In this document: positions 1 to 39,635 of the stretch, in pieces
Numbering within the stretch: the first letter of the stretch is position 1
Layout of the letters: every line of letters starts with the position of its first letter
Assembly (NCBI GenBank): GCA_913057205.1
Contig: CAJXNO010000023.1
Span: 1 to 39,635 of the forward strand
DNA: 39,635 nucleotides
Origin: an uncultured Flavobacteriales bacterium
Lineage (GTDB): Bacteria; Bacteroidota; Bacteroidia; Flavobacteriales_G; Salibacteraceae
Direction of reading: 5' to 3'
The notes under the pieces: model-generated
Database searches by the model: none
The model's input: the letters and a program-made list of their open reading frames with translations, nothing else
Told to the model about the DNA's origin: nothing
Made by a program: the position numbers and the translations under genes

Positions 1-30
1 ATTGCTGTAGGGTGTTATGCCTTCACGTAG

Positions 31-84
31 CTGTCATGCTGAGGTTTTTTCGCCAAAGGCGAAAAAAGTATCGAAGCACGGCAG
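31..84. repeat. REP-like imperfect palindrome
   Basis: A perfect 10-bp inverted repeat (45-54 with 58-67, loop AAA) sits inside an outer arm, 31-40 with 75-84, that pairs at 9 of 10 positions if one G-T wobble is allowed. The inner stem ends in A/T runs on both sides, so it could also act as a bidirectional terminator. No gene ends close to it inside the window. Confidence 0.6.
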
Positions 85-97
85 CGGAATGGGGTCT

Positions 98-132
98 TCA
101 GACAAAAGATGAAAGACAAAAGACAAAGGACA
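98..132. repeat. Heptamer tract, RAAGACA type
   Basis: Five consecutive 7-nt units: TCAGACA, AAAGATG, AAAGACA, AAAGACA and AAGGACA. The unit length matches the tracts at 203-231 and 571-650, but the unit sequence differs. Confidence 0.65.
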
Positions 133-134
133 CC

Positions 135-153
135 TGTCCGCCTCCGGCGGACA
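135..153. repeat. Perfect 8-bp palindrome
   Basis: TGTCCGCC and GGCGGACA flank a 3-nt TCC loop. It follows the first heptamer tract directly. There is no T-tract, so it is more likely a repeat part than a terminator. Confidence 0.6.
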
Positions 154-202
154 AGCACGAATACCGCTGAGAAACAACATGGCATGAGTAAAAGACTTCG
201 TT

Positions 203-231
203 CTAGCTCCTAGCCCCTGACAGCTAATTAA
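203..231. repeat. Heptamer tract, CTAGCYC / TGACAGC type
   Basis: Units CTAGCTC and CTAGCCC, one extra C, then TGACAGC and TAATTAA. CTAGCCC and TGACAGC both recur in the tract at 571-650, so the two tracts share a vocabulary of units. Confidence 0.5.
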
Positions 232-390
232 ACCGCATAAGGCATCAAGAACTAAATCCCGGCCTTGGTAAAAATGAGGTTCTGATCAAAGCGAAGCCTT
301 AGTAAGACCGGAAAGCTCCGAACGTAGGTGAGGAGATCATCCGGCCGAACTTAGGCTTTGGGAAGAGCAGGTTCTTATTTTTAACACAGC

Positions 391-428
391 CTTGACTTTT
401 TGCTCCTTTTGGGTCAAGCCAAAAGGAG
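391..428. repeat. Two interleaved inverted repeats
   Basis: A 10-bp perfect inverted repeat (403-412 with 419-428) has GTCAAG, 413-418, as its loop. That loop is itself the complement of CTTGAC at 391-396. The two stems interleave and leave no linker, so they are probably mutually exclusive. From memory, and not checked, similar sequence is scattered through Bacteroidota intergenic regions and often gives spurious frames. Confidence 0.55.
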
Positions 429-570
429 AGACAATTGAAGAAGACTTCGAACAGAGGGTTCACGTCCATAGGTCCTGTCGTTCTCGATACACGTCTCCGC
501 CACACTTGCGTGCGGCAGATCCGCACTACGCCTCAGGCGCACATGTCGAACTGAAAGCGAACGATTTCGC

Positions 571-652
571 CTAGCACCTAGCCCCTAGCCCCCCTTAAGA
601 CTTAAGACTCCCCCCTGATAGCCGATAGCTGACAGCCAATAGCCGACAGCTC
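571..652. repeat. Mosaic heptamer array
   Basis: CTAGCAC, CTAGCCC, CTAGCCC (571-591), three C bases, then eight units in unbroken 7-nt phase from 595 to 650: TTAAGAC twice, TCCCCCC, TGATAGC, CGATAGC, TGACAGC, CAATAGC and CGACAGC. The last five fit YRAYAGC. The array ends 8 bases before the oxyR stop codon. Confidence 0.7.
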
Positions 653-659
653 TCAAAAA

Positions 660-1604
660 CTAAATCTCAACCACCTGTCGGTTGTCTTCATTCTCCCGCA
701 CTACCTTCGGTAGGGACTGGTTTATCTCTTCCCTCAGGGCATCAATCAACTTTCGCTTGAGTCCTTTTCTGCGGGTTACGGTGCTGATCTCTCGTACGGG
801 ATTGTCTTCACCAATGAACTTCACACGGTCGATCTGGTCGCTGCTCAAGGTGTCTAGGGCCAACTCGGGTATGATCGTGGTACCGCCTTCTTTGTCTACC
901 AGGCGAATGAGCGTCTCAATGGAACCGCTCTCATAGGTCAGATCCAATGCTCGGTGCTGCGTCTGATCGATCTCGCAGAGGTTGAAGGACTGATTTCTAA
1001 AGCAGTTGCCTTCGCTCAAGACCCAGAGCTTATGTCCGAGCATTTGATCGATGCTGATCCGATTGCCATAAGCCTTGCTGACCTCCTCATCTGAATAGGA
1101 CAAGAGTTTTTCGTAGAACAATGGGCGTTCATCGATCGACTTGAGGTGCAAGGGCGTGCTTAAAATACCCACGTCTAAGCCATCGCGTTCCAATTTCGCG
1201 ATGATCTCATCGGTCTTGTATTCGGTGATCTTCAGATCCACTTTTGGATAACGCTTCAAGAATCCTCCCAAAAAGAGTGGGATCATGTAAGGCGCCAAGG
1301 TGGGAATGATGCCCACCCGCAATTCACCACTTACCTCTCCTCTGCTGTCGCTGATCAAGTCATCGATCACCCGCAGCTCATTGAGCGCGGCCTTGGCTTG
1401 TTCCAATACCTGCTCCCCGATCTCTGTAAATCGAAGCGGCTGACGTGAACGATCGATCAAGGTGACACCCAAGTCATGCTCCAGCTTCTTGAGTTGCATG
1501 CTGAGCGTGGGTTGAGATACATAGGCGTGTTCTGCTGCCTTGCTGAAATTCCGGTACCGATCCAAGGCGATCAGGTAATTGAGTTGTTGAATTGTATAAA
1601 CCAT
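660..1604 (-). CDS. oxyR: OxyR-type LysR hydrogen peroxide sensor
   Basis: LysR-family regulator of 314 aa, probably OxyR, which activates peroxide-defence genes. Residues 1-65 form the winged HTH with the usual LysR signature (NFSKAAEHAYVSQPTLS). The rest is the periplasmic-binding-like sensor domain. Cys201 and Cys210 lie nine residues apart in a GNCFRNQ...LC context, as Cys199 and Cys208 do in E. coli OxyR, so the redox switch seems intact. I start at the ATG at 1604: an upstream in-frame start at 1652 would add 16 residues with no family counterpart. The gene is divergent from dps across 62 bp, which suggests it regulates dps directly and possibly itself. A TATATTTG box (1614-1621) lies 9 nt before the start. 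Confidence 0.93.
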   Translation of the reverse strand: MVYTIQQLNYLIALDRYRNFSKAAEHAYVSQPTLSMQLKKLEHDLGVTLIDRSRQPLRFTEIGEQVLEQAKAALNELRVIDDLISDSRGEVSGELRVGIIPTLAPYMIPLFLGGFLKRYPKVDLKITEYKTDEIIAKLERDGLDVGILSTPLHLKSIDERPLFYEKLLSYSDEEVSKAYGNRISIDQMLGHKLWVLSEGNCFRNQSFNLCEIDQTQHRALDLTYESGSIETLIRLVDKEGGTTIIPELALDTLSSDQIDRVKFIGEDNPVREISTVTRRKGLKRKLIDALREEINQSLPKVVRENEDNRQVVEI

Positions 1605-1613
1605 AACTATGAG

Positions 1614-1621
1614 CAAATATA
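1614..1621 (-). promoter_or_regulatory. Putative -7 box for oxyR
   Basis: On the minus strand this reads TATATTTG, a full match to the Bacteroidota -7 consensus TAnnTTTG, 9 nt before the oxyR ATG. No clear -33 TTG stands at the expected spacing. Confidence 0.45.
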
Positions 1622-1626
1622 CATTA

Positions 1627-1662
1627 TTGATTTTCGTAATATCTTGAGTCATCGGATATTTG
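1627..1662 (+). promoter_or_regulatory. Putative dps promoter
   Basis: GATATTTG (1655-1662) differs from TAnnTTTG only in the first base and ends 4 nt (AATC) before the dps ATG. A TTG at 1627-1629 is 25 nt upstream, a little longer than usual. Initiation here would give a leaderless or nearly leaderless mRNA. Confidence 0.4.
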
Positions 1663-1666
1663 AATC

Positions 1667-2149
1667 ATGAAAACAAAGCATACAAACAGCATAGGATTGA
1701 ATCCAGAAAGAACCCAACAATTGGTAGAAAAGCTCAACCTGCTTCTCGCCAATTACCAATTGTATTACCAGAACCTGAGAGGTTTCCATTGGAACATCGA
1801 AGGCAGCAGCTTCTTTGAGTTGCACGCGAAGTTTGAAGAGCTATACACGCTTGCCAACACTTCGGTTGATGAGATCGCAGAGCGCATCTTGACCTTAGAA
1901 GGCACTCCCCTTCACACGTTTGAAGATTACCTACAGCACGCCAGTATCACGGCGGCAAAGGGACTCACAAGCGCTAAAGACACCGTACAAACCACCATCG
2001 ACAACCTGAGCACCTTGATGGTCTTGGAGCGCGAGATCCTAGACCTCTCTGGTGAACTGGATGATGAGGGTACGAATGCCTTGATGAGCGATTACATCAG
2101 AGAGCAAGAGAAGACCGTATGGATGCTTCGGGCATACCTCGGTAAATAA
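1667..2149 (+). CDS. dps: Dps ferritin-like DNA-protection protein
   Basis: A 160-aa Dps-family miniferritin. It stores iron using hydrogen peroxide as oxidant and forms a dodecamer in the cytoplasm. The ferroxidase ligands are at family spacing: His41, His53, Asp68 and Glu72. RGFHWNIEG and the following ELHAKFEELY helix are typical. The length is normal. I see no long basic tail, so DNA binding cannot be judged. Divergence from oxyR fits peroxide-induced expression. The start is the ATG right after GATATTTG-AATC; there is no Shine-Dalgarno sequence. Confidence 0.96.
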   Translation: MKTKHTNSIGLNPERTQQLVEKLNLLLANYQLYYQNLRGFHWNIEGSSFFELHAKFEELYTLANTSVDEIAERILTLEGTPLHTFEDYLQHASITAAKGLTSAKDTVQTTIDNLSTLMVLEREILDLSGELDDEGTNALMSDYIREQEKTVWMLRAYLGK

Positions 2150-2170
2150 TATTTCATAGGTAGTAGGTTT

Positions 2171-2207
2171 GCGAAGGCAGGTATTCATTACGAGTGCCTG
2201 CCTTTGC
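2171..2207. terminator. Possible hairpin terminator after dps
   Basis: GCGAAGGCAGG (2171-2181) pairs with CCTGCCTTTGC (2197-2207) through 11 positions, one a G-T wobble, with a 15-nt loop. No T-run follows, so factor-independent termination is uncertain. Confidence 0.4.
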
Positions 2208-2218
2208 TGCTTTAAGCG

Positions 2219-2226
2219 TAGCTTCG
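2219..2226 (+). promoter_or_regulatory. TAGCTTCG box before cvfB
   Basis: TAnnTTCG, one base from the -7 consensus, followed by CTGC and the GTG start. It matches the TTYG-NNNC-start pattern seen at six other genes here and supports the GTG as the start. No -33 TTG at proper distance. Confidence 0.45.
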
Positions 2227-2230
2227 CTGC

Positions 2231-3082
2231 GTGAAAATTGGCGATTACAACGAACTAACCGTTGCCCGTGAGAGCAGCATCGGGGTATTCCTCTGCGATG
2301 AGGACGGCTTGGAGGTGCTCTTACCGAAGCGCTACGTGGATGAAAAGATCAAACTCGGCGGCTGGCTCAAGGCTTTTGTATACAAAGACTCCGAAGACCG
2401 TGTGATCGCAACCACCGAAGAACCTCTGGCTACGGTGAACCGATTTGCCTTGCTTAAAGTAAAAGAGGTAACCCCGATCGGGGTGTTTCTGGATTGGGGA
2501 CTACCCAAGGACTTGTTGATCCCAAAGAAGGAGATCACCTCCCCTCCTGATGAAGGTGATGAAGTACTCATTTATGTTTATTTAGACCGCTTGACTCAAC
2601 GCTTGGCGGCCTCGATGCGACTAGAGCGCTACGTTTCTGATCGCCCAGAGAACTTGAATTTTGGAGATGAGGTGGAGATCATTGTCTGGAAGCGGCATGA
2701 CTTGGGCTATCAGGCCATCGTAGACGAAGAATACCTTGGTATGATCTACGACAACCAGCGTTTTCAGAGTATTAAGAAAGGCGATCGGATGAAGGCTTAC
2801 GTGAACCAAGTGCGTACCGATGGTCGCATCGATCTGCTCCTACAGGCGCCTGGTTATAAGGCCGTGGATGATCATGAATCGCTGGTGTTAGATGCATTGA
2901 TTGAGGCTGGTGGCTTCCTTCCTTACCACGACAAAAGCGATCCTGAACAGATCCAAAAGGCCTTTGGCATGAGCAAGAAGGTCTTCAAGAAAGTACTTGG
3001 CAGCCTCTACAAGCGTGGCAAGGTAAAGTTGGAAACCGGTGGCATTCGCCTCAAGCAAGGCGGCCGGCGACCCAAGCGGTAG
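2231..3082 (+). CDS. cvfB: CvfB-like S1 RNA-binding protein
   Basis: A 283-aa member of the CvfB/YitL family, RNA-binding proteins linked in Firmicutes to control of virulence and mRNA stability. Three S1-like OB domains can be outlined at about residues 1-62, 68-130 and 146-208, with VTPIGVFLDWG typical of an S1 strand pair. A C-terminal winged helix follows at about 215-275 (FGMSKKVFKKVLGSLYKRG). The tail is basic (GGRRPKR). The GTG start agrees with the family N-terminus (MKIGDYNEL). Its last 32 bp overlap the 3' end of the convergent flavoprotein gene. Confidence 0.85.
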   Translation: MKIGDYNELTVARESSIGVFLCDEDGLEVLLPKRYVDEKIKLGGWLKAFVYKDSEDRVIATTEEPLATVNRFALLKVKEVTPIGVFLDWGLPKDLLIPKKEITSPPDEGDEVLIYVYLDRLTQRLAASMRLERYVSDRPENLNFGDEVEIIVWKRHDLGYQAIVDEEYLGMIYDNQRFQSIKKGDRMKAYVNQVRTDGRIDLLLQAPGYKAVDDHESLVLDALIEAGGFLPYHDKSDPEQIQKAFGMSKKVFKKVLGSLYKRGKVKLETGGIRLKQGGRRPKR

Positions 3083-4250
3083 TCCAAGCAGCTTGGAAAT
3101 TGAAGCCTCCGGTAAATCCATCCATATCGAGCACCTCACCGGCAAAGTATACATGTGGCACGTGCTTACTGCGCATGGTCTTCGGATCTACCCCAGCTAG
3201 CGCTACACCACCTGCGGTCACAAACTCCTCCTTAAAGGTGGTCTTTCCTTTCATCGCATAGACATCATTCGTCAGCACATCCACGATGCGATTCACTGCC
3301 TTCTTGCCGATGCTGTTCCAAGGAGCATCTGGGTTCACCTCTGCTCGTTCGAGCAAGTAGTTCCAAAGGCGTGAGGGTAAGGCTGGAAGTCCGGCATTGG
3401 ATAACTTCTTCTGGCTATGCTGATGCTCAGTGAACTGCTCCCTGAGTTCGGCATCGTTTAATCCATCCACCCAGTTCACGTGGACCTTGTGTTCATAGTT
3501 TCTTTCTGCCAAAGTGCGTGCCGCAATGGCGCTGGCCTTCAATACAGCAGGACCACTCAAGCCCCAATGCGTGATCAATAAGGGACCTTCACTGCGCCAC
3601 TTCTCCCCTTCCAACCAGACCACCGCATGGGGCACAGATACCCCTTGGAGCGCACAAATTGGGTTGTTCGGTAAGTTGAAGGTGAACAATGATGGTACCG
3701 GATCAACGATCGGTTGCCCCATTGCCGCTAGCCACTCCAGTCCGCTGCGCTTCGGACTCCCACCGCTTGCAATAATCACCCGGTCATAAGCGCGTTGCTC
3801 GTTTCCGATATTTAATGAGAGTCCTTCCTCGTGAATATCGATAACATCCACAGGAGCCTTCAAGCGAAGCTGAACCCCACTTGATTCAGCGGCATGGGTT
3901 AGCGCATGCATGATGGTCTCTGAGCGGTCGGTAGTGGGAAACATCCTACCGTCGGCTTCCGTCTTGAGTTTCACACCCTGCGCTTCAAACCACGCGATGG
4001 TATCGTTGACATTGAACTGCTGAAAGGCCGTCTTCAAGAATTTCGCACCACGCGGATAGTGTTGGATGAGGTCTCGAACCGCTCTGCAATCGTGGGTCAC
4101 ATTGCACCGTCCACCTCCACTGATCTTGACCTTGGATAGGGTCTTTGAAGATTTCTCTAAGAGGTTCACTGTGGCCTCCGGGTGATGCGTGCGCACGGCA
4201 ATGGCAGCAAAGAACCCGGCTGCTCCTCCTCCCACTACGGCTACCTTCAT
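3051..4250 (-). CDS. BaiN/HI0933-like FAD-dependent oxidoreductase
   Basis: A 399-aa flavoprotein of the HI0933/YhiN/BaiN family. The N-terminal dinucleotide-binding motif is GGGAAG (7-12), followed by SGGGRCNVT (44-52). The C-terminal family signature is present: FVTAGGV, then YFAGEVLDMDG and TGGFNFQAAW, which complete the FAD site. Most members have no proven substrate; BaiN was linked to bile-acid reduction and others to tRNA or housekeeping roles, so I assign only the family. Length is typical. The start overlaps the permease stop in an ATGA (4247-4250), so translation is likely coupled to the upstream gene. The 3' end overlaps cvfB by 32 bp. Confidence 0.9.
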   Translation of the reverse strand: MKVAVVGGGAAGFFAAIAVRTHHPEATVNLLEKSSKTLSKVKISGGGRCNVTHDCRAVRDLIQHYPRGAKFLKTAFQQFNVNDTIAWFEAQGVKLKTEADGRMFPTTDRSETIMHALTHAAESSGVQLRLKAPVDVIDIHEEGLSLNIGNEQRAYDRVIIASGGSPKRSGLEWLAAMGQPIVDPVPSLFTFNLPNNPICALQGVSVPHAVVWLEGEKWRSEGPLLITHWGLSGPAVLKASAIAARTLAERNYEHKVHVNWVDGLNDAELREQFTEHQHSQKKLSNAGLPALPSRLWNYLLERAEVNPDAPWNSIGKKAVNRIVDVLTNDVYAMKGKTTFKEEFVTAGGVALAGVDPKTMRSKHVPHVYFAGEVLDMDGFTGGFNFQAAWTTAWVAGRLA

Positions 4251-5320
4251 TTCTTCCGATCGAGGATGTAGCGTTTATAGTAGGCGAGCAAGATCGACGT
4301 CAACGGAATCGCGATGATCACACCGATCATGCCAAGCAGGCTACCCCAAATACTGAGGGATAACAAAATGATCGCTGGGTTGAATCCGCTGAAATCTCCC
4401 ATGAACTTCGGGGTAAGAAAAAGGTCTTGCGCCAACTGAACCACGGTGAACACCACAATGACCAAGAGCAACATGAACCAAAAATTCTCTCCCGTTTCTA
4501 GGCTATGAAGGGCGGTTAATCCAACTGCAGGAACGATCCCGATCAGCTGTGAATAAGGGATGTAGTTCATGATGCCGAGGGTAATGCCCAACACAATGGC
4601 AAACGGCAAGCCGATAATCTTGAAACCGATCGCAAAGAGGATCGCCACGCAAATCACGATCTTGGTCATGGCCTTGAAGTAGCCGTTCATCCCCTCTTCC
4701 ATATCTTCCATGAGCATGTTGACCACCTTTCGGTACTTCTCCGGAACCAAGTTCCTCCACCCTTTACTGATCACATCGTAATCGATCATGATGAAGGCGA
4801 GGTAAAGCAAGAAGGTTACCACGCCGAACAATGCCCCCAAAGCACCGAAAACGCCGGTCAATACGTCCCAAAAACCAGATAGCGCGCCAACGGCTTGATC
4901 TGCAACACCCTCCTGCTGCATTACATCTTCGATACGCAGTCCAGACAGAAATTCATCCATGGCCCCTGCGGTATCCTTCGGGATCCAAGCTGGCCAGTCG
5001 AGGTTGCTTAACTGAGCAGACATCAGTCGTTTCAAGGTGGATAGCTCATCCAAGAGCAAGGGAATGAAGAGCGCAAGAAAACCTGTAAATGCACCACCGA
5101 TCGCCACTAAGGTGATGATCACTGCGGGAATGCGTTTCTTCACCAAACGCTGCGCCATCTTGACCAGCGGCTCCAGTAAGTAGGAAACTAGCCACGCTAG
5201 AAAGAAAGGGATTAAAACGGTCGACAAGCGATCCAACAACAAGTACACACCAATCACCGCGGCGATGGTGATCAGCAACTGAACAATTCGATTGAAATCA
5301 AATGGTTTGTCGAACATCAT
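4247..5320 (-). CDS. AI-2E/PerM family transporter
   Basis: Integral membrane protein of about 357 aa from the AI-2E transporter (PerM/YhhT/TqsA) superfamily. Several hydrophobic segments are clear, at the N-terminus (IVQLLITIAAVIGVYLLL), in the middle and at the C-terminus, plus the family's soluble linker. Members have been proposed to export small signals or act as Na+/H+ antiporters; the substrate cannot be read from sequence. An ATG at 5320 is the best start: residues upstream to 5398 (MPLPRHGRARLRR) are polar, unlike the family, and overlap phzF. CATCTTTG, TGTTC and ATGATG fit the start-proximal promoter pattern. It starts 44 bp after the phzF-like stop and overlaps the flavoprotein start by 4 nt. 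Confidence 0.87.
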   Translation of the reverse strand: MMFDKPFDFNRIVQLLITIAAVIGVYLLLDRLSTVLIPFFLAWLVSYLLEPLVKMAQRLVKKRIPAVIITLVAIGGAFTGFLALFIPLLLDELSTLKRLMSAQLSNLDWPAWIPKDTAGAMDEFLSGLRIEDVMQQEGVADQAVGALSGFWDVLTGVFGALGALFGVVTFLLYLAFIMIDYDVISKGWRNLVPEKYRKVVNMLMEDMEEGMNGYFKAMTKIVICVAILFAIGFKIIGLPFAIVLGITLGIMNYIPYSQLIGIVPAVGLTALHSLETGENFWFMLLLVIVVFTVVQLAQDLFLTPKFMGDFSGFNPAIILLSLSIWGSLLGMIGVIIAIPLTSILLAYYKRYILDRKK

Positions 5321-5325
5321 GAACA

Positions 5326-5333
5326 CAAAGATG
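5326..5333 (-). promoter_or_regulatory. CATCTTTG box before the PerM-like gene
   Basis: On the minus strand CATCTTTG differs from TAnnTTTG in one base and lies 5 nt (TGTTC) before the ATG at 5320. It is a weaker example of the pattern seen at other genes. Confidence 0.3.
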
Positions 5334-5364
5334 GAAGAATGAATGGACTTATTGCACGACCGTC

Positions 5365-6147
5365 TTAAACGAGCTCTCCCATGCCTCGGTAACGGCATTG
5401 AGCGGTGATCTCCACCTTACTTCCATCATACGCTAAGGCCATGCGTCCCCCGCGTTCACTGCACTGGAAAGCATTGAACGCCTGCTTTCCGAGCACCTTC
5501 GACCAATAGGGTGCTAACACCATCTGAGCACTCCCGGTGGCTTGGTCCTCCCGTTTCTTCAAATGCGGCAAGATCACCCGAGATTGAAAGTCGTACTTGC
5601 CGCCCTTATCTTTTGCGGTTACGGCATAGGCAAAGGTGTCAGATGATTCAAGCACGGGCCAATCGACCTCTAGCCCTTTCAATGCTGCTAGATCATCCAG
5701 CACCACGATGGGTTTGTTCCAGTTGTGGTGATACGAAAGCACCGTTGCTTTAAAGCCTTTTTGAACGTGCTCAGGAATCTCCTGCTCTTCAGAAAGGATG
5801 GTATCGCCTGCGATACGCACCGCATCACCAACCACGGTACCAACGATGCTACCCTTGCTGTAGTTCAGGGTAAACGACGTACGTTCAGGTTGCTGTTGTG
5901 CCAAGAGCCACGTTGCCGCCAAGGAACCATGCCCACAGAGATCGATCTCCGATTCAGGAGCGAACCATCTTACGCCATAATGGCCATCTTCCTTCTTCAG
6001 TAAAAAGGTAGTGGCAGGCTGATTCAACACAATAGCGATCTCGTGGAGTCGTGCTGTATCTGAAAGATCGGACACAAAGACCACCGCACACGGATTTCCC
6101 GCTGCACCATCGCCAGTAAAAGCATCGATCAAGTAAAATTTATCCAT
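5365..6147 (-). CDS. PhzF-like epimerase/isomerase fold protein, Glu45 replaced
   Basis: A 260-aa PhzF-family protein (diaminopimelate epimerase fold). Diagnostic parts: an N-terminal DAF...GNPCAVV, CGHGSLA (71-77) and EDQATGSA (200-207). In PhzF, Glu45 is the acid/base residue for dihydrohydroxyanthranilate isomerisation and lies in N-L-S-E-T/S-T-F. Here the segment is N-Q-P-A-T-T-F and residue 45 is Ala. The gene is therefore unlikely to do PhzF chemistry, and no phenazine genes are near. Function unknown; possibly a divergent isomerase or a non-catalytic paralogue. The ATG follows the T-run of a hairpin terminator directly, an odd position. The PerM-like gene lies 44 bp downstream. Confidence 0.85.
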   Translation of the reverse strand: MDKFYLIDAFTGDGAAGNPCAVVFVSDLSDTARLHEIAIVLNQPATTFLLKKEDGHYGVRWFAPESEIDLCGHGSLAATWLLAQQQPERTSFTLNYSKGSIVGTVVGDAVRIAGDTILSEEQEIPEHVQKGFKATVLSYHHNWNKPIVVLDDLAALKGLEVDWPVLESSDTFAYAVTAKDKGGKYDFQSRVILPHLKKREDQATGSAQMVLAPYWSKVLGKQAFNAFQCSERGGRMALAYDGSKVEITAQCRYRGMGELV

Positions 6148-6170
6148 AAAAAAAGGGGCTTGCGCCCCTT
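6148..6170 (-). terminator. Rho-independent terminator of the desaturase gene
   Basis: On the minus strand AAGGGGC, loop GCAA, GCCCCTT and five more T bases (seven T in all), about 20 bp after the desaturase stop. The T-run ends at the phzF-like ATG. Confidence 0.8.
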
Positions 6171-6188
6171 AAAAGTAAATTGTTTGAA

Positions 6189-7280
6189 TCAGAGTGCCCA
6201 TTCGGGTTGACTCAGCTTCTTCATCGTGCGTTGGTGTAAGCCAAGCGCTTCTCTAAAGGTCGGAACACTGCGGTAAGGCAATCCAAACTCTTCCGCGGTT
6301 TCCTTCACGATCTTGGAGACCGCAGGATAGTGCACGTGGCACATGCTTGGGAAGATGTGGTGCTCAACCTGGTAGTTCAGTCCTCCGCAATACCATGTCA
6401 AAAGCTTATTCGTTGGAGCAAAGTTGCTCGTTGTGTTCAACTGATGGCTCTCGTAAGATTCATTGATCACATCGCGCTCATTCTCGATGAACTCATGGTT
6501 CTCCATAATGTGCGCAGGCTGGAAGATCATCGCCAAGATGAGTCCACCCAAAATGTGCAGAATGAAGAATCCTGTAAGCACCAACCAAACGTTGTAACCC
6601 AGCATAAGCGGAATCACCAACATATAGCCGATGTAAACGATCTTAGAAACCACAAGCGTGGCGATGGCTCCTGCATAGGTTGCTCCTTGCGCTTCCAACA
6701 AGCCAAGGTCGCGGTACTTGCCCATGCGCTTGAAATCCTTGATCAACACCCAGCTAAAGGTCATCAATGAATAGAGTCCCCAAGCATAGATGTGCTGCAA
6801 GCGGTGACGCTTCTTCCAAGGCTCATTCGGCGTAAAACGCATGATGTGTCCTCCTTCGAGGTCTTCATCCACACCGTGCACATTGGTGAAGCTGTGGTGC
6901 AATACGTTGTGCTGGATCTTCCAAGACAGTGCATTACCACCGATTAGATTCAACGAATACGCAAAAGTCTCATTCACCCACTTCTTCGTAGAAAGCGAGC
7001 CGTGATTGGCATCGTGCATGATAGCCAATCCAATACCGGCCAAACCGATACCCATGACCACGCTAAGTCCGAGGTAAGCCCAAGGGTCAACTGGGGTAGA
7101 AACGATGATCGCGTATGGACCAAAGTACATCGCAAACATGGCCAAAGCCTTGAAGATGATGCGAGCATCACCTGTTCTGCTGATGTTGTTTTTCTCGAAG
7201 TACTCGTTAACCCGCTTTCGCAAGGTCTGTGAGAACTCTTTTTTCGAGCGTCGCTCGAATCTTGGAACTGCTTGATTCAA
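6189..7280 (-). CDS. Membrane fatty acid (acyl-lipid) desaturase
   Basis: A 363-aa membrane di-iron desaturase. The three histidine boxes are present: HDANH (89-93), HNVLHH (124-129) and QVEHH (304-308). The QxxHH third box and its GGLNYQVEHHIFPSMCHVHY context resemble front-end/linoleoyl-CoA desaturases rather than the delta-9 type. No cytochrome b5 domain is fused, so it needs a separate electron donor. It should introduce double bonds into membrane acyl chains. The start appears to be TTG at 7280: the frame runs back to the FKBP stop without an ATG, and the N-terminus (SKKEFSQTLRKRVNEYF) fits the family. It lies 27 nt after the FKBP gene, so they may be cotranscribed. Confidence 0.9.
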   Translation of the reverse strand: MNQAVPRFERRSKKEFSQTLRKRVNEYFEKNNISRTGDARIIFKALAMFAMYFGPYAIIVSTPVDPWAYLGLSVVMGIGLAGIGLAIMHDANHGSLSTKKWVNETFAYSLNLIGGNALSWKIQHNVLHHSFTNVHGVDEDLEGGHIMRFTPNEPWKKRHRLQHIYAWGLYSLMTFSWVLIKDFKRMGKYRDLGLLEAQGATYAGAIATLVVSKIVYIGYMLVIPLMLGYNVWLVLTGFFILHILGGLILAMIFQPAHIMENHEFIENERDVINESYESHQLNTTSNFAPTNKLLTWYCGGLNYQVEHHIFPSMCHVHYPAVSKIVKETAEEFGLPYRSVPTFREALGLHQRTMKKLSQPEWAL

Positions 7281-7307
7281 ATTAAGAGAATTTAGTGAAC
7301 AAAAAAT

Positions 7308-7736
7308 TTAGTCGATCGCAACGATCTTGATATCGAACGTGAGATCTTGACCTGCCAATGGGTGGTTGGCGTCTAGTGTGATGGACTCCTCTGAAACTTT
7401 CGTCACCGTAACTGGGATCTGTCGACCGTCCTGAAGGTTCGATACCAATCGTTGGCCTTCGTGCGGGTTTAGATCTGCTGGAATAGAATCTTTTGGCACT
7501 TCATAAACGAGCTCTTCGTTTACGTCGCCATACGCTTCATCTTTTGCGATGGTAAACTTCTTTGACTCATCGATCTTCATGCCGCGTACGGCTTTATCGA
7601 ATCCGGGAATGACCTGACCACTACCTACTTCGAATGTAAGCGGATCACGACCCTCAGAAGAGTCAAACGTTTCACCGTTGTTAAGTGTGCCTGTGTAATG
7701 TAGGGAAACGTTGTTCTTTTCTTCTACAACCTTCAT
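7308..7736 (-). CDS. SlyD-like FKBP peptidyl-prolyl isomerase
   Basis: A 142-aa cytoplasmic FKBP-type prolyl isomerase. The FKBP core is split by an insert-in-flap chaperone domain at about 70-117, as in SlyD. The ending NHPLAGQDLTFDIKIV is the standard SlyD signature. There is no His/Cys-rich nickel-binding tail, so a role in metal delivery is not supported. A long leader of about 65 nt separates the ATG from a full-match -7 box (TACATTTG). The desaturase gene follows after 27 nt. Confidence 0.93.
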   Translation of the reverse strand: MKVVEEKNNVSLHYTGTLNNGETFDSSEGRDPLTFEVGSGQVIPGFDKAVRGMKIDESKKFTIAKDEAYGDVNEELVYEVPKDSIPADLNPHEGQRLVSNLQDGRQIPVTVTKVSEESITLDANHPLAGQDLTFDIKIVAID

Positions 7737-7801
7737 AAAAATCTGATTTTGGAGGACGTTGTGATGGATGAATTACCCCCTCCTTTTTTTGTATTTGACC
7801 A

Positions 7802-7809
7802 CAAATGTA
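7802..7809 (-). promoter_or_regulatory. Putative -7 box for the FKBP gene
   Basis: Minus-strand TACATTTG is a full TAnnTTTG match, 65 nt before the FKBP ATG. No TTG is seen at -33. A GGCTGC/GCAGCC hairpin (7812-7830) lies just upstream of the box. Confidence 0.4.
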
Positions 7810-7811
7810 AG

Positions 7812-7830
7812 GGCTGCCGCTTAAGCAGCC
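7812..7830. terminator. Short hairpin in the FKBP-SRPBCC gap
   Basis: A 6-bp stem GGCTGC/GCAGCC with loop CGCTTAA, about 120 bp downstream of the SRPBCC stop on the minus strand. It has no T-run, so a terminator role is weakly supported. Confidence 0.25.
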
Positions 7831-7950
7831 ATAAACAGAGAAGCGCCACTTCCAACATCAAGGCGTTAAGAATAGCATAACCACCTTTATAACAGACAAT
7901 TACACTAAATACTGATCAAAACAAGATTTATGTCAGTTTTATCCTTGCCT

Positions 7951-8487
7951 TTAGGACTCGCGTTCTACCACGTCTTTCAATCGGCGGACACCCAAATCGA
8001 AATCCGGACCGAGCATCTCATCCATATCGAAAAGCAAGTTCATGACATTGAACGGGTATGGCGTGTGATCATGGTATGTCCACGTCACCTTCGTTTGATC
8101 GCCCATTGGTTCTAGCGTAGTGGTAGCATCCGCTTCTGATTCGAATGGACGGATGAAATGGAGGTGGGTAACCACTTCGTTTTCTGACATGGCGGTAATG
8201 GTTTGGCTCCCCGCCCCTACCAGGCTATCCTCGCCATCCCAAGTATAAAGCGCACCTACTTGTCCATCATTCTCTATCGTCACCTTTTGATTGGGATCCC
8301 GATCAGCCCATGGCGACCAAGTGAGCATGGCTTCAAAGGTCATGGTCTTTGCACGCACATCTTCAACCGGTGCATCAATGACAATGGAGCGTTCTACATG
8401 ATTTTCGTTCGGAGCAATCAGTCCAAGAATCAATAGGACAAGCACGAGGCTCACGATCGTGCCGAGAACAATCTTCAATAGTTTCAT
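7951..8487 (-). CDS. Membrane-anchored SRPBCC (START-like) protein
   Basis: A 178-aa protein. An N-terminal hydrophobic segment (about 5-25, LLKIVLGTIVSLVLVLLILG) is followed by a single SRPBCC/polyketide-cyclase-like ligand-binding domain with RSIVIDAPVEDV near its start and FDLGVRRLKDVVE as the last helix. Such proteins bind hydrophobic ligands; the ligand here is unknown. The topology suggests membrane anchoring with the domain outside the cytoplasm. The start is the ATG at 8487: ten more upstream residues are possible (from 8517) but would precede the lysine that opens the hydrophobic segment. No -7 box was recognised. Confidence 0.78.
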   Translation of the reverse strand: MKLLKIVLGTIVSLVLVLLILGLIAPNENHVERSIVIDAPVEDVRAKTMTFEAMLTWSPWADRDPNQKVTIENDGQVGALYTWDGEDSLVGAGSQTITAMSENEVVTHLHFIRPFESEADATTTLEPMGDQTKVTWTYHDHTPYPFNVMNLLFDMDEMLGPDFDLGVRRLKDVVERES

Positions 8488-8586
8488 AGTGTGGTGTATA
8501 AGTTGGTTGTGTATCAATAATACATCATATTTCCTATTGTTGATGCCCTTGATAATGTGTTGATTTGGATGCTTGAATCATCCTAT

Positions 8587-10344
8587 ATGAAGATCTACCG
8601 CTACGCATTGCTCTTGCTTACCATTCTGTCTGCTTGTTCTGGCAGCGTCACTACGGAGCGACTCCCAACCCCTTACGAATTGGGCAATGGAAATCAGACC
8701 GCCACTTATGAGGAAACCATCCGATGGTGGCGACAGCTGGAAGAAGCAAGTCCATACGTTAAGCTACTGGAGGCGGGAAAAACAGACAGCGGCGAACCAC
8801 TGCATTTGGTTGTAGTGAACAAGCGCGCCAACTTCAACCTGGAAAGCCTGAAGGAAAGAAAGCGTCCGCTTTTATTGATCAACAACGGTATTCATCCCGG
8901 TGAACCCGATGGCGTGGATGCATCCATGCTGTACATCCGAAAGCTGCTGCAAGATGAGAAAGAGCAAGGCATCTTGGATGAAGTGATCATCGCGGTGATC
9001 CCCATGTTCAATATAGGTGGATCCCTGAACCGCAACTGCTGCTCCCGCGCCAATCAAAATGGCCCTGAAGCATACGGCTTCCGTGGCAACGCACGCAACC
9101 TAGACCTCAACCGAGACTTTATCAAAGCCGATAGCCGAAACGCCCAGTCGTTCATACAACTCGTCAGCGCCCTAGACCCCGATGTTTACCTCGAAACCCA
9201 CGTGAGCAATGGCGCGGACTATCCCTATACCCTCACCTACCTTTACGCACATCACGCTAAGCAAACCCCTCCGCTAGACAGCTTCGTTTATGAGGAATTT
9301 GAACTTCCGATCAAGGCACACTTCGACTCCATCGGTGATCATATCATTCCTTACGTGAACGTTTTCGGAACCACTCCAGACTCAGGCTACACGGCCTTTT
9401 ACGATTCGCCGAGGTATTCCACAGGCTTCCTCAGCTTGCGCCACACCATCGCGCTGCTCACCGAGACTCACATGCTAAAGCCATATAGCGCCAGGGTGCG
9501 TATGACGGAACAATTCATGCATACCCTCACGCAACGCATCGCGAAGTTGGGCGATGCAATCTTGGAAGCGCGCGCAGACGCTGATCGCTTCATGTTGCAG
9601 CAGCAGCGCTTTGCATTGGCACATGTGACCAATCGTAAGGCCGCAGACAGCCTGCTTTTCAAAGGGTACGAAGCGCGCTATGACAGCAGCGTCGTGACCG
9701 GCTTACCTCAACTCAGCTATAACCCCGCCTCACCATGGGAGCGAAAGATCCCGTACTACAACCAATTGACCCCTACGACTACGGTTCAAGCGCCATTGTA
9801 TTATGTGATTCCCACGGCATGGCATGAGGTCATCGAGCGGTTAAAATGGAACGGTGTAGTGCTTGTGGCTTTGGACCGGGATACACAAATGACGGTAAGC
9901 CAATACCGCATCCTTGATTTTGAAACGGTTGAGACCCCATATGAAGGACATTACCTCCACTCCAAAACGAGTGTAGTTGCAGAACCCATTGTACGTCGTT
10001 TTCACAAAGGCAGCTACGTGCTTGCATCAACGGATCAACGCATGAAACGCTTTTTGATCGAAACCTTGGAACCGAGCGCACCGGATGCTTATTTCAATTG
10101 GAATTTCTACGACGAGATCTTGCAGCAGAAAGAATGGTTCAGCAGCTACGTATTCGAGCCAGAAGCGGTAGAAATGCTGAAAGATCCGGAACACCGCAAA
10201 GCTTTCGAGCAGTTCTTAATGGAGCATCCTGAGCATGCAGAGAATGCCTTTGCTCAGCTGTACTTCCTTTACAAGCGATCACCCCATTTCGAGGTAGATC
10301 GCTTCATGATCTACCCCGTTTTCAGAATCGATGAAACCAACTGA
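8587..10344 (+). CDS. M14 zinc carboxypeptidase lipoprotein
   Basis: A 585-aa exported M14-family metallopeptidase-like protein. The N-terminus is a lipoprotein signal with lipobox L-S-A-C at Cys17, so the ATG at 8587 is preferred over the upstream start at 8557. The zinc site is HPGE (His103, Glu106) with His205 in ETHVSNG; the Arg-containing NLDLNRDF (about 171-178) matches the substrate-binding asparagine-arginine pair. The region from about 370 to the end is outside the peptidase core. It probably removes C-terminal residues from peptides or peptidoglycan-derived fragments at the envelope. It overlaps recQ by 14 nt, so the two are cotranscribed. Confidence 0.87.
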   Translation: MKIYRYALLLLTILSACSGSVTTERLPTPYELGNGNQTATYEETIRWWRQLEEASPYVKLLEAGKTDSGEPLHLVVVNKRANFNLESLKERKRPLLLINNGIHPGEPDGVDASMLYIRKLLQDEKEQGILDEVIIAVIPMFNIGGSLNRNCCSRANQNGPEAYGFRGNARNLDLNRDFIKADSRNAQSFIQLVSALDPDVYLETHVSNGADYPYTLTYLYAHHAKQTPPLDSFVYEEFELPIKAHFDSIGDHIIPYVNVFGTTPDSGYTAFYDSPRYSTGFLSLRHTIALLTETHMLKPYSARVRMTEQFMHTLTQRIAKLGDAILEARADADRFMLQQQRFALAHVTNRKAADSLLFKGYEARYDSSVVTGLPQLSYNPASPWERKIPYYNQLTPTTTVQAPLYYVIPTAWHEVIERLKWNGVVLVALDRDTQMTVSQYRILDFETVETPYEGHYLHSKTSVVAEPIVRRFHKGSYVLASTDQRMKRFLIETLEPSAPDAYFNWNFYDEILQQKEWFSSYVFEPEAVEMLKDPEHRKAFEQFLMEHPEHAENAFAQLYFLYKRSPHFEVDRFMIYPVFRIDETN

Positions 10345-12043
10345 GGTTCTTCAGAAATATTGGGGTTATGACGCCTTTCGCCCGTTGCAAGAGCCGATCA
10401 TTGCGCACGTAACAGCCGGGAAAGACACCGTTGCCCTCCTGCCCACTGGAGGGGGAAAGTCGATCTGTTTCCAAGTACCTGGACTCATGATGGAAGGCAT
10501 CACCATCGTGATCTCGCCGCTCATCGCTTTGATGCAGGACCAAGTGAAACAGCTGAACGACCGAGGCATCGGTGCCATGGCGATCACCTCAGCCTTGAGG
10601 GAAAGCGAGATTGACGCTGCCTTTGACCGCTGCATCTACACCGATGAAATCCAATTTCTCTACGTATCGCCTGAGCGACTAGCCACCCAAATGGCCGAAG
10701 TACGGATCAAGAAGATGAAGCTCGCCTTGATCGCCGTAGATGAGGCGCATTGCATCAGTGAGTGGGGTTATGATTTTCGTCCGTCCTACTTGAACATTTC
10801 CAAGCTCCGCGATTGGCACCCTGAAGTACCCATCATTGCCTTGACAGCAAGTGCAACGAAAGAGGCGGTTGAAGATATCCAACAAAAGCTTGAGTTAAAG
10901 AAGGGTAAAAAGCTGTTTTTTAACAGCTTTCAACGATCCAACCTCGCCTATTTCATCCATTGGGAAGAGGATAAACTCGGAACCATCGAACGCATCGCTG
11001 CGAAGCAAGGAGGCTCAGGCATCATCTACACCCGAAGCAGAAAAGGCACCGAGCGCATCAGCAACGCCTTGAACAAACGGGGTTTTGTGTGCGACTTTTA
11101 CCATGCCGGACTCAGCAATGAGGAGCGGCAGCTGAAGCAGGAAAGCTGGACCAGCGGGGAAACACCCGTAATTGCGGCCACCAACGCGTTCGGGATGGGT
11201 ATTGACAAACCGGATGTGCGCTTCGTGGTACACTTGGATATTCCAGACACCCTAGAAAACTACTACCAAGAAGCTGGACGTGCAGGTAGAGATGGGAATA
11301 AGGCCTACGGGATCTGCTTGCTCACGAAAAGCGACCTAGACCGATTTCATGACAAGCACCAGCAGGCATTCCCAAGCAAGGATGACATCAAGCGCAGCTA
11401 CGATGTGGTATGCGATACGCTTCGATTGGCGGTGGGTAGCGGCAAGGAGGAGCACCATTACATCGACCTAGAACAGGTCTGTGCTACACACAAGATTAAC
11501 GCCTTTGTGATGGAGCAGAGCCTCCGATTCCTGGAACGTGAAGACTACCTCTTTTTCAATGTAAAGGACAATGCGAAAAGCACATTGATGATCACGGCAG
11601 ACCACCAGACCATTAGAAGCTTGCGAGACCGAAGCAGCAACCTAGAGCATGTGATCGAAGGGCTGCTACGCTCCTACCCTCGGCTGTTTGAGGAAGCTGT
11701 ACGCATCAATGAACGTTTGATCTCCATCCGCGCACAGCGGTCAAAACAGCAGGTAGTTGATGTGCTTCAATGGATGCATGAGAGCGGATATGCGGAATAC
11801 CACGCCAGTCAGACCCTTCCTAGCATCACCTTTGTGCATGAACGTGTGCATACCAAGAACCTACGGATTTCCCATGAACACTATACCTTGCGCAAACGCG
11901 TTCATGAAGAGAAATACGAAGCCATGCTCCGCTACATCGAGAATACAAGCCTTTGCAGAAGCAGGACGCTTTCGGCCTACTTTGGAGAGTTAGACACGAA
12001 GGATTGCGGAATTTGCGATGTTTGCTTGGAGCAAAACGCCTAA
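10331..12043 (+). CDS. recQ: RecQ-family ATP-dependent DNA helicase
   Basis: A 570-aa superfamily 2 3'-5' DNA helicase for recombinational repair. Walker A is GGGKS (40-44), Walker B is DEAH (137-140) with the RecQ loop EAHCISEWGYDFRPSY, and motif VI is QEAGRAGRDG. A zinc-binding cluster sits at the very C-terminus: Cys542, 559, 562 and 565. In E. coli RecQ the zinc cluster comes before the winged helix and an HRDC domain follows. Here no HRDC is present and the cluster ends the protein, as I recall for a second RecQ type in Bacteroidota. It overlaps the peptidase gene upstream and ends 3 nt before the next ATG. Confidence 0.95.
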   Translation: MKPTEVLQKYWGYDAFRPLQEPIIAHVTAGKDTVALLPTGGGKSICFQVPGLMMEGITIVISPLIALMQDQVKQLNDRGIGAMAITSALRESEIDAAFDRCIYTDEIQFLYVSPERLATQMAEVRIKKMKLALIAVDEAHCISEWGYDFRPSYLNISKLRDWHPEVPIIALTASATKEAVEDIQQKLELKKGKKLFFNSFQRSNLAYFIHWEEDKLGTIERIAAKQGGSGIIYTRSRKGTERISNALNKRGFVCDFYHAGLSNEERQLKQESWTSGETPVIAATNAFGMGIDKPDVRFVVHLDIPDTLENYYQEAGRAGRDGNKAYGICLLTKSDLDRFHDKHQQAFPSKDDIKRSYDVVCDTLRLAVGSGKEEHHYIDLEQVCATHKINAFVMEQSLRFLEREDYLFFNVKDNAKSTLMITADHQTIRSLRDRSSNLEHVIEGLLRSYPRLFEEAVRINERLISIRAQRSKQQVVDVLQWMHESGYAEYHASQTLPSITFVHERVHTKNLRISHEHYTLRKRVHEEKYEAMLRYIENTSLCRSRTLSAYFGELDTKDCGICDVCLEQNA

Positions 12044-12046
12044 AGG

Positions 12047-13345
12047 ATGCGGGTCCATCGCCTGAAACACCTACAACTGATGTTGTTCTTTCTGATTTTG
12101 GAAAGCGTGCATGTGTATGCCCAAGAGGTGTTTGTTGTAGACAGCACCACGCTCAATCCGATTCCTTATATCACGATGAAGCAAGAAGGAAGCAGCGCAG
12201 GTTTCGTTGGTGACCATCGCGGCAGGATCGTTTACGATGAACTCGAAGACGCGCAATACACGCTCAGCTGCATCGGATACAGAACGCGGTCTTACAGCAA
12301 AAGCGAACTATTGAAACTGGATACCATCAAGCTTCCTTCAAGCATGTTGGAATTGGATGAGGTAGTGGTTCGGCCTATACCACCCGAGGCCTTCATCAAT
12401 CAAGCGATGGGCAAGATCAAGGACAACTGCGTAGTAGACTCCTCTCATGCAACTGGTTTTTACCGGGAATGGATCCGAGAGAACAGCCGCTTTCTGAACC
12501 TGAACGAGGCCTACCTCAGCTTTAACCAACCTGGATACCTGGTCAAACGCGACAGTTTCATCATCGCCCTAGAAGCTGGAAGGTGTAATTCAGAGGAAGA
12601 GCTTCAGTTCATGCGAAAGGAAATGGACAAAGAGCTTAAAAAGCAACGGAAGCAGGCAGAGAAGAACAATGAAACGTATGACGAGGAAGAGAACGAGATC
12701 AATTGGGAGGTGGTGAATCCTGTTCTCATGTTGCAACTTGATCCAATCAGGCACCCGGAGGCCCCCATGCATGTGAATGACAACCGAGTGAATTTCTTGG
12801 ATAGCACCACGCATGATCAATACAACTTCTGGTATGGTAAGCCGCAGCGCTTTGGAGAGCGAACGATCGTTGTGATCGATTTCGAGCCCGACCGGAAGGC
12901 CGATGACCCGCTTTTTGACGGTACCTTGTGGATCGATCAGGAATCCATGGCATTTGTGAAGATTTCCTTTGGCTTTATGAAGGACGCTGAAAAACATCTG
13001 ATCCCAGGCTATGCGCGTGCACTGCTCTGGGTTTATGGACTAAGCTATGAGATCAATGAAACCCTCGTTGAGTTCGTTTACCAGCCCTTCCAAGACCGAT
13101 GGTCGCTATCAAGCACACATTTGAAGGCAGAAGTGGATCTAGAGAAGCGACGGATGTTCAGCGAGAACGACCGAAGCAGCTTTATCTACGAAGGTGAGCT
13201 ATTGGTACAATCCATGGACAAAGGAGCACTTGCGTTGAACGGCACCCTCTTCGATCCGAAAGAGAAGTTGTCTCTGCAGATCGAAGCCTTGGATCCCAAT
13301 CCATGGGAAAGCTTCAGGACCAAAGGACGTAAGATCCGGCGCTAG
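12047..13345 (+). CDS. Secreted CarboxypepD_reg-like domain protein
   Basis: A 432-aa envelope protein of unknown role. Residues 1-26 are a signal peptide ending in VYAQ. A CarboxypepD_reg-like beta-sandwich follows at about 27-100, with the typical phrase YTLSCIGYRTRSYS, and a 330-residue C-terminal region resembles proteins found widely in Bacteroidota beside TonB-linked or cell-surface genes. A highly charged stretch rich in Lys/Glu occupies about 180-220. The ATG is 3 nt after the recQ stop (TAAAGGATG), so translation is probably coupled. The stop shares CTAG with that of the convergent acuI. Confidence 0.75.
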   Translation: MRVHRLKHLQLMLFFLILESVHVYAQEVFVVDSTTLNPIPYITMKQEGSSAGFVGDHRGRIVYDELEDAQYTLSCIGYRTRSYSKSELLKLDTIKLPSSMLELDEVVVRPIPPEAFINQAMGKIKDNCVVDSSHATGFYREWIRENSRFLNLNEAYLSFNQPGYLVKRDSFIIALEAGRCNSEEELQFMRKEMDKELKKQRKQAEKNNETYDEEENEINWEVVNPVLMLQLDPIRHPEAPMHVNDNRVNFLDSTTHDQYNFWYGKPQRFGERTIVVIDFEPDRKADDPLFDGTLWIDQESMAFVKISFGFMKDAEKHLIPGYARALLWVYGLSYEINETLVEFVYQPFQDRWSLSSTHLKAEVDLEKRRMFSENDRSSFIYEGELLVQSMDKGALALNGTLFDPKEKLSLQIEALDPNPWESFRTKGRKIRR

Positions 13346-14352
13346 CGACTGAAGTCAACCACTACCCTGCCCTTGGTTTGCCCTTTTAGGATCAGGTCCA
13401 TTTGATCGATGATGTCATCCAATTCAACAAAGTTGCCGTAGTTCGACAGGTTATCGATCTTCCAATCTCCAGACAATCTTTGCCACAGCGCTTTACGGAG
13501 TTCCATATCCGTTTCAGCAGAATCTACCCCAAGGATGTTCACGCCATTCAGCAAGAATGGATAGACCGTCATGTGGAGATCATGGGTCTTTACCAAACCA
13601 CAGCTGGCTACGCTTCCTTTTCGTTGACACGCCTTTACACAGGTTGCGAGGGTATTTCCACCAACGGTATCGATCGCCCCAGCCCATCGACTTCCGAGGA
13701 GCGGTCTGCCCGAATCATCGTCTGCAAACGAACGATCTTCAATGCGATGCACCCCGAGTTGCTCCAAGTGCTTTTTGCTCGCTTCATCCTTCTTACCGGT
13801 GGAAGCGATCACCTTGTAGCCCGCTTTTGCTAGGATACCAACAGCCATGCTTCCGACACCACCCGTAGCTCCGGTCACCAAGACCTCTCCCATAGCTGGA
13901 TTTTGCCCCATGCGCTCCATCTTGTACAAGCTGAGCGCTGCTGTGAATCCAGCCGTTCCTAGCACCATTGCCTCTTTGAGTGTCAGTCCTTCAGGTTTAG
14001 GAACCACCCACGCGGCAGGCACACGCACATATTCCTGAAAGCCACCAGAGGTATTCATTCCGAGGTCATAACCCGTCACGATCACTTCCTGCCCAAGCTC
14101 AAATGCATCGCTAGCTGTGGCGGCTACCAATCCACAAGCATCCACACCCGGCGTGTGCGGAAAGTGGCGACTGATCCCCTTGTGTCCAGAGGCCGATAAG
14201 GCGTCTTTGTAATTGAGTCCGGCATAGGCTGTCTTGATCAGCACCTCACCTTCCGGCAATTCATCGATCGATTTTTCTTCGATGGCGCGTTGAAAACTAC
14301 CATCCTCCATTTCGCGTACCACCAGGGCACGAAAGCGTTGTTCAGCATTCAT
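13342..14352 (-). CDS. acuI: AcuI/YhdH-type acryloyl-CoA reductase
   Basis: A 336-aa zinc-free MDR-superfamily oxidoreductase of the YhdH/AcuI family, which reduces acryloyl-CoA to propionyl-CoA with NADPH. GLNYKD (46-51) and TGATGGVGSMA (160-170, nucleotide binding) are diagnostic. The start at 14352 is the first ATG and follows TATTTTCG-AGGC directly. The product propionyl-CoA could feed the methylmalonyl-CoA mutase encoded at 28736-32075, although the genes are not adjacent. It is transcribed alone, convergent with the CarboxypepD_reg-like gene. Confidence 0.9.
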   Translation of the reverse strand: MNAEQRFRALVVREMEDGSFQRAIEEKSIDELPEGEVLIKTAYAGLNYKDALSASGHKGISRHFPHTPGVDACGLVAATASDAFELGQEVIVTGYDLGMNTSGGFQEYVRVPAAWVVPKPEGLTLKEAMVLGTAGFTAALSLYKMERMGQNPAMGEVLVTGATGGVGSMAVGILAKAGYKVIASTGKKDEASKKHLEQLGVHRIEDRSFADDDSGRPLLGSRWAGAIDTVGGNTLATCVKACQRKGSVASCGLVKTHDLHMTVYPFLLNGVNILGVDSAETDMELRKALWQRLSGDWKIDNLSNYGNFVELDDIIDQMDLILKGQTKGRVVVDFSR

Positions 14353-14356
14353 GCCT

Positions 14357-14364
14357 CGAAAATA
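14357..14364 (-). promoter_or_regulatory. TATTTTCG box before acuI
   Basis: Minus-strand TATTTTCG, then AGGC, then ATG. TAnnTTCG at 4 nt before the start, as at six other genes. A -33 TTG was not found at 19-21 nt. Confidence 0.45.
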
Positions 14365-14392
14365 ACAAGAGATCGCAAGGCACCATCACTGC

Positions 14393-14425
14393 TTGTAAGG
14401 AACCCGTTGAATTCCCTATCTTTCG
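14393..14425 (+). promoter_or_regulatory. Promoter of the Gre-like gene
   Basis: TTG (14393-14395), 21 nt, then TATCTTTC (14417-14424), with TTCG at 14422-14425 followed by CTTC and the ATG. Both a -33 TTG and a near-consensus -7 box are present, so this is one of the better examples of a start-proximal promoter here. Confidence 0.5.
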
Positions 14426-14429
14426 CTTC

Positions 14430-14927
14430 ATGAGCAGAGGATTTGTAAAGGAAGACGATCAGGAAGAAGCCCCCTTTGTGCCGCCAAGAGCACCCCTGCC
14501 TGAGCAATCAGAGAACCTGGTTACACCTGCAGGCCACCAAGCATTGCTCAAGGAAAAAGAAGAACTACAGGCTGCATTCAAGGAAACGGAAGCGATGGAA
14601 GACCGCGAACGCAGAAGACAGCAAGCGGTGATCAACGTGCAATTGCAACAACTCGAGGTGCGCATTCAGAGTGCCAAGGTGATCGAACCAGACGATCAGC
14701 AGGACGAAGTACGCTTCGGAAAAGTGGTGTGCTTCCGACCAGAGAGCCAGAAGCAAGCACAGTGTTTCCGCATCGTTGGTGTGGATGAAGCCAACTTGAA
14801 AGAGGGCAAGGTTTCTTTCACCGCCCCAATCATCCGAACGATGCTTGGTAAACGCAAAGGCGAACACTTCCAATTTGAACGGGGCGGACAAGATCTACGC
14901 TTTGAGATCGTTGAGATCAAGCCCTGA
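14430..14927 (+). CDS. GreA/GreB-family transcription factor
   Basis: A 165-aa Gre-factor relative. The N-terminal half (about 25-90) is helical and charged, matching the Gre coiled coil. The C-terminal half (about 95-165) is the FKBP-like domain, with FRIVGVDEAN...KVSFTAPIIRTMLGKRKGEHF. Gre factors rescue backtracked RNA polymerase by RNA cleavage through two acidic residues at the coiled-coil tip, in GDLxENAEY. That motif is absent; the nearest acidic cluster is EAMEDRER. It may be an anti-backtracking variant or another secondary-channel binder. It begins MSRGFVKEDDQEE, a start I recall from a conserved Bacteroidota family. It ends 51 nt before recR. Confidence 0.82.
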   Translation: MSRGFVKEDDQEEAPFVPPRAPLPEQSENLVTPAGHQALLKEKEELQAAFKETEAMEDRERRRQQAVINVQLQQLEVRIQSAKVIEPDDQQDEVRFGKVVCFRPESQKQAQCFRIVGVDEANLKEGKVSFTAPIIRTMLGKRKGEHFQFERGGQDLRFEIVEIKP

Positions 14928-14966
14928 TTCCCTTAAAGAGCTGGCTCAGCAGAGGCCATTCTTAGC

Positions 14967-14974
14967 TACATTCG
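14967..14974 (+). promoter_or_regulatory. TACATTCG box before recR
   Basis: TACATTCG, CGGC, ATG. Same geometry as cvfB, acuI and mutA. No -33 TTG at the usual distance. Confidence 0.4.
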
Positions 14975-14978
14975 CGGC

Positions 14979-15602
14979 ATGGAACTCCCATCGAAACTGC
15001 TCGAAAAAACCGTTTCCTATTTTGAAAGCCTACCAGGGGTAGGAAGACGCACAGCCCTCCGCTATACCCTAGAGCTTTTGAAGATGTCGCCTGATGATGC
15101 CAAAGGCTTTGGACAGGCGATATGCAAAATGGTGGATGAACTCGGCTTTTGCGAGGTGTGCCACAACGTATCTGATGGACCCAAATGCCAGATCTGCAGC
15201 CACCCCAAGCGGGACCAGTCGACCATCTGCGTGGTTGAAGACCTACGCGATCTGCTAGCAATCGAGGGAACCGAACAATATTACGGCACCTATCATGTTC
15301 TTGGTGGAGTCATTTCACCCTTAGACGGCATATCGCCCAGCGATCTCCACATCGAGACCTTATTGGACCGTGCCAACATGGAGAGCACCAAGGAGATCAT
15401 CTTCGCCTTGCCTGCTACGATGGAAGGCGACACTACCAGTTTTTACCTCTACAAGCGCTTGCTCGATCATGAGATCAAGGTTACTTCCCTTGCCCGAGGT
15501 GTAGCCATCGGCAATGAGCTCCAGTACACCGATGAGCTGACCCTCGGACGTTCGTTGCAGGGACGCTTGCCCTACGAATCTTCTATGCGATCCAGCGGAT
15601 AG
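14979..15602 (+). CDS. recR: Recombination mediator RecR
   Basis: A 207-aa RecR, which with RecO helps load RecA onto SSB-coated gapped DNA. The N-terminal helix-hairpin-helix (SLPGVGRRTALRY) is followed by a C4 zinc finger (Cys58, 61, 70, 73) and a Toprim domain beginning ICVVEDLRDLLAIE. The C-terminal GNELQYTDELTLGRSLQGR is the standard Walker-B-like segment. Length is normal. Its stop overlaps the next gene's GTG by one base (TAGTG), which couples recR with the glycosyltransferase gene. Confidence 0.97.
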   Translation: MELPSKLLEKTVSYFESLPGVGRRTALRYTLELLKMSPDDAKGFGQAICKMVDELGFCEVCHNVSDGPKCQICSHPKRDQSTICVVEDLRDLLAIEGTEQYYGTYHVLGGVISPLDGISPSDLHIETLLDRANMESTKEIIFALPATMEGDTTSFYLYKRLLDHEIKVTSLARGVAIGNELQYTDELTLGRSLQGRLPYESSMRSSG

Positions 15603-17572
15603 TGAAGCTCAGTGTCATCATAGTCAACTACAACGTCCGCTACTACCTAGAGCAGGCGGTTGGTGCTGCGTTGAAGGCTATGAAGGGCTTGGAGGCAGAG
15701 CTGATCGTGGTAGATAACGCATCCACCGATGGTTCTGATCAGATGATGGCTGCACGCTTCCCCGAGGTGCAATACATCTACTCCAAGGAAAACACTGGTT
15801 TTTCACGGGGCAATAACATCGGTATGCGCGCTGCAAGGGGTGAATACCTGCTGCTCTTAAACCCTGACACCGTGGTTTCAGAAGATGCGTTTCTGCGCGC
15901 CGTAGAGCGCATGGACGCAGACCCTACGATCGGCGGACTCGGAGTTCACATGGTGGATGGAACAGGAAACTTCCTACCGGAAAGCAAGCGAGGTCTTCCT
16001 ACCCCACGTGCTGCGTTTTACAAGGTATTTGGACTTTCAAACCTCTTCCCGAGATCCCGTAAATACGGAAGTTACCACTTGAGTTACCTCAACAAAGAGG
16101 ATGAGCACGAAGTCGAGATCCTTTCGGGAGCTTTTATGATGATGCGCCGCGAAGCGCTGGACAAGGCAGGCTTGCTGGATGAGGACTTCTTCATGTACGG
16201 AGAAGACATCGACCTCTCCTATCGCTTGATCAAGGCAGGCTACAAGAACCTTTACTTTCCAGATACACGCATCATTCACTACAAAGGTGAAAGCACCAAG
16301 AAAGGGAGCGTAAACTATGTGTTCGTGTTCTACCGTGCGATGATCATCTTCGCTAAGAAGCACTTCGAAAAGGGACAGGCATCCTTGTTTGGCATCCTGA
16401 TCAACCTGGCCATCTACTTCCGGGCCTTCCTGGCCATCTTGAGGCGGATCTTCGGACGTGTTTGGCAGGCGTTGTTGGATGGTGTCATCGCGCTGATCGC
16501 GTTTTACCTATCCACGCAGTGGTACGCAGATTTTGCAGGGAAGAATTTTGAGCTGCCATTTGTTAGCGCCTCCATCGTCGGCTATTCGATCGTGATTGCA
16601 ATCGTCTTGATGTATGCCAATGTGTACGACAAAAACTACAAGCCTGCGCGGCTGATCAGGGGTTGGGGTATTGCGGTTCTAGTGTTGCTTGGCGTTTACG
16701 CCTTGCTTCCTGAATCTTATCGGTTTTCACGGGCTGTGGTCTTGATCGGCTCTGCGATCTCCTTACTCGGTGGGTTGACGTGGCGCGCACTGCTCCCTTC
16801 TTTAATCGGTACTATGCGCGATCGGGTTTTCACCCAAGGCGCTCAACGCATATTGGTAGTCGGCACCGAGGAAAGCTTGGGCAACGTCAAAAGCTTCCTG
16901 GCTGCCCATGAATTGGAACCTCAATTTGCCGCAGGGATCAGTTTAGCGGAGCACAAGGTCTATCCACTCGGATTCATCACCCACGCCGGTGCCTTGGAAC
17001 AAGCAATCGAAGAGTTTCAAATTGACGAAGTGATTTTTGATACTGCTGTGCTCAGCAATAAGCGACTCATATCCATGATGGAAGCCTGTAGCGCAAGAGA
17101 TGTTGACTTGAAGATGGCGACCGGCTCACCCATGTACCTCATCGGCGGCAGCGAGGTAATCGCGGAGAAAGAGGCGTTAAAGGTCGGCGACTTGAAACGA
17201 CTCAATGCACAATCCATACGCAGGTCAAAACGAACACTCGACCTATTGCTCTGGCCATTGATGTTGGTGGCTAGTCCATTGCTCATCTTACTTGCAGATG
17301 ACCGTAAGGGCTTTCTGAAGAACCTTTGGATGCTGTTGTTGGGTGAGCGCACCTTGGTTTCAACCGATCCACGTGGGCAACACCCCTTGCTTCCCAAGAT
17401 GAAGCAAGGCATCCTCCACCCTAATTTTAATGTGATCATGCCAGACGGATCGGATACGCAGGTGATCCAACAAAACCTCAAGTACCTGAAGCATTACACG
17501 CCATTGAATGACCTGAGCTTTACCCTACGCCATCTCCATGCGCTTGGAAGGCAAACGTCGGAGGCAAGCTAA
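15602..17572 (+). CDS. GT2 glycosyltransferase fused to a PHPT-like region lacking its core
   Basis: A 656-aa protein of two parts. Residues 1-250 are a family 2 GT-A glycosyltransferase of the rhamnosyltransferase-like group: DNASTDGS (38-45), NPDT (87-90) and FFMYGEDIDLSYRL (196-209). Residues 265-400 hold several transmembrane helices, and 413-540 a Rossmann-like domain starting RILVVGTEES. Both resemble the front half of polyprenyl-phosphate hexose-1-phosphate transferases. The tail starts like that family (RRSKRTLDLLLWPLMLVASPL) and ends like it, but the catalytic middle is missing. It likely adds a sugar at the inner membrane during surface polysaccharide assembly. The GTG start overlaps the recR stop. 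Confidence 0.83.
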   Translation: MKLSVIIVNYNVRYYLEQAVGAALKAMKGLEAELIVVDNASTDGSDQMMAARFPEVQYIYSKENTGFSRGNNIGMRAARGEYLLLLNPDTVVSEDAFLRAVERMDADPTIGGLGVHMVDGTGNFLPESKRGLPTPRAAFYKVFGLSNLFPRSRKYGSYHLSYLNKEDEHEVEILSGAFMMMRREALDKAGLLDEDFFMYGEDIDLSYRLIKAGYKNLYFPDTRIIHYKGESTKKGSVNYVFVFYRAMIIFAKKHFEKGQASLFGILINLAIYFRAFLAILRRIFGRVWQALLDGVIALIAFYLSTQWYADFAGKNFELPFVSASIVGYSIVIAIVLMYANVYDKNYKPARLIRGWGIAVLVLLGVYALLPESYRFSRAVVLIGSAISLLGGLTWRALLPSLIGTMRDRVFTQGAQRILVVGTEESLGNVKSFLAAHELEPQFAAGISLAEHKVYPLGFITHAGALEQAIEEFQIDEVIFDTAVLSNKRLISMMEACSARDVDLKMATGSPMYLIGGSEVIAEKEALKVGDLKRLNAQSIRRSKRTLDLLLWPLMLVASPLLILLADDRKGFLKNLWMLLLGERTLVSTDPRGQHPLLPKMKQGILHPNFNVIMPDGSDTQVIQQNLKYLKHYTPLNDLSFTLRHLHALGRQTSEAS

Positions 17573-17581
17573 ATCATCCTT

Positions 17582-17589
17582 AAATTCGT
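17582..17589 (+). promoter_or_regulatory. TAAATTCG box before the small lipoprotein
   Basis: TAAATTCG lies 7 nt before the ATG at 17597 (TAATCCC between). One base off the -7 consensus. No clear -33 element. Confidence 0.25.
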
Positions 17590-17596
17590 AATCCCC

Positions 17597-17824
17597 ATGA
17601 AGCTCTGCACTCCAAAATACCTACTCCTATTCGCTTGCAGCGTTATGTTGCTAAGCAGCTGTATGGTATTGGACGGCAGCTCCGGTTATCGCACGAAGAA
17701 TAAATGTTGCGGCATCATCAAGTGCGACATGCACCGTAGGAGTCAGAAAATGAAACATAAGCGCACGGTGAATGGACACAAGAGCCTTCAGAAGCGCGAG
17801 CAACGCATCAAGCGCGGATATTAA
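17597..17824 (+). CDS. Small basic lipoprotein, unknown function
   Basis: A 75-aa predicted lipoprotein. Residues 1-21 are a signal peptide with lipobox L-S-S-C at Cys22. The mature part is about 54 residues, strongly basic (many Lys, Arg and His), with a Cys-Cys-Gly and a further Cys. I do not recognise the family. It lies 24 nt after the glycosyltransferase gene and 5 nt from the convergent mltG stop. The clear signal and tight packing suggest a real gene. Confidence 0.65.
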   Translation: MKLCTPKYLLLFACSVMLLSSCMVLDGSSGYRTKNKCCGIIKCDMHRRSQKMKHKRTVNGHKSLQKREQRIKRGY

Positions 17825-17829
17825 TCCGT

Positions 17830-18867
17830 TTACTTATATATCTTACGTCTGTTCAACTCCCGTTGGTACCTACGGGCGTTGTTGATGTGGTCGCGGTAGC
17901 TCGATGCAAAGTTGTGGTAACCCAAAAAATCCTCTCGTGCGCACATGAACAGGTAGTTGTGCGAAGCCGGATTCAAAACCGCATCGATGGAACTCAGCTC
18001 TGGCAGTAAGATCGGCCCAGGAGGCAAACCGCTATTCTTATACGTATTGTAAGGCGATTGGATTTCCTTGTGCACATTGAGAACACGCTTTATGGTGAAA
18101 TCTCCGATGGCATGAATAAGGGTCGGGTCGCTCTCCAAGCGCATTCCGCGTCGCAAGCGGTTGAGGTAGAGTCCGGCTACAATTGGGCGCTCATCTGGAT
18201 GTGCTGCCTGTTCAGCTTGTACGATGGAAGCAAGAATGGAAACCTGTGACTGCGAAAGGTTCAAGGCTGCTGCTTTCGCTTTTCGTTCATCGGTCCAGAA
18301 GCGCTTGTATTCCCTCGCCATTCGGATCATGAATTCTTCGGCATCGGTTGCCCAGTAGAATTCATAGGTATTGGGCAAGAACATGGTCATGATGGTGAGG
18401 GGTTCAAATCCATACTTCGAGCAGAAGTCTTGGCTGTTCAGTAATCCATGAATGGATGCGCTATCTGCTTCGATGTAAGCAGCCACGTTCTGCGCGAGCT
18501 CCGCTTTCGTGCGTACTGAGCGAAGTACTAAGCGGACAGGTTCCTGCTCTCCGCTGCGCAGCAAATTGACCAGCTGATTGTTGTTCAAACCATCGGGAAT
18601 CACATACTTACCAGACTTCACCAAGCTCGGATAACTCTTCTTCTCTGCTACCCAATCAAAAGAAACGCTGTCTTCAATTACGCCCTGCTCCATCAACGCG
18701 GTTTTCACGTCCCCATACGTCCAATCTGATCCGATATAGAAATCAACACTCGACGCCTTCAACTGAACGTTCACCGAGAAGATGCGCTGATAGTATTGCC
18801 AGCCGAGGTACGCTCCGATCAGCAGTAAAAACAAGACCAGTCCGAGGATAAAGCGTTTGATGCTCAT
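17830..18867 (-). CDS. mltG: Endolytic peptidoglycan transglycosylase MltG
   Basis: A 345-aa YceG/MltG protein, an inner-membrane lytic transglycosylase that cuts nascent glycan strands. One transmembrane segment lies at about 7-26. The catalytic region reads LASIVQAEQ, then DPTLIHAIG and SPYNTYKNSGLPPGPI. The Glu in the IVQAE position, conserved in the family, is present. It is the third gene of a leftward operon: its ATG overlaps the GNAT stop by 4 nt (18864-18867, ATGA). Confidence 0.95.
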   Translation of the reverse strand: MSIKRFILGLVLFLLLIGAYLGWQYYQRIFSVNVQLKASSVDFYIGSDWTYGDVKTALMEQGVIEDSVSFDWVAEKKSYPSLVKSGKYVIPDGLNNNQLVNLLRSGEQEPVRLVLRSVRTKAELAQNVAAYIEADSASIHGLLNSQDFCSKYGFEPLTIMTMFLPNTYEFYWATDAEEFMIRMAREYKRFWTDERKAKAAALNLSQSQVSILASIVQAEQAAHPDERPIVAGLYLNRLRRGMRLESDPTLIHAIGDFTIKRVLNVHKEIQSPYNTYKNSGLPPGPILLPELSSIDAVLNPASHNYLFMCAREDFLGYHNFASSYRDHINNARRYQRELNRRKIYK

Positions 18868-19385
18868 CGGTCAAACAGTTTTTGATAGAAGAACTGGTCG
18901 ATGTACTGACTGCCATCCACCAGCCACTCTTTTCTAATTCCCGTTTGTTCAAAGCCAACCGACTCAAAGAGGTGCTGGCTAGAGGGATTGTTGCTCAACA
19001 CTTCGGCATACACACCATGCATCTCCAGATCATTCTTACAATAGTCAACCAAAAGCGCTAAAGCCTCTCTAGCCAATCCTCGTCCGCGAAAGTCAGGATC
19101 AACCAAGATGCCCACACCAACCCTTCTATTTTTCGGATCGAAGCCATAGAGGTCGATGCATCCAATGCGTTCTACCCCATCCAAGGACCGGATCATCAAG
19201 CGCAGTTGTCCGCTTTCATAGATATCATCGTTCTGTTGCACAAAATCTAAGATCTGCTCACGTGAATACGGGGCAAGGGTATCGCTCACCAACCAGTGGC
19301 TGGGATCGTTCTCCCATGCGGTAATGGTGTCAACGTCTTCCTCTGTAGGAAGGTCAAGTACGGTATCCTTTCCTGCTATCCTCAT
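18864..19385 (-). CDS. GNAT N-acetyltransferase, RimJ/RimL type
   Basis: A 173-aa acetyl-CoA-dependent acetyltransferase. Acetyl-CoA-binding motif A is DPDFRGRGLAREAL, followed by YAEVLSNNPSSQHLFESVGF, typical of the Acetyltransf_3 (RimJ/RimL, SpeG) group. The acceptor could be a protein N-terminus, an amine or a cell-wall precursor and cannot be told. It overlaps dapF upstream and mltG downstream by 4 nt each, so the three are one operon. That context weakly favours a role near cell-wall metabolism. Confidence 0.87.
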   Translation of the reverse strand: MRIAGKDTVLDLPTEEDVDTITAWENDPSHWLVSDTLAPYSREQILDFVQQNDDIYESGQLRLMIRSLDGVERIGCIDLYGFDPKNRRVGVGILVDPDFRGRGLAREALALLVDYCKNDLEMHGVYAEVLSNNPSSQHLFESVGFEQTGIRKEWLVDGSQYIDQFFYQKLFDR

Positions 19386-20155
19386 CCTAAGTACGTGCCA
19401 TCAAAAACGTGTTTGACGGGACCTGTCTTCCAAATATGATTGAATCCATGGCTTGTCCGCTCAAAGGATACCGTAAGGTCTCCGCCCACTGCTTTGAGGT
19501 GCACGGGAGAATCCATCTGTTCCCAATAAGCCATCGCTAAAGCGGCAGCGGTAACGCCTGTTCCACAAGCGAGCGTTTCATTCTCCACCCCTCGTTCATA
19601 GGTTCTAATGAAGACCTGATCTCCTTTGCGTTCTAGGAAGTTGACATTCACGCCATCCGCCCGAAACTCTTCGCGGTTTCTAATTCGGCGACCTTCATGG
19701 AATACATCGAGCTTTTCAATACCTGCTCTTCTCAGCAAGTAATGCGGTGATCCCGTATCGATGAGCAGACCTTCGTCATCTGGCTTCAGGATCTCCTCTA
19801 CATCATTCATGGCGAGTTTGATGCGTTCGGCAGAAAGCACCTCTGCGTGGTGTACGCCATCTACCGCCAAAAAGGTGGTTTGATCGCCGATCACTCCCAA
19901 GCGATGCGCAAATGCAACGAGGCATCGTCCGCCATTCCCACACATGGAAGACGGAGCACCATCTGCATTGAAGTAGACCATCTCAAAATCGTGGCGATCG
20001 TGCTTACGGAGCAGCATCAGGCCATCCGCGCCAATGCCAAAATGTCGATCACACAAGTGTGCGATCAAAGCTTGGTCATTGAGGTCAAAGGACGCTTCAC
20101 GATCATCGATGATCACAAAGTCGTTTCCGGCGCCGTGGTATTTAGAGAATTCCAT
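19382..20155 (-). CDS. dapF: Diaminopimelate epimerase DapF
   Basis: A 257-aa DapF that converts LL- to meso-diaminopimelate for lysine and peptidoglycan. The two catalytic cysteines are in the right motifs: Cys72 in MCGNGGRC and Cys197 in ACGTGVTAAA. The N-terminus FSKYHGAGNDFVIID is typical. I start at the ATG at 20155; three further upstream residues would need a TTG start. It is the first gene of the dapF-GNAT-mltG operon and is divergent from degP. Confidence 0.96.
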   Translation of the reverse strand: MEFSKYHGAGNDFVIIDDREASFDLNDQALIAHLCDRHFGIGADGLMLLRKHDRHDFEMVYFNADGAPSSMCGNGGRCLVAFAHRLGVIGDQTTFLAVDGVHHAEVLSAERIKLAMNDVEEILKPDDEGLLIDTGSPHYLLRRAGIEKLDVFHEGRRIRNREEFRADGVNVNFLERKGDQVFIRTYERGVENETLACGTGVTAAALAMAYWEQMDSPVHLKAVGGDLTVSFERTSHGFNHIWKTGPVKHVFDGTYLG

Positions 20156-20299
20156 GACATGCAATATTGAGAAGTTTCCGGCAATTGAACTTTATGCAAC
20201 TCCCATGAATCTGCACCTAACATTAATTAACAGCGGAGCCACAACGCTGGCGGGGTATTGGCAGTTATTTTGATGTACAACTCACAAACGTAAAAGACC

Positions 20300-21775
20300 A
20301 TGAAAAAAGCTATAGGATTCATCATTGCAGCAGCCTTCGGAGGCGGAATTGCATTCATCGGTCTGAAGGGCTACATCGATCAAGAGATTGCAGAACTTAA
20401 GACTGTTGAAGAGCTGCGTTCAGCGCACCGTACAGACAACAACGTTCAACAAGTGAACTATGCCCTACCCAGTGAGGCGGTAGACTTCAGGCAGGCAGCC
20501 GAAAAAACCGTGAATGCGGTGGTTCACGTAAAGACCACCTATGAACTCGACGGAGGTTACTACACCTTCGACCCAATCCGTCACTTCTTCTTTGGTGATG
20601 GCCTCTATCAAAAGCCGCCACGCATGGGTGCAGGCGCCGGATCAGGTGTCATCATGTCAGACGACGGCTATATCGTTACCAACAACCACGTGATTGATGG
20701 CGCAACGGGCATTGAGATTGTTACCAATGACAACCGTGCCTTCAAGGCGGAAGTCATCGGACAAGACCCCAGCACAGACCTGGCGCTATTGAAGGTAGAT
20801 GCACAAGACCTCCCAAAGATCGATCTGGGCAATTCTGACCAAGTGAGCATCGGTGAGTGGGTGCTGGCGGTTGGAAACCCATTTAATCTGAAGTCGACCG
20901 TTACAGCAGGTATCGTGAGCGCGAAAGGACGCGATATCAACATCTTAGCCAACGGTCCGAACGGCAACAGCGCCGTGGAGTCTTTCATCCAAACAGACGC
21001 TGCCGTTAATCCCGGAAACAGTGGTGGCGCCTTAGTGAATGCAAAAGGAGAACTGGTAGGCATCAACGCAGCGATCAAGTCAAACACAGGCTCTTACACC
21101 GGTTACTCATTTGCCATTCCCGTAAACATCGTATCTAAAGTGGTGGAAGACCTGCTTGAATACGGTGCTGTGCAGCGCGGCTATCTGGGTGTACGTATAT
21201 TGAATGTAGACCAAGCCTTAGCGGATCAAGAAGGCTTGAAAGTGCGAGAAGGCGTATTCGTAGCGAACACGATGGACATGGGTGCAGCTAAGGATGCGGG
21301 GATCCGAAAAGGAGACGTGCTGGTGAAGATCGCTGAGCGTCCGATCAAGAACATCACCGAGTTAACCGAGCAACTGAGTCGTTTTCGTCCGGGCGATAAC
21401 ATCCTGGTAACCGTTAACCGCAGTGGTGAGCAGATCGACATCCCCCTCACCTTGCGCAACCAGTTCGGAGATGCACAAGTAGCGGCCAAAGAAACCTTAG
21501 ACATGCATGAGAAGCTGAATGCCTTGTTTGAGGAAGTAGACCAGGAGACCAAAGAAAAGCTGGCGATCGATGCAGGCGTACAGGTGAAGGAATTGGGTCC
21601 AGGCAAGCTCAGAAATGCGGGCATATCCCCTTCCTTCATCATCACCAAAGTAGACCAAGAACCGGTCAAGAACAAGGAACACTTCTTTGAATTATTGAAT
21701 GAAAAAAGCGGTGGAATCTTGCTAGAAGGCGTTTATCCGAATGGGAAACGCGCGTACTACGGTTTCGGACTCTAG
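20300..21775 (+). CDS. DegP/HtrA-type periplasmic serine protease
   Basis: A 491-aa trypsin-like protease/chaperone for envelope quality control. A hydrophobic N-terminal segment (about 4-22) acts as signal or anchor. The catalytic triad is His130 (TNNH), Asp160 (STDLALLK) and Ser241 (GNSGG). Two PDZ domains follow, at about 285-375 and 400-490; the second is degenerate. A Phe/Tyr-rich insert before the His (YYTFDPIRHFFFGDG) is the LA-loop region. No cysteines are visible. The leader is 144 bp from dapF and holds no full-consensus -7 box. It ends 142 nt before rpoD. Confidence 0.94.
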   Translation: MKKAIGFIIAAAFGGGIAFIGLKGYIDQEIAELKTVEELRSAHRTDNNVQQVNYALPSEAVDFRQAAEKTVNAVVHVKTTYELDGGYYTFDPIRHFFFGDGLYQKPPRMGAGAGSGVIMSDDGYIVTNNHVIDGATGIEIVTNDNRAFKAEVIGQDPSTDLALLKVDAQDLPKIDLGNSDQVSIGEWVLAVGNPFNLKSTVTAGIVSAKGRDINILANGPNGNSAVESFIQTDAAVNPGNSGGALVNAKGELVGINAAIKSNTGSYTGYSFAIPVNIVSKVVEDLLEYGAVQRGYLGVRILNVDQALADQEGLKVREGVFVANTMDMGAAKDAGIRKGDVLVKIAERPIKNITELTEQLSRFRPGDNILVTVNRSGEQIDIPLTLRNQFGDAQVAAKETLDMHEKLNALFEEVDQETKEKLAIDAGVQVKELGPGKLRNAGISPSFIITKVDQEPVKNKEHFFELLNEKSGGILLEGVYPNGKRAYYGFGL

Positions 21776-21844
21776 TGCAACTTTTTCACTGAGCTCACGT
21801 TTAACAAGGTATTGGGGTTTGTATTAAGGCAATATGAAGGCATC

Positions 21845-21875
21845 TTGCCTGCAATCTTAAAAAAGCGTACCTTTG
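21845..21875 (+). promoter_or_regulatory. Consensus Bacteroidota promoter for rpoD
   Basis: TTG (21845-21847), 20 nt, TACCTTTG (21868-21875): both elements of the Bacteroidota housekeeping promoter (TTG at -33, TAnnTTTG at -7) at ideal spacing. It predicts a transcription start near 21880-21883 and a leader of roughly 35-40 nt. Confidence 0.8.
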
Positions 21876-21917
21876 CAGGCCCGTTAAACGTATAATCGAG
21901 GGGGAAGAAACAAGCAT

Positions 21918-22784
21918 ATGAGGCAATTAAAAATAACCAAGTCAATCACGAATCGAGACAGTCAGTCGCTCGATAAGTATTTGACCGAGATCAGCCGCGA
22001 GGAGATGATCACCGCGGAGCAAGAAGTAGAATTGGCAAAGCGTATCAAGAAGGGCGATCAACGTGCCCTTGAGAAGTTGGTTCGCGCCAACCTTCGTTTC
22101 GTGGTCTCTGTTTCTAAGCAGTACCAAAACCAAGGACTCACCCTTCCAGATTTGATCAACGAAGGAAACCTAGGTTTGATCAAGGCAGCACAGCGCTTTG
22201 ATGAAACGCGTGGTTTTAAGTTCATCTCTTATGCCGTATGGTGGATCCGTCAATCGATCCTCCAAGCTATTGCGGAGCAATCACGTATCGTTCGACTTCC
22301 ATTGAACCAAGTGGGTTCATTGAATAAGATCAACAAGGTATTCGCTCAATTGGAGCAAGAGTACGAGCGTCCACCCGTTGCAGACGAGCTGGCCTCTGCC
22401 CTAGAGATCCCAGAAGAAAAGGTGAAAGACACCATGAGCGTTTCAGGACGCCACGTGTCTGTTGACGCTCCATTGAAAGAAGATGAAGACTTCAGCTTGC
22501 TTGACTTGATTAGCAACAACGAGTCTCCAAGCGCCGACGGCGACCTTATGCGCGAGTCATTGCAACGCGAGATCGAGCGTTCATTGGAAACCTTGACCGA
22601 GCGCGAGCGCGATGTGATCCGTTTGTTCTTCGGTATTGGAATGAACCACGGGTTGACCTTGGAAGAGATCGGTGATAAATTCGATCTAACCCGAGAGCGT
22701 GTAAGACAGATCAAGGAGAAGGCCATCCGCCGACTCCGACAGAATTCTAGGAGCAGATTATTGAAGATGTACCTAGGAGAATAA
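21918..22784 (+). CDS. rpoD: Primary sigma factor RpoD/SigA
   Basis: A 288-aa group 1-like sigma-70. Region 1.2 is [20 protein letters not shown]; region 2 includes [20 protein letters not shown] and [13 protein letters not shown]; region 4 has the [31 protein letters not shown]. Region 1.1 is absent, as usual for the short primary sigma factors of Bacteroidota, which read the TTG/TAnnTTTG promoters seen in this window. The promoter is full consensus and a strong terminator follows, so the gene is transcribed alone. Confidence 0.95.
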
Positions 22785-22792
22785 GCTTAGAC

Positions 22793-22819
22793 AAGGCCGT
22801 GGGATTCACGGCCTTTTTT
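22793..22819 (+). terminator. Rho-independent terminator of rpoD
   Basis: AAGGCCGTG, loop GGATT, CACGGCCTT plus four further T bases (six in all), 9 nt after the rpoD stop. Confidence 0.92.
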
Positions 22820-22860
22820 GTTTCCTCTATTTCACAATCACAAATCACAATCACTAAATC
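22820..22860 (+). repeat. A/C-rich near-tandem repeat leader of gap
   Basis: TCACAA-like units recur with 6-8 nt periods (TTCACAA TCACAAA TCACAAT CACTAAA) up to the gap ATG. No -7 box is visible, so the gap promoter is unknown. Confidence 0.35.
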
Positions 22861-24318
22861 ATGGAAAGCTCGGTAGCACAACACTATCAGCATCATTTTG
22901 ACAATTACGTTCAGAATGAGAAGGAGGCGGTTAGCCTTCAAAGCAGCATCGGTAACCTTCTGTTTGAAAAAGGCATTGAATTGGTGCTGTTTCGCAATCA
23001 ACTCTTGGATATCAGTATTTCTGAGATCCTCCAACTCCACGCCTACGCCAATGAAGTGGTGAAAAAGCCGATCCGCGTGCAAGACACCTCTGCCCTTGCG
23101 AAGGCAATGTTGGATATGGACCTCGCGCCATCTAAGCTCGACATCGGTCGATTGGCGTTTGAGTGGCAAACCGAGCAAAAGAACTACGCAGACATTGCAG
23201 CGTTCTTAGGTGATAAGTTAGCCGGCTTTAGCAGCGATGCCGACAAGCCGATGAATCCAAAAGACGTGGTGTTGTTTGGTTTTGGTCGAATTGGCCGCTT
23301 GGCAGCTCGTCTCCTCATCAAACAAGCAGGTCGTGGTCAGCAATTAAGGTTACGCGCGATCGTTGTTCGCAAGATTGATGCGGAACAATTGCGTAAGCGT
23401 GCACACCTGCTCCGCAATGACTCCGTGCACGGAACCTTCAAAGGTCACGTGGAAGAAGACTATGAGAACATGGAGTTGATTATCAACGGTCAGCGTGTCA
23501 AGTTCATCGCAGCAAACAACCCAGAAGACATCAATTATGAATCTTACGGCATTCATGATGCCTTGATTATTGATAACACCGGTGTATTCAAAGACAAGAC
23601 CGCGTTGAGTCGCCACCTCCAATCCAAAGGCGCTAGCAATGTTTTGCTTACAGCTCCTGGAAAAGAGATCCCGAACATCGTATATGGTGTAAACCAGAAA
23701 GACATCGATCTTGATAAGGATCACATCGTTTCTGCTGCTTCATGCACCACCAATGCGATCGTACCCGTATTGAAGGTGATCCATGACAACTTGGGTATTG
23801 AGAAAGGCCACATTGAAACCGTGCATGCCTACACCAACGATCAAAACCTTCTGGACAACATGCACAAGAAGTCGCGCCGTGGACGTTCTGCTGCGATCAA
23901 CATGGTGATCACGGAAACCGGTGCTGGTAAAGCCGTTACCAAGGTGATTCCAGATTTGAAGGACAAGTTGACGGCAAATGCTGTGCGTGTTCCTGTGCCA
24001 AACGGATCATTGGCGATTTTGAACCTAACCGTAAGCAGAGAGACCAGCGTTGAAGAGGTAGATGAATTCTTGCGCGATGCTGCATTGCGTGGCGACTTGG
24101 TGAACCAGATCAACTACAACATCAACGAAGAAGGTGTTTCTAGCGACATCGTTGGTAATCCATGTTGTTCGGTGTATGACAGCAACGCTACCTTGGTGCA
24201 TCCAGACAAGAAGAACATCGTGTTGTATGTGTGGTACGACAACGAATTCGGATACACCCGTCAGGTGATCCGACTAGCGAAGCACATTGCACAGGTTCGC
24301 CGCTTGATCTACTATTGA
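22861..24318 (+). CDS. gap: Long-form glyceraldehyde-3-phosphate dehydrogenase
   Basis: A 485-aa GAPDH, about 150 residues longer than the common enzyme. The NAD-binding motif GFGRIGR is at 140-146, the catalytic Cys295 is in SAASCTTNA, and the C-terminal WYDNEFGYTRQV is standard. The N-terminal 130 residues have no recognised fold; this long type is known in Bacteroidota and some Proteobacteria. Direction (glycolytic or gluconeogenic) and cofactor cannot be judged from sequence. It stands alone between two terminators. Confidence 0.94.
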   Translation: MESSVAQHYQHHFDNYVQNEKEAVSLQSSIGNLLFEKGIELVLFRNQLLDISISEILQLHAYANEVVKKPIRVQDTSALAKAMLDMDLAPSKLDIGRLAFEWQTEQKNYADIAAFLGDKLAGFSSDADKPMNPKDVVLFGFGRIGRLAARLLIKQAGRGQQLRLRAIVVRKIDAEQLRKRAHLLRNDSVHGTFKGHVEEDYENMELIINGQRVKFIAANNPEDINYESYGIHDALIIDNTGVFKDKTALSRHLQSKGASNVLLTAPGKEIPNIVYGVNQKDIDLDKDHIVSAASCTTNAIVPVLKVIHDNLGIEKGHIETVHAYTNDQNLLDNMHKKSRRGRSAAINMVITETGAGKAVTKVIPDLKDKLTANAVRVPVPNGSLAILNLTVSRETSVEEVDEFLRDAALRGDLVNQINYNINEEGVSSDIVGNPCCSVYDSNATLVHPDKKNIVLYVWYDNEFGYTRQVIRLAKHIAQVRRLIYY

Positions 24319-24340
24319 TAGCGTAAGCGATAAAGACTAA

Positions 24341-24378
24341 ACAGGGGCTGTTCATAAATGGACGGCCCTTGTTGTTTT
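24341..24378 (+). terminator. Rho-independent terminator of gap
   Basis: ACAGGGGCTGTTC pairs with GGACGGCCCTTGT through 13 positions (three G-T wobbles) with loop ATAAAT, followed by a TGTTTT tract. It lies 22 nt after the gap stop. Confidence 0.8.
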
Positions 24379-24403
24379 AAATGCCTAGGGATATCGAAAT
24401 TTG
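24372..24403 (+). promoter_or_regulatory. Putative promoter of the DivIC/FtsB gene
   Basis: TTG (24372-24374), 21 nt, GAAATTTG (24396-24403), then AAGC and ATG. The -33 TTG lies in the T-tract of the gap terminator. Another start-proximal box with a 4-nt gap. Confidence 0.4.
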
Positions 24404-24407
24404 AAGC

Positions 24408-24713
24408 ATGTTGAAAGCTTACTGGGAACGGCTACCTCGGTTCATCCGAAACAAGTACATGGTTACCTTGATCGTGTTTGCGGTTTGGATGATGTTCTTT
24501 GACCAGCACAACATGATCAACCAGATCGAACTGCGCGCAGAGCTGTATCAACTCGAGTCGGACAAGGAATACTATCAAGCAGAGATCGAACAAATTCGGG
24601 AAGACTTGGATGAACTGCTCTCAGACGATGCCAAGCTGGAAAAGTTTGCCCGTGAAAAGTATTTCATGAAGCGCGCCAATGAGGAAATCTTTGTGTTTGT
24701 ACCAGAAGACTAA
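24408..24713 (+). CDS. Septum formation initiator, FtsB/DivIC family
   Basis: A 101-aa bitopic membrane protein of the divisome. A short cytoplasmic part, one transmembrane helix at about 18-34 (YMVTLIVFAVWMMFF), then a coiled coil at about 38-75 and the conserved tail KLEKFAREKYFMKRANEEIFVFVPE, in which AREKYFM is the family's signature. It would bridge FtsL and FtsQ-like partners at the septum. It ends 1 nt before the convergent YdeI-like stop. Confidence 0.9.
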   Translation: MLKAYWERLPRFIRNKYMVTLIVFAVWMMFFDQHNMINQIELRAELYQLESDKEYYQAEIEQIREDLDELLSDDAKLEKFAREKYFMKRANEEIFVFVPED

Positions 24714-24714
24714 C

Positions 24715-25251
24715 TCAGCCTCTTTTATACCTCGCGTTCACTTCTTTGATCCTTGCGTTTAATCGCTTAAAGTCAAGCTTCCCTTCTACTTCCTGGAGGT
24801 GCTCCATCACTACCATGGCGCGTCGGATTCGTATGTCTTCCGACTTCACTTGGTCCACCCAATGGATCAAGGTGCGCTGCTTACCAGGGGTTAATTGGTG
24901 AAACAGCTCATCTGCCTTTGGATCTGCGTGCATGGTAACGAGGAAAGCCTCGCTCACAGGTATACCATAGCTCGACGGTTCGGGTGACAACTGAAGGAAC
25001 AGCTCCTGACCTTCTTGCCATTGCTTCGAACGGAGCTGTTTCGCATTGAGGGTAATAAAGAGCCCACCATCTCCATCCGGCAATACGGGTGTACTGAACT
25101 CGGCCAGTTCATCACTTACACATCGCACGCGATTACCGTGTTCTTCCATCCAAGGCTTCAATTTTGGGTCACTGATTATCAATCGATTGGTCCATTGAAG
25201 CGTACTCTCCACCTGAACAAATTGGGCTTGAACTTGAATGCTTGCTTTCAT
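24715..25251 (-). CDS. YdeI/OmpD-associated (DUF1905) family protein
   Basis: A 178-aa protein in two parts. Residues 1-90 resemble the DUF1905 beta domain (GDGGLFITLNAKQLRSKQW...GQELFLQL). Residues 115-175 resemble the YdeI/OmdA helical region (DELFHQLTPGKQRTLIHWVDQVKSEDIRIRRAMVVMEHL). The family has been linked to bacteriocin or peptide resistance, but the biochemical role is unknown. The start is the ATG at 25251: the frame stays open to 25707, but that extension is antisense to exbB and unlike the family. It is divergent from exbB across 93 bp. Confidence 0.8.
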   Translation of the reverse strand: MKASIQVQAQFVQVESTLQWTNRLIISDPKLKPWMEEHGNRVRCVSDELAEFSTPVLPDGDGGLFITLNAKQLRSKQWQEGQELFLQLSPEPSSYGIPVSEAFLVTMHADPKADELFHQLTPGKQRTLIHWVDQVKSEDIRIRRAMVVMEHLQEVEGKLDFKRLNARIKEVNARYKRG

Positions 25252-25304
25252 GCGACTTGCAAAATAGCAATCAGACAGAACCTTTCCTGAGTTGATTCTT
25301 ATCA

Positions 25305-25335
25305 TTGTTTCGTGCCAAGTGAGATTGCACTTTTG
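25305..25335 (+). promoter_or_regulatory. Putative promoter of the exbBDD-tonB operon
   Basis: TTG (25305-25307), 20 nt, CACTTTTG (25328-25335): ideal spacing, with one mismatch in the -7 box. It lies 9 nt before the exbB ATG, so the leader would be very short. Confidence 0.5.
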
Positions 25336-25344
25336 ATCCACATT

Positions 25345-26208
25345 ATGAAAAACAGCAGTAACCTCAAGCAAGCATTGACCAACACCACCGGTATTCTGGT
25401 CATCGCATTCTCCCTCGTTGTAGCTTATTTGATCTACCACCAAATCCTCGGCGACCCTTCGAACTTTATCGATGGAGATCCAGCGAATGAACCCTTGGAA
25501 GGCAACTACCTCGGCACCATTCATAAAGGTGGACCGATCATCATCTTGCAGATCGCCTTCATGATCATCTTGCTCAGTTATACGATCGAACGCGCTTTCT
25601 CGCTTTTCATGGCACGAGGTAAGGATCGGAGCAAGCCGTTTGCCGCACGCATCCGGCAATTTCTTTCCAAAGACCAGTTTGACGAAGCGTTGAGCGCATG
25701 CCAACAACAGAAAGGCGCAGTGGCGAATGTGGTTTACAAAGGATTGAACTCATACTTATCGGAAGACAACGAAGACCTTCATCCGGAAGAAAAAGCCTAC
25801 AAGATCAAGCGCGACCTCGAAGAAGCGAGCCATTTGGAAGTCCCGGATCTTGAGAAAAACATGGTGGTGATCTCTACCATAGCTTCAGTGGCAACGCTGG
25901 TCGGACTCCTCGGTACCGTTACCGGTATGATCCGTGCATTCTCCGCGTTGGCCATTGCTGGTACACCTGACGCAGTCGGATTGGCCGGTGGTATCTCCCA
26001 AGCCCTTGTTACAACTGCTTTGGGTATCTCTACCTCCGCCGTGGCGATCGTGATCTTCAACTTCTATACAAACATCATTGATCAGATCACCTATGCGATG
26101 GACGAGACGAACTACGCCATCCTAGACCACTTCAAGCAAACGGTGAAGAAAGGAAATGAAGGTACTGCCCCTTCTGAAGAAACACCAACCCCTGAAGCAG
26201 AGGCATAA
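25345..26208 (+). CDS. exbB: ExbB/TolQ/MotA-family proton channel
   Basis: A 287-aa inner-membrane channel subunit of the TonB energy-transducing complex. Three hydrophobic regions are visible: near the N-terminus (ILVIAFSLVVAYLIYH), in IIILQIAFMIILLSYTIE, and in the last third. The MotA/TolQ/ExbB signature is ISTIASVATLVGLLGTVTGMIRAF followed by GGISQALVTTALGISTSAVAIVIFN. The start is the ATG at 25345; eleven upstream in-frame residues to 25312 are excluded because they cover the promoter. It is the first gene of a four-gene operon and shares TAATG with exbD1. Confidence 0.93.
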   Translation: MKNSSNLKQALTNTTGILVIAFSLVVAYLIYHQILGDPSNFIDGDPANEPLEGNYLGTIHKGGPIIILQIAFMIILLSYTIERAFSLFMARGKDRSKPFAARIRQFLSKDQFDEALSACQQQKGAVANVVYKGLNSYLSEDNEDLHPEEKAYKIKRDLEEASHLEVPDLEKNMVVISTIASVATLVGLLGTVTGMIRAFSALAIAGTPDAVGLAGGISQALVTTALGISTSAVAIVIFNFYTNIIDQITYAMDETNYAILDHFKQTVKKGNEGTAPSEETPTPEAEA

Positions 26209-26810
26209 TGCCCAAGTTACGCACCATAAAGAAGCTTCCGAAGCTGGACATGAACCCTATGGTGGACATGGCCTTTCTGTTGGTGTGTTTTTTCATGATG
26301 ACCACCACCTTTAAAGAAGACATGCCAGCTGAGATCAGCATTCCATTCTCTAAGGCACAGTTAAAGGTACCATCGAAGAACCTCTGTACGATCACCATTG
26401 ATAAAGACGGGAAAATGTACGTTGGATTGGACAACAAATTTGACCGAAAGCAGATGCTTGGATACGTCTCCCGTACGGCGGGCGTGAACTTTACAGCAGA
26501 TCAGGCAGCGCGTTTTTCATTGCTTTCTTCGTTTGGATTACCACTCGAGGAGCTTCCTGCCCTACTCGACCTCGAAAAACTGGATCGACGGGCGTTTGAG
26601 CAAACTGGGATCCCCGTTGATAAAGACGAAAACGAATTGCGCTACTGGCTGATGGGTGCCCGTTTAGCTAACCCTCAACTGCGCTTTGCGATCAACGGCG
26701 ATGCCAATGCACAAGTAGCCGAAGTAAAGCGCGTTTTCGACATTCTGCAAGATTTGAACATCACTCGTTTCAACCTGATAACCGATACCGAAAAAGATGG
26801 CCCTTCCTGA
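26208..26810 (+). CDS. exbD: ExbD-like protein 1 with enlarged periplasmic domain
   Basis: A 200-aa ExbD/TolR-family protein. The transmembrane helix with its proton-carrying Asp is LDMNPMVDMAFLLVCFFMMTT (about 13-33). The periplasmic part is longer than in the usual 130-150-aa ExbD: about 60 extra residues (roughly 75-135) precede the conserved FAINGDANAQVAEVKRVFDIL. It overlaps exbB by 1 nt and exbD2 by 14 nt. The extra segment may pair with the second ExbD or with cell-wall partners; this is inference. Confidence 0.9.
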   Translation: MPKLRTIKKLPKLDMNPMVDMAFLLVCFFMMTTTFKEDMPAEISIPFSKAQLKVPSKNLCTITIDKDGKMYVGLDNKFDRKQMLGYVSRTAGVNFTADQAARFSLLSSFGLPLEELPALLDLEKLDRRAFEQTGIPVDKDENELRYWLMGARLANPQLRFAINGDANAQVAEVKRVFDILQDLNITRFNLITDTEKDGPS

Positions 26811-27345
26811 GTTAGAAGACATAAAGGTTGAGCGCATCAACGAGCGGGAGTCTGACAACAAAGTCAAAAAACGCAACCTCGACATCGACATGAACCCGAT
26901 GGTTGACCTTGCCTTTCTATTGCTCACCTTCTTCATGTTGGCAACCACCTTCAGCAAGCCACAGGCGATGGAATTGTTGATTCCAGCGAAACCAGAGGAG
27001 CAAGAAGAGCAAGAAATGGCGGTGAAGGAATCAAAGACAATCTCCTTAGACCTAAGCAAAGACAAGGTCATTTGGTATCAGGGTATCACCGATCCTGACA
27101 CCCATGTGGTTTCTTATCAAAAATTAGAGTCGATCCTGACTCGCTTGAACGGTGAGATCGATGAAATGGTGGTATTGATCAAGCCTTTGCCAAGCAGTAC
27201 CTTCGGACATTTGGTGGACGTTTTCGACGCGCTGAATTACAGTGAGGTAGGCCGATACGCCATGAGCGAACTGAGTGAATTTGACGAATCACTGGAGTCT
27301 TCAGCAGGTGAAGCAACTGAACCTGAATCAACGGTGGCGCCATGA
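26797..27345 (+). CDS. exbD: ExbD-like protein 2
   Basis: A 182-aa ExbD/TolR-family protein. A charged 30-residue N-terminus precedes IDMNPMVDLAFLLLTFFMLATTF, which has the same Asp in the helix as ExbD1. The periplasmic part is standard and ends in an acidic tail. Its ATG lies 14 nt inside exbD1, and its stop overlaps the tonB ATG (ATGA, 27342-27345). Two different ExbD subunits in one operon suggest a mixed dimer in the channel. Confidence 0.9.
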   Translation: MALPELEDIKVERINERESDNKVKKRNLDIDMNPMVDLAFLLLTFFMLATTFSKPQAMELLIPAKPEEQEEQEMAVKESKTISLDLSKDKVIWYQGITDPDTHVVSYQKLESILTRLNGEIDEMVVLIKPLPSSTFGHLVDVFDALNYSEVGRYAMSELSEFDESLESSAGEATEPESTVAP

Positions 27346-28112
27346 GTGAATACGCTGGAAATACCATCGCCTTGCCGAACGGTGTAGAGCACCGCAAGGA
27401 ACGTGCATTTCGCATTTCCTTTTGGGCGATGCTCATCGGTGGATTGATCATCACCGGTGGATTCCTCTACCCGATCATCTCCGAATGGCTGCAAGACGAA
27501 CCGGACGATGAAAAAATTGAGACCGTCGTTTCTAAGGTCATCAACTATTCTCAGCTTTCCGCACCACCCCCCATCGATATTGACAAGCCGCCACCCCCTG
27601 TTTTCAAGGCTCCGCCAAAAGTGAAGAAGGTGAAGTTCGTTCAGCCCGTCGCCAAGAAAGATGAGGAAGTTGAAGAAGAAGAATACATCCCAACCATGGA
27701 AGAGTTGAACGATGTAGAGATCAGCAATGAAAGTGCCGAGGGCATTGACAGCGTAGTGGTAGACGTTGAAGTGGCAGTAGAAGAACCCGTGCAAGAAGAA
27801 GCCTTTGCCTTTGCGGAAGTAATGCCTTCATTCGAAGGAGGCGATCAAGAATTAATGAAGTACTTGGGAAAGAACCTGCGTTACCCGAAGATCGCCAAAG
27901 AGGCGAACATCGAAGGCATGGTCTACTTACAATTTGTGGTAGAACGGGACGGATCCATCACAGAGGTTCGTGTGGTACGTAGCGTTCATGAATCCTTAGA
28001 TGAAGAGGCCGTTCGTGTGATCAAGAACATGCCGAGTTGGAAGCCAGGCATGCAGAATGGAGAATACGTGCGTGTTCTGTACACCATTCCGATTCGGTTC
28101 GACCTTCAATAA
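27342..28112 (+). CDS. tonB: TonB energy transducer
   Basis: A 256-aa TonB. One transmembrane helix at about 24-46 (RISFWAMLIGGLIITGGFLYP), a Pro-rich region (about 73-102, SAPPPIDIDKPPPPVFKAPP), an acidic spacer of Glu/Asp/Val, then the TonB C-terminal domain at about 165-256 (LRYPKIAKEANIEGMVYLQFVVERDGSITEV and YTIPIRF). It connects ExbBD to outer-membrane receptors such as SusC-like and siderophore transporters, which are not in this window. Last gene of the operon; no terminator was recognised after it. Confidence 0.95.
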   Translation: MSEYAGNTIALPNGVEHRKERAFRISFWAMLIGGLIITGGFLYPIISEWLQDEPDDEKIETVVSKVINYSQLSAPPPIDIDKPPPPVFKAPPKVKKVKFVQPVAKKDEEVEEEEYIPTMEELNDVEISNESAEGIDSVVVDVEVAVEEPVQEEAFAFAEVMPSFEGGDQELMKYLGKNLRYPKIAKEANIEGMVYLQFVVERDGSITEVRVVRSVHESLDEEAVRVIKNMPSWKPGMQNGEYVRVLYTIPIRFDLQ

Positions 28113-28126
28113 AGTGTAAAAAGGGG

Positions 28127-28549
28127 TTACTTGATACCTAGATCCTTTTCTGTAAGGTTTAGGTTCTTACCTCGTTCATCCTTCACGCGCCAGTAGGTAC
28201 GTTCCACCGCTGGCACCTTCTTCGTTAGGGTTTTCGCGTACTCCGAGTACTTTTCTACGGTGGTATCGTTTGTGAAGCCTGTTCCGACTACATCGTTAAC
28301 AGCTTTCTTGATTTCCTTGATGCTATCTGCATCTTGATCCTTCAGGTCATCTAGACCTGCTTTCTTCACACCTATATATGATGCGGGCCCGAAGTGATTT
28401 TCACCCAGCACTTTGTAGATGATTACCATCGGATCCTTCAATACCAACTCTACCGCTGCATCGCGTTCTGCGGCCTTCTTAGACCGTAACAATTTCTCAA
28501 ACGTAATGAGATTCTCAATAATATCTGCTCGCTTCTTAACTACGTTCAT
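28127..28549 (-). CDS. Unknown 140-aa protein
   Basis: A 140-aa soluble, highly charged protein I do not recognise with confidence. There is no signal peptide or transmembrane segment. Residues 1-35 look helical (KKRADIIENLITFEKLLRSKKAAERDAAVELV). The middle segment, VIIYKVLGENHFGPASYIGVKKA, faintly resembles an N-terminal domain of some HNH/McrA-like endonucleases, but no nuclease residues are present. The ATG start MNVVKKR is sensible. It converges with tonB, 14 nt away, and is divergent from mutA. It could be a DNA-binding accessory protein; this is a guess. Confidence 0.6.
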   Translation of the reverse strand: MNVVKKRADIIENLITFEKLLRSKKAAERDAAVELVLKDPMVIIYKVLGENHFGPASYIGVKKAGLDDLKDQDADSIKEIKKAVNDVVGTGFTNDTTVEKYSEYAKTLTKKVPAVERTYWRVKDERGKNLNLTEKDLGIK

Positions 28550-28723
28550 CCTGTTTGTTTTAAGGATATAATTTCACTCGACTAACATAATCTCTTTCTA
28601 TTTCGTTCACAGAAAGGAATGCTAAGACTTCTTAACGACATAGTGTTATTAACGCCGTTGAAGCCCTTTTAGACCACGGGTTTGAACTGATCAAAAACAC
28701 CTCTTCAGAGCCAAGTGCTTTTT

Positions 28724-28731
28724 TATATTCG
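28724..28731 (+). promoter_or_regulatory. TATATTCG box before mutA
   Basis: TATATTCG, TTCC, ATG. Same geometry as at cvfB, acuI and recR. A TTC, not TTG, stands 17 nt upstream. Confidence 0.4.
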
Positions 28732-28735
28732 TTCC

Positions 28736-29938
28736 ATGATGAACGATGCACAGCAATTCGCTTTCGAGGCTGATACCAAAACAGCCTGGAAGTCACGTGT
28801 AGAAAAGGAACTGAAGGGAAAGTCCTTTGAAGACCATTTGATCTGGAACAGCCTCGATGGCTTTGAGATTGAGTCGTTTCAGAACGACCTTCCTTCACCC
28901 ATGCCAACGCCGCCCTTAAGAAGCACCCCTTGGAAAGCACTTGAAGGCATTTACGCCACTGATGCGCAAGCGGCGAATCGCGAAGCACTGAACGCATTAA
29001 ACCTGGGAGCTGAGAGCATTTGGTTTCACAAGTCCTTTTTAGGAGCCGCGGCGGAAGTTGCCACGAAAGGCATTGATCAGTCCATCGCTCCGGTGTTCAT
29101 TCGGGGCAATTCGATGGTGGACCCTTTCAAGGATCTGTTGAAGACAGGTAACGCTTCTGGGTCGTTCGATGGCTCATTACTCCTGAATGGAAGTAGGTAC
29201 AGAGAACGTGGAGCTGGTCCAATTATGGAAGGCGCACTCCTGCTTGCAAGTGGCATAGCCTGCCTAGAAAAGGGTGTGGATGCGAAGCATATCACCTTTC
29301 AACTCGGATACGGAAGTGCATTTCTCACAGAGATCGCTAAGACACGCGCCTTTCGTTGGCTTTGGGCGGCTACCCTCCGACAACATGGCGTCGAACGTCC
29401 AGACATGAACCTGATCGGTGTTAACCTTACCCACCACTACCCGATCAACGACGAACACACCAACATTCTCCGGGCTTCATCCGCAGCGATGGCTGCGGTC
29501 ATAGGAGGCGCTGATTATGTTATGCTTCGCAGGTGGGATGGGCACTGGAAAAAAGATGACGGGTTTAGCCAGCGTCTCACGCGCAACATCCATAACCTGA
29601 TGAAAGAAGAAGGCAGGCTTGACAAGAACCTAAATCCAGCGGATGGATCCTATTTCATCGAACACCTGACACTGAGGTTGGCGCGTGAGATGTGGTCGGA
29701 AGTACAAGGTATCCTCCGTGCTGGAGGCTTCAGTTCCTATGCGCTTTCTGGAAGTTTGAAACAAAGCCTCACCAATGATCGCGAGCAGCTGATTCAAGCC
29801 TACCGAGACGGTTCACGTGTACTCCTTGGAGTGAACAAGTACGCGCCGAGCGAATTCAAACAAGAGCCGGCTCCCGAAGCGAGCACATACACCTTGCTGC
29901 CCGATTACTGTCACCTCCCAACCGAAATTAGCCGATAA
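28736..29938 (+). CDS. mutA: Methylmalonyl-CoA mutase small subunit MutA
   Basis: A 400-aa non-catalytic subunit of adenosylcobalamin-dependent methylmalonyl-CoA mutase, which interconverts succinyl-CoA and methylmalonyl-CoA. It has only the TIM-barrel part: [50 protein letters not shown] and [12 protein letters not shown]. No B12-binding domain is present. Many MutA proteins are longer (600 aa), but shorter forms are usual in Flavobacteriales as I recall. The first of two ATG codons (28736, 28739) is preferred because TATATTCG-TTCC precedes it. It ends 1 nt before mutB. Confidence 0.92.
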
Positions 29939-29939
29939 G

Positions 29940-32075
29940 ATGAAACCACTGCACGAAATAGCTTTTGAAGACCTGGTAGGCGATAGCATACCGGGTAAGG
30001 CGAACCATACGGGATCATGGAAGGCCCCAGAAGGAATTGATGTTCCCGAACAAAGCGATCCGCTTTCGGCGGATACAGCACCACACCTCGCCTTCGGAGC
30101 AGGTACTCCTCCTTATCTGCGCGGTCCGTACTCAAGTATGTACAGCATTAGACCGTGGACAATCCGCCAATACGCTGGATTCAGCACAGCAGAAGAATCC
30201 AATGCTTTCTATCGACGGAACTTGGCTGCTGGACAAAAAGGACTCTCGGTGGCCTTCGACTTGGCAACTCATCGCGGCTATGACAGCGATCACGATCGGG
30301 TTAAAGGGGACGTGGGAAAAGCTGGCGTAGCGATAGATACGGTAGAAGACATGAAGGTCTTATTTGACCAGATTCCGCTGGATCAGATGTCGGTTTCTAT
30401 GACCATGAATGGTGCGGTGATCCCCGTTATGGCCTTTTTCATTGTAGCGGCAGAAGAACAAGGCGTGGAACCGGCCCAGTTGACCGGTACCATTCAGAAT
30501 GACATCCTGAAGGAATTCATGGTGCGGAATACGTACATCTATCCGCCTGCTCCTTCTATGCACATCATCGGCGACATCTTCGCCTATATTTCTCAGCGCA
30601 TGCCGCGATTCAACTCGATCAGCATATCGGGCTACCACATGCATGAAGCGGGCGCTACAGCAGACATTGAATTGGCCTACACCTTGGCAGACGGCTTGGA
30701 ATACATCCGTACAGGATTAGCGGCAGGATTAGACATTGATGATTTTGCACCTCGCCTCTCCTTCTTTTGGGGCATCGGTATGAATCACTTCATGGAGATC
30801 GCTAAGATGCGTGCGGCTCGGGTACTTTGGTCGAAGATCGTACAGCAATTCAATCCAAAGAAGCCGAAGTCGATGGCCCTTCGGACGCATAGTCAGACCT
30901 CTGGCTGGAGTTTAACCGAGCAAGATCCGTTCAACAATGTAACCCGAACAAGCATGGAGGCCTTGGCCGCAGCGATGGGTGGGACACAGTCTTTACATAC
31001 GAACTCCTTGGATGAAGCCATCGCACTTCCTACGGACTTTTCCGCGCGGATTGCTCGGAATACCCAACTCTTCTGGCAGTTAGAGAGCGACATCCGCGGG
31101 GGAATCGATCCGTGGGGAGGCTCCTACTACGTGGAGTACCTGACCAAGGAGATCATTGAGAACGCATGGAAGCTCATTCAGGAGGTGGAAGAACTCGGAG
31201 GCATGACCAAGGCCATCGAAGCAGGTGTGCCGAAGCTACGAATCGAAGAAGCCGCTGCTCGGAAACAAGCTCGGATCGATAGTGGTCAAGAGATCATCGT
31301 AGGTATCAATCGTTTCCAAGTTGAAGACGATATGGAGCTTGATATCCTCGATGTGGACAACAGCAAGGTGCGTAAAGCACAAATTGAGCGCATCAATAAG
31401 GTGAAGTCTGAACGAGATCAATCTTCGGTTGAAGTTGCCCTAGATGAGATCACAAAGTGTGCAGAAACCGGAGAAGGCAACCTACTCGCACTTGCTGTAG
31501 ATGCTGCTCGGAAACGTGCCACCTTGGGTGAGATCAGCATGGCGATGGAAAAGGTCTTCGGCAGACACAAAGCGCAAACCCAAAGCATCAGCGGTGTTTA
31601 TTCAAATGAAATGAAGGCAGACGAATCCTTTGAGAAGGCACGGAATTTAGCAAATGAGATCGCACAAACAGAAGGTCGCAGACCACGCATCTTGGTGGCA
31701 AAAATGGGTCAAGACGGCCATGATCGAGGTGCAAAGGTCATTGCAAGTTCCTTCGCAGACATCGGATTCGATGTAGACATCGGACCACTCTTCTCTACCC
31801 CAGAGGAAGTGGCTCGGATGGCCATGGAGAATGACGTACACTTCGTTGGTGTAAGTAGTTTGGCCGCAGGTCACAAGACCTTGATCCCAAATCTGGTAGA
31901 AGCATTGAAAGCGGTAGGGCGTGAAGATGCGATCATCGTAGCTGGCGGAGTAATCCCTCGTCAGGACTATGATTTCCTTTATCAAGCGGGAGTATTCGCT
32001 GTTTTTGGACCTGGAACTGTCATTTCTAAGGCAGCGATTGAATTGTTGGAGGAAGTAAAAAAGAGAATTGAGTAA
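29940..32075 (+). CDS. mutB: Methylmalonyl-CoA mutase large subunit MutB
   Basis: A 711-aa catalytic subunit. The N-terminal barrel binds the CoA ester, with [25 protein letters not shown] and [14 protein letters not shown] conserved. The C-terminal cobalamin domain starts at about 580 with [11 protein letters not shown]; His594 in DGHDRG is the cobalt ligand. It closes with [19 protein letters not shown]. With MutA it links propionyl-CoA to succinyl-CoA. No MeaB chaperone or epimerase gene is in the window. The next frame starts 21 nt later. Confidence 0.97.
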
Positions 32076-32096
32076 ATTGCAGTCTCGAACCTAGCA

Positions 32097-34045
32097 ATGC
32101 CTCGGAAACCCACCCTGTATCTACTTTTTGCACTCCTGTTTTTAGGGGCTGGACAGCTCTTTGCGCAAGGTCCAGATGAGCGCATCGATCAGGTAAAAGC
32201 ACTTCTGTACAGTAATCCAGACTCTGCAGAGGCTATCTGCTTGCAATTATTGGAGGAGAAATCGTCATTATCCACTTCAGATTTCCTGCAGGCTCAGCGC
32301 TTCTTGGGCATTCTTTTAGACCTAAAGGGAGAATAAGAGGCCAGTTTAGATGCCTACAACGTCATTCTGAATTACGAAATCACTACCGAAGACAGCGTGC
32401 ACTGGGCGAATGCCGTCTTGGGTAAGGGAGTCATCTACCATAGACTTGGGCAATTTGACAAGGCTCTTGAGCTGTATAAAATTGCGCTGAGTTACGATGA
32501 CCGGAATGGATTAGCAGATCGGAGCGCATCCGCGTTGAGCAATGTGGCAGCGTTGTACAACAATTTAGGTTTGTATCAAGAAGCGATTGACATTTATCGC
32601 ATTCAACTGAACAATTCCGAGGTTAAGAACGTTCTGCCCGTTGCGCGAATATCTACTTGAATTTGGCAAACTCGTTTGAGCAAAAGGATGAGATCGACAG
32701 CGCCATTCACTACAACAATAAGTCGATCATCCTCCACAATGCTACCAACGATCTCTACGGGCTAGGTTCAAACTACCACACGAAAGGAACACTTTTCAAG
32801 CATCTCGGCATGCTCGACAGTGCTTTGTACTATTACAACCTCTGTATTTCCCCAACCGAGGGCATTTATTACAAGTACAACCTGCCAAGCATTCTGATCT
32901 TGATGGCAGAGACCTACTACCTCCAGCGAAAGAATGAGGTTGCATTGATCTACCTGGATTCTGTCTACAATATGATCGAAGCTGACGATGACGAGTTGGC
33001 CAACATCGAGGCAGTCAAGCAACTAGAAGCGCTGATCTGGGAGCAAAGAGGCGATGTAGAGCGAGTTGCAGCGTCTTGGAAAGCTGCCCACGCCGCCTTA
33101 GAAAAGATCGACCTACAGCAACTCGACGCACGATTATTGCGCTTCTCTTAAGAGACCAAGGCGCTTTACTACGAAAAGGTCCTCGCGAAGAAAGATACAG
33201 AGAATACAGCCCTTGTTACAGAGAATGAGCGAAAAGCGAAGTACATCTTCTGGTTTGTTGCAGCAGGTGTGGTATTGGTTGCGCTGTTGATCGCCTTGTA
33301 CGTAGCCTGGTGGAGCCGAGAGCCCTACAACAAGGTCTTGGCGGCCCACAATAGGGATCTGGACAAGCACTTAGAATCGAACAAGAGACTGCTGTCATTG
33401 ATCGCTCATGACTTCCGTACGCCGATGAAGTCGATGAACAGTATGCTTGACCTGATCGAGCACAATAAGCTGAGTGAAGAAGAGTTGAAAGAAATCTCAA
33501 AAAAGGCGAGGAACCACATCCGCACTACCCTCCGAGGAATGGACCAGATGCTCCTTTGGATCACAAAAGACAAGAAGGAAGTCTCCATTCAAACAAACCG
33601 CCTTCAACCATTGCTCCAAGAAGTGAAAGAGTTCTTCAGCTGGGAGTTGGAATCCCTCAATGCCACTTTGAACATCGCTTCACTCGATGATCATGTCATG
33701 CGCTTTGACTTGGGCCACCTGGAGGCTATTGCTCGAAACATCGTAGGAAACAGTCTGAAGTATTGCAAGGAGGGCTGCATCATTGATGTGAGCTACAGTC
33801 AGTCCGCAACAGAGGAAACGCTCTCTTTCCATGACAATGGACCAGGAATCGACGAAAAGACCCTTGCTCAGATTCAATCCCAAACCTTCAGATCCTTGCT
33901 ACCGCATCAAAACAAGCGGTCATCATCCACCGGTCTAGGTCTGGAACTCGTGTTTGAACTGGCAGACCTGAACGATGCACGCGTGGTGGTAGACAGTACC
34001 TTGGGCCAAGGAACGTCCGTTTCCATTGTGCGTAAGCTCGACTAA
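32097..34045 (+). pseudogene. TPR sensor histidine kinase interrupted by two stops and a frameshift
   Basis: Read through its lesions, this is one protein of about 649 residues. It has a signal peptide (LLFALLFLGAGQLFAQ), TPR repeats across 32200-33140, a coiled coil, a transmembrane helix (33240-33310) and a histidine kinase: H-box LIAHDFRTPMKSM, N-box IARNIVGNSLKYC, G1 DNGPGID and G2 TGLGLELV. Lesions: TAA at 32334-32336 (GE-stop-EASLDAY), a 1-nt deletion near 32645-32650 (VAR to NIYLNLANSF), and TAA at 33149-33151 (RFS-stop-ETKALYY). The reading frame is otherwise kept. The TPR lesions sit at positions where Tyr, Gln, Lys or Glu would be natural. Recent inactivation is most likely; sequence error or recoding is possible. 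Confidence 0.85.
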
Positions 34046-34046
34046 T

Positions 34047-34406
34047 TTACCATTCTTCCTTCCTTCTCACCAGCAGCAGCTGTTCCTCATCCAAGAGCAG
34101 GTAACCCATTTCATAGCAAAAGCGATACACATCTCCTTTCTTGGTAGGAAACTCATGCGTGAAATAGTTGAAATCGAACCCCTGTTGGAGCAAGTGACTT
34201 CGGGCTATCTTACGCTTTTCTTCCGGCACCAAGCTGTGGAGGATCCTTCGGTTCCTGCGCAAAACGTTGTTGATGTTGCGCATGACCTTGTTGATATCGC
34301 TGTTATTTCTGTTGTTGAAAGCGTTCCTGCACTGATCTGAGCAGAACTTCTTGTCTGATCGACCCACTAAGGGATCATTGCATTCTTTACATTTCCGTTT
34401 ATCCAT
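34047..34406 (-). CDS. Small zinc-ribbon protein
   Basis: A 119-aa cytoplasmic protein. The N-terminus is a zinc ribbon with Cys6, Cys9, Cys22 and Cys26 (CKEC...FCSDQC). The rest is helical and basic: RRNRRILHSLVPEEKRKIARSHLLQQGFDFNYFTHEF. It may bind nucleic acid, but I know no proven role. The reading frame is complete, unlike both neighbours. It ends 1 nt from the convergent histidine kinase stop. A good promoter lies upstream. Confidence 0.8.
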   Translation of the reverse strand: MDKRKCKECNDPLVGRSDKKFCSDQCRNAFNNRNNSDINKVMRNINNVLRRNRRILHSLVPEEKRKIARSHLLQQGFDFNYFTHEFPTKKGDVYRFCYEMGYLLLDEEQLLLVRRKEEW

Positions 34407-34414
34407 AGCAGAAC

Positions 34415-34444
34415 CGAATTTAGTAGGGTGGTTTTAAATTGCAA
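34415..34444 (-). promoter_or_regulatory. Putative promoter of the zinc-ribbon gene
   Basis: Minus strand: TTG (34442-34444), 19 nt, TAAATTCG (34415-34422), one base from consensus, 8 nt before the ATG at 34406. Confidence 0.5.
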
Positions 34445-34471
34445 AACGGGAAATCCGTAAGCATTAGGTTC

Positions 34472-34479
34472 TATTTTTG
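34472..34479 (+). promoter_or_regulatory. -7 box upstream of the DUF2911 gene
   Basis: TATTTTTG is a full match to TAnnTTTG, 29 nt before the ATG at 34509. No TTG lies at the expected -33 distance (nearest is 30 nt upstream). The promoter region therefore looks at least partly intact although the gene is interrupted. Confidence 0.4.
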
Positions 34480-34508
34480 GAGGATAACCAAATGAATCTA
34501 TCTGAGCT

Positions 34509-35606
34509 ATGCGCTTACCCCTTGCCCTGACCCTTTCGCTGTGTTCCTTTCTGATCATCAACCATACACACGCTCAAACCAAAGTGGTGAACACCCCTCG
34601 TGTGAGTCCGAAAGCCTCGGTTCATCAAACAATCGGGATCACCGAAGTAGTGATCAATTACTCCCGCCCGGCAGTACGCGGCAGAGCAATTTAGGGAGCT
34701 GTGGTTCCTTACGAAATGTCTAATCCAGGTTGGGGCACTTCTGAACTAGCCCCTTGGCGAACCGGTGCAGATGAAAACACCACCATTTCCTTCAGCACCA
34801 ATGTAAAAGTGAACGGGGTTGCCATTGCATCAGGCACCTATGGTCTGTTCATGGATGTGAGCGAGAACGGAGATGTTCAGCTGATCTTTAGCAGTAACAC
34901 CGACAGTTGGGGTAATTACTTCTTTGATGAATCGGAGGTAGTAGCACGCGCCAAGACCACCTGGGAGGAACACAGTTTTACCGAATACCTGGAGTTTACC
35001 TTTCATGGATTCACCCCCAACAGTGCTTACTGCGCTTTGAATTGGGAAGAGAAGTCCATCCCCTTCGAGATTGAGGTTGACCTCAATGCAACGGTGGTGG
35101 AACAACTGCGCCGCGATCTTCGAGGTACGGCACGTTTCAGCTACATCGGTCCGATGGAAGCCGCCAACTGGTGCGTGATGCATGAAACGAACCTGGAAGA
35201 AGCCTTGGAGTGGGCTACCCTCGCAGCAGACATGAACCCACAGTTCAATACCCTCTTCGTAAAGTTTGAAGCCTTGAAAGTACTTGGCAAGCAGGATGAA
35301 GCGAAAAAAGTCATGGAACAGGCCTTGCCAAAAGGAACCGTGTATGAACTCCACTCCTACGGAAGAAGCTTGATTTAAGAAGGCAAAGTAGACGAAGCTA
35401 TATCCATCTTCAAGAGCAACGCAAAGCTCCACAAGGATGAATGGCCCGTCAATTACGGTTTAGCACATGGATACTCTGCAAAGGGTGATTACACCAAGGC
35501 GATCGAATACCTCAACAAAGCGAAAAAGAATTGTCACGACGACCTCAACCGCAAAATGATCGAAAAGAACCTTGAGCGATTGGAACGGAAAGAAGATATC
35601 AACTAA
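34509..35606 (+). pseudogene. DUF2911 protein interrupted by two in-frame stops
   Basis: Read through, a 365-codon gene: signal peptide (ending HTHAQ), then DUF2911 (residues 20-180) with SPKASVHQTIG, VINYSRPAVRGR, PWRTGADENTTISF and SGTYGLFMD, and a C-terminal TPR-like part (SIFKSNAKLHKDEWPVNYGLAHGYSAKGDY). Stops: TAG at 34692-34694 (RGRAI-stop-GAVVPY), where family members usually have an aromatic residue such as Trp (TGG to TAG), and TAA at 35376-35378 (RSLI-stop-EGKVDEAI). All pieces are in one frame, with no indels over 1.1 kb. The function of DUF2911 proteins is unknown; they are abundant in Bacteroidota and predicted to be exported. Confidence 0.87.
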
Positions 35607-35648
35607 CTTACGCTCGAGAAGTAACATCATCACGTTAGACCGAATTCT

Positions 35649-36044
35649 ATGGAAGCAAAAGCCATTTATGAGAAGATTGATGAAGTAAAGGCTGCATTGG
35701 ATGAATCCATGCACAAAGCAGACCGATTCCTCGAGGATAAAAGCGATCTGGAGGTGATTGCTAAAGAGGCCTATGACAAAGGGCTTCGGGCCAGAAAAGT
35801 GATGTCGTCTGCTTGGAATTACCTACAGCAATTCTGTTCCATTGCCAAAGACTATGCTGCAGGTAAGGCAACCGATATACCAAAGGGTGATGTCAAGCTC
35901 ATCATCGCGGGACTGCTCTATTTCATCAGTGCAGCAGATGTGGTACCCGACTTCATTCCTCTTTTCGGCTTGGTGGATGACCTCTTTGTTATTGGATTGA
36001 TCGCTGCGAACACGAAGGAATCCCTGGAGCGCTACGGAAAGTAG
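35649..36044 (+). CDS. YkvA-like DUF1232 membrane protein
   Basis: A 131-aa protein. The C-terminal DUF1232 motif is LIIAGLLYFISAADVVPDFIPLFGLVDDLFVIGLIAANTK, a small amphipathic/hydrophobic unit. The first 85 residues are charged and helical. Family members are found across bacteria with no firm function. It is 42 nt after the interrupted DUF2911 gene and 106 nt before dnaE, on the same strand. No -7 box was recognised. Confidence 0.83.
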   Translation: MEAKAIYEKIDEVKAALDESMHKADRFLEDKSDLEVIAKEAYDKGLRARKVMSSAWNYLQQFCSIAKDYAAGKATDIPKGDVKLIIAGLLYFISAADVVPDFIPLFGLVDDLFVIGLIAANTKESLERYGK

Positions 36045-36150
36045 TCCAGCCCCCGCTTCTTCTACTTGTTCACAATCTATCAACAGCCCGCCTTCGGCTA
36101 TCTTCTCTGGACTAATTTTATAGGCTGTTATCTGATCTAGTCCACACCGC

Positions 36151-39100
36151 ATGTATTTAATTTTCGACACTGAAACCACTGGTAGAATTGAAAACTGGAA
36201 AGCACCTGTAACAGAGGTAGATGCGTTTCCCAGGGTGGTTCAGCTTGCTTGGCAGTTGCACGACTACAAGGGCGAGTTGATCGAGGTTAAGAACTACATC
36301 ATCCGTCCCGACGGTTTCACGATCCCTTACAACGCTGAGAAGATCCACGGCATCAGCACCGAGCGTGCCGAGAAGACCGGTGTTCCGATGTCGTTCGTAA
36401 TGGATGAGTTCAAAAAGGCCCTCGCAGAAACAGACTTCGCTGTAGGCCACAACATTGAATTCGACATGAAGGTGATGGGCGCCGAGTATGCCCGTGCCGA
36501 TCGTGACGATGGTCTCATGAAGAAGGACACGCTCGACACCATGCTGTTGAGTACGGATTTCTGTCAGTTGCCAGGTGGACGTGGCAAAGGTTTCAAATAC
36601 CCTACGCTTTCTGAACTGAATGAGAAGCTCTTCCAAGTTAAGGTAGACAACGCGCACAATGCTTCTGCCGACGTAGAGGCCACTGCTCGATGCTTTTTGG
36701 AACTCGTACGGATCGGGGTCATCGATAAAAATGAGCTTAAGACCAACGACGAGTACATCAACCGGTTCAAGGAGGCCAATCCCAAACCGTTTCAGCTGAT
36801 AGGACTGAACATCCAGCCGTATCAACCCGAAGAGCTCAAGGAGAACGCTCCAGAAGAAAAAGAGGCGACCTCCGAAACCGTAAGTAAAGCAGAGCTCAAA
36901 GAGAACAAAGAACTCCTTTCCTCCTACCCCTTCGTTCACCTGCACAACCATACCCAGTTCTCCATTCTACAGTCGACGTCTGACATCAAGTCGATCGTGA
37001 ACATGGCCATGGATATGGGCATGCCCGCGGTTGGCATCACCGATACGGGCAATATGATGGGGGTCTTCCAGTTCTTGAGTGAATGTGAGAAGAACGGCAT
37101 CAAAGCCATTGTAGGGTGCGAATTCTATGTAGCCGAAGAGTATACCCGCCACCAATTCACCAAAGATCAGCCCGACAAGCGTTTCAAGCAGGTACTGATC
37201 GCCAAGAACATGGCAGGTTACCACAACCTGGCTAAGCTGTGTTCTGTGGGCTTCATCGATGGCTACTACGCCGGCCTCCCGCGAGTTGGGCGCGAGGTAA
37301 TTGAGCAATACAAAGACAACCTGATCTGTACTACGGGAAACCTAGAGGGTGAAGTAGCCAACCTCATCCTCAACATCGGTGAAGATCAGGCAGAAGAAGC
37401 ATTTAAATACTGGCACGGACTGTTTGGCGATGATTTCTACGTTCAGCTCATGCGCCATGGTCTAGAGGAAGAGCGACGTGTAAACGAAGTATTGCTCCGT
37501 TTCTGCGAGAAATACGGCGTGAAATACTTTGCAGCCAACGACGTCTACTACCCTACCAAAGCCGACGCCAATGCCCACGACATTCTGCTGTGCGTGAAGG
37601 ATGGCGTGCAGCAAGACATGCCGATCGGTCGCGGACGCGGCTACCGCTATGGTATGCCGAACCATGAATACTACTTCAAGTCGGCAGACGAGATGAAGGA
37701 CCTGTTCAAGGACCTTCCGGATGCGATCACCACGATTAAAGAGATCGTAGACAAGGTGGAGGAATACTCCTTGGGTCGCGACATCTTGCTTCCCAAGTTT
37801 GAGATTCCTGAGGAGTTTGAGGGTGAAAACGATTTCCTACGCCACCTGACCTATGAAGGTGCGAAGAAGAAATACGGTGAGATCACCGATGAGATCAGGG
37901 AACGGTTGGACTATGAGCTAAAGATCATCCAAGAGATGGGCTTCCCAGGTTACTTCCTCATCGTACAGGATTTCACCACCGAAGCACGAAACCGAGGTGT
38001 ATGGGTTGGTCCGGGTCGAGGTTCCGCAGCAGGCTCTGCTGTAGCCTACGCCATCGGTATCACCAACATCGACCCGATCAAGTATAAGCTACTCTTTGAA
38101 CGATTCTTGAATCCAGAGCGGGTCACCATGCCCGATATCGATATCGACTTTGACGATGAAGGCCGAGATCGCATCATTGACTACGTGGTGAAGAAATACG
38201 GTCAAACGCAGGTGGCCCAGATCATCACCTATGGTACGATGGCTGCGAAATCGAGTATTCGGGATGTGGCACGTGTGATGGATCTTCCGCTTCATGAGGC
38301 AGATCGTATTGCCAAGCTTGTGCCCGACCTGAAAAAGTTCAAGCACATCTTTGGCAGGGATGAGAAAGACCTGAAAAAAGACTTCAACGGCGATGACCTC
38401 ACCAACGTGCAGCAGCTCATTGACATCAGCCAGCAGGAGAACGAACAAGGCAAGATCCTCAATCAAGCGAGAAAACTCGAGGGTTCTGTTCGCAATACGG
38501 GTATTCATGCCTGTGGCGTGATCATCACCCCAGAAGACATCCGAGAATTCATTCCAGTGGCCACGGCAAAGGACTCGGACCTGTTGGTAACGCAGTTCGA
38601 CAACAGCGTGGTAGAGAGTGCCGGTTTGTTGAAGATGGACTTCCTTGGTCTGAAGACCTTGACAATCATGAAGGATGCCATCGCGTTGGTAGAGCAGCGA
38701 CATGGGGTGAGCATTGATCCGGATGAGATCCCGCTTTATGACCCGGTGACCTTCGAGCTTTACCAACGTGGCGAGACCAACGGAACCTTCCAGTTTGAAT
38801 CCGTGGGCATGCAGAAGAACCTTCGACTGCTGAAGCCGACCAACATTGAAGACCTTATTGCGATGAACGCCTTGTACCGTCCGGGTCCACTCCAGTTCAT
38901 CGAGACCTTCATCAAGCGAAAGCACGGCGAAGAGGAAGTGAAGTATCCTCATCAGATGCTGGAACCGATCCTCAAAGACACCTATGGGATCATGGTGTAC
39001 CAAGAGCAAATCATGCAGACCGCCCAGATACTTGCGGGATACTCACTGGGTGCTGCAGACATTCTGCGCCGGGCCATGGGTAAGAAGAAGATGGACGTGA

Positions 39101-39635
39101 TGCAAGAGCAACGCGTGATCTTCCGCGATGGATGCAAGGAACACAACGATATTCCAGCCGAGGTCGCCGATGAGATCTTTGACGTGATGATGAAGTTTGC
39201 CGAGTACGGTTTCAACCGTTCACACTCGGCGGCCTACTCGGTGGTGGCCTTCCAGACCGCCTATTTGAAAGCCAACTACCCTGCCGAGTACATGGCATCT
39301 GTGCTCACGCACAACATGAACGACATCAAGAAGGTGACCTTCTTCATGGAGGAATGCAAGCGCATGGGGTTACAAGTCCTCGGTCCGGACGTGAATGAAA
39401 GTGCCTACAAGTTCACCGTAAACGATCGCGGCGAGATCCGTTTTGGTATGGGCGCGATCAAAGGTGTTGGCGAGGCTGCGGTAGAAGCCATCGTGGCCGA
39501 GCGAAAAAACGACGGACCTTACAACTCCATCTTCCATTTCGCTTCTCGCTTAGACCTGAGAACGGTGAACAAAAAGAACTTTGAAGGACTGGCTGTAGCG
39601 GGTGCCTTTGATTGTTTTGAAGGCGTTCACCGTGC
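36151..39635 (+). CDS. dnaE: DNA polymerase III alpha with fused exonuclease, 3' end outside the window
   Basis: Replicative polymerase, about 1161 codons inside the window, no stop reached. Residues 1-190 are a DEDDh proofreading exonuclease (FDTETTG with Asp6 and Glu8, GHNIEFDMKV, AHNASADVEAT). A PHP domain begins at His263 (HLHNHTQFSIL). The catalytic core has GPGRGSAAGSAVAYA and PDIDIDF (661-667; Asp662, 664, 666). It later shows TFQFESVGMQ and AEYGFNRSHSAAYS. The exonuclease-first layout is known in Flavobacteriales, which lack a separate dnaQ role at this enzyme. The ATG at 36151 opens at the exonuclease's first strand. The tau-/beta-binding end lies outside. Confidence 0.96.
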   Translation, partial: MYLIFDTETTGRIENWKAPVTEVDAFPRVVQLAWQLHDYKGELIEVKNYIIRPDGFTIPYNAEKIHGISTERAEKTGVPMSFVMDEFKKALAETDFAVGHNIEFDMKVMGAEYARADRDDGLMKKDTLDTMLLSTDFCQLPGGRGKGFKYPTLSELNEKLFQVKVDNAHNASADVEATARCFLELVRIGVIDKNELKTNDEYINRFKEANPKPFQLIGLNIQPYQPEELKENAPEEKEATSETVSKAELKENKELLSSYPFVHLHNHTQFSILQSTSDIKSIVNMAMDMGMPAVGITDTGNMMGVFQFLSECEKNGIKAIVGCEFYVAEEYTRHQFTKDQPDKRFKQVLIAKNMAGYHNLAKLCSVGFIDGYYAGLPRVGREVIEQYKDNLICTTGNLEGEVANLILNIGEDQAEEAFKYWHGLFGDDFYVQLMRHGLEEERRVNEVLLRFCEKYGVKYFAANDVYYPTKADANAHDILLCVKDGVQQDMPIGRGRGYRYGMPNHEYYFKSADEMKDLFKDLPDAITTIKEIVDKVEEYSLGRDILLPKFEIPEEFEGENDFLRHLTYEGAKKKYGEITDEIRERLDYELKIIQEMGFPGYFLIVQDFTTEARNRGVWVGPGRGSAAGSAVAYAIGITNIDPIKYKLLFERFLNPERVTMPDIDIDFDDEGRDRIIDYVVKKYGQTQVAQIITYGTMAAKSSIRDVARVMDLPLHEADRIAKLVPDLKKFKHIFGRDEKDLKKDFNGDDLTNVQQLIDISQQENEQGKILNQARKLEGSVRNTGIHACGVIITPEDIREFIPVATAKDSDLLVTQFDNSVVESAGLLKMDFLGLKTLTIMKDAIALVEQRHGVSIDPDEIPLYDPVTFELYQRGETNGTFQFESVGMQKNLRLLKPTNIEDLIAMNALYRPGPLQFIETFIKRKHGEEEVKYPHQMLEPILKDTYGIMVYQEQIMQTAQILAGYSLGAADILRRAMGKKKMDVMQEQRVIFRDGCKEHNDIPAEVADEIFDVMMKFAEYGFNRSHSAAYSVVAFQTAYLKANYPAEYMASVLTHNMNDIKKVTFFMEECKRMGLQVLGPDVNESAYKFTVNDRGEIRFGMGAIKGVGEAAVEAIVAERKNDGPYNSIFHFASRLDLRTVNKKNFEGLAVAGAFDCFEGVHR

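Follow-up and report, generated by a model that had tools for sequence, protein, structure and literature searches.

Does a histidine kinase frame that carries two in-frame TAA codons and has lost one base still give rise to a kinase, has the gene been inactivated, or is the sequence in error at this place? This question is raised by positions 32097-34045 on the plus strand of the window, i.e., the whole stretch of 39,635 bases analysed here, which makes up an entire contig (C23) of genome G000 (2.83 Mb, 68 contigs), from an uncultured Flavobacteriales species. A search of titles and abstracts returned nothing on this kinase gene among the matches listed. We conclude, with a probability of roughly 0.88, that what remains here is a pseudogene: an accessory gene for a membrane-bound histidine kinase with TPR repeats, inactivated recently.

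The kinase frame and its intact relatives

When the three lesions are read through, the stretch forms a single TPR-TM-HisKA-HATPase_c histidine kinase frame. The features of the locus are as follows:

29940-32075, plus strand: methylmalonyl-CoA mutase gene, intact; conserved flank upstream of the kinase
32097-32333, plus strand: kinase piece 1, from the ATG at 32097, with a signal peptide (by eye), ending at the first TAA
32334-32336, plus strand: first in-frame TAA, at a column that is aromatic in two relatives
32337-32626, plus strand: kinase piece 2, TPR repeats in the first frame (Pfam)
32627-32657, plus strand: frame-change interval, with a net loss of one base
32658-33148, plus strand: kinase piece 3, TPR repeats in the second frame
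33149-33151, plus strand: second in-frame TAA, read in the sequence
33152-34045, plus strand: kinase piece 4, with a TM helix (by eye), HisKA (below its Pfam cut-off), HATPase_c and the terminal TAA at 34043-34045
34047-34406, minus strand: small Zn-ribbon-like gene, intact, named by eye from its cysteine pattern; no Pfam match
34509-35606, plus strand: DUF2911-TPR gene, broken by TAG at 34692-34694 and TAA at 35376-35378

Both TAA codons were found where a preliminary description of the locus had placed them. The frame change lies between the TAA at 32624, the last stop in the downstream frame, and the TGA at 32658, the first stop in the upstream frame. Pfam models matched TPR repeats in the first frame and, in the second, HATPase_c at 51.5 bits and HisKA at 24.0 bits, the latter under its cut-off of 26.9; the signal peptide, the TM helix and the H (HDFR), N, G1 and G2 boxes were called by eye. 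With these matches and calls, the domain order of a TPR histidine kinase (TPR, TM helix, HisKA at its sub-cut-off score, HATPase_c) is present across the broken frame, in agreement with the earlier claim that the TPR and kinase domains are kept. No Rfam match was found anywhere in the window.

The two frames both matched one and the same ORF of 672 aa in another genome, G008 (E 4.3e-69 and 1.4e-14), and the dicodon scores of the kinase pieces fell at the 23rd, 67th and 28th percentiles of 225 long ORFs from the same genome as the window. Since two frames match a single ORF and their coding scores are ordinary, chance is not an issue, and since the coding signal of all pieces is normal, the loss appears to be recent. 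G008 gave the closest kinase match within the genus (13 genomes) outside G000, at 30% identity; for the second kinase piece, identity was 30% to G008 and 23% to a further relative, G015. The kinases of G008 (contig C210) and G015 (contig C10) are each one open frame, of 672 and 656 aa, respectively, with no in-frame stops. Like the window kinase, these TPR histidine kinases from the same family of bacteria have a signal peptide, a TPR region, a TM helix and H, N, G1 and G2 boxes (by eye) in the same order, and Pfam finds TPR and HATPase_c in the G008 copy, with HisKA absent at E 1e-4. Unlike both of them, the window kinase is one base short and interrupted by two TAA codons. The segment spanning the break measures 23 nt in the window and 24 nt in G008 and, aligned with G015, 50 nt versus 51 nt. 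One base fewer than in both relatives fits a net loss of one base, provided that whole codons were neither gained nor lost, and bears out the 1-nt deletion described earlier. The column of the first TAA holds Tyr in G015 and Phe in G008, which fits the earlier guess of a Tyr at this lesion. Since the G008 and G015 kinases are single long ORFs, these two relatives have one long gene and not several short ones; separate short orthologues, which the preliminary description had considered as the contrary case, were not seen in the two relatives read.

The same evidence bears on whether the pieces could be functional split genes, e.g., a truncated membrane kinase translated from the GTG at 33269, which would be an ORF of 258 aa with part of the TM helix, HisKA and HATPase_c. 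However, no in-frame ATG, GTG or TTG occurs in piece 4 between the second TAA and this GTG, so that the first possible start after that stop sits within the TM helix, and the relatives encode one long ORF each. We consider working split genes to be extremely improbable. Judging from the sequence, translation would stop after 79 codons and no kinase product would be expected; the kinase core, which offers no start codon until halfway through the TM helix, would probably yield no product either.

The accessory position and a second broken gene

In all five same-genus genomes read at this place (G003, G006, G007, G009 and G011), the mutase gene adjoins the Zn-ribbon gene, which is followed by DUF2911-TPR, i.e., the order of the window minus the kinase. 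From one aligned end to the other, the gap between mutase and Zn-ribbon gene in these relatives measures 66 to ~540 nt, and a tblastn search of all five gaps turned up no remnants of the kinase. Missing at this place in 5 of the 5 relatives read, the kinase is an accessory gene at this locus. A small membrane-anchored protein (called by eye) occupies the place of the kinase in G009 (L084/L085), G007 (L031) and G006 (L119), and the gap is therefore a variable spot. At some point the lineage had the kinase between the mutase and the Zn-ribbon gene, a difference from the five relatives that may stem from gain in this lineage or from loss elsewhere. We infer that constraint on the gene then ended and that the lesions now seen, two nonsense changes and a loss of one base, accumulated thereafter.

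On the plus strand, the kinase is followed by a further conserved gene, DUF2911-TPR at 34509-35606 (Pfam PF11138, 127 bits); it contains two in-frame stops, TAG and TAA, which the preliminary description had missed. The column of the TAG at 34692 is Trp in all ten other aligned sequences. The genes that flank and separate the two broken ones (mutase, Zn-ribbon, DUF1232 and dnaQ-dnaE) are all open, the dnaE frame running from 36151 to the end of the contig without a stop. Among the six closest DUF2911 orthologues, three are broken at different positions (G000, G003 and G011) and three are intact (G006, G007 and G009); the stops of G003 (TAG and TAA) and G011 (TGA) lie elsewhere than those of G000. 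All five stops across the three broken orthologues are nonsense changes, with zero frame changes, and stop-only damage of this kind would be unusual for pseudogenes. In G001, a more distant copy at 39% identity is interrupted by a single TAA. Since a DUF2911 match at E <= 1e-30 occurs in only 7 of the 13 genomes of the genus, the gene is dispensable. It would seem to be dying in parallel with the kinase, and likewise, by different stops, in two other species of the genus. Such parallel breakage in three species by stops at different places is a mild surprise. In a wider DUF2911 collection, an internal stop was found in 1 of 80 named loci (the best 80 of 572), that one being G011, and in 0 of 77 once the three members of the genus were set aside; because the search required conserved peptides, these counts favour intact copies.

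We also asked how the two stops of G000 compare with missense change in the same gene. Random substitution is expected to bring 3.0 changes at conserved columns and ~19 missense changes in DUF2911 for every stop. In the 75 columns with at least 90% conservation, G000 showed 12 missense deviations, compared with 5 in G007, 6 in G009, 10 in G003, 8 in G011 and 9 in G006; by our own count 7 of the 12 were private to G000, a number inflated by G000 having no near sister in the set. Sites unique to G000 made up 38 of 340 in DUF2911 versus 701 of 6,663 in 20 other genes of the window. The gene is thus not faster overall in G000, which speaks against relaxed constraint, and its two stops come without a matching clear rise in missense change. 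More deviations at conserved sites, yet no overall acceleration, both fit a loss too recent to have left a strong trace. Still, the missing acceleration of DUF2911, together with stops that are never paired with a frame change, counts against recent inactivation. Because three of the six closest DUF2911-TPR orthologues were each broken separately, and by stops only, one might propose that nonsense changes in dispensable genes of this genus act as a reversible off-switch or allow low-level read-through, the kinase being one more such gene that then lost a base. We think this very unlikely; if true, in-frame nonsense in dispensable genes of this genus would not simply be decay.

Sequencing error, read-through and gene decay

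Conserved genes were surveyed in a sample of 799,635 bases (28% of the genome), using as queries 56 orthologue-like genes derived from G009 and 78 from G003 at cut-offs of at least 45% identity and 70% coverage; together these defined 111 intervals covering 118,940 bp. Stops within the first 40 residues of a query, which arise from errors in the upstream start and do turn up when this filter is lifted, were left out. True internal stops occurred in DUF2911 only, and no frame changes were found in the 111 intervals. Two flagged G003 queries, both counted in the 111 intervals, were rejected as lesions, being antisense shadows of polA.

These results bear on a local error of assembly or sequencing, under which the true genome would have an intact kinase and an intact DUF2911. 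Both broken genes lie no more than 7.6 kb from the end of the 39,635-base contig, and kinase genes in two genomes of the same genus, G004 and G010, show frame changes that by eye resemble assembly noise. However, the remaining ~117.9 kb of conserved sequence contained no true lesion, and at the 95% upper limit on the rate the two broken genes should together carry 0.08 lesions, whereas 5 were seen. A uniform rate of sequencing error across the genome is excluded. Moreover, the genes around and between the broken ones are open, if random substitution had created the four stops, dozens of missense errors should accompany them, yet DUF2911, at least, is not faster than other genes, and only one indel is found among the lesions. 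A patch of error restricted to these two genes, with the Zn-ribbon gene that separates them left untouched, could be at work, but we think it unlikely.

The preservation of the frame might instead suggest that TAA, and TAG with it, is suppressed or recoded, and that the kinase is made. Belinky et al. (2021; PMC7918605) argue that many in-frame stops in bacterial genes are tolerated, and those common to several species often so. The cases here resemble these in having in-frame stops within an otherwise conserved frame, and DUF2911 of this genus does show in-frame stops repeatedly (in G000, G003 and G011 of the six closest orthologues, and in the G001 copy) versus 0 of 77 among the best 80 of 572 named loci elsewhere, in a search that favours intact copies. 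They differ from those cases in that no stop position recurs from one species to another, and in that the kinase has a frame change as well. The same stop position was found in no two species among DUF2911 of G000, G003 and G011 and the stop-free kinases of G008 and G015; the cases here therefore fall outside those that the shared-stop test of that study would count as tolerated. The stops in DUF2911 occur at different places and are of three kinds, with no conserved site, and outside DUF2911 no true in-frame stops in conserved genes were seen among the 111 intervals.

The translation machinery also speaks against suppression. Of 336 ORFs from the first sample, 140 terminate in TAA, 99 in TAG and 97 in TGA. 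Two class-I release factors are open: RF2, which scores above the cut-off of its NCBIfam model, and a putative RF1 on contig C10, which has no internal stop. None of the 33 tRNA genes found (32 read by ARAGORN and tRNA-Trp, L226, by eye) would read a stop, in a list that is incomplete, since tRNA-Asp and tRNA-His are not among the 33 despite a stated genome completeness of 99.94%. Read-through would not cure the lost base in the kinase, and the neighbouring DUF2911 is broken by TAG as well as by TAA. Suppression of TAA is not supported as an explanation of the kinase frame, and we give stop suppression or recoding almost no weight.

Therefore, of the three options that the preliminary description had left side by side, recent inactivation was strengthened by the intact relatives, the accessory locus, the normal coding signal and the broken neighbour; suppression of TAA was weakened by the release factors, the tRNAs and the involvement of TAG; and error proved unlikely on a genome-wide scale. 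The kinase shares with other bacterial pseudogenes its accessory status, intact homologues elsewhere, several lesions and a normal coding signal left behind, and nothing essential sets it apart from a typical one, its lesions being those of the assembled sequence. Most likely, then, the inactivation is genuine and ordinary, and the kinase is one more bacterial pseudogene. An eye-catching frame would in this case reflect ordinary gene decay, and frames of this genus that can be read through their breaks should not be taken as recoding.

Interrupted genes elsewhere in the genome and the genus

A genus-wide excess of broken kinases was also considered, and we claim no biological excess. Open frames shorter than 220 aa were found for 12 of the 150 HATPase_c matches listed from the genus versus 1 of the 150 listed from eight other genera; the corresponding numbers, again among 150 listed matches each, were 11 versus 0 under 180 aa and 12 versus 5 under 260 aa. 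By our own count, stops were marked inside the HATPase_c match in 5 of the 150 listed from the genus versus 4 of the 150 from the other genera. Three of the twelve short frames are cut by contig ends (L256, L257 and L258), and four, in G004 and G010, have the noise-like frame changes noted above (L249, L251, L252 and L254). The excess is thus partly an artefact. The frame-broken kinases of G004 and G010 confound counts of broken genes in those genomes. One short frame, in G000 (L250), resembles a rearranged fragment, and the remaining four contain an in-frame stop (L253 in G010, L026 in G001, L027 in G011 and L028 in G007, where the end of the contig is close by as well); these four may be real decay. 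At a further place with a marked TAA (L255), no break was found. Another histidine kinase of G000 (L023, contig C17, 41510-42268) has an in-frame TAG, and its upstream part is not open in the same frame.

Stops were also sought with a scan of dicodon scores, which is incomplete, since neither TAA of the window kinase was picked up by it. From the 439,635 bases of the first sample came 19 candidate places; of 14 read further, eight looked like ordinary gene ends (among them what we take to be rplK-rplA, prfA, truB and sugar genes) and six as if a gene were interrupted in frame. Five more places came from the second sample, one of which (L246:12338) was read further. The probable in-frame stops of the sample hit dispensable kinds of gene, several of them named by eye, which favours decay; scattered broken dispensable genes are the usual background of bacterial pseudogenes.

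Several of these places in G000 may be described individually. On contig C1, a gene resembling a TPR-SpoIIE phosphatase (Pfam) has an in-frame TAA and TGA (L062:3674 and L062:4244), apparently with further breaks upstream, and an IS3 transposase (by eye) has a probable in-frame stop (L059:6137). Probable in-frame stops were likewise read on contig C3 in a TPR kinase (by eye; L069:9704) and before an OmpA domain (Pfam; L069:10791), on contig C13 in a porin-like protein (by eye; L246:12338) and in an end resembling a secretion tail (L246:2117), and in a MORN-like repeat protein (by eye) on contig C2 (L066:15257). Among the relatives, the G009 orthologue of window positions 7951-8517 has an in-frame TAG after Tyr-Tyr (L091:6587), and the G003 orthologue of window positions 26797-27345 has a frame change in mid-gene (L098:5617-6125).
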